Shown: piece after piece, positions 1-64,000 of the stretch
How positions within the stretch are numbered: the first letter of the stretch is position 1
Layout: every line of letters begins with the position of its first letter
DNA from: Siphonodentalium dalli
Lineage: Eukaryota > Mollusca > Scaphopoda > Gadilida > Siphonodentaliidae
Direction: 5' to 3'
Length of the DNA: 64,000 nucleotides
NCBI GenBank assembly: GCA_032622095.1
Contig: CP136062.1
Coordinates: 11,127,710-11,191,709, forward strand
Notes under the pieces: model-generated
Databases searched by the model: none
What the model was told of the DNA's origin: nothing
The model's input: the letters and a program-made list of their open reading frames with translations, nothing else
Made by a program: the position numbers and the translations under genes

Positions 1-2042
1 GAGGGATAGGGGCACAAATTTTAACAACTTACATCCACCCCTCTCCCATTAACATTTTAACAAATACAACGTAGATGACGAAGATAACATATATACGGGA
101 TGACGTTTTGTGTGTTTCTAATTGCTGTCTTTATGGTGGTGAGGTTAATTGTACCAAATACAAGTGTATAGAGTTATTCACCTTCCATCAAAACTAACAG
201 ACTGGCTCTTAGTCCAGATAGGTGTTTGTCTGTTCTCGAAAAAATTCCTATTAGTTTACTCAATATAACACAATCATGCCTCGTGGTACAACCAGATAGT
301 CGTATACCCAAGGGGCATCATTATAAATCACTTTGCTGTACTATTGTAGGCCGAGTTGGGTGGTCAAAGGAAGCACATGACCCATGAACAATGGTAGTCT
401 GTCCTCATTCCCATATTCCAGCATACATGCCCGTGGACTGTTATCTTCTTAACATTGCATTTTGTTGAGTTGTGGGAGGCAAATATCGAAATATTATAAG
501 TTGTACAACTGTATGTCGATAAAGAGCGTTTATAACTAATATACTTCCCGTGAGTGGAAACTGATTTCTAAATTACACACACACCGGATTGTCCTAGTTT
601 GTCTGAAACTTTGGTTTCAGTCTTTCACAGTTAAATGCAGGAGAACACTATGAACATTATTATACTGATGTACATGTATACATACCATACGACCATAGTT
701 GAATATAATTCATGTAAATATATATATTATGCATTGTAAATAGATGCACAAATTTTGTTAATGAAATGCCGGCTGCGATGGGACACCCGGGAACAGACAC
801 GCGTCAGACGAAATTATCACTTCATGGTCATTAGCCAATGTAATTGACACCTCCCGGTGGACCAATATAAATCGCCCGAGTGTACACAACAGATTAAAAT
901 ATGCTAACAGTCAGTCAACGATGGTGTGATATAATAACCACACACTGGTTAAATGGTCTTGCTAATTTGCTATGATGCTGGTGGGATCAGGTGAACTGTC
1001 ATGCTGCTGATATGGCGAACTGATGCTGATAAGACCACATGACCAAATAACCAGGGCGAACCAGTGTTAAATGAATATTTATAGCAATGAAGAGCGGCGA
1101 TCATCATCTATACACACCCACACCAATCTATATCGAAACGGACATCGAGACAACAAGGTGACACCCGTCAGGTCACGGGCGCGTCGACAGGGATGTGAGC
1201 TATGGTAACTCCGTGTGTATCAATAGTTGTGGGAGCAGGCCACAGCGGTGAAAGTGACCACCTTACTATAAGTGTGACACAGTGCATGTATGTCATAGGT
1301 GAGATAGAGCTGATTTCAAGGTTCAGTCATTGCAAGGCAAACAATTTCCATCCCGGTTAAGTTATCCTGCTAATTTGATCTGATGCTGGTGGGTCCTGCT
1401 GACTTGCCATTGTGCTGGTAGTGACAAATATTGGTGTTAAGAAATTGTTCCGTTATTGTATATATATCCAGACACTGCAACATGTATGTTCCGAAAGAAT
1501 AACGGTACATTTTCTTAACAGAATCAGTTTACCATATCAGCATATTTCAACTCCGTGGTAAACCCACCAGCATCGTAGCAAATCAACAAGACTACTTAAA
1601 TTCGGGATATCTCACTGACGTACATGTGCACGTACGCATCGACATTAACATTTGAGTTTGTTTATGTGTCTATATTATATTTTACTGTTTAATTTAGGTT
1701 TTGTGCGCCCATATGGTATTATAGAAATATATCACAAGATTACATAAAATAAAAGCTTCCTCCATATAGGCGGCATATGAATTATTTTAATAAACGCCAT
1801 GCTGTCTCCAAATTTATGCGAATGTCACGCAGCGCGGACATACGTAGTTTGCATGCAGGAGTTACTGTTCCTTTAGATATATAAAATAAAAGTTAATTCC
1901 ACTTATCCCACAATATTACGAGGCAATTTCACAATTATATTATTTATATGCCGTTCCTTTAAAATACTCTCATTATCCTCATCTCCACCCATTGAACCAT
2001 GTCGTAATCCCTATGTCTGTCAGTATTTTTATTTTCGGAAAC
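1..2042 (+). repeat. 2-kb direct repeat, copy 1 (left end outside window)
   Basis: This block is repeated in the same orientation at 38970-41003. By eye the copies differ by about 16-17 substitutions and one 8-bp deletion (near 503-510 here, absent in copy 2), roughly 99% identity. Homology stops abruptly after GGAAAC at 2042; beyond it the flanks are unrelated. The left boundary lies outside the window. Internally, two related stretches rich in 'gatgctggtggg' lie near 958-1040 and 1365-1430. No coding region is recognisable. It could be a recent segmental duplication or a large non-coding mobile element. Confidence 0.95.
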
Positions 2043-3724
2043 GGCCGAATTAAAATATTTTCCAGCCACATCGATGAATCCAAGATCATCCTTCTTGATT
2101 CGCCATTTTCGACTGCATATTTTAACGAAGAGTATGTGTCGTACTTTGTCATCAATTTAGAGCACTTCAATACAAATCTGTGGAACTAATCACGCATGAT
2201 TGTGGTTGTTTTGTTTGTATGACGACAACAGCATGAATAATATGGATACCAATGTCCTAGTGGGATATATTCTGCAGGTATCGATCATACGCGATGCCAA
2301 TAATTATTTTAAAAAATAATACATTTACGATTTGAGATAGACGGGATCAGTTGTGACTGTGTACGTACATGTACATATGTGGATGTTAATATCAGCAAAC
2401 TATATATAGGGACTATAACATTGCATAGCAATATACTGACCTATTAATTTTAAACCCAGAGTGTTTGCCGCCATCCATGGCGTACCACCCGACGGTGTAT
2501 ACAAACACAGCCATATAGAAGGGAATCATAATTCCTATTAACCGCCAGGGCAGATATATAGCACACACTATGGGCTGAGACAATTTGAGATATCTGCCGC
2601 CGCCCCTAAGGCACGCCATCGGATTATATTAGTTATGGATGGGCTAACACGCGCCGGCAGGCGATCTCACTGCTCAAGATAGATATTCCCTCCTGTTTGG
2701 CTTTTGTAGTAAATCGCCAAATGTATGCGTGACACAATGTGATACATACATATTTACCCCAGTTATTTTAATTTATCAGACGGTCACCATATCACCAAGT
2801 TACAACGACAATATTTCTACAATCGGATAATGCATCTTAAAAAGCACTTAATCGGATAATGCATCTTTAAAAGCACTTAACATTAACAATGATTAGCGCA
2901 CCACATATAAATGTACATTCATGGCACCGACAAACAAGATTTCATGTTCAACACTATGAAAGCGTACTGAAAACATAAAATTCGTAATTATGGTGATAAA
3001 TCACGCATATAATCCATCGATATACTCAACATCTGCTTATGTATGCATTGCATGAAATCATTGGTTATGACCAATGACAAATAGAGTGCGTCGCCCCCTG
3101 TCATGGATGCGATCAACCAGCATCGTGTACCTTACACCGTTGCAGGGACGTGGCAACAGTATATACACTGAAAATATTGTTGACTTAACTGTTTGCTCAA
3201 CAATTTGACTCCTATTACTTTTTGCTAAATATGACGTGTACCGCCTCCTCTGGTCTGATCTCACCCTCGCGCGCGCTTCGGCTACTCCATTATCAACTTT
3301 CCTCCATTATGGAGAGCAAATATATATAGTCTTTTGTGTGTTATAAACATACAATAGGTGCATGGCCTCATTGGGCTTGCTTTCATAATACAAGAGAGTC
3401 AACTCTGAAGAAATACCATCGGTTTGAAATTGGTAGCGTCTTCCATCCTTATATAAGAGGGGTATATACCAGCTTGAAGTACCGGTTTAATTAATAGGTT
3501 CAATGCAAGGGGCCACCAGAGAGGTTTGTCTAGTTCGGGATGGTGCGGCAAACCACCAACTGGAGATTTCAAGGGAGGCCTCCTCAATGGCGACCCACTA
3601 TATTGTGCAAACAAAATTTTATTAAAATTGTATAAAGGTCAGCATGCCATAAGAGCATTGAGAAATAGATAATAACACTTACTGACAGATTGCCAATAAA
3701 AAAATTACAGCTGTTGAAACTATT
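2043..3724. other. No gene recognised
   Basis: AT-rich sequence without a supportable coding region; open frames are at most about 71 codons and show no family motif. The only structure seen is a ~29-bp unit repeated twice in tandem at 2822-2879 ('atcggataatgcatct...aagcactta'). Confidence 0.6.
2822..2879. repeat. Two-copy 29-bp tandem repeat
   Basis: The phrase beginning 'atcggataatgcatct' and ending 'aagcacttA' occurs twice back to back with one A/T length difference. Confidence 0.85.
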
Positions 3725-3996
3725 GTTATGTAAACAAAACTGTTACAGTGATTTGTCAACAAATATATAATTCTAGCTGTATTATTAGTTCAAATATTTA
3801 ACTATGAATAACATTTTCAGAATATTTAATCAACAGGTTGGACCTTTTCCAATGTTATGTAAACAAAACTGTTACAGTGAGTGACTTGTCAACAATTATA
3901 TAATCCTATAGTTGTAGTATTACATGTAGTTCAAATATTTAAGTATGAATATGAATTTCAGAATATTTAATCAACGGTTGGACCTTTTTCAATGTT
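3725..3996. repeat. Two-copy tandem repeat, period 129 bp
   Basis: The unit starting 'gttatgtaaacaaaactg' occurs at 3725 and again at 3854, and continues through 'caaatatttaa', 'cagaatatttaatcaac' and 'ggttggacctttt' in both. Small indels separate the two units. Confidence 0.9.
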
Positions 3997-4110
3997 TACC
4001 ATAAAATTTTGATCACAATTTTGCTATCGTTGGACTTTTACAGTTATTCCATTACAGCAGTAATTTGTACATAACAATTAATTCTTGGTTTAGAAATATT
4101 TTCTCTAAGT

Positions 4111-4380
4111 ATTTCTTAACTTAGAAAAAAAATCTTGAAACAAGAAATATATATTTAATTTTTGAAGCCATTTTCTTAGTAAGGAAATTGTTTCTTGTTT
4201 CAAGACTAAAATCTATCTTTTTTGAGAAAACTATCTTTTGTCTGGTGGGAGTTTCTTAAATTTTCTTGATGTAGCAGACTTGGGGGGTATATTTCCCAAA
4301 ATAAGATTTATTTTCCTGTTTCAGGAAATAGTTTTTCTTGTTTCAAGATATTTTATCTTATTAAGAAATTATTTTTGGCA
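4111..4380. mobile_element. AT-rich foldback element abutting the LINE
   Basis: An inverted repeat pairs 'atttcttaacttag...cttgaaacaag' (4111-4147) with 'cttgtttcaag...ttaagaaat' (4332-4369). A third copy of 'tttcttgtttcaaga' lies inside near 4190. The block ends at 'ttggcagtgcag', immediately where LINE endonuclease coding begins, so it appears to have replaced or interrupted the 5' end of that element. MITE-like by structure; family not assigned. Confidence 0.55.
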
Positions 4381-4387
4381 GTGCAGA

Positions 4388-7315
4388 AGCCTCAATGCAA
4401 ATTTTGAAAATTTACAAAATCTTTTATGTGACATGAAAATCAATGACAACAATCTTGATATAATAGCGCTAACCGAAACATTCAAAATACACCAAGCATC
4501 GGACTTTAAACTCTCCTGCTATCATCCCATATAATTTAAATCAAGGCCTGATCACGATGATGGTAGGGGTGGTGTTGGTATTTACATAAGAGACACTATT
4601 ACGTATAAAAACAGACCCGATCTATCAATATTAATCCCACATGTTATTGAAACTGTGTTCATTGAGCTTGAATTCGGAAAACATGAAATATATATCATAG
4701 TATGTATTTATAGACCTAACTCGGCACCAAAAGCTGACTTTGACAAGTTTGCCTCTAAATTCGACGAACTCTTAGATATAATAAAAAATCATAAGACTTA
4801 TATAATCGGTGATTTCAATATCGATCTACTAAATTTCGATGCGCACAATAAAACAAACGACTTTTTAAACAATGTATTGACACGAGGATTCGTGCCCATG
4901 ATAACAAAACCGACAAGAATGACCGATCACTCAGCGACCCTTATCGATCATATATACACAAATAATCTTCGAAACGAACACTGCTCTTGTATAGTTACAT
5001 GTGATTTGTCAGATCACTTTGGGGTATTTCTCACTGACACCGAAGGTCATAACGGACATAACCGATTCAAAAACCCACATGAAATCATGCGAACTCCCAG
5101 ACGAAACTTTTCCCAAGAAAATATTAATAAATTCAACGATACTCTTAAATCGTGTAATTTCCATTCGGTTTGTAATTGTAATAATATAGATCAAGCATAC
5201 GAAAACATTTTGGATATCTATTTGACAGCATACAATGTAGCTTTTCCGCCCATTACCCGAAACATACCCAAAAAATTCATCAAACGCGAACCATGGATGA
5301 CCACCGGATTAATAAGATCTTCACTTAAGAAACAAGAACTATATACCCATAAACTAAGCTCGCCCTCCTCCATCCATACGAATTCCTACCTCAAATATCG
5401 ACAACTATATAACAAACTTATCCGGAAAAGTAGAAGAATGTATTACTGTGAGATATTAGAAAAGAATAAGTATAGTTTAAAAGAAACATGGAAGACCTTC
5501 AAAGGTGCAATAAAACGAGACAAAAATACGGGTGGCTACCCGAATGTTCTACATGATAACAACATACAATTTACAATTCCTGACACTATCGCTGAAAAAT
5601 TTAATGACTATTTTTCCAATATAGGTCAAAAAACCACAGAACTTATTGAAAATCACACAGATGTAAACTTCCTCGATTATTTAACGAATAGACAAAGCAA
5701 CGAGCTAAATATTACGCCCACCACAATCCAAAAGGTTATTTTAACTTGCTACTCAATGAATGGAAAAACCAGCAGTGACTTCAATGGAATATCTACAAAA
5801 CTGATGAAGGAAACCATATTTTCTGTAGCACCAGCATTAAAGCATATATTCAACTTGTCGTTCAAACAAGGTCATGTTCCCAACAAAATGAAAATAGCTA
5901 AAGTTGTACCAATACCGAAAAATAGTGACAAGGGGGATATAAACAATTATCGTCCAATAAGCATTCTTCCCGCATTTTCTAAACTACTCGAAAAACTCAT
6001 GCAAAAACGATTAGTTGATTTTCTTAATGAATCGGACATCTTATTTAAACATCAGTACGGATTTCGCCCAAACCATTCAACTTTTCATCCCATCATTCAT
6101 CTACTGGATCATGTTGTAAAAAATAACGACAAGCCCACGAAAGATTCCACCGTAGCCCGTTTTCTTGATCTGTCCAAATCTTTTGACACAATAAACCACG
6201 AAATCTTACTTACAAAAATTGAACATTATGGAATTAGAGGCATGGCAAACAACTGGTTTCGAAGCTATCTCAATGAGAGACGACAATACGTAGAATTCAA
6301 TGGAAGCAAGTCAAATCTCCTAAAAACATCATGTGGTGTTCCTCAGGGATCCTTACTCGGACCCATAATGTTTCTCCTCTACGTGAACGATATGTCAAAT
6401 GCAACTACTATGGATCTCTTATCATATGCCGACGATACAACCCTTATGGCCAGTGGACAAAATGAAGCGTTAATCCAAAGTTATGTCAATAACGAATTAA
6501 GAAATCTATCTGACTGGTGTTGCTGCAACAAACTAGCCCATCAATGCTAACAAAAGCAATTATATGCTCTTGCATCCACAAACAATGACAAAAAATGGAA
6601 TACAATTAAAATATATCTCAATGGAGCCGAACTTCTACGGATAGGGAACATGCGGAGCGAATCGTCTGCCAAATTTTTAGGTATCCATATAGATGAAAAC
6701 CTGACCTTTAATAAACACATTTCTATTGTATCCTCAAAAATGGCACATTCAATTTATTGCATTAATAAAGTTAAACATTTTCTCCCGAGCAAGGCTCTCA
6801 AAACATTATACTTCGCCCTAATTCAAAGCCACTTTGTTTATGGCATCCAAATATGGGGACATGTACCAGCAGTGAAGAAACTATATTTATTACAAAAACG
6901 AGCCATGAGAATTATATGTAACAAAAAATATAGAAGTCACACCGATCCTCTTTTCAAACAAGAAAACATTTTAAAAATAGATGATTAAATAAATTACATG
7001 CATCCATTTGCATGCATGATTGGTACTACGATCGCTTACCAGTGTCTTTTTCTGGTATTGTATGACAAGAGAGCAGAACCAAATAGACGACAACCTAATC
7101 CTATAGTACAAACAAAATTCAGGACCATCTCTTTTTCTAAAGTTCTCCCATACCATTCATTCCCATTTATGTGGAATTCCCTTGAAAGTAAATATACCTC
7201 TAAACAATCAAGACATGTGTTCCGAAAACGTTTGAAAACGGATATAATTAATACCTATCCAGCTAGCGTGCGATGCAAAAACCGAAGATGCCCTGATTGC
7301 ACAAACGATACATAA
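4388..7315 (+). pseudogene. Decayed LINE ORF2: APE endonuclease plus reverse transcriptase
   Basis: This is the replication protein of a non-LTR retrotransposon. The N-terminal part contains an apurinic-type endonuclease: RSLNANF near 4388, GDFNID at residues 52-57 of the main open frame (4655-6550), LIDHIYT and SDH further on. The reverse transcriptase follows with NYRPIS (431-436), LDLSKSF (504-510), GVPQGS (561-566) and the catalytic YADD (591-594). The thumb and C-terminal part continue at 6650-6988 and 6998-7315, ending in a Cys-rich CxxxxxxxC tail. The reading frame is the same throughout but is broken by stops at 4532 and 6986, and by a pair of compensating frameshifts between about 6535 and 6600. 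Catalytic residues survive, so decay looks moderate. The layout suits the Jockey/CR1/Rex1 group, clade not settled. The 5' end is missing or displaced by the foldback at 4111-4380. Confidence 0.93.
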
Positions 7316-7722
7316 TTTTCTGATAACAAAAAACAAAACAAAACATTCCCAAAACCTCACTCACATTATTCCTACTCGGTTCCACTCACACATGAATATT
7401 CATAGTATTCATTCATTATATCGACCAAGTAGGTGCCCATATATATGAAACACTTTTCGTACCATCGCCCTAACAACGCCTATATATATAAAAAAAACAG
7501 TCTGCACACGATAAACGTAACCTAAAAACAATCAAATTAATTCGGCCATCTTCATCATATAATCTGTCACCACATCCAGGGGTGATAGGAAGACAGTCAG
7601 TCATGACTATATCACCCCTAGCAATATACATGTATAGTCTATCAATATTATATTTATTTGTAATTGTACTTTCCATGTGTGTATATTGTAAATAAAATTA
7701 TCCTATCCTATCCTATCCTATC
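4388..7722 (+). mobile_element. Non-LTR retrotransposon with (TATCC)n 3' tail
   Basis: The coding part is followed by about 380 bp of 3' UTR, an AATAAA at 7691-7696 and a short pentanucleotide tail of TATCC repeats (7699-7722). LINEs with microsatellite rather than poly(A) tails are known in several clades. No target-site duplication could be identified because the 5' end is lost and the 3' end runs directly into a tandem array. Confidence 0.85.
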
Positions 7723-8191
7723 GAACATGCCGCTAACTAAAAGTCTAATACATAATAACAAAAACATAATCGAACCTGCGTTAGCTGTCACATAATAACA
7801 ACATAATCGAGCCTGCTTCTAACTAATATGTAATAACAACATAATCGAGCCTACCGCTAACTAATGCATAATAACAACACAATCGAACCTACCGCTAACT
7901 ATGACATCATAACAACATAATCGAATCTTCCGCTAACTATGACATAATAACAACATAATCCAGCCTGCCGCTAGCCATGACATAACAACATAATCGAACC
8001 TGATGCTAACTATGACATACTAACAACATAATCGAGCCTGCCGCTAATTATGACATAATAACAACATAATCGAACCTGCCTCTAACTATGACATAATAAC
8101 AACATAATCGAATCTGCCGCTAACTATGACATAATAACAACATAATCGAACCTGCCGCTAACTATGACATAATAACAACATAATCGAATAC
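7723..8191. repeat. Tandem array, ~38-bp unit, about 12 copies
   Basis: The unit reads roughly 'cataataacaacataatcg' followed by 'aacctgccgctaactatga', with point variants and a few shortened units. It begins directly at the end of the LINE TATCC tail. Confidence 0.95.
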
Positions 8192-8277
8192 AAATAAATC
8201 ACGGCAAACCCCATACCATCTTTTAAAATGAGTGGTAAGAAATAAATCACGCAAACCCCATACCATCTTTTACAATG
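8192..8277. repeat. Two-copy ~48-bp tandem repeat
   Basis: 'aataaatcacg(g)caaaccc' followed by 'cataccatctttta' occurs at about 8192 and again at 8240, bridging the two larger arrays. Confidence 0.85.
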
Positions 8278-8318
8278 GTACTCGTAGTCGTCATTTTGTG
8301 AAAAGGTTTTTGGATTGT

Positions 8319-9107
8319 CCGATAAATTTCCGACTACTATTAGCTATTCGTAATTCTTTTTATCAGTACAGTAGTTCATTATGCGACTACTATTAACAAT
8401 TCGTAATTCTTATAAGTAGCAGTTCATTATGCGATTACTATAAGCTATTCGCAATTCTTATCAGTAGTAGTTTATTGTGCGACTACTATTAGCTATTCGT
8501 ATTTCTTATCAGTAGTAGTTCATTATGCGACTACTATTAGCTATTCGTAATTCGTATCAGTTCATTATGCGACTACAGTACTATTAGCTATTCATAATTC
8601 TTATAAGTAGCAGTTCATTATGCGACTACTATAAGCTATTCGTAATTCTTATCAGTAGTACATGTAGTTCATTATGCGACTACTATTAGCTATTCGTAAT
8701 TCTTATCAGTTCATTATGCGACTACTATTAGCTATTCGTAATTCTTATCAGTAGTAGTTCATTATGCGACTACTTTATCAGCTATTTGTAATTCTTATCA
8801 GTAGTAGTTCATTATGCGACTACTATTTGCTATTCGTAATTCGTATCAGTTCATTATGCGACTACAGTACTATTAGCTATTCATAATTCTTATAAGTAGC
8901 AGTTCATTATGCGACTGCTATCAGCTTATATCGTAATTCTTATCAGTAGTTGTTCATTATGCGACTACTATTAGCTATTCGTAATTCTTATCAGTAGTAG
9001 TTCATTATGCGACTGCTATCAGCTTATATCGTAATTCTTATCAGTAGTAGTTCATTATGCGACTGCTATCAGCTATTCGTAATTCTTATCAGTAGTAGTT
9101 CATTATG
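8319..9107. repeat. 48-bp minisatellite, roughly 17 units
   Basis: The unit runs 'attatgcgactactattagc', 'tattcgtaattcttatcagt', 'agtagttc'. Shorter 36-bp units lack the 'agtagtagttc' part, and some carry 'gactacagtactatt' or 'gactgctatcagctt' variants. The variants recur in blocks (8565-8620 resembles 8860-8920), which suggests higher-order duplication. Confidence 0.95.
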
Positions 9108-11720
9108 TGGAAACCTGAAAGGTGTCAATGTACTATTAGTCTGATCTGAATATCGGACGATTAAGAGACGCTTCAGTTATGGACAAACAGTGCAGAAATG
9201 TCGATCTCCGTTGCGGTAATGATCCGAGGTGTCATATTCCACCAGCCCATCACAAAGGACCAATTCAAATCAGTATGTATGAAACAACATTACGCTTTAA
9301 ATATTTCATAACCCGATAAAAGGTGATCACAGAGATGTTTTAAATTCAAAGACCAATGCATTATAACAAGCTGGGTGCCCCTCAGGCACGTCACATCATT
9401 TGATGTTTGTTCCCGGGGCCCGGTGTGCTTGATCGATATCACTATAAGGCCAAACAAAATCAATGATCTGTATCTCATACACTGCCCCTAATAAAAAATA
9501 GGTTCCGCTTCGTGCTTTTTATGACACACCGATGATAACAATTATAAACCACCCTGCCACTCAACTTCACAATCCATATGTACTACTTACCACTACATAA
9601 AATGTGTTAGTCCCAATACTTGATATTCTCCTTTGTTATTTGTGATAATATACACTTTTTATGTTTGATTTTTTACAATATATATACTTGTGTTGTATTG
9701 CAGACTGTTACAATAACAAATGCATTAACACCTAACCATTACAAAATAATTTTTCACACCCAACAATGTTTTTCATAGTTCGTGAGTAAACATGATAAAA
9801 CTCAATATTAGAGTTTTACCATGTAAATAATTCAATTAATTTTCCAGTTTCCCCTCATAATCTGTGATACAAAAAAAAACGTGAGAACAACGACAATTAC
9901 ATTGTGCGAGTCATAACAACGACAAAAACCGCCATCGTTTTATATCTATGTCGTGTCTATATGGTAGTCGTATTATTCACACAGGCCGAATTCCGCTGAT
10001 GTCCTGGCACCAACACATTGTTAATAGTGCTGGTGGACCAAAATCCTCATATAGCCCAGGAGATCGGGAGGTAGTGTTGCTCATATTGACGGACAAGCTG
10101 CCACCATGTTATTTTTAATGTTTTATGTATGGTAATGAGGAAAAATTATGATAACAAGAACAAATTTGTAGCCTTCTTTGGTTTTTGCGATTTTTTGGGC
10201 ATTTTTCTACGTTTTTAGCACAAATTTTTCAAATTTTTTTTCAATTTGTAACCATTTCATTTTAGTATGATTTTGGTGATTAAGTTGAATAGTAATTGTG
10301 TTAATAATGTTAAATAACTAATCGTGCTAAAACAAATTGAAGAATTTCAATTTGTTTTTAATTTTTGACCATTTACATTTTTTTTTTATGCAAGATCGTC
10401 CAAATTGCAACCATTTCATCTTAGTATGATTTTAATGGTTAAATTCGTCATTAATTATTTTAATAGTGTTAAATAATTTACAAGTTGTCTTCTACAATGT
10501 TTTTAAATGGATTTAAGAAGGTTTCTACTTGTTTTCTAAGTTGAGGGGGTCTAATTCAAATCCAATTAAACATCGTACTGTTCAACATTAGATCAATTTC
10601 TTAAGGCGTATGGTAGATATACGTAACTAGTTTTCAAAACTTATACATATGCCTTTCTATCATGTGCGTTATGCACGCGAGTCGGATTTTACAAATTAAA
10701 TTATGATGAAAAATCCTGAATGTTGGGTGTGATCACATTTGTGGTCATAATATTCCCATTAGAGAGTGGATGGACATGTGGCATGCGGCACTGTGCAGCA
10801 CTGTGCAGTATATATGTATATGACAAGCATGACATGAGACATTAGTATCTTTCTACTAAACTGTGCTTCCAGAGTTATCAGGAATAGAGTATCGGTGTTA
10901 TTTCTTACCCAAATAAATTTTAAAACGGGGTATGTGGGTTAAAGGACCACTGGGAGATAATAGGATGTCAAATGACTCCTATATTTCTATCGTATCACAG
11001 TAAAGCTGTTTTTGTAAAATTGGCGCGGTTTACACGATCAAAGTTCGATTTTCTTTACAATATGTTACAAGCAACTAATTATATAGAGTTACGCTTCTTG
11101 AAGTTGTGTAGGGAAACTCGAGTCAGCATAACAAAAAATTCTGGCTGCTGATTGGTTGATTATCATTGAGGGAAATATGGAAGGGGTCTGGATATTTTTA
11201 TGCTGCTGATTTATGTGCAGTAAATGGGGTAGTTGTAGAAATGCAAGATTATCGTTTGAAAAAAAATACCGAAAAGGGCGCGTTTGTTGTCACATACTGG
11301 TGCAACGGATGACGTTCTAAGGAAAAATTGACCACTTGAAGTTCAAATAGGCTTAACCCATGGCCGGAGGGACTTTTAGTTAACACTGTCATCTATAGAA
11401 AATAATTAGGTGTTTGTAACCTATAGATACGAAGCTTCGGTACATTAATTATTATTCATATATTACTATATTTAAATCAGATGTATGCATACAGTCGGCG
11501 TCGAAACAAAAACACGAATGTACCGATTATTCGTGACATTCAAGTTAAATGTTCAATAATAGAAAATTATACTGTGACTGCTTCATTCAACATGAAGTTA
11601 ATCAAGGTGTATCGTTATTAATAACAGTATACAGTAATATCGAAATAAGAAGAATCATGTGGCCCTGGGTACTTATCCCCCAGCGCTGTGGCAAACAAAT
11701 TGACAATGTATTCTTAAACC
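9108..11720. other. No gene recognised; AT-rich with an internal duplication
   Basis: No open frame here shows a family motif. Two related ~85-bp blocks around 'accatttcat(t/c)ttagtatg' occur at about 10243-10330 and 10402-10490. A ~45-bp block at 10057-10100 is repeated in inverted orientation at 13816-13870. Confidence 0.6.
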
Positions 11721-12668
11721 CAAACCTGTGGCGGTTTTTCATCCAATGTACCGAAGCTTCGTGACGTGTCAGAACTCCAGGAATATACCACCACAGGACA
11801 TCATATGACACCGATAACAAACGTTGAATGGTGACCAGAACCCGGATATTATAATTTCAGATCATAATTAGCATCGATATTAACCCATCGAGGAATATGT
11901 CATAATGACACACTATATTACACCCACCCCTATATAACTGCTCCCTCTCTGACACAGGGCTACATGTAAGAAGAGTATCGATGTCTACTTAATGAGACTA
12001 TACAGTTCCGTCAAAATCTGGTGAAAAATGTGACCTCGCATCGTTGACCCCAAATCTGTGGCGATTTTTCATCCAATTTACCGAAGCTTCGTGACACGTA
12101 CCGTCAAATGGCATCAAACGTTGAATGGTCACCATAAACTTCGATATCAGTCATTTCAGATCGTAACTATCATAGAAATATATATTAATCCATGGTGTAA
12201 TTATGTCAAAATGACACACTATATTACACCCACCCTATATAACTGCTTTACTTCAGCCCTGACACAGTGCTACATACAAGACGTTTATCCATGTCTACTT
12301 AATGAAAGTATATAGTTCTGTCGAAATCTGGCGAAAAATGTGACCTTGTATCATTAACCCCAAATCTGTGGCGGTTTTTCATCCTATGTACTGAAGCTTC
12401 GTGACATGTACCGAAGCCCAAGAATATACCCATCCGGACATCAAATGGTATCAAACGTTGAATGGTCACCAGAAATCTCGATATTAGTCATTTCAGACCA
12501 TAATTAGCATAGCATTATATATTAACCCATCGAGAAATACGTCAACATGACACACTATATTACATCCACTCCTACATAACTGCGTTCTCCCTTACACAGG
12601 CTGCATATAAACAGTTTATCAATGTCTACTTAATGAGAGTATACAGTTTTGTCAAAATCGGGCGAACA
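11721..12668. repeat. Three tandem ~320-bp units
   Basis: 'caaa(c/t)ctgtggcg(g/a)tttttc' recurs at 11721, 12051 and 12361 (periods 330 and 310). Each unit continues through 'accgaagcttcgtgac', 'aacgttgaatggt', 'acacactatattac' and 'gtctacttaatga'. The third copy decays after about 12665. Overlapping short open frames on both strands are products of the repetition. Confidence 0.93.
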
Positions 12669-15084
12669 ATTTGGTCTATAAATACCGCAGTGTGGCACAT
12701 TTAAGATAGACCAAAACAATAAACACCTTTCAACCCAAAGATAGTTACATTTTAATTGAAAAAATAGTCCAAACATGAAAAGTAAATTTTTGCCGATATT
12801 TAAGTCAAGTTTTTGAGAGAAAAGTCCAATATTTTTGGTGATGTCAGTGGTGACAATAGTAACAATTAACCATGGTACATCAGACATGTTAGTATTCAAT
12901 GTATAGAAGGTAGAATAGCCAATTTTGTACACCATCTACAACTTGTAATCGATTGCAGGACATGCTGGGGCAATATTTACCATTTTCCATATTTTGGCGG
13001 CCATTTTGAGCCAAAGTAAGAATTGTGGGTCCATTGAGTTGGAATATGCATAGGTAATCATGTGCATCACTTACATTACAAAGTTATGTTCATTTCTTGT
13101 TAAAATATGACTAGAATCCCAATTGTGATGTTTTTGTGTGAAATTTTATACCGCATTCTGTAAATTCGTATTTTTGAGGGAACGGAAGGGGTTAGAACCC
13201 CAAAAAGTGCATATTGAATTGCCCCAATGATCAGTTAATATACAAAATACAAAATAAAGTCACACTACTCAACCAGTTCCAAACAGCATGAATCGATCTA
13301 GAAGATATTTGTAAAAAAAAGTTATATTTTAAACTTCCGGCGGCCATTTTGGTGGCCATCTTGGATGGTGAGTTTCAATTTTGCCCCAAAAAAGTTACAT
13401 TATGTCTTACCTTCACGAAAATATATACATTTGTATACATTTTACAAGATTTTTACCGCTATAATTTGCTTAAAACTGACTTAGAGTCTGGTCTGAAAAA
13501 CAGCGGCCATGATGGACGCCATTTTGTCTGAAGTCTATATGGCCACTTTTTGTCTTGTTAACATTGCTTAAAAGTTGAAGGACATAATAAGGAACAAAAT
13601 GAGTGGGGAGAAGTTAAGTCCCAAGGGGTGCAAGGGTACCAATATTAGCTCTCTGAATACTAGTAGTACTATGACTTCGCCGGAAAATTCTTCTATTTTC
13701 GGTCGTCGGGTAGGTCAATAAAAACATGTTTTTCGCCAATTAAGCTACAAATTCACCACTGCTATCATGGATTTTCGTAATCTACATATATTTTACTACA
13801 AAAATAGACTGGATAGCACTTGTCCGTCAAAATGAGCAACATTTGTTATTTCTTGGGGTCGATCTCCTGGACTAATAGGAGATCCTGTATATGCTAATTA
13901 TTAAACGAAAACACGCAGACTTCACGAATTCAGCCATGCATTTTAGTAAACGGGCAGATGTTCGTAAATACACACGTAGACAGGCCGTGGATATCATAGG
14001 CATACAGTGTGTTCTCTGAGCGATTTATAGAAATAAGATATTGACACAAAACTAAATGAGGAATATCTCTGCAACATTATTTACATTTTGTTGCATATAT
14101 ACCTTTAGCCATCAACCTATATATTGGAAAACAGTTGCTAGCACATATTATAACTTACGGGGCGCTTAGTGACCTCGCCTAATATTGATCTCGCTGAGCC
14201 TCATACGACACCATATTCGACTATAAAGCGTCCCGTTACGTATTTATTATGTCAGTGGACAAAATCCAACAAATTCATTTAATTAATCGTCGCTGTAATT
14301 TATTTTAATTTGGTATGTTAAATGTATCGTCTATGGCAATTAACTTATGTAACGTCACAGTGACGCGCCATGGGCGTTGAACGCCAACGCATTGAGTCAA
14401 TGGCTAATCGCCAGAAGTGGGACAACTTGTTGAGTTTGATAGTTAATTTATGAGTCTTTATATATATATAATTCCTCAAACATATCGCATGCAGGTTTTG
14501 GTACTTGTACTATGTCTTTAAATTCGCAGAAAATGATTTCCGACAGATATCCCCTTTCTTGTCGCCAAAATACACAAAAAATATCCCCGAGGCGACAGAG
14601 TTTCTGAAAAACAAGATGGTGGATAAGCACCCAATATTTATTTCATATGGGTCACTGACCTAATATGGGTTCATATACCGTCACTATTTATCGACGCTGA
14701 TGGCTAATCGCAAGAGCTGACATAATAAGACAATTTAGTGTGCGAAATGTCGTTTGTGCACAGGTACCGCAGTCTATAGATATGCGATCATATTGGAAAA
14801 TCTGAAGAAATCGTAGCATAAATCGGAAATAAGGCAAATCCTCGAGTACAGGCTAACACACTGTGTATACATGTACTCTGATGTGATGTAATGAGAATGG
14901 CTAATGGTATAATTTATGTCTGTCAAAACAAAACAAAACAAAAAGGCAGCCTCACAACACATGTAGCTTCCGCGGCTATATCAGGTGTTTTGTGGCCAAT
15001 AACATTTATTTTCTACAGCAAAGTTTGAAGTTTGCAGTTTTACGTTATAAACATCCGTATTATTTCTATTTTTCAGAATGAGCT
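12669..15084. other. No gene recognised
   Basis: Contains repeated 'cggccattttg' phrases near 12990, 13340 and 13505 on a weakly repetitive background, and the right partner (13816-13870) of an inverted pair with 10057-10100. I find no supportable coding region. Confidence 0.55.
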
Positions 15085-16041
15085 GTGCGTTCTTCACGTG
15101 CAACGTCACTTGAACTCGGGATCCGTTATGGGTTTCAATCGCAGACTGAGAATACACAGAGCCAACGGCTAGGCTCCCTCTCCACGACCCAACCATCAAG
15201 GCCGATAACTCTTGAAAACTTAATTCCAGTCTGGATTGCGGCTTTCTGTGAATATAGTGACATCCACCAATTGATATCGATGATCGAGATAAACAGAATA
15301 TTGGGCGCAGAAAAGTTCGTCTTCTACAATATTAGTATTGACACGAGAGTAAACCACGCACTACACACGTACATTTCAGAAGGTATTGGTGACGTGTATC
15401 GATGGGATACACGGGGTCTTCTCTTCAGGAAATATGGTAATGCCAAATCAGCCCCGGAGGAGCACAAGGAAATAATGAGTTACATTACGTTGGCCCGAAC
15501 AGCGCGCCCAACGACTGTTTGTATAGATATAGGCGTGAAGTGAATTCCTTATCTTAGTAGACATGGATGAGCACATCGTCCCAAAGAATAGCAAGCATTG
15601 GGCTGGAGTTAGACAACAAATTGTCACACACGTCTAGTTATCGTTACCCTAACTAATTTTTCAAGCTATTTCCGGATACGACAAACAGTTCAAGAGTTGT
15701 GAATTATCGAATATTATCTTTGCAGAAAATGTTGTCCGTGACAAATGTATAGAGAAAACTATATATTCCCGCACAAAATTCGACGAAAGAGTATTATAAG
15801 ACCACATTACGTAGATCTGATGGGGATACACCAAATATTTCGGTTCAGGAAAAATACGAGTGTAGAGCATTTTGTTAACTCTACATATGCTCTAGTCCAT
15901 CACTACCGTATGGGCTGGTGGGGTAAACAATATCCCCGTACACTGGACTCGGCACTAGAGCCACACGAAGGACAAATCATAAAAAGTGTCAGTGGCAAAT
16001 GGAACATGTTATGTGATAAAAACAAAACGTATTGTCTGTAA
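15085..16041 (+). pseudogene. GT92-family glycosyltransferase pseudogene
   Basis: Glycosyltransferase family 92 (DUF23) enzymes are type II membrane proteins that transfer sugars in the secretory pathway. The recognisable core is spread over three frames. One frame gives the Rossmann-like segment with INRILGAEKFVFYN (about 15288-15340). A second gives NDCLYRYR (about 15510-15535). A third, starting at 15542, gives FLILVDMDEHIVP, matching the family's metal-binding D-x-D motif (usually DxDEFIVP). After stops at about 15639 and 15654, that third frame reads on to about 15790. The first frame then returns with IIRPHYVDLMGIH and the conserved C-terminal LVHHYR (about 15790-15905). At least three frameshifts and two stops show it is not functional. 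No introns are visible across ~950 bp, and no signal anchor is recognisable upstream. Confidence 0.85.
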
Positions 16042-16990
16042 ACTGTTTCATATCCATTATGTATTGTCTATAAACTGTTTCATAACAATCATGTATTATA
16101 ATAATTGTTTATTCTTACGCCATGACAGTTGTGTACATGGGTTTAAAGAATTACATGGAAGAAAAACACAAATTATCAACAAGAGCACATTATGGACACG
16201 AAATTCACTGGAAACGTATTCAAATGCATTTATGAGCGATGTGACAAATCGATATATATATATAAATATTCAATATCATTAGAATTTCAACGTTCGGTCT
16301 GTGGTCATTGGTCATTGAACACTGAGGAGAACAACGGCTGGTTTTTGGGTGAATACACCGATAAACATGCAAAGCCTCCGTATTGTATTCACATGTTGTA
16401 AAAGATGGTTCCGGGCCGATTTTTATGAAAGCTATTTTATTAAAGACATATTATGTACTTGCTCGGGTGCGTGAAACTAATAAGTTAGTATTCAAACGCT
16501 ATGCCCACTGGAGGAATGTAACATTCTACTAACATCGCCGAAAATCTGAAGCAAATCTTCGTACCACTCCATAGAAAACATCATCTGAACTACGCTCAAT
16601 TGTAAATATTTACTTCTCGATTCGGGACGCAACTATCGGCTATAAAGTGACGAAAACAATTTCGCCATCGAGAGTCACTGCATTTAATTAATATATAAGA
16701 ATGAGGGTGTGTGTTGACAATTTTGATAAAATATTTGTAAAAATTACTACATTTAACAAGATTATTTTCCAATTCTAATTGATCACCTTACCGGAGTGTT
16801 TCACATCACTTTAAGTAACGCGTTTGGAACCACCCAGTCCTTACAATGTTATACGTTACCACGGGAAATCTGTTTAAACAGTAAGGCCCTGATCTTATCT
16901 TTCTCGTCTGTGATCAGCTCTCCGTCTGCTGTTATATGTCAGATGATGATCTTTAAATTATCTTCTTCCGAAAAAGAAAAAAAACGCTCT
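16042..16990. other. No gene recognised
   Basis: AT-rich sequence with only short shadow frames. The right end, AACGCTCTTTAA at 16983-16994, is one base off the recurrent ATAAAGAGCGTT word (minus strand) and includes the TTAA in which the adjacent element is inserted. Confidence 0.5.
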
Positions 16991-16994
16991 TTAA

Positions 16995-17469
16995 CCCTTT
17001 CAGTGTCAGGTCCGATTTTTGTATCAACCCATATACCCTGTGCCAATGCATTCTCTTAAATATGCGAGTCGACCATAGGTCGCCTCGCATATATAAGAGA
17101 ATGCATTGGCCTAACAATTTTTCATCATTTGTTATTATTTTTTACAATTTTTACCATTTTAATAATTTTTTATTATATTCTTTAACAGACTTATTTTGTA
17201 GGTGCCAGGGAATCTTACATTTTTCATGGGCATCAAAATTATTACTATGAATACTTGGTGATAGGTTTGAGTTATAACATGCCCCTAAGGTTTTCTACAG
17301 TTTGTTTTTAAATTGGCTATAGCATGCTTAAGCATACCCAAAAAAAATTCAACCCAAAAAAAAATTCACAAAAATCAAAAGTTATTATTTTAATTTTTTT
17401 TAATTTTTAGGGCCGATTTTACAGACCGTAAATTAGGGCCGATCAGATCGTCCCCTGGCACTGAAAGGG
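16995..17469. mobile_element. Non-autonomous piggyBac-type MITE
   Basis: The element is flanked on both sides by TTAA (16991-16994 and 17470-17473), the target duplicated by piggyBac transposases. Its ends are terminal inverted repeats: CCCTTTCAGTGTCAGG on the left and CCTGGCACTGAAAGGG on the right (one mismatch). At 475 bp and without transposase coding it is non-autonomous. A 33-bp-arm hairpin lies at 17042-17110. Confidence 0.88.
17042..17110. repeat. Internal hairpin of the piggyBac MITE
   Basis: Left arm 17042-17074 ('gccaatgcattctctta...') and right arm 17078-17110 ('...taagagaatgcattggc') pair at 31 of 33 positions around a 3-base loop. Confidence 0.92.
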
Positions 17470-17496
17470 TTAAAACACTTTTAAAAAATGTTAACA

Positions 17497-17846
17497 CTGT
17501 TAGCGCGGTGTCCGCACACGGAGATCGGAATTCAAGCTACACAGATCAGATTATGTTAGCGCTACCAGGGTCTCACATTTAAACAGGTTTACGCTGGTAG
17601 CACTTGGCAAGTTACCTAGCTTCGGAGTGTTGTGTCTTTGGAAATCAGTGTGTTCTTTTGGAAGTTTCACCGGAATTGTCGCGACTCCGATTATCCTACG
17701 CCGGAGATACCCGGTGCAGCCAGGCACTATACTCCGGAGCTACCAGGCGCAGCGAGCCGATTCCGCCTTCCGGGAACCTCCCACGATGTCACGTGACCGA
17801 AAGTTGAGAACCAGTCAAGCTCTAAATAAAGAACCAAGAAGTCAAC
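17497..17846 (+). other. GC-richer block, possibly a solo LTR remnant
   Basis: Starts TGTTAGCGCGGTG and ends near AATAAAGAACC...GTCA, a TG...CA frame with a polyadenylation-like AATAAA close to its end, as in many LTRs. No matching 5-bp target duplication and no second copy is present in the window, so the call is weak. Overlapping short open frames show no recognisable domain. Confidence 0.2.
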
Positions 17847-17849
17847 TTA

Positions 17850-18840
17850 AATAATATTCTTCATAAATTGCTGTATTTCTGCTATTGATAAAAGGTATGT
17901 TTAATGCTGAATAACATATTTCATATTGAATCCAATGCCAAAGATTCAATTAACAAATTATATGTAAGATGATCTTGTTGCAAATATTTGTATTATATGT
18001 AATCTCCGTTAATATGGAGTAATATATATATATATATATCTCTCTCTTTATGGGACGATAATTGATAAAACAATAATCGAGTATCAGGTCATGTCATCCT
18101 GGATTTAGCTATTGTGAAATTTTACACCTGTTTAAAATTTAGTAACTATTCGGCGACATTACTGCTTTTGCATTTTCCTCTGCCAAGCGGAGAAAATATC
18201 ATTTATTACCTTTATTTTCCTTCATGTACCGTTCACAACGTTGCGGCCAATCAAATGTTTAAATTTTCGCTCACCAATCTACTTTTATTTCTCGAGGTAT
18301 ATTCAATAGGTTGGCAAGTCATTCTGTATTGATTAAATGGACGGACGGCCTTCGTTATAGGTTATAATTTAGATAGAACAGTTGTCAATATATGATAATT
18401 TCCTCATGAATATAATATTATAGCATAATGATAATACTAATGCGATATTATTCACAGAACACGCTTTGTTTCAGGGAAAATGAAAGTCGAGTGTTGTTTA
18501 GTTTCGCACAAAAAACGCGGTGAATTGTTTATAAGCAGAGTCATGATATTGCGTAATTTCATTCTTTAGATTCGCGCGCATTATACGTCGGTTGTAAAAC
18601 CACTAATTTGGTGCGTCTACAACTTACAACTCACATTACTATCATATAATATAGTAAATTCCTTATTTGGTATGTATTACCATATATGGGTTAGGAGAAA
18701 ATACCAAAGAGACATTCACAAACACAGATGCTTGTCAACAGCTTTTGCCGTCGTCCCGACAATTAGCTTGAGATTTCTGACATTGCATCATTTCAAGTGA
18801 CAGGTTGTTGTGCTATGAACCTTGACCCACAAAATTTATC
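17850..18840. other. No gene recognised
   Basis: AT-rich sequence containing a short TA microsatellite near 18019-18039. It leads into the putative coiled-coil exon starting at 18841. Confidence 0.5.
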
Positions 18841-19147
18841 ATGAATACCACAGGTGGTTCTAAAATAGACTATGCTAAGCTGAATAGCACTGGTACGCTA
18901 ACCTCAGATGATGCAGAACAATTTCGAGACAGTAGATCGTTTTTTTCTTCAAAATTGCTTGAAGATACTGACATTCATGTGCGTGGCGAAAAGAATATCT
19001 CTGAATTTGATGAATTGCAAAGCGAATACGAAAGACTCTGTTTACAGAAAAAGCAAATGCAGAATGACGTTCAAGGAACTCAATGAGAACATTAAGATGG
19101 AGAAGCAGGAAGTAGCGAGATTAGTCGACGTTCAAGTCACAAAAGGT
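18841..19147 (+). pseudogene. Possible coiled-coil-encoding exon with a one-base frameshift
   Basis: From the ATG at 18841 an 81-codon frame encodes a Ser/Thr/Asp-rich start followed by a heptad-like stretch (EFDELQSEYERLCLQKKQMQ). If one base near 19072-19076 is ignored, the coiled coil continues in the next frame (ELNENIKMEKQEVARL) to about 19147. There 'aaaggtatga' looks like a 5' splice donor. Smooth continuation of the heptads across the shift suggests a formerly single frame broken by one inserted base, or a sequencing error. I do not recognise the protein. Confidence 0.35.
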
Positions 19148-19881
19148 ATGAACTCAAACCCTAACAAACAATGAGAATTTTTTTAAACAAATTAATCTGA
19201 CAGAGAGCCCTAAAATTCTGGTGAAAGTGTCCAAGAGTTGTTAGCACGTCAAACTCAGAGTCGTACACGTTGCGGTTTGGAATCGAAAGCAGATCCCACA
19301 AACCTGTCCACAGGCCTTTTTTACATCTTGAATATGTATAAAATGAAATTAATTCATCAACCGTATTTTCAACCAACTGCAGGGGAATAGGAAATAATTT
19401 CTTCAATAAATGACCAAGTCAAGAAGGCCGGTAGATTGTCATTACCTAAGAAATTAGCATATTATTACAAAGTGCCAATTTTTTACGCCGCATGGATATG
19501 CCGAATTGAATCTGGTCAAAACAAGTGGTCAGATTCAACTATGGAATTTTAGACACCTCTTCTAGTCGGTAATGAAACTAATGTTAAACAAAAATGGAAG
19601 AGGTCGTTCAATTGCATATCCCAAATATCAAACGTAAGGCCTTCATCATAATTTTCATGGTATTGTCCTGATTTCCAGAAACAGAAGTGTCCTCAGTCCA
19701 ATGCACACACCAAGGTTCTCATTGCGACACAACAACAGGTTGGACATTTCGGAGCAGCATGTTATAAGAAAGACCGATCTCAGTTGACACACTCATAGTC
19801 TTAATCGACCTGCCCCCTTTCAATCAACACTGACTAGAACAAATTATCTCACCAAAATAGATCAAATTAAAAAAAAAACAG
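19148..19881. other. No gene recognised
   Basis: Short frames only. A possible Cys/His-containing peptide (CPQSNAH...GHFGAACYKK, near 19690-19770) faintly resembles retroelement zinc knuckles but is too degenerate to call. Confidence 0.4.
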
Positions 19882-20454
19882 TTGAAGACTTTCTTTGCTG
19901 GTGTTATGGTGGGATCATATATATCAAAGAGGACAAACCTCAGATCGCAAATCGCAATGCAAGGTTTAAGGCACACTAAGACTCGTCACAGCGGGCATCA
20001 TGGGATGGTCGTTAAGCAACTGCAAACCCCATTGACTCTAACCTTACTTGTGCTCATCGCCAGCATCACTCAAATGAGTCAAATATCAACTGTTCTCCGT
20101 TGTATGAATTGTCTATCAACGCATCAGAAAAGTGACAATGGGATGAGAGATTTTGAAACATTTCTTAATGTTTATAAACAGATTACATGTGCGGAATGTA
20201 TAACGCTGTTGGGCTGCGTATTCGTGTACAGTCCAAAATTAATGTTTCCTTTAACCATTGTTAACTCACTAAAACACAAATCTGGTGGTAATGGCGGATT
20301 GACAAATGAACACATAATCGATGCTACAGTTGGAGCGTTGCCGTACTTAGCTGGTCTATTTACATGTTTTCTGAAACAAAACTATATATGTGCTTGTTCC
20401 GGCGAATCAAGGATTGATGGTAAATCTGCACAAAGAAGGGGACATCAATGTTAA
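19882..20454 (+). CDS. Unrecognised 190-codon open frame
   Basis: This is one of the longer open frames outside the LINE. The translation starts MKTFFAGVMVGSYISK and has two hydrophobic stretches (about residues 50-63 and 105-125) and scattered cysteines (RCMNCL, TCAECI, ICACSG). I see no known family and no upstream signal that fixes the start. It may be a decayed exon or chance in a Cys/Leu-rich stretch; the flanks are non-coding. Confidence 0.2.
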   Translation: MKTFFAGVMVGSYISKRTNLRSQIAMQGLRHTKTRHSGHHGMVVKQLQTPLTLTLLVLIASITQMSQISTVLRCMNCLSTHQKSDNGMRDFETFLNVYKQITCAECITLLGCVFVYSPKLMFPLTIVNSLKHKSGGNGGLTNEHIIDATVGALPYLAGLFTCFLKQNYICACSGESRIDGKSAQRRGHQC

Positions 20455-21150
20455 GAGTTAGACAATTACAGAGGGATAACTCTATTGCACGCTGTCTACA
20501 AACTTTTTGTAATGTTGATATTGGAGTGAATTAAAGCCACATGGCTGTTTGCGCTCCAAAATACGAATAATATTATTTGCTTTTGAATTTTCCCCGGTGT
20601 CAAAATCTTAACTACCTTTCTACGAGCATTCTGTAACCCAAAAAGACTCATTGAAGTAATGAAACATGCAACTATGAACAATGTGTTTGCCCCCAACCCC
20701 TCACAAAAATTTGTACGACATGATACATGAAAAGAGCGTTCCGTGTTATTATATTCCTGATATGGTAGCAATAAAGAGCGTTTGTATGACTTCGGGCGAA
20801 AAATTTAAAACGTCTGGAAAATGGTTGTGACTTTGGCAATTGTTTTTCAAAGTATATGCATGAAGCCGGCATACCAATACATGTATTTCGTGTATCTATC
20901 GACCTATCGTATCCGTCCCTGCAAATTTAATTACGTAGACAAAATTTGGAGGTTCGAATGAGCCGTTATATTGTCCAGAAAATCTAAATGTCAGTGGGTT
21001 TCAAGCTTTACTCGGATAAGGACATTAAGGAGGCGACGAGTCCTCTGGTAGATACATTTAATAAATGTGAATAAACTAAACGGCACGGCAGTATCGTGAT
21101 TGGACCAAACTTGTTGACTGAGAAACTATCTGGAATAAAGAAATAGGGGA
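20455..21150. other. No gene recognised
   Basis: Contains one exact copy of ATAAAGAGCGTT (20771-20782). Otherwise I see only shadow frames. Confidence 0.5.
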
Positions 21151-21290
21151 TCTACGAGTCCCCAGTTTATAGCGGAATTTACAATACGAGTCCAGTAAAA
21201 TAGGTCTGGATCGAGCATTTGGTGATGTCCAGACCTAATTTACTGGACAAGTTTTGTAAATCTTTCTATAAACTGGGGACGAGTTGTAGA
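21151..21290. mobile_element. Foldback (MITE-like) hairpin
   Basis: Left arm 21151-21212 ('tctacgagtccccagtttat' ... 'ccagtaaaataggtctgga') is the reverse complement, with a few mismatches, of 21224-21290 ('tccagacctaatttactgg' ... 'ataaactggggacgagttgt'). The loop is about 11 bp. No flanking duplication was identified. Confidence 0.9.
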
Positions 21291-24200
21291 TTGTATTTAT
21301 TACATGACCCAGAACCTCGATAAACATACTTAAATCAGCAATTGTGATGTGAAATTAACAACGGCTTCTATAATACCTGCGATGATGTTTCGTATGACTA
21401 TTAGTTCAGAAAGTTTTATTCGAACTATTGAGTTCTAAAGGTTTGATGTGCTTGAATTACCGAGAGGACATGGCTGACGGCACAAATCTAATTCTTAAGT
21501 TCCGCAATTACAGCATAAAGGGGACAGGGGCCCACCAAAACCCCAAAATGAATCACATTTAAACGAAATTCGAGTACGAGCAGTGAATCTGCTGTAATCA
21601 TACCTGGGTACTACACGACTACATTACTTAAAGGGGTACTGTACGCCATTTTCAATAAATTTCCGGTGATAACAACGATCTATTATCGATAATATATAGA
21701 AACATAAGTAATTTGAGTCGAAGATGTATTCTGTAAACACTCAGGTTAATAGGCTATCTTAAAATTTAATAATTTAAAAGTTGATCAAATTATGTGGAAC
21801 TCGTAATCAGGTAATAGAAGAATCCCAAAACCAGCTTCAATCTGGCACACTACTCTGTAGCTGCCAAACCCAGTACGTGATGAATTGATCTTCCTCGATC
21901 TCAGGGTGCTCAGCTGTTATTGGAATATGTCTAAATGTAACTGGCATCAGTGTAGTCCATATGTCTGTGTCCACATTGACTCATGGGACGTGTATATACT
22001 AAATAAAAAAAGTTAGTCAATATGACTAACTTGGGTTAGTCAAATGTTTGCCACAGGATGACTAACTTGACTTAGTCATAATGATTAAGGCTGAAAATTT
22101 GTCAATGACTAGGGTGATGTTAGTCATAATGACTGAGACATGGTTAGTCAAAGCGAATAACTAGGCAATTAGACAACAATTGTTATAGTCAAAATGACCA
22201 GGATTGAGAAATAATTATTAACTTTTATGGGAATGTGAACATGTAATTTGGTGGAAATTATTTCAATACTCAACCAAATGAAATTTATCCAGAATCAGAG
22301 ACCGAATTGAAAACAGGACAAACTTTCAATCCTTTCTTTAAAACACACATTACAATATTGGTTTGTTGAGATGTATGACAATAGTTTGTGGTATAGGTAT
22401 GTTTGACTATTTCATTTTTTCCGAGATGGCTGTGGTGTCATGTATTATAGACAAACGAGTGATATCTCAATAAGACATAACAACTTGAATATAACAGTGT
22501 TTTACTGACAAACTTGCATAAATTTTAGCGATTATCAATTAACATCAATCATATAACACCATATGATTAAGGATTTGCTGTTTTGATAAATTGTAGAGGG
22601 AAACTAAACTTTTTTGAATAACACCGAGAAAGAAACTAGGAGCATTTTAATTTCTGATGAATTTTCAATGAGTGACATCAACTTTTCTGAATGATCATAT
22701 ATATGTTTTGTGTTCGGGATACATTAAACGGATGTTAGTCTCGTGCATTTGGATCTGACAACCACATTCCTAGTGCTTAACAACAATAAATGTTAACAAT
22801 TTTGGGACCATAACATGCTAAGTGATAAACGTTTTACTTGCTCAGAAGAATTCGGTGAGAGATAACCACAGCCAGTTCAACTACACCCAAGCCTGTGACC
22901 TTTTAACATTCTTAACAGGGATATTTAAGAATATGATTCTATATTGAAGATTATGGGGATTTACCATCGACTTGACATTTATCAAATATTGACTTCTCGA
23001 TGTGATGCTACACGCACCTATCCAATTTATTAACATGGGCCTAGCAACATTCTCAACAACATTTTTCGTGACATCAAACTAATATTTTGTTAGCTACTGT
23101 CTGTCACTCTAGGACATAAGTATATTTATATACAAGTTAGTTTATTTAAGCCACTGACGTCATGGCACATGAGGCCATAGTTGTCGAAAATATTCATAGT
23201 TGTTCCAATCACCGTAAACAGAAAAACATTAAAACGCATACAGATTCGTTCATATATACCATGACCATCGCGCAAACAGCATGCTATCATAAAGACCTAC
23301 TATATTTTACATAATCAAGAGCCTGATTGTGTTACAGAAGACAGCACAATGCTACTGGCTAATCACACACAAATGGCATAAACGCTCTTTATTAGATCCA
23401 TATCAGGTATTCACCAACAAAGAACGCTCTTTATGTTTACCATCATAATTTATAAACAAACACCAGAAAAGTAACTTTTTAAGCTTTTGTTTACACAACA
23501 CTGGTCAAACATATGACAATAACATACTGTTTATGCTATATTTCTTATTTGTATACGGACAAAGTCTGTCTACATTTTGATGTTCTTTCAGTTTGTGTCG
23601 GTTTTTGACGGTGGAAATATTTTCACAGCATACCCACCGCCAAGGCCAATCATACCTTTAACTGTACATCCCTGGCGACAATTCCCGTTACTTGTCTCTC
23701 CAGAGATTTTGAGACACTTTAGAATGAATCCACATACTCCCGTCTAACCTGGCAATTAAATTAAACTTGTGGCATGTACACACCCTTTAACAACCTGATA
23801 CAAAGCACTGAAGTATAGCTGAGCTATATTGCTTATAAAACCACAAATGACATCTTGGGCAATTGTCGATGACCCACCGGTCTCCATTTCAATTGTCCCA
23901 TTGTTGACACAACAAACCTGCCAGTTGTTGATGGGAGCCATTGACAAAACTATTGCTCTATCAATTCAGTGAGCAATGGATCAGCCGGACTATGGGGATT
24001 CCTATTATGATCCAATTCTATAGCACTGACCTTTATTATAAAAAAGTATGGCCAACACCCATCCTCAAGAAAGAAAATTTCACGATCCTGCCCACGGCAA
24101 CATCTCGAGTATATAACACCCCAAGGTAATAGGCGTGATATTAAATATCTTGGGCACAATTGAACAATATTTAATTACATCATGAATCAACAACATTGTA

Positions 24201-27129
24201 CAGGTGTATAACTGACCGACGGGTCACCTAAGGTTAGATCGTGGCTCTCCAGCCGACAGTCTCGCTATGAGTCACAACCAGCTCGCTGTCACCTCCTTAT
24301 TATGTTTCTAGTTCTTTGTCAAATCTTGCTGGCAGATTTCCATTGTTCATACGACTGACATTTACTATGCCATGTTTATTATAATTATCATGAAAGCCAC
24401 CATATCCAATGTCTTACACAGTGTCAAGTTACTACTTTTTGGAAGTCTATGTTTTGTGAATGAATTTGCCAAGTAAATTTGAAAAGCAAACACGAACAAT
24501 AGCTGGTGGGTTCCTCAAATAACTTGCTGATAACTCTGCACTTGGTAGTGTGATTAAATATATCTTATTTTAAATGCAAGATTTTTGTCAGAACTATGAG
24601 AATGTCCACATATTAAAGATGAAACAAACTATGACTGAATTATTCCTACTTAAACAAGATCAAGTTGGTGAATCTCCCTACTCATGATTTCCATACTGAA
24701 AAGAAATACCCAGAGCACTGCATTATTATAAATGCTCTCCTGGCAACGTGTTGGATTTAATTGAAATACAATTATCATCATATTGATGCTGCCCCGTCAA
24801 GTGCTATACTTGCTTCCTTCTTAATTGAAATAGTTTGTGTTGTTGACGTTGCTTGACTGATGATAAATTAGATGAATGTGTGACAAATTATTGGAATATA
24901 GTTTTAGTTATTGTAACCTTGACAGTTTTGAATGATACACAATTAATGTGCGGCAAAATAAGAGGAAGTGTTAAGAAAAAACAAACTGTGAGTGTGTCGT
25001 CCACTGACAGTTTAATGGGCAGAACCCTGTCAGATTATCCCTCGCAAACACTCTACCCCAGCTTGATTTGCAACTAAACACTCAGCCACACTATCTAAAT
25101 TATTGTACAAATGAATTGCCCGAATGTTGTCACACTATCCTTGTACAATCACCAACTAGATGTACAACCGGAATAACATACGTATTATGCATGGATTCTA
25201 TACCTATCTTCTCTCTCAATTTAATTACTCAAGGGAATATGATAGAGTTTGTCTACCGTTCAATAGCATCCACCTGGCCTTAATGTTTGCTGGAATGAAC
25301 TACTTCAAGTTCAAGAGCTCATATGTCCATGTACCTACATGTTATGGCTCAATGTTCAACATCAGTATTGATACTAACTTTCCGTCTTATCGCGAGGCTC
25401 AATCACATGTCAAAATTCCGTGCACAACAGCCTACATTGGGATATGTCCCCTCTCAATGACATCAAAGATCTGTCTGATCTGAGTGTAGTCCCTCTATTT
25501 ATACTCGGTACTTTGTCCATTTTCAATACCAAACTGGAAAACTATGTACAAGTAATTTGGCGCCCATGTGCTATATATGTACATGTACGGTATATCACAG
25601 CAAACAAAGTCAATGTTGTTTTTAAAAGAGTCTGATAAAGTCTTTGTTTTATAATTCTAATTTCCTATATGTTACAGTTACACAAAGATTTATCTGGCAT
25701 TTTGTAATGTCTGATTAAGGTTGTACATGTACATGTAGTATTTAGGGTCATTGTGTTCAACGCCAAACATGCCTGAAATATTTGGCCACTTCACATATTG
25801 AGGGGACTGAGGCCTTTGTCCAGTACGTGTTTTTCCAGGATTTTTTAAAGATGATATACATGTATGTATAATTTTCCATGAATAAACATGAACATGCACA
25901 CTGTGCATGTACATGTAGCTTAATGTATTAAAAAATAAATAAACTTGGCGTAATTCGTGCTGAGATCTGAAAAATACTGTAATTTATCTCAATTTTTGGC
26001 GATAAAAAGAAAAGCCATCCAGTATATTTACTAAAAACGTGGATGATTCTAGATTCGCGGTGAATATCCATCTCAGAGACTCAGACTTTCTGTTGCGGTG
26101 GGGGGGGGTGATTTTGACAATAACTTTATACCGGTATATGGAACATAATTATACCTGTGTTATATTGGTTCAAGTTTTACCATGTTCATAGTATATGAGA
26201 TAATTACTTTATTTTCAGGACAGTCAATGCCAGCCCTATATGGATATTGGATTTCAGGATGAATAAATGGCTGAATTATTATGAAGTTTGTCCAACGGTA
26301 TGTTCATTTTTTAATCTATGCAAATTATGTTTTAATGAAATGCAGATGCAGTGGTTTTATACCATACACTTTTGTAGCCCCCCTCCCACGGTCCAGTCGG
26401 TAGAGCGCTAAATGTATTACGTCGTCAAAGGCTGTCCAAAACAAATTAGAGAATAGCTTATAGGCTACTTTCCAGGCCTGCGAGGGAAGAGTTAAATTTA
26501 TAAGCACGAGGGGTATGCAAATGGAATTACGAAAACTTGTGAATTTGTTTTGAATCAGGTGGGGGGGGGGGGTTGCTGGTTGGTAATTCCAAAGGTGGAA
26601 ACCCCCCCAATGGAGAATCTCTAGCCAGCTCCCTGTCAACACTAAGAGCTCGGTTAATCGAGTCGTTTTATCTGGGCAAGTTTGTCAGTTGCTTACTGGG
26701 AGGGGGTTTGGTGCATGGTTTCTATATGCAGTGAAGTGATTTCTCAATGAAGTTTACCCTCTGCATGGTCTTTCCTCTATCCGTCAGCCTCGCTACTGAA
26801 GCAATGATCAACCCCAACCAACCATACAGATTTGCAAAAAAAATTCAATTTACGCACATTTATCTAAACGCTGCCTACCCTCATGCTGCCATCTCTGGTC
26901 AATAAAGAATCATAATTTATGATTTGTCGATAAGTGCGGTTGTATTCACATGGTGCCTGTTGCAACTCTAATTTGAAAATTCAACCCTTTGGGTAAGGAC
27001 ATAGATAGCAAATTCATGTATGAATTTCTGTCGAGTGTGCGACATGTGTGTAATAGGGTCCAAATGAACTGGAACCTCATTAATGAACAAGACTGATTTC
27101 ACATGATTTCACATTATCGATTAATTTAT
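21291..27129. other. Long stretch without a recognisable gene
   Basis: Holds a cluster of TTAGTCA/TGACTAA words (about 22011-22190), two minus-strand copies of ATAAAGAGCGTT (23383-23394, 23423-23434), ACATGTA-rich sequence near 25710-25920, and G homopolymers near 26099-26109 and 26562-26572. Open frames of up to 107 codons lack family motifs. Confidence 0.5.
22011..22190. repeat. Cluster of TTAGTCA / TGACTAA words
   Basis: 'gttagtca', 'tgactaac' and 'ttagtcataatga' recur at least nine times on both strands in about 180 bp, forming a loose inverted/direct array. Confidence 0.7.
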
Positions 27130-28400
27130 AACTTTACTTGATACTGACATAAATATTTGTTCTGACCACCCCCCCCAATGAAATAAATTTTATCCTGGTG
27201 ACCGAGCACTGAACAACATTAGTGGACATGATCGCTTCGACGGTGAAAATAAATTGGTTGATACTGACATAAATGTTTGTTCTTACACCCCCCTCACATG
27301 TGGTGAGAAATAAATACCCCCCATTACAGGTGAGAAATAAATTTTATCCTGATGATCATCGAACAATATTAGTTGGTGTGACCACTTTCATGCCCCCCCG
27401 AAATAAATTTTATTCTGACCCCCCCCCCCCCCCCACCAATTAATTATTTCTGGTGACCGAACAATCTTAGTGGACATGAGAATCACATGACCGCTTTGAC
27501 GTATCAATAAATTGGTTGATAATGACTTGAATACATGTATATGTTCTGACAACCCCCGACTGTTGTGGTGAGAAGTAAATTTTATCCTCGAGACCGGATT
27601 ATTTGACGTTATCAATAAATTGGTTGTATCCTGGAGACCGACCCACAATGGACATGGCCAATTAATTGACAGTATCAATAAATTGGTTGATTCTGCCATA
27701 AATATTTGTTCTGACTCGACCCCCCCCAATAAATTTTATCCTGGTGACCAAACAAACTTAGTTGGAATGCCCGCTTTGACTGTATCAATAAATTGGTTGA
27801 TACTAACATAAAAATTTGATCTGAACCCACCCCCCCCCAAATAAATTTTATCCTGGTGACTGAACAACCTTAGTGGACATTAGTCACATGACCGCTTTGA
27901 TGTATCATTAAATTGGTTGATAGTGACATAAATGTGGTGAGAACTGAGAAGTCAATTTTATCCTGGAGACCGAACCACATTAATGGAGTTGGTCAATTAT
28001 TTGGTGGTCAATAAATTGGTTGATAATGCAGGATAATGACTTAAATATTTGTCCCCCCAACCCCAAACTAATTTTATCCTGGTGACCGAGCAACCTTAGT
28101 TGACATGACCACTTTGATGGTAACAATAAATTGACTGATACTGACATAAATATTTGTTTTGACATCCCCCCGCTGTTATAGGGAGATATAAATTTTATTC
28201 TGGTGCCTGAAAGCACATTAATGAACTTGAGCGATTTGACAGTTTCCATAAATTGATTGATACTGACATAGGTATTTGTTCTCACTCCTTCCTGTGTCGG
28301 TGAGAAATAAATTTTATCCTGGAGACCGAACTACAATTAGGAATATGACTGATTTGACTGTATCAATAATTGGTTAAATTTACATAAATATTCTGACCGC
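27130..28400. repeat. Tandem array of ~115-bp units, about ten copies
   Basis: Each unit contains 'aataaattttatcctgg' plus 'gaccgaacaac', 'gtggacatgaccgctttgac', 'tcaataaattggttgata' and 'ctgacataaatatttgttct', followed by a variable run of C. C-run length and internal deletions vary strongly between units. Confidence 0.93.
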
Positions 28401-28754
28401 TTCCCCTGGTACCACGTTGTGATGATTTGTCTAAAATACCTGGATCTAAGAATAAAATATATTCCGGCTACCTTTTGGCAAGAGCCATCTAGAGCATGAT
28501 TTTATATTTTACTCGGTAGCCAAAACCCAGCAATTCAGAAAAGTTTAGCAATATTTGTGAAGGCGTGTATGAAGATTCACGAAAAAACAAGAGATGACAA
28601 AATAAGATTTGATTAACCATATGTACACATGCTGCCATTACACATGTGTAATGTCAGCTTGTGTCCCTAATCTACAAAATGAGAAAACAAATTACGACGA
28701 TATTGAAGAGGACGTTATAGACGTCGCCAGGACGATGATCACTAAGATCACAAG

Positions 28755-29275
28755 GTGAAGATGATTAGGTCGACTGCGCTAATGGCGACGATAATGATGA
28801 TGACTGCATTGTACGATGGAGATGATGATGTTGATAATGACGACGATGATGACGTCGTTTATGACGATGATGACGTCGTTTATGATGATGATTATGATGA
28901 AAATGATGACGGTGGTAATGATGAGGATAAAGATGACAGCGACGACAATGATGATGACTGACAACGACGATAACACCAGGCGACGAAGCTGATGATGGAT
29001 AATGACGATGACGGACGAAGATGAAAAAGACAAAAATGTTGACATTGGTGACGATACGTATGATGACGATGAAGATGACGAATTAATTGATGATGATGAT
29101 GAGAATGGTGATGGTGATGAAGACAGTGTGATGGTGTTGATGGTGACGATGATGATGATGATGTTGATTATGATGAATAATGATGATGATGATGATGATT
29201 ATGAAAATGACGATGATGACAATGTCGACGACGATGATGACGTTGTTGATGATGATGATGATGTAAGTGACCCCA
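28755..29275 (+). repeat. GAT/GAC trinucleotide-repeat tract
   Basis: About 520 bp dominated by GAT and GAC on the plus strand. It yields long acidic open frames (Asp-rich on plus; His- or Ser-rich on minus). The open frames follow from the repeat and are not evidence for a gene. Confidence 0.92.
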
Positions 29276-29292
29276 TTGTATATATATGTACA

Positions 29293-30516
29293 TAGGCCAA
29301 AGAAAAAAGATAGTATGTTTCCGATAACGGAGTGAAAAAATTAGGGTAGGTAGGTAAGGAATTTTTTGTTTTATTTTGATATTTTTTATCCAGCTGCAGA
29401 AATATTGAATTACCTCGACCGAAAATGACATAAAATGCCAACTTGTGTTGTGGGGAAAGTATTACTTGATAAACACAGCACTAGGAAATATACATTAAGA
29501 TTGATGAACGATCAAACTTACTTCATGCTTAAGTATGTTATTTATTATTTGGCTATAAACTTGGTATGAGATTGATGTCACTAAGAATTTTACCCATAAT
29601 ACCGCCATTATACCATACTTGTATTGTGACCACTGCATCCCATTGTCTAGAGGTAGCCAGTGCACCCAACCTACCATGCCTGGTTTCTGGAAACAGTAGC
29701 TGTACCCCTAACATATGTGGTCATAACCTATATACATGTATATATACAGACACACACACCATGTCTGTTTATAGTGTTCCTACCGGTACTCTCAGGCTCC
29801 AAATAAAAGTGCACGCCCAAATAATAGTACACAGGAAAAATTCCATTGAAAGTTAATAACAGTGCAGACCCAAATAATAGCACAGGGGAAACTGTGAGCA
29901 AAACATCAACTATAGTTAAAAAATTTATAGTACATGTAGGTCAAGCATAGGAATCAACATAGTATGTGTCATGTATAGTTTTATTCGATATTTAAATGTT
30001 CACATGTATGCCATATACTTGAATATGTACATGCCTAAAATTATAAGCTCAACAATTTGGTATCAGAATAATATAGAAATCTCAATTTCCATACCCTCAA
30101 AATTAATAAACTTGCAGACTCAAATAAGCACTGTGCAGGGGGGGGGGATTTCCCAAGAAAATAATAAATGGCATGCATGTTTATTTGGAACTCATGAATA
30201 TGTTCCATAAGTCCCAAACAAGGCATACAGGTAAAGCAGGCATGAGATCCACTCTCTTGAAATTAAAATTGCAAGATTCATGCCTATCAATCCACAACCC
30301 ATCACACACATGTGGCTTTTGAAACAACTGTCACTTCATGTCACTTATCACAGGCTAATGTTAGAAACCATGTGTTTTGCACATTAATTATTATTTTATT
30401 TATTTTTAGAACATTTTGACTTTTTCTCAAAATATCAATACAAAAGATTAGGGTCGGCGGGTTATTTTTAGGGTCGGTCGATGTACGGAAACATAGTATC
30501 TTTTTTCTTTGGCCTA
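29293..30516. mobile_element. 1.2-kb segment bounded by 31-bp inverted repeats
   Basis: 'taggccaaagaaaaaagata' continuing to 'tgtttccg' (29293-29323) matches the reverse complement of 30486-30516 at 30 of 31 positions. Next to each end lies a 'tagggt(a/c)gg' motif. No transposase frame is visible, so this could be a non-autonomous element or two opposed copies of a short repeat. Confidence 0.6.
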
Positions 30517-32139
30517 CATATCCATGTTCTGCATTAATTTGCAGCTTTGACAATTAAAGCATAGCAATATATTTAAAGGGTCACCCATGCAGGATCCATG
30601 CACAACATCCCTAATTCCATGGTCATATATCATTTTGGGAAAGATCATGTTATTCTTTCTAAAAATTTAAAGTGTGGTGTTCAGCATGGCTCATTTATGA
30701 ATTTTTGCCCTACCCGGTATGTACACACTACATGTATGTAATAGAGTCCTACATGTAATTGAGCTGGAACACAAAAATCACAAAGCAAACATGTATTACA
30801 TACAATTGTACATCTGCATAATGCCATCTCAAATTTATTAATGTATTTCTTTCAGATTCAGTATTAAGCGTCACCGAGTATCCACTGTCAAGGTTCAACA
30901 TACATGTACATTATCTGGAGATGTCATCTGGATCATGTGAACTGGACAACTCAATAACATAACTTCTGCTCTAACCAAGTCTTATTATGAATTTTGCCAA
31001 AACTCTCTACATGTGATTGTATACCAAACAAGTTTTGTTCAGGACACCTATGTACTACACCGCTTAATATAATACTTCACAGAAGAATATCAATATTTAA
31101 TACACCCCTAGCTGAGTGTTAGTCAAGAATAAATTACATGGGGAAGAATAAATCCTGTTTTCCATACAGGTATGAAGTAAATTCCAAGTAATTGAATATT
31201 TTGAATAAATATGTATTATATTTTATAACAAACATGTATAATTATTTAGTTACTTTTAATAAACTACATCTATATGAACTATGCTTTGAATTATCTAGCT
31301 GACTTAACCCACACATGCCCATCATGTTACTTTCAGTGTACATGTTTTTACCTATTCCAAAAACAGTCTTATTTGAGATTTGGCGGCAAAGTGATCGGGT
31401 TGTGATGCCCATGTCACAGGTGGGACCCTCCTTGAAAGTGTGTCAGTTTGATTCAGGGCTTGGACCATATGGACTTGTATCAATTTTTTCCCAAAACCAG
31501 AACAAGTGAAAGAATTTCTTTAAAAAGATTACTATCCCGGTATCAGATATCCTAAACTTCTCAAGTTTAATATACTAGTAAATGTATTTGATACTCAATT
31601 TTTGTTCCAATTAATTATTTTCAGCATTTTTTGATTTTGGACAATTGATACAAGTGCATGTTGTCAAATCCCTGAACCAAACCGACACATTTGCAACCAA
31701 GCCGGGTCATATGACACACCAAATGTGTTATCTGGCACATGCGACACACATTATGAGGACAAATTGGCCGACACATTTGGATAATTTTTTGTCATAATTA
31801 TATGTGTCAGATGACCTATTTGAGCGACACAGGCTTTTTAGCAGGTGTTTCATTTGACCTGTTTGTATGACCATAGATGTGTCAGATGACCTAGATTCTG
31901 AGGACAAATTAGTGTGTCAGATGACACAGATTTTGTCCCTCCTAGTGTATACGTATATAGTGTGCCATTGACGAATACTTAAGATACCTCCCAAAACAAT
32001 TACCACCAACCCACAGGGTTTCCTTCAAAACCCTGCGACCCAAAATGGAATAAAAGGTCAGCAGACCACAATGTCCCCCAAAAACGTGGCAAGTCGATGC
32101 CGCTTTGTTAAAGAAATTAAAAGACATGTTGAAATTTTC
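30517..32139. other. No gene recognised
   Basis: AT-rich. From 31670 to 31940, 'gtgtcagatgac' and 'gacacac' phrases recur, forming a weak degenerate repeat. Confidence 0.5.
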
Positions 32140-32511
32140 TAAGTCGAAACTCCGTAAAAAAAAAAAAACCGTCATCTATATACATGTTACATATGTCCAA
32201 TATGTGGGTAACAATATTCTGAAGATTCAAACATCTATTATCAAAACTGTAAGAGGAGTTGATTACACCATGAAGGTACCCTCATACAGAAAATTATAAA
32301 AATGTTGAAAAAGTTCAATAATTCCGTAAAAAATAATTTTTCCTCCATTTATATACATCTCCAATATGTGGGTAACAATACTTTGAAGTTTCAAATATCT
32401 ACGATAAAAAATGTAGGAGGAGTTGATTACACCACGAAGGTACCTCATACAGAAAATTATAATGGGTTAATAACTCCGTCAAAAATTATTTTTTTCCGTC
32501 ATCTATATATG
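32140..32511. repeat. ~160-bp tandem repeat, about 2.3 copies
   Basis: 'gagttgattacacca(t/c)gaagg' occurs at about 32255 and 32410. 'caatatgtgggtaacaata', 'actccgt(a/c)aaaa' and 'catacagaaaattata' repeat with the same spacing. The third copy breaks off at the start of the large palindrome. Confidence 0.88.
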
Positions 32512-34196
32512 TTTGTTGTAACAATATAGAGATCCAGGGGGGCTGGGAACACCATAGAGTACAGGGGTAAACCTGTCTTCGGTAACATGGACAAAGGTGC
32601 GTAATAAACCTAGGTACACATTCCGAAGCGCCACACGGACAATTTTGAATGTCAAAATAAATATAGAATAAGTATAGAACGGCAGCGTACCAGTCAAACC
32701 GTTCAGCTAGTTTAAATCATAGGGATAGTAATATCACGAGGGCCACACACCAAGCAATATCCACAAAAATGATACTATACACGAATTATTGTAAAACGTA
32801 CACTTCCCTGATTGTACTATCGGGAAAAAATTCTTAATTGTAAACAAAAGTGTATGCTTATGCATTGGCTGTACTGCCAGATGATAAATTTAGTGCTGTA
32901 ACACAGCTATGTTCATATCGTACATAATTGCACGAATTGTAATGCACTTACAATTATAAGGGGTAACAACATTATGAATTGAGGACTGTTACATATAAAG
33001 GGCTGGACCCCGAAGTTCATTAGCAGTGTATGAAGGGATTAAACTGAAAAAATGACCCAAATATAATATGAATTGTATAGAGATAAGTGTATATAAAATG
33101 CATATGCATGCAAATGGAACGCTCTTTATAAGTGTTTTTAGTATAGTTTGCAAACATTATACTGCTACAGTAAAGTTTACACAATATTATTTGTTATGTT
33201 TGATTGTCAGCATAGCTTGATAACATTATACACGCGTTCATTTTACAGCCCCGATGCTGTACGCGATTTTGGTGCACCTTTCGCGCGCGTTCGGAGTTTG
33301 AAAATCTACATTAATAATGAAACGTACTGTATGTGAAGTTCGTTAATATACCAGAGACGCTCGCCTGAAGACTTCAATTGCTGGCTATTTATTTCTGATT
33401 TCCAACATTTTAAATACCTATTTTCGCGCTTGGTCTTAGTAAACATTTTCCAAAGTATATAATTTACGCCTCCTAATGTTATCAAGCTATGCTGACAATC
33501 AAACATAACAAATAATATTGTGTAAACTTTACTGTAGCAGTATAATGTTTGCAAACTATACTAAAAAACACTTATAAAGAGCGTTCCATTTGCATGCATA
33601 TGCATTTTATATACACTTATCTCTATACAATTCATATTATATTTGGGTCATTTTTTCAGTTTAATCCCTTCATACACTGCTAATGAACTTCGGGGTCCAG
33701 CCCTTTATATGTAACAGTCCTCAATTCATAATGTTGTTACCCCTTATAATTGTAAGTGCATTACAATTCGTGCAATTATGTACGATATGAACATAGCTGT
33801 GTTACAGCACTAAATTTATCATCTGGCAGTACAGCCAATGCATAAGCTTACACTTTTGTTTACAATTAAGAATTTTTCCCGATAGTACAATCAGGGAAGT
33901 CTATGTGTACGTTTTACAATAATTCGTGTATAGTATCATTTTTGTGGATATTGCTTGGTGTGTGGCCCTCGTGATATTACTATCCCTATGATTTAAACTA
34001 GCTGAACGGTTTGACTGGTACGCTGCCGTTCTATACTTATTCTATATTTATTTTGACATTCAAAATTGTCCGTGTGGCGCTTCGGAATGTGTACCTAGGT
34101 TTATTACGCACCTTTGTCCATGTTACCGAAGACAGGTTTACCCCTGTACTCTATGGTGTTCCCAGCCCCCCTGGATCTCTATATTGTTACAACAAA
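32512..34196. repeat. Large near-perfect palindrome (717/723-bp arms, 245-bp spacer)
   Basis: Left arm 32512-33228 reads as the reverse complement of right arm 33474-34196. The differences I saw are a 6-bp insertion near 33900, one base of homopolymer length and isolated substitutions. The spacer 33229-33473 is unique and contains GC-rich 'cgcgcgcg'-like sequence. Each arm carries one copy of ATAAAGAGCGTT (33118-33129 minus, 33574-33585 plus). Identical peptide frames in both arms follow from the duplication and are not genes. Confidence 0.97.
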
Positions 34197-35058
34197 GATT
34201 GTAAGAACTTTTGTGAATTCCGATTATTTTGCCTGTTTCAGTTGGCTAACACAATAACAGTGAATGACTAGCAATATAAATGTAAAGTAAATTAAACTTA
34301 TTGAGGAGGAAAAAATATATTTCTGGAATACAGTCTGGTTAACAGGGCTTGAACCCCCAAATTGAAGTTCAGGCTGCAAAACCCTAGTTTGGTTCTTTTT
34401 ACAAAAACAAAATCGCTGAAAAATGGTGAGCTTACTACATTGATGTGAATTGAACTAAAAATATTATTGATTGCGGTGATGTCTGGGGGGAAACCCGAAA
34501 TTGGGGGTTATGCCCCTAAAACCCTAACTTAGGTGCTTTTTTTTTTAAATCAGCCTGCACCATGAAATTCTTCATCGAAAATTACCTTAGAAACCATTCT
34601 CAATATAAAGTTAACACAATTTCCCTAAAGAGCGCGTTTCTGAGACTAACAAAATAAAATGCAAAGGACAACGCAAAGCCAGAAAAGCCCGTAACGTCAA
34701 ATCCAAAACAAGAAATTCAATTAATTGAGGAAAAACACCCACCGTCCTGAGTGGTATTGATAAGCTATTGGGGGGGGGGGTCTACCACTTCGCATGCAAA
34801 ATAACACGAATGACACCAACAGCTTGGATGTGAGAATAATCCACCATATATGGTAGATATTCAACCAGACTGTGCTTAAGTTTCTCAATTGGTGACTGAT
34901 GTAAATATACAGTACACACAAATAGTAATAACAATTAACGTTGTGATTTTGAAATTAACCATGCTAGAATATTGACGGTAAGGTGGTATTAACTACTACG
35001 AGCATAATAATAGTACTATTCTTTTATAATATATGTGGGCATGATGTATGGAAATATT
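34197..35058. other. No gene recognised
   Basis: No supportable coding region. Two 'aaaccc(g/c)aa(a)ttg' phrases with 'aaccctaa/gtt' near 34340-34400 and 34490-34530 suggest a faint duplication. Confidence 0.45.
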
Positions 35059-35535
35059 AAAGGTACTCAATCTGATAAAACTCATCTCAATTACTATTTC
35101 AATGGCTTCGGGGGTCAAAAATATTTGATTCGAGTCTAGGAAGTCACACATCAAAGCTCAGATTTGTTAGATATCGATTTTAGAAATCTATTATTTTTCA
35201 TTATCGGGAATTCTTTCTGGCCCAGAAGACATTCAAAATTGCGTACCCTGATTATAGAGTTATCCATCCTTGTCTGTTTGAATAGAGTTTTGGCGTAAAA
35301 TCTCGAGCAGGTTACCAAATTGACGGCAGTTATTAGTACTCATCTCGAGCTATTAACAAATTTCAAAAATCAATATCTAATAACTCTGAGCTTTGTTTGA
35401 TGGTTTCCTCGACTCGAATCAAATATTTTTTACCCCCAAAGCCAAAGAAATAGTAATATAGGACCCTCTGATCGGATTGTTGTTGTTGGAATCTGTTGAG
35501 ATGGGGACCCTCTTTTCGGAATTTTGTGCTTGATT
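35059..35535. mobile_element. Foldback element, member of the AAAGGTACTCAAT family
   Basis: Begins TTAAAGGTACTCAATCTGA, matching the ends seen at 42418 and 43261-43281. About 100-bp inverted arms follow: 35088-35187 ('ttactatttcaatggcttcg'...) pairs with 35360-35457 ('...gccaaagaaatagtaa'). The right side also has 'ttgttgttggaatc' and 'gatggggacc', shared with 43225-43260. Confidence 0.72.
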
Positions 35536-36639
35536 TCAGCTCGAATATTTCTAATGCATCCCTTATATTGATAGCATAGCACCAGTCAGGTAAACGCGCC
35601 TCAATTTGTATGGACATCGAGCCTGGAACGGTCTGGAACGACCTAGAATGGAATTTCGTCTACTTTTCTCCCTATCTTTTAACCCCTCCCCTACGCAGGT
35701 CAGATGATTCGCCCCGTTCGTCATACCTACCGAAAATACTCCTGTGACAAATGGAACCGACGGAAATGAAGTATATGGTGCTAAACATATTAAAATGGCG
35801 ACTAGGAGTGTTTTTTATTATTGAGTTATAACATGTAAATTGCCTTTTTACGAGACATAAATCCCATTTTGAGCTCTCTTGGGATCCCATGACAAATATC
35901 GTGTCTGTGCTACCATGCGTGTCAATTAGCTTAACCGTTTCAAAGAAAACAAAATTCATTTTTGATGTTTTTGGTTTGCCGGAAAATAAATGTTTTGCCA
36001 CACAGCTTGGAATCGGCGACGACATAATGTCGCCTACTTATTCTCCGTTTTCTTCAACCCCCTGTCACGGCCGCATCCCTGTCAATTTTGCGTTGGAATT
36101 CATTGTTGATACTCATAACGAACCCCTTCCGTCGATAACGTTGCATTTTTCCGAATAAAGTGTCTCGTTGCCTGGATATCGAACCCGGAACTGGCCGGAA
36201 CGACCCAGAACGGATGGAAAAACGGCGAATTTCGAGTGACAATGCAAATTGTACTCGGGAGAAAAAAAAATTCAGTCTGCCATTGTTCATTCCGGAACGA
36301 CTAGGAACTTCCACCCTCGTTCCGGACTTTCGGACCCCCGGAACGACCGGAAAAAATAATTTGCCGCCAAAACGGTTTGCAGTTTGTCACACTTATTTTT
36401 CGAGTTCTTTCAGATTCCGTCGAGACCCCGAAGTTGGAAGTTCTGTATATACTTCCTTGGTTACACCATGGAAGTATAATAATAGGGAAAATCACGAGTG
36501 GAAAGAATCGCAGTTTAGTGACGGAAAAATGAAGTATGGTGAGTATATGTTGTCCTAACATGTGTAGGTTGATCTCAAGTGTTTGGACGTGACCCCACCC
36601 CTGCCTCGAAATTGGGTGACGGGATTGGGAAAACATCAA
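35536..36639. other. No gene recognised; GGAACGACC-rich
   Basis: 'ggaacgac' phrases recur at about 35636, 36199, 36294 and 36341. Overlapping frames of up to 132 codons on both strands show no family motif. Confidence 0.45.
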
Positions 36640-37480
36640 CCCTGGCACAAAATGCGAAGTTTGAGGGCCCGTAACTCCGTTAGTTTCCAACGGATTTTAA
36701 AATTATTTTCAGTTTTGCGATCTGCCGCTGACATAGATTACATAATACAAATTTCATCTGATTCGGACCCGAATAACACTTTGGTTATTGGAAAGCATAT
36801 GGGCCCAAATTCAAAATTGGATGGCCAAAATCTCCGCCAATTTCACACGAATTTACGATTTGTTTTCAGCTTCGTGATCAACGTAAATGGTAGATGTTAC
36901 ATTCTAAGTTTCATCTGATTCGGACCACCCCTCCCCTGACCCACAATACTGAACCGACACTGGCAACATTTGGCCCACCGCGTGCCCTCTTCAGTCTGTA
37001 CGTATTTTCGTATCAGATGACATCCTATGTTCGATATCTTCGGAGGAGATGTATTATCAAGCGCATGGGCCCAAAATTGCAAAGTTTGAGGGCCCGCAAT
37101 TCTTTCAGTTTTCGATGGATTTTCGAAATTCTTTCAGTTTCTAGATCGGCTGATGTTTCAGATGTTATATTCCAAGTTTCATCTGATTCGGAGAAGAATT
37201 AAAAATTGGTACCACGGACCACCCCTCCCCATACCCACAATAATGAACAGACACTGGCAAAATTTGGCCCACCGCGTGCACTCTTTCGTCCGCACACGTT
37301 GGCGTATCAGATGACATCCAAACTTCGACATCTTCGGAGGAGATGTGTACACAAGCACATGGGCCCAAATTGCAAACTTTGAGGGCCCGTAACTCTTGCA
37401 TTTCTTCTCGGATTTCAAAAATCCTTCCCGGTGTGGGTTTGTTTTCGTGCAGGGAATCCACATACTTAAATAGATGAATG
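36640..37480. repeat. Degenerate ~293-bp tandem repeat
   Basis: 'tttgagggcccg' recurs at about 36660, 37085 and 37378. Between the last two, 'ccacccctccc', 'acactggca', 'tttggcccaccgcgtgc', 'cgtatcagatgacatcc' and 'atcttcggaggagatgt' repeat at the same spacing. The first unit is partial. Confidence 0.88.
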
Positions 37481-38969
37481 TCGATCAAAATTTTTTCTTT
37501 CGAAAATTTTGCCCCCACCCCAGCATCAAAATATATGTCCGACCCTATCCAATTTTGTTTCTCGGACTAAACTGACAACGATCAACACGACTGCGAAAAT
37601 TAAATGCAGTTATCTGGAATGCTACGAGAGTACAGCATAGTAAATCAAATAGAGGTTTGCCAATTTATGGGCGGTAACTCCTCAGGGAAAGCGCGGACAC
37701 AAGTTTTGATGCCCGTGGGCAGTAGGGCATATCGATGTGTGCATACGGTCCAATTTTCGATGCTCTGCTCCTTATAATTTCCGAGATAATAAAATCACAT
37801 TTTTTTATATAAAGGGAGATAACTCCGTGTGATAAACGCGGACAATATTCGTTATGAGCCAAAGGCATAAAACTCATTTACCCCAATATACTTACCAATC
37901 TTGAGTTTTCTAATCCTAATACTTTCAGATATTAGGGCATTGAAAAATAGTATAGTATAATAATAATGAAAAATAATCGAAAAAGGGCAATAACTCTGTT
38001 AAAGATATTGGACCAATATGCGGATACCTTTATTTTTAGTAGACCTTGAATGCCTACAATCGCTAGAGATTTCACGTTCCTACTGCCATTAGTTTCTGAG
38101 TATTTCCAAATAAACGGAAAACGGCACCAGTACAAAAACAATACACTTCCTCGCTACGATATATCGGATCTGACCTTACCCGGCCCGCCAGATACAGCGC
38201 GTAAACGCGCTGAGATCGGCGCTGTAGCTAATTACGCTCCAGATTCGGCGCGCGTATCGGAACGGTGTGCGACGAGAGCGCAGTGCTTATGAACGCATCG
38301 CTGTATGCGTGAGACTGTTCTTATTTCGGTCATATCTCGTTGTTCTGTTGAGGACATGGTATGCACGGGCTATGTATTATTCCAATAAAGAGCGTTCATC
38401 GCAAGTTAATTGAAAAATATATGTTCAAATAGGACGCCTGTTTTTTAAAATAATTTTTGACGGGCTGTCCCCGACACAACTCAATGCAAAATATATGTCT
38501 ACCTTACTTTGGGCATCAATATAATACAGTATGGTTATATTGAATCATATGTTCCCGACTGTTATGTGCTATTTTAACATTGCATGATGTTGTGTTGGCA
38601 AGGCAAATTTCGGAATAGTATTAGCTTGATGCCAATACATAGCATTGTATACAACCTACATGTACATCGTAACTATATTTATCACATAATTAACTCACAA
38701 AATCAGCTTCATAATTATTGGTAAGACACACGTTTAATATTAGCGCATGCGATGACGTCACGCCGAAGATTTTCCACTAATTGATAGAGATTGTCATATT
38801 TACCCCAAAACTCCCACTTTATTTAACTAAAATGCATAACAATAAAAAAAACTAGGAGATATATAGTCAGGGGAATTTGGCACAATTGACCTCACCACCC
38901 CAAATACATATATAAGTCTTATATCGTGTCTTTTTTTAAAACATATTTTATTGTAATATAATATTACAA
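37481..38969. other. No gene recognised
   Basis: Contains degenerate 'taactcc' phrases (37676, 37819, 37991) echoing the array at 32140, a GC-rich patch (38170-38300), and one ATAAAGAGCGTT (38385-38396). Confidence 0.45.
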
Positions 38970-41003
38970 GAGGGATAGGGGCACAAATTTTAACAACTTA
39001 CACGCACCCCTCTCCCAATAACATTTTAACAAATACAACGTAGATGACGAAGATAACATATATACGGGATGACGTTTTGTGTGTTTCTAATTGCTGTCTT
39101 TATGGTGGTGAGGTTAATTGTACCAAATACAAGTGTATAGAGTTATTCACATTCCATCAAAACTAACAGACTGGCTCTTAGTCCAGATAGGTGTTTGTCT
39201 GTTCTCGAACAAATTCCTATGAGTTTACTCAATATAACACAATCATGCCTCGTGGTACAACCAGATAGTCGTATACCCAAGGGGCGTCATTATAAATCAC
39301 TTTGCTGTACTATTGTAGGCCGAGTTGGGTGGTCAAAGGAAGCACATGACCCATGAACAATGGTAGTCTGTCCTCATTCCCATATTCCAGCATACATGCC
39401 AGTGGACTGTTATCTTCTTAACATTGCATTTTGTTGAGTTGTGGGAGGCAAATATCGAAATATTATAAGTTGTATGTCGATAAAGAGCGTTTATAACTAA
39501 TATACTTCCCGTGAGTGGAAACTGATTTCTAAATTACACACTCACCGGATTGTCCTAGTTTGTCTGAAACTTTGGTTTCAGTCTTTCACAGTTAAATGCA
39601 GGAGAACACTATGAACATTATTATACTGATGTACATGTATACATACCATACGACCATAGTTGAATATAATTCATGTAAATATATATATTATGCATTGTAA
39701 ATAGATGCACAAATTTTGTTAATGAAATGCCGGCTGCGATGGGACACCCGGGAACAGACACGCGTCAGACGAAATTATCACTTCATGGTCATTAGCCAAT
39801 GTAATTGACACCTCCCGGTGGACCAATATAAATCGCCCGAGTGTACACAACAGATTAAAATATGCTAACAGTCAGTCAACGATGGTGTGATATAATAACC
39901 ACACACTGGTTAAATGGTCTTGCTAATTTGCTATGATGCTGGTGGGATCAGGTGAACTGTCATGCTGCTGATATGGCGAACTGATGCTGCTAAGACCACA
40001 TGACCAAATAACCAGGGCGAACCAGTGTTAAATGAATATTTATAGCAATGAAGAGCGGCGATCATCATCTATACACACCCACACCAATCTATATCGAAAC
40101 GGACATCGAGACAACAAGGTGACACCCGTCAGGTCACGGGCGCGTCGACAGGGATGTGAGCTATGGTAACTCCGTGTGTGTCAATAGTTGTGGGAGCAGG
40201 CCACAGCGGTGAAAGTGACCACCTTACTATACGTGTGACACAGTGCATGTATGTCATAGGTGAGATAGAGCTGATTTCAAGGTTCAGTCATTGCAAGGCA
40301 AACACTTTCCATCCCGGTTAAGTTATCCTGCTAATTTGATCTGATGCTGGTGGGTCCTGCTGACTTGCCATTGTGCTGGTAGTGACAAATATTGGTGTTA
40401 AGAAATTGTTCCGTTATTGTATATATATCCAGACACTGCAACATGTATGTTCCGAAAGAATAACGATACATTTTCTTAACAGAATCAGTTTACCATATCA
40501 GCATATTTCAACTCCGTGGTATACCCACCAGCATCGTAGCAAATCAACAAGACTACTTAAATTCGGGATATCTCACTGACGTACATGTGCACGTACGCAT
40601 CGACATTAACATTTGAGTTTGTTTATGTGTCTATATTATATTTTACTGTTTAATTTAGGTTTTGTGCGCCCATATGGTATTATAGAAATATATCACAAGA
40701 TTACATAAAATAAAAGCTTCCTCCATATAGGCGGCATATGAATTATTTTAATAAACGCCATGCTGTCTCCAAATTTATGCGAATGTCACGCAGCGCGGAC
40801 ATACGTAGTTTGCATGCAGGAGTTACTGTTCCTTTAGATATATAAAATAAAAGTTAATTCCACTTATCCCACAATATTACGAGGCAATTTCACAATTATA
40901 TTATTTATATGCCGTTCCTTTAGAATACTCTCATTATCCTCATCTCCACCCATTGAACCATGTCGTAATCCCTATGTCTGTCAGTATTTTTATTTTCGGA
41001 AAC
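38970..41003 (+). repeat. 2-kb direct repeat, copy 2
   Basis: Matches 1-2042 in the same orientation from the first base of the window to GGAAAC at 41003. The flank before 38970 cannot be compared because copy 1 starts at the window edge. It carries ATAAAGAGCGTT at 39480-39491, as copy 1 does at 519-530. Confidence 0.95.
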
Positions 41004-42417
41004 TGCCATTGTGTTATATAAACTTAAGCACAACTTCTGTAACACGAGCAGTCTCTTGTTTACGTACAACATCGTACGTCTTGACGACAATATACTATCT
41101 ACGCGCTGATTATGTTTGGCATCGAGCGGAACTGTATATATTTTTGTGTTCCTTCTGTTAATGCCGATTTGGACAAATATAAATATTTCTGCAACAAACG
41201 CCGCCCGTGCCTTTAGCCTCTGGTGTTCCTACTAGCAAGTCCACTCGTCTGCTTACAGTGTTAAATGTATTCCAAGCTACATCGACCAATACTTATAATA
41301 CACATGAAATATTGAGCAACAGTATAAAACTAGGCGGCTATCCGGGTGGATATGCTGATCTATTCGACTTGACACTGATATTAACACACATGGTGGTCAA
41401 ATGCAGTGGATTTCTGCCAGTCATTATTCATCATCAAAGAAGCATGGAATTCCGTGCTGTCTGTATAGGCCAGAAATTCCCACCAGATGATACATTACGT
41501 AATACGAACGCCCCGATGCTTGAAGGTTGCTCAATGTGTTGAGCAGATGTTTCTGCATTGGAACGCCGGGCTTTATTAGCTTCCGTTTTGTGTCTGTCTT
41601 TCATGAAAGTTATCCGACCTCCTGATATTTTACTTATCACATAAGAAACTAGATCGCACTATCGACTTCAAATGAGCCTTCTCAAATTAAATTATATTGT
41701 GTATATATGTCACAAGTTAACTTTTGTATATGTATATACATGTATTGTACAATAATGGTCCCCATATTTGGAGGAATAAATATCTCTCTCGTGGTATGGC
41801 ATTACACCTGAATGGTAAGCCCTAATGAATTAAACCAAACGGATCAGATTAATGGCAATGACATATAACAGGCAAGTATATTATTTATATTGTAAATACT
41901 GTTCATATATTATAATGTATCATTTGAAAATTTATGATGTAAGTCATGCATGTTCATAAATGTAATATATGTTATCTTAATATCTATGTATTATTGGTCG
42001 ATAAGATTAAACAAATTGAATTGACCGGTGGAATAGAAAGTAGATTGCAGGACTGGGAAGTATATCATATATAGGCAAATTTGAGAACGTTCTAAACATT
42101 CATAAAATGGCAGTTAAAACAGTTTTAAAAAAACTCTTGCCAGTGTGACTCCCACCCCCCCCCCCCCCCACCCCCATATTGCGTGCAAACAACAGTCGCT
42201 ATCTTGGAACAGCATACCACAACTATAAGCACTGATCTCAGGTTATAATATGAAAGGATCAATTGTGTTAATGCCATACTGACTAATATTATTGCCAACA
42301 TTAATGCTGTGCCAGCGTAACACAACACAGCCGACCCATAACTATAATTATACAGTATTTCTCGCATTGTCGTTTATTTGTATGCCGTGATAATGGGTGG
42401 CTGAACACAACAGTCGG
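41004..42417. other. No gene recognised; one unassigned open frame and a C homopolymer
   Basis: A 111-codon frame at 41207-41542 (plus), starting MPLASGVPTSKS, has protein-like composition but no family I recognise. It could be an exon. A C-run of about 18 bases lies near 42150-42168. Confidence 0.35.
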
Positions 42418-42460
42418 TTAAAGGTACTCAATCCGAATTAACGCTCGCAAATATGTCGAT

Positions 42461-42501
<41 letters not shown>

Positions 42502-43281
42502 CTTTATTAACCTCCATTAACGGAGATCATACATCAATACATTGTATGTGTTGTATAAACGAATTGGAGCGTTTTGTACACATAAAGGTGAGAGTGGTAT
42601 TTACAAACATTATTTAGTATATATACAAACAACATTTGAGCATAGAAAATGGCGGCAAAAAGTAACAACACTGAATTCCAGTACATTACAGCAGTATGAG
42701 CCGTATGGTCTATGTACCATATTAGAGTTTGATCACATATAGATAAGGAAAGTGTATATCGCATGCGTATATATGTTGATCTTATGTTCACTAAGCCATG
42801 CTCCTTTTCACCCTCAAACATTTTAATGTCAACAAGACTTGCTTTTCTGGCAGGCAGCAAGCACACGCAAGCAATCGGGTATAGTCTTAACGGGCATTGT
42901 TTCGTAAAAGTTGGTATCCTTTGTACATGAATTTCGCGGCGAATGTGAGAATATCTCCCCAAGCATTGATGACAACGAGTGGAGGAACGAAGGCTGTGCC
43001 GCCGATTAGGAAGTCACATAGATGGTTTTGCGAGAGTGAATCGAGAAACATAAAACATTCTACCCCAAAGAAGTCAATGGTGATTGACCAGAAACTGTAT
43101 CTCAATTGATGCATGGCTGGCACATTACATGTAAATAATACATGTTCAATTTCTTTGTGATACGTTGATCTGCAGGCACCGCAATTCGAGTTGTTATTGA
43201 ACATCGATCTGGCTTTTCAAAAAATGTTGTTGTTGGAATCGGATGATATGGGGACCATCGAATCGGATTGAGTACCTTTAA
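42418..43281. mobile_element. TIR-bounded element carrying LINE-derived sequence
   Basis: The left end TTAAAGGTACTCAATCCGA (42418-42436) is repeated as its reverse complement, TCGGATTGAGTACCTTTAA, at the right end (43263-43281). The same end sequence marks 35059 and about 43465-43485. The 864-bp interior has a long TA microsatellite (42463-42500) and, on the minus strand, a LINE C-terminal fragment. No transposase is seen. Confidence 0.7.
42887..43204 (-). pseudogene. LINE C-terminal (Cys/His) fragment
   Basis: A 105-codon minus-strand frame begins MFNNNSNCGACRSTYHKEIE and contains CGAC, then HVLFTC. This is the CxxC...HxxxxC pattern that closes many LINE reverse transcriptase proteins. Only the tail is present, without the catalytic core. 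It lies wholly inside the TIR-bounded element 42418-43281. Confidence 0.6.
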
Positions 43282-43555
43282 TCTGGGTGGAGGAAATAAA
43301 CCGGGGATCAATCCACGTTCTTCCTCAGAATATTGCTTCATTGCCGCGAGATATGCCACTACTGTGATCTCAATGGCGAGGCATGACAATTGTGCCAGTA
43401 TGACAACTGAAGCGGCATTTCAAAAAATGTTGTTGTTGGAATCGGATGATATGGGGATCATCGCATCGGATTGAGCACCTTTAAATTGGGTGGAGGTAAT
43501 AAATCGGGTTCAATCCACGTTCTTCCTCAGAATATTGCTTCAATGCAGCGAGGAA
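43214..43555. repeat. Direct duplication, period ~204 bp
   Basis: 'tttcaaaaaatgttgttgtt' followed by 'ggaatcggatgatatgggga' occurs at 43214 and 43418. Both copies continue through 'atcggattgag(t/c)accttta', 'gggtggagg' and 'caatccacgttcttcctcag'. Confidence 0.93.
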
Positions 43556-43794
43556 TTATGATATGATATTTATTAGCATAAAACACTCATGTGAGCCGTA
43601 TGCATTACATAATAATAAGACATATAATTTACACATACATAGTTCATATAATAAACTTTCCACATATTCATACTACAGTTATACAATGACTTAGTAGAGC
43701 TCAATAATATAAGCATGCAAATAAACTGTATGCAGGCCTATGATATCGTGTGGAATAGAAATTAATTATTAATTTATTCATCAACTTCGGGCTT

Positions 43795-44266
43795 CTTTTC
43801 TCATTTCAAAGAATTCTTTGAAAGCTCGACTGATCACATTACTTGTATTTGGTTGGTCGTTTCGCATTATGTATATGCATTTTGAGATACTACTGGCCCT
43901 TAGAAATTTAGTGATTCATATAGGCCTTTTTCTCAATTTGTCGTATTTGATACAATGGAGAACAAAATGCTTCTCGTCTTCCACTGAGTTAGTATTGCAC
44001 ATCTTGAATATCCGATCATTGGGTGGCGTCGGTGGGCGTTTGTGTTGGCCTTTTTCTATTTCTAATGAATGACAGCTGATTCGAAGTCTACATAATTGTT
44101 CACGGTCTTTGATAGAAATTGTATGTATTAGATATGGTTCGAGTCGAAAAATGGTTTTGAATTGTTTGTATGGCCTTCGTTTACTGTGTTGATCGTCTGC
44201 ACTGATAATATACTTATTTATATATTCATCCTTCAATCGTTCTGTGACGAGATTAATATATGCCAC
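43795..44266 (-). pseudogene. LINE C-terminal fragment, second copy type
   Basis: The minus-strand frame contains CRLRISCHSLEIEKGQ, then PPNDRIFKMCN and VEDEKHFVLHC. This is the classic LINE tail 'SLEIE.G...PP.DR.C..CN...VEDE.HF.L.C'. The first Cys of the RICxxC pair is replaced by Phe. After KRPI the frame hits a stop, but a neighbouring frame continues with FEMRKEARS near 43800, so a frameshift has occurred. It differs from the fragment at 42887-43204 and probably comes from another LINE family. Confidence 0.82.
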
Positions 44267-44624
44267 TACTGGGGTATCAATGGCGAGGCAGCTGCCAGTA
44301 TGCCCTGTGGAGCAGCTTGAAACTAAATCAGTTACATTAATTAGTCCTGAATAGACAATAATGATTTGACGGTTGACGTCGCTTCTAATGGCTCATACCT
44401 TGGTCTCCCAGGGTCGATGGAAAAATTATAATAAGCTGATTGTGTCATAACGTGAACAGACGAAAGGCCAAATTTCAATTTGGTCAGAACGTCACAGTCT
44501 TTGGTCAAACGCCACCTATTTTAATCACAGATTCTGACCCGCTTTCCGTCATCCAAATAGGTATAATTTGGGGAAACTATTATGTCATGTACAAAAGACT
44601 TATTCGCGATATCGAATTTAGAAG
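44267..44624. other. Continuation of the dispersed repeat
   Basis: 'atatgccactact' plus 'atcaatggcgaggca' (44256-44292) repeats 43350-43383. 'tatgccctg(t/g)gga' and 'actaaatca' (44303-44330) recur at 45781-45820. No gene seen. Confidence 0.55.
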
Positions 44625-45640
44625 CAATAAAGAGCGTTTCTATGCCATTTGTATGCCATTTGACTGATTTATGTGAATATGTTAGAATAGGGCCCTTCGG
44701 TCATTTCACATTTAACAATTAAAGCTGAAATTTCTAGAGTAAGCACGCGTGACATTTTTTCTCTCGAAACAACTCCAAAATCCGACTCGAATAAATAACC
44801 AACAACCACATGCGTGTAATTGGCCCATCGTGCCACTTATCCCACCCGATCACATCAAACCGAAGCCAATCAGGTTTATATGCGCTTATTTTATTAGAGA
44901 TATGATAAGGTACGGGAGCTTCCACGTTCGTTCTGACTTCACATCGCCATCATTGGCTCATTTAGTAACTTCTACAGTCGTTCCGGGTCTGTATAATCAG
45001 GGGGAGTTTCCTGCAATATGTCCATTAACCACTAAAAAGTTATTGAAGAACACACTGATAAAATACACATATTCATTGCAAGTGGCAGAAACACAACGAA
45101 ACTGACTTTTGTTCCTTCTGGCTATTTTCCCGTGAAATAAATATAGGTATAAATACACGAAATACTATTATGATGACTATATATGCCATAAACAAACGAC
45201 TTATTCTAGATATAGAATATAGAAAAGTCGAGATCAGCACGAAGCAGTAAAAAGCGTTCGTTGCTAACACATTTATGGTATGGATACAGATAGGTAATTT
45301 TAATGATTTTTGTCATGTAGTTAGACACCCGATCAAATACCACTCACTCCTTTTAAAATTGTTATTTCAAATTTATTTCTATGTATATAAAGCACAGGAC
45401 GCTTTTTCTTGAAACAAACCCAAAATCCGACCTACCCAAATGGCCGACAACCAAATGGGTGCAATTGGCCCAGCGTACCAATTATCTGCCCCATGACAGA
45501 TTTTGTCAAAATGTTAGAATAGGGCTCTTCTTTCGTTACATATTTCGTCAACAACATCATGGTGGCCGCGGACCAAGGTTCTACGATAAATGCCAAATAG
45601 GGTCAAGCAATTGGTATGTTATAGGTTGTTTCTAAGCCGA
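44625..45640. repeat. Two diverged copies of a ~0.7-kb block
   Basis: 'caaaatccgac', 'ccaacaacca', 'gtaattggccca(t/g)cg' and 'cacttatc' (44771-44845) recur at 45420-45495. 'atgttagaatagggc' and 'cttc' with 'tttcacat/ttacatat' occur at 44678 and 45510. One ATAAAGAGCGTT lies at 44627-44638, with a degenerate copy near 45248. Confidence 0.7.
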
Positions 45641-47382
45641 AGACACATCAAAACACACCCAATCAACTCAAACACCAGGGGGGGTTCAAATATCGCACCC
45701 ATGCCAGTTCTGGTCCCCTTGTACGATTTAGTGAAATCAAAGGATGCTGATGAATGGCCCCACGACGATGCGCGTGCCACTATGCCCTGGGGATCCGCGT
45801 GACACTAAATCAAATACATTAACTAATCCCTTAGTGTATGATTTGCCAATTAAGCCGCGGCATAGCATTAATTGTAATCTCTCATGCTCAGGTTTCCCAA
45901 AAGTCGATGGAATAATTCAGTTGAAACCGTGTACATTGAGTTGTCGGTATTATTCTCATAACGTCACACCGATAGAAATGTCACATTTCAGAACTGTGTC
46001 TGGCATACACGAACGTCATACCCCGTGCTACCCCGAGGGGGTGAAAATGGGGTATGTACCATCTTCGAGAACCGTAGGGTAGGGGTTTCGACCGATTTGA
46101 CTGCATGGGTGGGTAGCCCGCCCCACAAACCACACAGAAACTCCCATCCCCACCCATTACCCACGGGGGTGCCACCCCGATTGGGTAACAATTGGGTAAC
46201 AATTGGGTATGGACCATTTTCGAGAACAGTATTGGATTTAAACCGATTTGATGGCACGGTGGGTGATCATACGTGCCTGGAAATTTTTTCCGACCCCCCC
46301 CCCCCTGCATGAAGATGGTAAAATGGATTGCACCGTGATAATGCAGTTGGGAAAATATCGCATAACACACTGGCATTCACTAGTGCACTACAGTAAGGAC
46401 AGAGTTGAGCCATACATACCAATATGCCAAGCTGATTGCAATCGGGCCTCCCTACCAAACCTATTTTACCCCCACCAAACTCTAGTTTAGCACACATACT
46501 ATATACACATGTAAGTAAGCCCACACTCGAAGATAAGCCCAGTCTGGGGTTTTCACCCTAACTAAAACATGGGGTGGTCCTCGCAGTTAAGCCCAACCTC
46601 ATTTTTGAGCATTTGGAAGGTGAATAGAATCACATCTTTCTATCCTGTAGAATATGAGAAGATACTCAAGCACATATGTGCTTTTATTATTTTTTTCAGT
46701 TGATTTTCATAAAAAATATAGATGAATAATAGTACACACTTGTGTTAATTTTGTTGTGAATTATACACATCTCATTCTGTTCTTAGTTGTTGGATCAATC
46801 AGAGGCATCACATTAATAAAGTCAAAGGATGTGTCACGTACTGTCCACATGCATCTCACTGATTTGTTTTATAAGAATTACTAGTAGCTTGAATAATAAG
46901 CATTAGTGTAATACAATTAACTTGTGAACTCATCATACAACCCTATTGTGTTAACAAATTAATCCAAAAATTTAGAACCTTATTCAAATTGATCCCAAAT
47001 TGATCTGTCTATCACTGTTTCTGGTTATTATCATGTGATTTTATCTTCCCAATAATATAAATAAAACACATTATTTATATCTTTATTCAATATAAAACAT
47101 GTTATTGTATAAAATATGAATGTAGGTTGCCACCCGAAGGCTAACTGAATGTTTGCACAGGGGGTCCTCGTGAGTAAGCTCAGTACCCACTCTTGAGCAA
47201 AAACGTGCACGACCCATCACACACGACCTTAGTGACGGGTGTATAAAGTATTAAAATGTGTTGATTTCTCAGTAATTTAGTTCCGTGTTGACCTTTAGAT
47301 GGTATGAATTTGTGATGGATATAGACATGGAAGTTATCCCAGGACAAATACAAACAATATCAGTGATATTTTAAGCATTGTT
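45641..47382. other. No gene recognised; short duplication at 46020-46270
   Basis: 'gggtatg(t/g)accat', 'ttcgagaac', 'accgatttga' and 'tgggtg' occur at about 46049-46110 and 46206-46265, an imperfect tandem pair. A C homopolymer lies at 46294-46304. The remainder is AT-rich without coding evidence. Confidence 0.5.
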
Positions 47383-48910
47383 GTGTATTATATCACCTCA
47401 TTGCTTAAAATTTCCCGTGTTTTTGGTTAAATCGATGAGTTGTCAAGTTGAAATTTCGCGATTCAGCTGAAGGAACTGTGTTAGCCAACACCCGTCTTGC
47501 AGAGATGTAGAGACAACGGGTCAGTTTGAGACGTGCGCAGACCCGGTGGCAATCACAACAGCACGCGTGTGTTACTGGCCGAAACTTTATGACGTGCGAT
47601 CACGTAAGGACACCACGTAGGGTATTTCACTGACTGTCCTATCCTTACGCAATTGCACTCGTCCGATAAACTTGCGATAGTACCACACCCATGCAGTTTG
47701 GTGTACATATTTCATACCAACGTATCATATTGATATAGTGGCAAGTGCGTCCATATGCTTGTGACATAAAATGTGGCAAGAGTCTACTAATTTGTAAGGC
47801 ATTGCTATTTCCTAATGTCACAATGCATTCTAGACTTGGGATGTGTCAAGCTATGATTACGCCATTACACTTGTCCGATAAACTTGCGACATAAACACAG
47901 ACATGCGTTTTTGTATATATATTTCATATCGAGAATGTGGTATTGATACAATGGCAAGTGCGTCCATATGCTTGCGACATACACTATGGCAATAATCTGT
48001 TAATCCGTTAATGAAATAGTTCAATCATGGCTATATCCAAATGTCACAATGCGTCCCAAAGTCGAAATTCCGGAAGGGGTGTACATATGGTTGCGACATT
48101 GATCAATGCATCCTATAATACAAACTGAAAGTTATTTATTTATGTAGTAGCACAGTTTTAAAATTATTGATGTAGGAAAGTATTGAAAAAATCTAAAAAA
48201 TCCAGTCTTAATATTATGAGATAACCAGTAATTGGGTACAATGTTTTCGATGCTACCTGGTATGACTGCCATGAGTTTTGGTGCCAATAGTGTTTGGAGT
48301 CTTTTAAATTTAAACATGTATGACAATTATTGCAAGAAAATTACAATAAACGTCGCTAAAATGCTTAAGATTTCCATGTTTTGTGGTTAAATATACGAGT
48401 CTTGAACTTGAAATTAACGGTTCATTGCAGAAACAGAGTTAGTCAACACCCATTTTGAGACAACGGCCGAGGGGGCAGTTAGAATATGTTGGACAAGCAA
48501 TTGCGTAAGGATTCTGAAAACAATAACAACTCGCGATTGCGGTTTTGTGTATTTATTCCATCCCAAACGTGCGATATTGGTTCAATGTCAATTGCGTCCG
48601 TATGATTGAGACACACACATCGTGCTGTCCTTACTCGTTGCAGTCGTCCGATATCCTGACAGTAACAGTAACAGCAGTACCACACACGTGTGGTTTTGTG
48701 TATATATTCCACACCAAGTGATGTTGATATATTTATAGAGTGTGTGCATGCGTTCGTATGCTTGCGGCATACACTATTGTATGAGTATGTCAAACCGTTA
48801 ATGGGGCTATGTTCAATCATGGTTAGTTTTTAATGTCACAATGCGTTCCCGAGTTGAATGTGTTGATATTCCGTGAAGTGTGCCCATATGCTTGCGACAT
48901 GTAACATGGT
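47383..48910. repeat. Large imperfect duplication, offset about 959 bp
   Basis: 'atgcttaa(g)attt', 'ttttggttaaat', 'cttgaaatt', 'gttagccaacaccc' and 'gagacaacgg' occur at 47401-47520 and again at 48360-48470. Between them, 'gcgtccatatgcttgcgaca' with 'aatgtcacaatgcgt' recurs at least four times (47750, 47967, 48590/48755, 48885). Confidence 0.82.
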
Positions 48911-49042
48911 GTTGTTCTTTTAAACTGTGAACTGGACTGTACTATGTGAAGATGCCATGAACTCATCCGACTCCCTCCAACTTATACACAGAAGCACAGG
49001 CATCTCAGAATTCGATAGGCGTTGCATATATATGTTGGGATT

Positions 49043-49170
49043 ACAGTAATGCCCTAACTTATCGACTCCACAGCAGAATTATGGACAACAAGCCCGTTCA
49101 GACTAAATCCTGAAAAATTACCCACAATTCTGCTGTGGTTAAGGAGTCGATTATTTAGTGCATTACTGTA
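49043..49170. mobile_element. Foldback (MITE-like) hairpin
   Basis: 'tacagtaatgccctaactta' and 'tcgactcc' then 'acagcagaatta' (49043-49082) pair with 49118-49170 ('caattctgctgtgg' ... 'ggagtcga' ... 'agtgcattactgta') around a ~35-bp loop. Confidence 0.9.
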
Positions 49171-49262
49171 TATGACTCATTGTATCAACATATCCTGAGC
49201 CATATACATCACACTCTATAATGCGGTTGTGTCACATCGTGTTCTCATTAATGATATATCAC

Positions 49263-51229
49263 ACTAGCCGGGTTACCCGGCGTTGCCCAGGTTAAAGTGA
49301 TGTGAAACCCTCTGCATTCTATGGATATATGGCGGGAATAGAGGATACTCTTGTTCAAAGCGTTACCCATATCTTCATAAATTATATATCCAAATAGCAT
49401 CACAAAACATGATTCTTACACATGAAATATAAGTAGTAGCTCACCTTGTCGGATCGGAGCGATTGTCATTTAGTTTATCGCGATTAATCCGTCCCACCAA
49501 TAAAGAACTATTTATTTATTTACAACTGTGTATACTTCAGACGTTATAACATGAACATCATAAACACACTAGTTCGAACAAATAAAAGACGACAATTGGG
49601 TTTCATGTAGAGATGTATCAATCAATCTAGTGGGTTTGACTTAAGATTTTGAGGACACCTAGTTATCATATTTCCATGAAGATACATATTTTAAAGAAAT
49701 ATCCAGGTGCTCCTCTGTTCATGGTACTATATACTGGCTAATTATTCTCAGTTTTAAAGAAATGTTGCTATGCAGTTATATCAGCTGCATGTGCCCGACT
49801 CAGAGCGAGATTCGGAGTTGTTTATGTTAGGCGATGAGTCTGTTCTAAAACATGAAGATAACTTCTGTATATTGGGCAGATATACCCTTGTCAGATGTCA
49901 GTATTGGAGGATCCTGAAAAGTTATGTTCCACTGACTCCGTTGTTTTTTTTATCTCAGAAGAAATTATATTTGACGTCACACTGTGATCAATATTGTTGA
50001 ACAGGCCTTCTATATATACATTTCCATATCTCTTGTAACTTTTGTATGGAAATTATATTGAATGGGCAGACTTAACTGTGTTATGCATCCTGACTCGATT
50101 GGCCCATGTGTGACAGTTTGCGACACCCCTAAACTACCCACTTAGACTCCTCATATCATGGAGATGATTATTGATAAGTTTGGTACTAATCGGCGACTAA
50201 ACCAGCGTTGATCAAATTTAGTGCTCACTAACCCCCCAACTATCACCCAAACATCACCAACATGGCGTATTTAAATCACACGATCAGACTCCTCGTATTA
50301 TGGATAAGAATTCGTATCACTTTGGTGGAAATTGTCGCTAAACTTATTGCGTATCAATCTTGGTGCCCCTCTGCCTTTCCCTGACTCGAATGACGCCACT
50401 TTTGACGGATTTAACCCCACCATTAGACTCCTCATACCATGGGGATGCTAAGTATAAATGTGGTGGCGACTAAACCCATTTAAACTGAGTGCTTCTTCCA
50501 CAAACTTTCATCCAAATGACAGCAATTTGGAGTCTTTAAATCGCACAATTAGATTCATTTTATCATGAAAAATAATATACATAAATTTGGTGGAAATCGG
50601 CGCTAAAATTAGTTTTAACAATATTGGTAGCCCTCTCCCCTTCCGTGCATCCCTGACGCGAATGGCGCCACGTTTGACATATTTAGACAGCACCATTAGA
50701 TTATTCATATCATCGCAATGATTATATGAAAGTTTCGTGGCAATCGGCAGCAAAATTTTTGCCTGCCCCTCCCCTATTATGTCCCTGACAACGGCGTCAC
50801 TTTAGAAAATACTAAGCAGCACCATTATCTTTCTCGCAAAACGTTACCCCTAGTAGACCAGTTTGGTGCCATCTAGATGGTCCCTCGGCGCTAAACTTAG
50901 TTTATCAATTTTGGTGCCCCTCCCCCCTTCCATGCGTCCCTGACTCGAACGACGCCACTTTTGACATATTTAAACCATACCGTCAGATTCCTTATATCAT
51001 GAGGATTATTATAGATAAGTTTCGTGGCAATCTGTGACATTTTGTTTCCTGCCCCTCCCCATTTTTTGCCCCTGACAACAACCGCGTCACTTTAGAAAAT
51101 TCTAACCCGCACCATTATCTTTCTCGTGAAAATTTACCCCTAGTAGACCCCTTTAGTGCCATATAGATGGTCCCCTGTGAATTTCTATAGAACACAGACA
51201 GACAGACAGACATTCGCAAATATAGATAT
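49263..51229 (+). mobile_element. Repeat element with palindromic head and (ACAG)n tail
   Basis: It opens with CCGGGTTACCCGG (49270-49282) and CGTTGCCCAGG, a short hairpin, and closes with ACAGACAGACAGACAGACATTCGC (written here as ACAG repeats plus ATTCGC, 51194-51216). Between about 50100 and 51180 lie degenerate tandem units of 180-350 bp containing 'gactcctcatatcatgg', 'gtggcaatcggc', 'cctgactcgaa(t/c)g' and 'cattatctttctcg'. This head and tail resemble widely dispersed invertebrate repeats, as I recall them; the family is not assigned. No protein is encoded. Confidence 0.5.
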
Positions 51230-51611
51230 AGCTTATCGGTGTGCATATTTCCAACGCTGCCGAATTTCAACACATTATGGAGCAAAGTAATTTTCTTATA
51301 TCTAAGCAGGCCAGATATTCAGTGTTACCAACGCGTATATATTGTTAGATATATAGTGTATAGATGTTATGAGAAAAGTGTATTACAAAAGTACACACTC
51401 TTGTAAAGTTCTCTTCGAACACGGAAAGAAATGTCATTATTTTCTGTATCGATGTCAAAGCAATTTCGACGACTTGTTTAATAACGCGGGATTATTTAAA
51501 ATCGAATATTATTAAAAGTGTACTTTGGATCGCAAACCGCCATGCATGTTCATTTAATCTACATGGGCTTTATTACGTTTACGTATGGTCATATTATTAA
51601 ATTTAAACATA
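51230..51611. other. No gene recognised
   Basis: AT-rich unique-looking sequence. I see no repeat or coding signal. Confidence 0.4.
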
Positions 51612-51920
51612 CTTTAAGCCGCATTTCTTCTTTATATAGCACTGAATCACATGGGGCTCTAGTCGCTTGACAGATTACATGTTTCTACTTACTTCTTATC
51701 CGTTGTTACTTACCTTGGAAATAGAACAATATGTTTATCATTTTATCATGGAAAACAAGGCAGCACTCCGTCGACGGTGATACAATGATTCACATAATCG
51801 GGGTCAACCAAGGGAGACATGTTCCACAGTGCAGTGTTCATTTTAGTCAGAAAGCAAACACTTAGTGGAAGCTACAAGAACAAGCGGGTTGTAGTTTGCC
51901 AACTAGTTACGGAAGAAATT
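51612..51920. repeat. Dispersed repeat, copy 1 (partner at 55780-56010)
   Basis: 'catttcttctttatatagca' and 'ctgaatcacatggggctcta', then 'gacatg(t/c)tcca(c/a)agtg', 'gtggaagctacaagaacaag' and 'cgggttgtag' are shared with 55799-56000. The unit here has an extra ~60 bp in its middle. An open frame from 51819 begins in this repeat. Confidence 0.85.
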
Positions 51921-52479
51921 GAGCGATTTTGCGTTGCTAACAAACATGGATTTAACCCCGGAAATATGTTATTTGTTTTGATAATTTTGTTTACTGGACT
52001 TCGACTGCATGGTGGACTACTTGTTACGTGGATGTATATGTTAGACATTATGGACGCGGTGTTTAGTTGTGACGGTATACACGTAAACTTGGGTGCAAAC
52101 TTACTGAAGTTAGATATCATATGACAGCACTTTCTAAACAGTGAGTGCAAACGGCGACGAACAATCGTTAGCGGACCTAGACAGGACAGCGTAAGCACAA
52201 CGGCAAATGAAAGTGGAGGACTCAGAAATAAACGTTTGATAGGATATATAGTGGAAGGGTCGGGACAAAACAACGCCAACGGATTGTTAACGAAGCTAAA
52301 ATGAACGGGACAGGCGACAGTGGACGGGCGGAACAACACAGGGACAATGGATTGTTAGCGGACCTTATATATGTTACAGTTAAAATAATACCTGACATAT
52401 GCAGTTATTATGCATAATAACTTAAATTGTGAGCATTTTAGACATATTAGCTGAAACACAATTGATAGTCTTGACACTA
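51921..52479. other. No gene recognised
   Basis: 'aatggattgttagcgga' is repeated with variation (52165, 52278, 52346), together with 'gacagg' and 'caacg' phrases. This gives a weak repeat and an overlapping 155-codon minus-strand shadow frame (51872-52339) without motifs. Confidence 0.4.
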
Positions 52480-52683
52480 TTATCTATGTGCACTACAATA
52501 GACTTATTATGACAAGGAACACTGCCTTCTTGTGTCCCCGATATATTGTCACTATGAGCTATGTACACTACAATATACTTATTATGACAAGGGACACTGG
52601 CTTCTTGTGTCCCCGATATATTGTCACTATTATATATGTCTACCACAATAGACTTATTATAACAAGGAATATTGGCTTCTTGA
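52480..52683. repeat. 75-bp tandem repeat, 2.7 copies
   Basis: 'tatgt(g/a)cactacaata' with 'acttattatgacaagg(a/g)aca', 'ctggcttcttgtgtccccga' and 'tatattgtcacta' occurs at 52485, 52560 and 52635. The last copy is truncated before the 'gtgtccccg' part. Confidence 0.95.
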
Positions 52684-53042
52684 CCCGTGTGTTAGCTATC
52701 TCATCTTCTTTGTAATTGACACAATGTCTTCAACTGAAGCTTAGTGTTTCGTATAAAAAGAACGTAATAGACATGGTTCACATCAAAAGATCGATGATCT
52801 AAAAATAAAAACTACTTTTTCGGGATATTTTATAACTGTTGCGTTACAAAAAGCGTGTGTTAATTCCAAAATAGGTTTATGAGAAAACAGTTGGTAAAAT
52901 AATCGAAGAATGTATTTCCACAAAAAGACCCCACGTCAGTACATATACTACCTCCTAACAAAGTATGAAGTGTTTCAGTGTGATGGTGTGAAAAACACTC
53001 ATACGACGACAATCCAATGAAGACTCAGTACACTCCGTCTTT
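52684..53042. other. No gene recognised
   Basis: Nothing identifiable between the tandem repeat and the integrase-like fragment. Confidence 0.4.
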
Positions 53043-53282
53043 GTGGAAAGCGCATACGAAGTTATTCACCGTGACCACATAGCAACTGACAATGATGGTC
53101 GAGATTATAAGATTATAGCGATATATAAGAAGTATGCCCACATCACACATGAAGCACTGAACATGTTCAAGTCTGGCAATATCCAGTGCAAAAAGAAGAG
53201 GAAGCGTGTGAAAATAAAAGGGATTGGGTTAATATACCTATTATTTCGAAGGATTTTAGTTATTGTGCACATGTTGACTTAA
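53043..53282 (+). pseudogene. Fragment of a KRBA2-like / transposon integrase zinc-binding region
   Basis: The start of this frame reads AYEVIHRDHIATDNDGRDYK and continues KKYAHITHEALNMF and KKKRKRVKIKG. It matches the layout of the HHCC zinc-binding domain preceding the integrase core in KRBA2-type, integrase-derived proteins (H...H.ATGHGGRD...KYANIT...C..C.KKRKR...G). The usual GH is DN here and only one of the paired cysteines remains, so zinc binding is likely lost. The integrase catalytic core does not follow; the frame ends about 60 bp later in unrelated sequence. A relic of a mobile element. Confidence 0.6.
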
Positions 53283-55779
53283 TATATATGTAATCCATGT
53301 GCCAGCGACAATACAAGTGGGTCGCAATTTTATCAATTGTGCAAATTATACACATGTGAAATGTGATTTCCGGAGATAAAAACCCCTATTAAATACTTGA
53401 GCAAATAAAGTGCAGCAATCGACGGACGTGCTAAAATTGATCACCATTGTGTTTGGTAAAATTTTATGCAACGCAATTTAGAGTTCATACCTAATCCATA
53501 GCATATTTAATTAGTGCACGAATTATTTGTTTCCTCGAAGGAAATGAGGAGCTTTGCGTATTTTGTGACAAGAATGAAGATATTATAAACAATGCCTGTA
53601 TCGAATGTTCTTCCATTTGCGATAAGCGAAATACTTTTTAAAATAGTCGAGCTAGTAAACATATACCATGCAGACAATTTATGCAGTATGGCATATTCGA
53701 TGGAAAACCAACACGCGTTCTACTATCATATATACATAACACATATACTGTACTAACGGACCGGAAAACAAACTAATACATTTTCCCGTAAACAAAGATG
53801 CTTTCCTTTGATCACACAAACAGTTATAGTCACTCGGCCATAACATGCAGTTATAAGCGTGACATTACATTTTCATAACATGATTCTCTGTGTATTGTTT
53901 GGTATTCGCATCTAAGTCACATTATGTCAGTCTGAGCAACTGGCTAATGCTCAACTGTTCTTCCACATATGACTATGTCTCTACACATGTCTGCATGTAT
54001 GTCTCCTCGATCAGTCTGTCTAAGTGTTGTGTATGTATGCCAGAACGATATGCAATCACAAATGTGTGTCTGCATCAGGTTGTATGTTTGTATATGTGCA
54101 TGTTTTATTCCCAGTTTGGTTATCCATGCATGTTGAGACATATGTATAATATAAACCTTGATGTATATGAATCTCCATATATGGAAGATATTGAAACTAA
54201 ATGTACTATTAATTATAAACCAGTATTACAAGGGGGCAACTCAACATTCAATGCAAGTGAGAGTGTATGAGGTTGCAACTTAACTGGAGTAAACCCCAAC
54301 TCATCAGAGATATCCTTCAATTAAAATTTCCCAGGTTCCTCTCTAAACTTACGTCACTGTGCCTAGCATCCTTTGGTTAAGAACATTCCAAAGTTGGCTA
54401 TTCGCAGCAATACCCAAAGATAATTGTTTTCGACTGTATTGTCACGCAGTGTAGTCGATGGAATTATGGAGAGATATTCACTCTGCGATTAATTTAACAC
54501 AGTTGAGTGGTCAATCGTTTCACAGAGGTCAGTCAATAGTCTCTGAGCTTCTCATTGATGTGATTTCAATAGTATATGAGCTTCCCAACGTGCCATCTTT
54601 GGTTTATTTGTTATTAACTGAGTTGTATCGTCCACATACAGTTTGAAGTGTTGACGCAGTCTTGTTGTAACTCACAGATACTATAACCCAGTTATCATAA
54701 CCAAAAGTATTAACAAAGGCCTCATTACTAACAAATCGCGCTGTAACGCACTGAACCAGCACCTGCATCAACTATTAAAGGTCATCCATTTAGAGACACG
54801 AAATTGTGCACAAAAGTTATTGTCAACGTATTTCGTCACAACACAGTTTGGCAAACGTCACATGGATAACAAAATGACACCGCCCAATAACACCATCCTC
54901 TCCCATGCATTCCCCCATTTGACAGCCATAACATTTTGACTATGTGGCTTTATATGACGTTTCTGATCGGAAACACAATTGTGCACTTTTCATCCATGTA
55001 TTATTGACCAATCAGCTGCCAGGATTGTTGTATGCTGACCCTAGCTTACTTGATTATAAGTCAGCATAACTGTATGCACATGTAATGGCCAGGTGCTATG
55101 TGCCACCATCGCTCACTCAACATGTTGACTAGTGATATTTAAGTTTAATCATCTCATCAGCATTATCTTTATTGCTAACATCTATAAGACATTATAGACA
55201 AAGAATAACATATTCAGACAACTGCTTCATCACGCATGCACATTAATTTTTGTATGCAATTCAATTTAGATATATCTGTTTACGGTGTATTGAGTGTAAT
55301 ATTAAATTAATCTCTATTCACCCCCCGATTTGAATAACCACAGTCAGTATGAATGCTACAGTTAATATGAAGGCTAGATGACTGCTTGTATATTGGGGAA
55401 GCTTCCAGTATTCTTAGCATACTTGATTATATATAATGAATAAAATGCAAACCTCAATCGGTGCCACGTCAAGATTATGTCAGAAAGGCAATCTCACTCA
55501 AGTCAAGACAAGGTAAGGATAAATTCCCGACGATCAAGTCAAGATTTGCGACACACTCTTTAATAGTGATAGTCGTTCTCGTCCGCAACCAAATCTGGAC
55601 AGTTGAAAAGATCGACAGCGAAGCTAAGGGGAGGCATAAAAATGCATTGAACTACAGTTAAATCTAGATCATTCCGCTTGCTTGAATTACCACGTTCGTG
55701 AAATATGTTTTCGTTTCTAGCAGATAAATCGATTGATAATGTAGACCAGTCAATTATTTTATATAGAAGTGCCAAAAAT
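53283..55779. other. No gene recognised
   Basis: Includes a 126-codon frame at 53890-54270 rich in Cys, Val and Tyr over 'tgtatgt'-type repeats, which I do not regard as coding. Two CTGATGA words on the minus strand (about 54304 and 55156) lack the rest of a hammerhead core. Confidence 0.45.
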
Positions 55780-56010
55780 TCCGTGCGGAGCTTTAATCCA
55801 CATTTCTTCTGTATATAGCACTGAATCACACGGGGCTCTATAGTCGCTTGCCAAATTACATGTTTCCACTTACTTTGTATCCGTACACGGGGTTAGCCAA
55901 TGAAGACATGCTCCAAAGTGTTCAGTTTAGTCGCGTCACATCCAGAAAACAGACACTTTGTGGAAGTTACAAGAACAAGCGGGTTGTTAGTTGCCAACTA
56001 GTTGCGGAAG
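55780..56010. repeat. Dispersed repeat, copy 2
   Basis: Counterpart of 51612-51920: 'atagcactgaatcacacggg' followed by 'gctctatagtcgcttg', then 'caagaacaagcgggttgtta' and 'gttgccaactagttgcggaa'. Identity is roughly 85% by eye. Boundaries are approximate. Confidence 0.85.
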
Positions 56011-58439
56011 AAAGTGTTCGATAGAACCAACGACACAAAACACACACGAGCTCTGCATCTATATAACAATACTGCAAGTTAACTATTGACCGGGGTTGTG
56101 TACGGTTGTGTGAAGTTCATCTCAGTGATTATCCGCTTCATTATTACCAGTCATACGCTTCTGTTCGATGTGCCTATGGATCTTCTTAAATCCATTATCA
56201 TCATGTCGGAATATTTTCTAATTGTAATACGACCCTGCCTAACTATGCTTAAAAGCCATGTCCTGATTGGCCAGTGGCCCGAGTTACCATGGCTATCTCG
56301 TTCCAGTTTTGTGGTACAATTCTACTTTTTCCAATTGTACCACGAACAAAATCGGTTTATTCAGATCGCCGCACGCGACTTTTCCCGTCTTTTCTAACTC
56401 CGCGCAAACGGGGCATCAACGGGGTACACACGCACCCGTAACCCTTTGAATTTTGCTACATCTCGACAATCTTGCGAATTTTCTAGCGATTTGTCGCTTG
56501 AAAGCAGTTTGGTTGCCAATGAATATGGTCCAGATGATGTTATGGTATATTGATATATGTTACGACCAAAGAAAGTTACTTAATAAGTATATTAAATGAC
56601 AAAATAAATCGGTAAAATTGTATGTTCCATGGTGCCGGGCTGTGTATTCGTCGATTCGAATCTCGATCATATTCGATATTTCGGAATCAAGTTGAAACTG
56701 AAAGCGTTTGTTCACCAGAAGGGAAATAAGATTAGTTTAGTAAACTAGATAATTTAGATCGCTTTGTGTAAGGAAAGTGGTCCATAGTCGATGATCATAT
56801 CCTCGGCTATCTACAAGTCAACAAATGATACAGGATAGTAAAATGGCCTATCATTCTGCCGTTATACATGTAATTTTTCACGCGATATGTGTAAACAACA
56901 GGTGTATTCATATCATGATGGAAAGGGAACGTAGCTGTAAGACATATTAAAGATATTTTATTATTCAGTTGCCCAATTTGTACATGTGCAAGTTTCCTTG
57001 TCCACCATGACATAAAGTTTGTGAGGCATGATCCTGGAAATGATTAAGCATGACATTGCGTGTATAGTTGTGCAGATTAAAAATTATAATTTATTATCTG
57101 ATCCTTTAAAATATATACATTTATAATTATCCACAGCCATGTGGTAGCACAGGTTGCCCTGCAATACGGTAAAGAGTGTTCGGGTTTCAATCATTTTCAG
57201 AAAAGTTTCATATCAAAGGACCGACCACATGACTGATATACCGTGGTGAAAATCAATTGGGACATAACCGGCACTGTGATCGCAATCACAAATACAAAGT
57301 TAGGTGATCAGCTGTTAGATGATCAGCTGTCTGAGGAAAGTGATGCAGACTATATTTTCGATATGAACACCACAAAACAACCGATGACCATTATTGTTTG
57401 ACATCGAAATAAATGGAACTGTGAACAGACTGATAGCTGAATGAGGTGCTGGTATAAATGTGATCGATAAACGTGACTTTAATAACATGTCTTCACAACC
57501 AATTCTTACGAAATCAGAAACTAAGTTATTTCCGTATGGATCAACACAATCCATGAGTACAATTGATTTATGGCTAAACTGAAATAGGATGGCTGAGAAA
57601 TTTCAGACATTGTTCACGTTGTCCTCCTATGGTGTGACTCAACAATCAAGCTCGGACTGATAACATTTGCTCAAAATGTTAACTCCATATGAACTGATTG
57701 TACAGACACTAACATATGTTCCCCCGCACATGAGTATGAACAGATATTCACTGGAGTTGGACAATTAAAGGACAAAAAAGTGTAATTACAACAAATATGC
57801 TAATTGACATGTTTTATGTTAAAATACATTTGAATCATAAATAGCTTTAAAAGCCTTAGTTCCTTTGTGACTTAACAGGTTAGGCTCGATTCGTGTGTTT
57901 TAGATTGGTCGAAAATGGTATTACTCATAATTTAAAAGCCCACATCATGACATTTGAAAACTAATTTTAGAGTATAGATGAAGTTAGTAGATGTGTGCAT
58001 TATCAACTGATCATTCAATCATGTATCACAATTACATCTGTGTTTTCGTTTAACTGTTATAGATATACTAGTACACCCATGCATTAAATTGATCTCTTAA
58101 GAGTTTTTTTTTAGGCAAAATAATATGCTAATAAAAAAAGTGCATGGTATGTACTATGGAGAAACCTTATCAAGGCACCATTGTGCATATAGTTTTTTTT
58201 CGTAATAGTATGTACTCATATCTGTCTTTTTCTGAGCAAATCGTGGAGCAAATTCTTCAAGATAACATCAATGGTACACATTTAACACAAGTATGGATCA
58301 ATATCGTGAATAAATGTCAAGTAATGCACACAATGTCCCAAATTTGTATGCAACTGTAATAGTCCGTAATTTTTCGGTGGTCAATAACTACTACTACTAC
58401 TACTACCATAAACGTTCCCCCAAAACGGAGTGTGCGTTC
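56011..58439. other. No gene recognised
   Basis: AT-rich. Contains a small hairpin 'gtacaatt...aattgtac' (56312-56340). A tRNA-A-box-like phrase near 57139-57155 was not accepted as a SINE. Confidence 0.45.
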
Positions 58440-59437
58440 CACATAACAGTATATGATGAACTAATTTGCGCGGATATGAACCAAATGAATATTTTAACAA
58501 AGTGGAACACTGTAATCATACAATAAACTATGACTTCGACAAAGAAGGTTGAGGCAAAATATCCTCAGAATCCTTCCGATGTTGTATGGACACAAAGTAC
58601 AAGTGGTTTCAATATCGAATTAATTCACAAATATTGGGAACTAATTATTATATAAAATGCAAGTTTCATCCAATAAGTGGTGTACTTTCTGTGGGGAAAC
58701 CAAGTAAAAGTATAATTCATTTATCTTGAGAATGTTTAATAGTGAAAAAGTTATTGTCTGATATAAACATGGATAAATGAGTACTCACAATTCGATTTAG
58801 AATTATCCCCAAACATGGTTCTTTTTTGGAGCAGAAAGACCGGGCGATACCGACCGTTTTGTAAGTTTCCAGCTTACTTTTTTGAAATTTAATATATATC
58901 GTGCAAAAATGGAGAAAAGAATTCCACCTTTTACAGCAAACAGTTAAAAGAATACTAAAATATATAGAAATTGACTTATTTTTCTGCAACGTGTAAGGCA
59001 AGATGGACAAAATGGCTTGGTTTAATTTTATTATCTCTTGAACAAATATGAGAAAAAAACAGCCTCCTCTATCAATTTATATTGCCTATAATACCAAAAC
59101 AAAATATAAACAAAGATACCGAGATAAATTCTCCCTTCCTTAGCCAAAATAATATAAGATTTTCTTACAAACAACAGTCCACCAAAAGATAAAAAATAAT
59201 TAATATAAAAGAATATAATTAAACAAGTATATATATATATTCATACAATAGTATTCCACTATCACACTCTATACTCCTTCTTAACTATTCACAGTATTCT
59301 AACCACTATTCTACACACTATTATTTTGTTATGCTACTCAATCCATAACTATGTAACGTATCATTGTTGTAATACCACCAATTGGTATACCATGCATTGT
59401 ATTCATGTTTTGGGTCAATAAAACTTTATTTAAAAAA
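58440..59437 (+). pseudogene. L1/Tx1-type LINE C-terminal fragment with 3' UTR
   Basis: Across changing plus-strand frames the sequence reads as the end of an L1/Tx1-like ORF2: WFQYRINSQILGTNYY (about 58600), CTFCGETK (about 58680), LIVKKLLSDINMDK, IIPKHG, and LIYIVQKWRKEF followed by LKYIEI near 58970. These match the family pattern 'F.WFQYRI..RIL.TN..L', then 'C.FC...ET..HLF..C', then 'K.YIY..KW....P....F...LK'. Multiple stops and frameshifts show decay. The 3' UTR ends with 'caataaaactttatttaaaaaa' (about 59416-59437, quoted in parts: AATAAA signal, then A-run), a plausible processed 3' end. The catalytic region is absent upstream. Confidence 0.75.
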
Positions 59438-59518
59438 CAATATCGAACCGACAACAGTAATAAAAAAAACCTTTAATCCAATTACTAGTCTAACAACCCC
59501 ATCATGATTACCCTTTAT

Positions 59519-59890
59519 TCGTGCGTATTCATCCTATGTGAAGGCGACACAAACATTCGACATCGTGCCAACAAAAGTGGTGGAGGACTTTAGCGACAAG
59601 CTGATAACAGAGTTGCAAGGATACATCAGAAGAGAAAATGTCTGACAAGAGCTCGACGTAATAACAGGATCGTCCAGTAATTTTTGGTCCAAATCCATTC
59701 CAAGCTTTTGTAGTCACTTTACCACTAATTTGCCACCACCTCCCCCCGATAAAAAAAACTCTCAAACTGGAATTATAGAATGAAATTCAATTAAACACAA
59801 TTGCTATGATAGTTTATGAAGCCCGTGCACCATTCCAATTGACATATTATATTTGACAATGATAATGCTGGTGGTGATATTGCATACTAT
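59519..59890. mobile_element. DNA element, copy A (lacks the hammerhead foldback)
   Basis: Shares with 60645-60783 plus 61392-61580: 'gtgcgtatt', 'gaggactttagcgaca', 'ctgataac', 'agagaaaatg', 'gacgtaataacag', then 'attccaagctt', 'agtcactt', 'aaactc(t/a)caaa', 'caattgctatga', 'gaagcccgtgca' and 'tatatttgacaat'. The two halves are contiguous here at about 59667/59668, giving an empty site for the insertion present in copy B. Confidence 0.88.
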
Positions 59891-59960
59891 ATTTGACAAT
59901 GATAATGCAGGTGGTGATATTGCATTCAATCTTTGACAATGATAATGATGATGTTGATAT
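59850..59960. repeat. Short tandem repeat, ~40-bp unit, 2.7 copies
   Basis: 'tatatttgacaatgataatg' followed by 'c(t/a)ggtggtgatattgcat' occurs two and a half times at the right end of copy A. Confidence 0.9.
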
Positions 59961-60187
59961 TGGCGTAGACGATGTTGCGGCGATGATGATGGGTGATGCT
60001 TATATTGTTGTTGTTTTCAGTATATTGATTGCAGTTTAGCCACGTTATTTATCTAATTCTTATCTCATGTTGCACATTTTGTGTCTGAGTAAATAAACCA
60101 TTCCTAAGACCAATGGAAAATAAGACATTCAGTTTCAATATTAAAATTGCTCGGCGTTGAGCTAATAATATATTTCCATATAACTAT

Positions 60188-60454
60188 TTGAAAGTACAAA
60201 GAGAAATGAAAAGCACTATGAAGTCGTGGAAAAAAAGAAACCAAACTGTTCTAGGTAGAATTACATTAGTGAAATATGTCAAAACTTACATTGTATTTAT
60301 TAAATATACAAATATACCAGATCCTCCGATGAGTCTAATAGATGAGATTACAAAGGATCTGCATAATTTTATCTGGGACACCAAGCATGACCGAATCGCG
60401 AGAAAATATATGCAACAGAATTATAATAGCGGGGGGGGGGGATCTTTAACATGA
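60188..60454 (+). pseudogene. L1/Tx1-type LINE fragment (post-RT region)
   Basis: An 88-codon frame contains SWKKRNQTVLGRITLVK, then IPDPPMSLIDEITK and FIWDTKHDRIARK. This is the L1/Tx1 signature just after the reverse transcriptase palm ('W..R.LTL.GRI.VIK......IP......I...L..FIW..K..RI'). The frame runs into a G homopolymer (60431-60440) and stops. It encodes an earlier part of ORF2 than the fragment at 58440-59437 but lies downstream of it, so it is a separate copy. Confidence 0.82.
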
Positions 60455-60847
60455 TAAATCAACTGCCGTTGTCTCTCGTCCGTAGCAGTTCAAAGCGCGC
60501 GAATTTTATGTTCACACCGCAAGCGACTGAATCGCTGAACACGAGGCGACCACAGCAGTGAGTTTATGTTTCGTCGATTTCTCGCTTTGTGGCAAACTAG
60601 AGAGATAATTGGGTCGCTGCCAAATAGGATATGTATACGTGCGTATTACTCCTATTTGAAGCGACACCCTCTTTCGTCGTCGCGACAACAAATGTGATGG
60701 AGGACTTTAGCGACATATTGATAACTGAAGTCAAGGAAAAATGAAAAGAGAAAATGCCTGGCAAGAGCCCGACGTAATAACAGTTTTTTATATAAAATTG
60801 GATAAATACCAACATCCCATCCGATCTATGGACGGGACATTCTATGT

Positions 60848-60937
60848 AGCACTCTACGCTGCCTTTTAGCGTTTCGACCTATTTTTTCCCCCAATTTAGA
60901 AATTGGTGACCCGCAAGGTCTCATCAGGAGAGAGCGG
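60848..60937 (-). ncRNA. Hammerhead ribozyme motif, left arm
   Basis: On the minus strand the core reads CTGATGA (60927-60921), stem II GACCT...AGGTC (60920-60916 with 60880-60876), GAAA (60875-60872), stem III CGCT-AAAAGGC-AGCG (60871-60857), then TA (60856-60855), which gives a GUA cleavage triplet. Predicted cleavage is between 60855 and 60854. Stem I pairs at least GAG (60854-60852) with CTC (60930-60928) and is weak beyond that. The distal part of stem II holds CCAATTT-CT-AAATTGG. Stem I is the open one, so type I. Confidence 0.8.
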
Positions 60938-61180
60938 AATTAAGATTCCTCAAAGTAAATGAGGGATCAACACATATAGGTATGTGTGCATGGTAGATAC
61001 AGACTGTCTCAAGACAGCTGAGTTGAACGAGGGCCTTCAAGGCTTCGCATGTTGTTCATAGTAACATGCCTATTATAATAAGCGTGAGTTATTGCGTCAT
61101 TCGTTGTAAAATAGCAATAAGTCGGAAGCAACATTATGTGCAAGTTATCGCAGACTGAAGTTGAGTGGTCTGCCTTAATT

Positions 61181-61270
61181 CCGCTCTCTCCTGATGAGAC
61201 CTTGCGGGTCACCAATTTATAAATTGGGGGACAAAATAGGTCGAAACACTAAAAGGCAGTGTAGAGTGCT
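61181..61270 (+). ncRNA. Hammerhead ribozyme motif, right arm
   Basis: Core: CTGATGA (61191-61197), stem II GACCT (61198-61202) with AGGTC (61238-61242), GAAA (61243-61246), stem III CACT (61247-61250), loop AAAAGGC, AGTG (61258-61261), then TA (61262-61263). The cleavage triplet is GUA and predicted cleavage falls after 61263. Stem I starts CTC (61188-61190) with GAG (61264-61266). The inner part of stem II is the palindrome CCAATTTATAAATTGG. Against the left-arm copy, stem III shows a paired change (A-T here, G-C there) and the stem II inner loop changes only in the loop. Confidence 0.83.
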
Positions 61271-61337
61271 ACATAGAATCGGATGGGATGTTGGTGTTTA
61301 TCCAATTTTATATTAAAAAAGGAGTGCTACATAGAAT
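61264..61337. repeat. Partial duplication beginning at the ribozyme cleavage point
   Basis: GAGTGCTACATAGAAT occurs at 61264-61279 and again at 61322-61337. The first copy starts with the nucleotide right after the predicted cleavage site and lacks a ~15-bp segment ('gtcccgtccatagat') present in the second copy and in the left arm. Confidence 0.93.
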
Positions 61338-61787
61338 GTCCCGTCCATAGATCGGATGGGATGTTGGTATTTATCCTATTTTATATAAAAACTTCTGGCT
61401 AATATGTTGTCCCAATTTATTCCAAGCTTGTGAAGTCACTTGGCCCACAATTTACACCCCCCCCCTCCGAAAAAAAACCTCACAAAATGGAATTTTATAA
61501 TGACATTCAACTAAATGCAATTGCTATGAACATTAGGAAGCCCGTGCACTATTCATCTTGACATACTATATTTGACAATTAAATGAGTTTGAAAAACTCA
61601 TACATGTATATGTTTAGCAAATTCTGATTAAAATGTCCATATCCATTGTATTTGTGACCTGCCTGTAAATGATGCACTCAAACGATTATCTACCCAAACC
61701 ATCGCGCGCGACGAAGCGATCAAGTCGCGTTCGGTGTGAATATAAAAATCGTGCGCTTTGAACCGCTATGGGCGACAGCAAAACGGC

Positions 61788-63462
61788 CGTAAAAATCGCG
61801 CGCTCGTGTCCGGTGTGGATTGACCCTTAACGACACCGATATGGAGGGATACATTTTAAAACTGACCATGTACATGTCGCCATTGAGACCTCAAGGTGGC
61901 GTTTTGGGATAACACACCAAATAGAGCCCGAAGCCGCCATCGCACGCCGCCGCCGCCAGCCATATTGGCCACAAGCCGCCGCCAGCCATATTATCTCTAA
62001 CGCCAGCCACATTTAAAAATCTCCGCCGCCGGAATTGTAAAATGGCTGAGCCGTGTGGTCTGCATGCATGGGCTTATATGTCAAGCACAAGTGTACTGTG
62101 AATCGCAAAGAACTAAACCGCATTGCCTAATATTGGCATAATCGCATGGACACGGCATGGTTGTTATGTTATCAGAACACCGGGCCCCTTAATGTGGAAT
62201 AGACTATCCCAATGCATGCTTTCATATAACTGAATGGGCGCATCCATTCGGTATTGAAAGGGTTAAAATATAAATTGTTTATATCAACACGACCCAGTCT
62301 CAGACATCGCTGGCATTTGTCAATATATAAACATAAGAATAGACAATAGTTTGAAATATTATATATCATTACTATCGGGTTCATCATTCAATGATGCATG
62401 CATATATCGCAAGATGCCAGTGATGATATCAGTCTGAAGTCGACAAAAGTCCCAATGTAACTTATACCGATTAGATGGGAAACTACATAGTATATCCATG
62501 CCAGTCCTTCGTGTATTTTCGCCATAATGGAAAAGCCCAACATCAAAAGATTACGTGTGATATTGAATTATACGGGTTCACCACAAACGCTAAAACAAAC
62601 GGGGTCTATAACCGGGGATTAGGAACATTTCGGAAACGAAAATACGCTGACTGATAACATCTCAGCCGGCTGAGCCGCCATATTTCGTCAGCCACGAACG
62701 TAGCGACTGAGCCGGCTCAGCTAGCTAACCAGCCACGAAATCCGGTTGAGCCAGCCGCGAAAACTATTTGTCGTGGCTTCGGGGTCTAACACCAAAGGTT
62801 AACAACAATGCCAGTGTCTACAAGGCAAGCGGGATGATCAATCATCCAGTATCTAACTACATATATGTTTGTCCTTCAATGTCGACCATATGGCTTCTGC
62901 TAGCTTAGGAAAGACCTGCTGTCCAAACAACTTGCGATTATTTGCGAAATCGCAAACTCCTGGCGCATTCTTCGAATCGTACACATCATCTCTTACAGCC
63001 ACTAAGAGTAACATATGTTACTCCCCCCATATTATCTTAACATATCAAGCGAACAGAGAAGTTGTATGTGAGTAATCCTTTATTCATAAATATATATAGT
63101 GGACCTAACAACACATCAGAATATAACAATACAAACATATAAAGTCAATAGCACAAAATAATGTAAAACAGTAGGAGTTTGATAAAATGATAACAGTATG
63201 TACAACTTTCTGGTGGGTAGATCTATGATTGACAAAAATTGGATGCAGCCATACACTTTAATTGTTTTAAATTAAATTCTTCTACTGGATCAAGTGTTCC
63301 AGGGTATAAATAGTAACTATTAATCATAGTCTCCGGTACGAATATGCGGAATTTATTAATATTATGGTATAACACAATCATATTATCTTTCGGGAAAGTT
63401 TTATTGACAGAACAGAAATTTAAGGAGCATAGCACGAGAAAAGGTTTGATGCTGTTTCTGTC
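61788..63462. other. No gene recognised; GCC-rich and palindromic patches
   Basis: 61920-62035 repeats 'gccgccgccagccatatt' and related phrases. 62661-62674 and 62707-62720 are perfect 14-bp palindromes. 'ccctttcaatac' facing TTAA near 62263-62275 (minus) looks like a single piggyBac-type end. A 70-codon minus frame at 63223-63435 (containing YYLYPGTLDPVEEFNLK) has protein-like composition but is unrecognised. Confidence 0.5.
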
Positions 63463-63610
63463 AGGTGCCTAATAATTGTGTCAGCAAGATTATTTATTTT
63501 AGAAAAATTCCCAACGATCACTATTATTTGACATTGAGACATAGACGGAAATTGCCATCACTATTATTAATTTCAGCATAAATCCCCACCAACAGTATTA
63601 TTAGGCACCT
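63463..63610. mobile_element. 148-bp MITE with 14-bp TIRs
   Basis: AGGTGCCTAATAAT (63463-63476) is matched by its reverse complement, ATTATTAGGCACCT, at 63597-63610. The interior is AT-rich and non-coding. Immediate flanks (TC / TC) are too short to define a target duplication. Confidence 0.75.
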
Positions 63611-63726
63611 TCGGCACCAGGAATTAACCATTTACCAAGAGATATACCATCTTTGATACCCAATATAATAAATATCTCATTCACACACATTTCACCTTTA
63701 CACACATTCACACAAATTTCAGACAA

Positions 63727-63896
63727 TTAGCACATCTTACACTTCCAGTTCTCACTCATCTTCCGTATTCTTACACACACAAAATGGTAATACTGGCTGC
63801 AATCTTCACAGCGAATCCAACGTATAGCTGCCTTGGATCTGGTCATTTTGCAAAAAACTGCATTGCAGTTTCGCAGAGTGGGACTGGGTAGATTAA
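63727..63896 (-). CDS. Terminal exon encoding a PHD-type zinc finger
   Basis: PHD fingers bind histone tails or act as protein-interaction modules, and also occur at the C-terminus of some transposon proteins. On the minus strand the exon is preceded by a good 3' splice site, a pyrimidine-rich run ending 'ctaatttcag' (63921-63897). It encodes LPSPTLRNCNAVFCKM, then IRWIRCEDCSQYYHFVCV, and ends ENWKCKMC followed by a stop. The C-x4-C, C-x2-C, H-x2-C and C-x2-C spacing with W before CEDC and YYHFVC fits a PHD finger; the first pair is wider than the usual C-x2-C. The upstream exons lie beyond the right edge of the window or further up the minus strand. Whether this is a host gene or a transposon C-terminus cannot be decided here. 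Confidence 0.6.
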
Positions 63897-64000
63897 CTGA
63901 AATTAGAAAAGGAAAACTAAAATAATTTGAATGAAGAAGTCCATAAATATATAACATATAAGAGATAATGTATGGAAATGAGGATCAGACAACAAGCCCG

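Follow-up and report, generated by a model that had tools for sequence, protein, structure and literature searches.

Hammerhead motifs in a scaphopod genome lie at the 3' ends of a non-coding, putatively Penelope-like retroelement whose tails can begin at the predicted cut

Hammerhead ribozymes (HHRs) of Penelope-like retroelements (PLEs) are described as minimal, without helix III or loop-loop contacts, and their activity and role are called 'still a mystery' in the consulted sections of a 2020 review (PMC7761336). The protein of the anole PLE Poseidon PAc (Anolis carolinensis) cuts and extends both target strands, reverse transcription (RT) starts inside the template, and the genomic PAc tails end at this RT start (PMC11167929). 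The PAc HHR cut lies at +26 and the RT start at +111 to +118 (PMC11167929); by our subtraction the two are 85-92 nt apart. The PAc HHR needed protein; its mutation left insertion in vitro unaffected, and no reads were seen at the cut (PMC11167929). In Adineta vaga, Penelope elements are often inserted with inverted pLTRs, most commonly head-to-head, according to the consulted portions of the report; the words 'hammerhead' and 'ribozyme' are absent from its main text (PMC3846280).

A 64-kb stretch of Siphonodentalium dalli DNA (the window) had been described, in a sequence-only reading, as containing a foldback DNA element with one ribozyme in each arm. All HHR parts named in that reading are present. 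In the plus arm (61191-61263), CTGATGA, stem II (GACCT/AGGTC), GAAA, stem III and GTA follow one another, and the minus arm (60927-60855) has the same order from CTGATGA to GTA. Stem III comprises 4 bp with a 7-base loop in both motifs, the pairs being CACT/AGTG in the plus arm and CGCT/AGCG in the minus arm. The arms themselves (60839-60944/61174-61279) are 96% complementary, with 4 differences in 106 positions. A descriptor combining the core, a 4-bp stem II, a 4-bp stem III and a 3-bp stem I matched only these two places in the window and none in 300 dinucleotide shuffles; when stem I was not required, the window gave 2 matches versus 1 in 100 shuffles. The CUGANGA and GAAA core, the closed stems II and III, the open stem I and the UH at the cut are those of a type I hammerhead, as had been proposed.

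Covariance models scored the motifs weakly. An Rfam scan of the window yielded 0 matches at the gathering score; at E values up to 1 the plus arm alone was found, by the type III model RF00008 (18.8 bits, E 0.39, gathering 48.5), a model on which a typical genomic copy of the HHR reached 15.0 bits. RF00163 gave no match over the genome among the best 73 of 419,400 candidates scored, a search in which the controls gave no match either. In seven folds, the structure constrained to the hammerhead lay 3.5-5.5 kcal/mol above the minimum free energy (MFE) and the exact hammerhead register had a calculated probability of 3e-5 to 8e-4, in energies that take in no tertiary contacts, magnesium or protein. 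The weakness of stem I remarked on in the sequence-only reading is thus borne out. In four of the folds (the two window arms, a shortened version of the minus arm, and unit 282-385) the MFE structure retains stems II and III, but stem I slips two bases along a CU repeat; the three folds of longer unit pieces favour a different structure over the hammerhead. As sequence motifs with predicted cuts, both window HHRs are real.

The genome (2.23 Gb, nine contigs) was searched with the complete 608-bp insertion. Scoring of the best 40 of 426 candidates gave 87 matches: the window itself, a single further copy over the full length, 39 copies that align as far as position 394, and, at these same places, additional hits that are partial or inverted. 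A 439-nt end unit from locus L012 gave 42 matches when the best 40 of 430 candidates were scored, 40 of them at 99-100%, one at 98% and one covering the tail only. Since only the best-scored candidates are included, these copy sets are biased to intact copies. The fetched loci contained 73 full-unit rows, 42 of which had distinct flank strings. Among these 42 copies, 36 different right flanks (25 nt directly after the tail) were counted, and the same left continuation was seen in 37. The other five (L046-L049, L052) have a different left sequence joined at unit position 1 and share the sequence on their right, which indicates a larger duplicated context. The copies have a fixed 3' end in common (...TTTTATATAAAA/A) and are 5'-truncated at varied points (L073, L070, L067, L013).

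The longest form is a 4,456-nt unit (L010:912-5367, GC 0.371) in head-to-tail order, and head-to-tail arrays show a spacing of 4,456-4,476, with a period near 4.46 kb. The predicted HHR cut falls at unit 4385/4386, 71 nt upstream of the 3' end. The 4.45-kb unit contains no RT or GIY-YIG frame, its longest open frame being 118 aa, antisense. The unit body includes a minisatellite (L010:1174-2281) whose 160-bp repeat is present about 7 times. Tail-like internal segments occur at unit 2429-2455, 3005-3087 and 3597-3680 (~75-96% over 27-64 nt), and the body looks as if it had been assembled from older nested insertions. The flanks of the 42 copies did not show the preference for AT-rich insertion sites that is reported for PLEs: AT was 0.622 over the 15 nt that follow the tail versus 0.621 at 200-600 nt. 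Eleven copies were inspected for target-site duplications (TSDs); the left boundary was visible in seven, and one 9-nt match was found, in a nested copy. An exact 20-mer search of IMG/VR returned 0 matches, and a phage collection gave no match. Judged by these copies, the family is a non-coding retroelement that is young and dispersed and always ends at the same 3' position.

Table 1. Features of the insertion and its surroundings, in window coordinates
Feature	Position	Strand	Description
Composite insertion	60784..61391		608 bp; two inverted retroelement 3'-end copies and an extra tail
Minus-strand copy	60785..61173	-	unit 4455 down to 4065 (unit L010:912-5367), tail outward
3' tail of minus copy	60785..60854	-	GAGTGC...TATAAAAA, from predicted cut to 3' end
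HHR motif	60855..60927	-	CTGATGA ... GTA; predicted cut between 60855 and 60854
Plus-strand copy	61174..61318	+	unit 4295-4455 minus ~13-15 nt of the tail hairpin
HHR motif	61191..61263	+	predicted cut between 61263 and 61264
Extra tail copy	61322..61391	+	unit 4386-4455; starts at the first base past the predicted cut
Paralogous direct repeat without insertion	59516..59867	+	matches both flanks (60634-60783, 61400-61585)

Alignment of the window with this unit accounts for both arms (Table 1). What had been taken for a foldback DNA element consists of the 3' end of a single retroelement, present in two inverted copies, so that a link to retroelements, also raised in the sequence-only reading, applies. 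The plus copy corresponds to the unit in two blocks (61174-61279 to 4295-4401, 61278-61318 to 4415-4455), and its head meets that of the minus copy at a joint where the two have up to 4 bp in common. Comparison with the uninterrupted repeat revealed no clear TSD at the insertion. Hence, as read from the alignments, the insertion comprises a head-to-head pair of 5'-truncated copies and a further tail that starts at the predicted cut. A second composite was found at C3:7631105-7631711 in the 608-bp search (best 40 of 426 candidates); it sits inside about 5.7 kb that is shared with the window at about 97% and therefore reflects duplication rather than mobility of the composite itself. The sequence-only reading knew of no described family with this layout. 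A closely similar arrangement, with inverted pLTRs, is described for Penelope elements in the consulted portions of PMC3846280, and the head-to-head form is ordinary for Penelope-like, HHR-bearing retroelements.

Inverted joints are also found elsewhere in the family. In L068, the unit runs from 4411 down to 3650 and then from 3293 up; the tail of its minus member is preceded by GTA, and HHR and tail point outward. Further inverted joints are present in L023 and L017. At C1:168574498 (-) and C1:168574694 (+), diverging tail+body starts lie 172 bp apart, the plus-strand member having a tail without GTA before it; more tail starts follow 4,469 bp outward on either side, and the arrangement looks like two nearly complete copies set head-to-head. 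At C5:150197547 (-) and C5:150197750 (+), tail starts with GTA before them lie on opposite strands ~180 bp apart, and are probably another small foldback of the kind found in the window. Elsewhere in the window, a 631-aa LINE frame with RVT_1 and endonuclease domains occupies 4655-6547. A 152-aa frame at 15085-15543 resembles glycosyltransferase family 92 by eye; a homolog search scored none for this frame.

The stem III difference between the arms had been read as compensatory. The paired difference is there: the family has CACT/AGTG (A-U), the minus arm of the C3 duplicate CGCT/AGTG (G-U) and the window minus arm CGCT/AGCG (G-C), all three of which pair. These steps, however, fall within a single lineage of one dead insertion, with the G-U state as intermediate, and cannot show selection; stem III covariation as a sign of selection was rejected. 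The HHR region is identical in 35 of 49 aligned rows, and the only paired change is that of the single lineage, so the young copies are too alike for a covariation test of the stems. As the sequence-only reading had asked of other genomic copies, the core is kept: the HHR core strings are intact in 40 of the 42 full-length copies, the exceptions being L052 (core CTGGTGA) and L023 (AGGTT in stem II). A subfamily in which stem II is shortened (CTGATGAGACCTTAATTGGTTGACAAAATAGGTCGAAAC) keeps the core too. It accounts for 32 mutually identical places, spread over all nine contigs, among the 42 found with a generic pattern (reversed control 1); at those whose coordinates were compared, such as C1:101179410, C1:117373038 and C1:156867533, the tail start comes next. 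A different second hammerhead core (CTGATGAGTCC...GGCCGAAAC) occurs at C4:231650582 and C4:231650955, on the same strand and 373 bp apart; to go by its sequence, this pair may represent a short retrozyme of the classical type.

We then turn to the bases that precede the tail. Across the fetched loci and the window, which overlap and are redundant, GAGTGCTACATAGAAT is preceded by AGTGTA or AGCGTA 90 times; the 7 rows in which it is not represent 3 independent places and their duplicates. At these three read junctions (window 61322, also in C3; C1:176369021; C2:196579646, minus strand) the tail begins at the predicted cut. A tail end lies upstream in each case, separated by a few bases that differ (after five A's: AG; CT; ATG). 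At C2:196579646 the tail continues into TGTTGCTCTTGTGGG, the start of the 4-kb body, and the copy thus begins tail-first. Tail+body junctions number 30 genome-wide (reversed control 0). GTA precedes the tail in 25 of them and is absent at C1:168574694, C2:66464438, C2:196579555, C5:57550251 and C9:10269250, one of which was read (C2:196579555).

Exact tail starts were counted over the whole genome and amount to 194-199: 199 for TGC... and 194 for GAGTGC..., falling to 176 with GTA before the tail (GTAGAGTGC...) and 171 with AGTGTA before it (AGTGTAGAGTGC...), while the reversed controls gave 0. Each triplet added upstream thus costs copies: 5 at the first step, 18 at the second, which is the cut, and 5 at the third, one of these last being the window's own AGCGTA. 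The excess at the cut, 18 of 28 losses, has a binomial p of 8e-4; it is 1.5e-3 without the C3 duplicate (17/27) and 0.010 without the four rows that prompted the question (14/24), values that serve as a guide, given two neighbouring triplets as controls, exact matches only and related copies. Of the 18 rows lost at the cut, 4 were read, representing 3 independent places, and the other 14 may include point changes in GTA; the first 100 places of each count suffice to name 10. As in the doublets that were read, C5:57550318 has a GTA-preceded tail close by, at a distance of 73 nt. Taken as they stand in the genome, these starts suggest that HHR-cut RNA ends become copy ends.

GIY-YIG sequences are plentiful in this genome, with 146 matches among the best 150 of 796 candidates. 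Many lie in open frames of 770-819 aa at a regular spacing of 4.4-4.9 kb, for example in the arrays that run from C1:118763839 and from C5:66869267 onward. Pfam was applied to two loci and identified GIY-YIG together with RVT_1 just above the cut-off at L084, where the frame is broken, and GIY-YIG alone at L077. The unit had nothing in common with 12 GIY-YIG loci at E<0.01, and two descriptors detected no HHR in them; in both comparisons the pLTR-ORF junctions, the expected HHR site, lie outside the sequence covered. An autonomous PLE sharing the tail was sought among these 12 loci, compared outside their pLTR-ORF junctions, and gave no candidate.

We consider it probable that the composite is a double insertion, head-to-head and 5'-truncated, of a non-coding, Penelope-like retroelement, and that it arose as follows. 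Head-to-tail arrays would be transcribed and the HHR would cut the multimer, leaving an RNA that begins with the 71-nt tail and continues through the ~4-kb body, the next HHR and the next tail. The reverse transcriptase, of PLE type and provided in trans, would begin copying at the downstream tail end. Both nicked target strands would prime such copying, and the joining of two cDNAs would give the head-to-head pair with tails outward that resembles a foldback. Tandem or partial-tandem copies and head-to-head inverted terminal copies are PLE features, both present in the family, and the tail position beyond the HHR fits an internal RT start of the PLE type. PLE membership is putative, as the family has no RT or GIY-YIG frame and neither AT-rich targets nor a TSD was found; the energetically disfavoured HHR fold, and the insertion of the anole PLE in vitro without need for HHR cleavage or reads at the cut, speak against the scheme as a whole. 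Within this scheme the hammerhead may act in vivo as a 5'-end maker, cutting array transcripts that RT then copies to the cut end, so that inserts begin there, a proposal we put forward tentatively and with slightly less than even confidence.

A fixed 3' end with varied 5' truncation would also suit a SINE-like, non-autonomous element moved by a LINE, with the HHR a mere relic. Twin priming is able to yield inversions and would account for the head-to-head form, a LINE frame is present in the window, and the targets are not AT-rich. Arrays, a tail beyond the HHR and tails at both outer ends nevertheless suit PLE insertion better, and the HHR strings, unbroken in 40 of the 42 copies, speak against a relic, though the copies are young; we regard LINE mobilization as unlikely. 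Still less probable is a giant metazoan non-LTR retrozyme copied via HHR-made circular RNA. The type I HHR, the tandem copies, the lack of a long frame and a GC of 0.371 are in its favour, HHR, tandem layout and low GC being common to retrozymes in the consulted text of PMC7229834. Yet the unit measures ~4.45 kb versus the 150-450 bp given there, and tail-first starts joined to a second tail suit a linear cut RNA, whereas a circle has no end at the cut. A foldback DNA transposon keeping two ribozymes, to which the long inverted arms with a ribozyme motif in each had pointed, was rejected as highly improbable: the arms span different parts of the unit (391 versus ~161 positions), their outer ends are retroelement 3' ends, and the only other composite found has shared flanks. 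The fragments are better read, from their sequence, as pieces of a long non-coding retroelement that is PLE-like and bears an HHR.

The pile-up of starts at the cut could also come from an RT stop at the fold, from slippage or from chance mutation of GTA, and not from ribozyme cleavage. Stem I starts at that very base and the RNA is folded, the sequence was read at 4 of 18 rows, and p is near 0.01 once the prompting rows are removed, which slightly lowers our confidence in both the PLE insertion and the 5'-end-maker proposals. However, RT coming from the 3' side meets stem I before, not after, the bases GAG, and the inter-tail bases differ at the three read junctions, which speaks against slippage of one ancestral duplication. 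An origin without ribozyme cleavage is accordingly somewhat doubtful.

The main point deserving attention, and a new one, is that some tails start precisely where the cut is predicted; in titles and the opening parts of abstracts under open licences, we found neither copies starting at an HHR cut nor a multi-kb, non-coding, PLE-like HHR element. If the hammerhead does make 5' ends, the PLE-type HHR gains a defined job and the family would be a long non-coding PLE parasite. As insertion starts around the cut can be counted in one genome, the question of the HHR role is testable from DNA alone.

Among known systems, the HDV-like ribozyme of R2 differs in being another ribozyme type in a site-specific LINE (consulted parts of PMC3774820). 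Terminons, as portrayed in the consulted text, resemble the S. dalli family in being PLE-related, with an HHR near the 3' end and head-to-tail arrays, but are giant, coding and joined to telomeric repeats (PMC6431247). With metazoan non-LTR retrozymes the family shares a type I HHR, a non-coding and non-autonomous nature, tandem copies and a GC below 50%; retrozymes have units of 150-450 bp and demonstrated circular RNA in the sections consulted, whereas the S. dalli unit measures ~4.45 kb (PMC7229834). Compared with the minimal PLE HHRs of the consulted review sections, the S. dalli HHR has a 4-bp stem III plus a core-adjacent A-U, with a 7-base loop (PMC7761336). The consulted portions on A. 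vaga Penelope report inverted terminal copies, an optional tail and partial tandems, as here; further likenesses are one microhomology junction without TSD, comparable to the window, and other sequence moved between pLTRs. Unlike the S. dalli family, A. vaga Penelope elements carry ORFs or captured host DNA (PMC3846280). Unlike PAc and other PLEs, the S. dalli unit is without an RT/GIY-YIG frame. Akin to PAc, it forms tandem arrays with the HHR in the repeated terminal part, and its tail ends 71 nt after the HHR cut, versus 85-92 nt, by subtraction, in PAc (PMC11167929).
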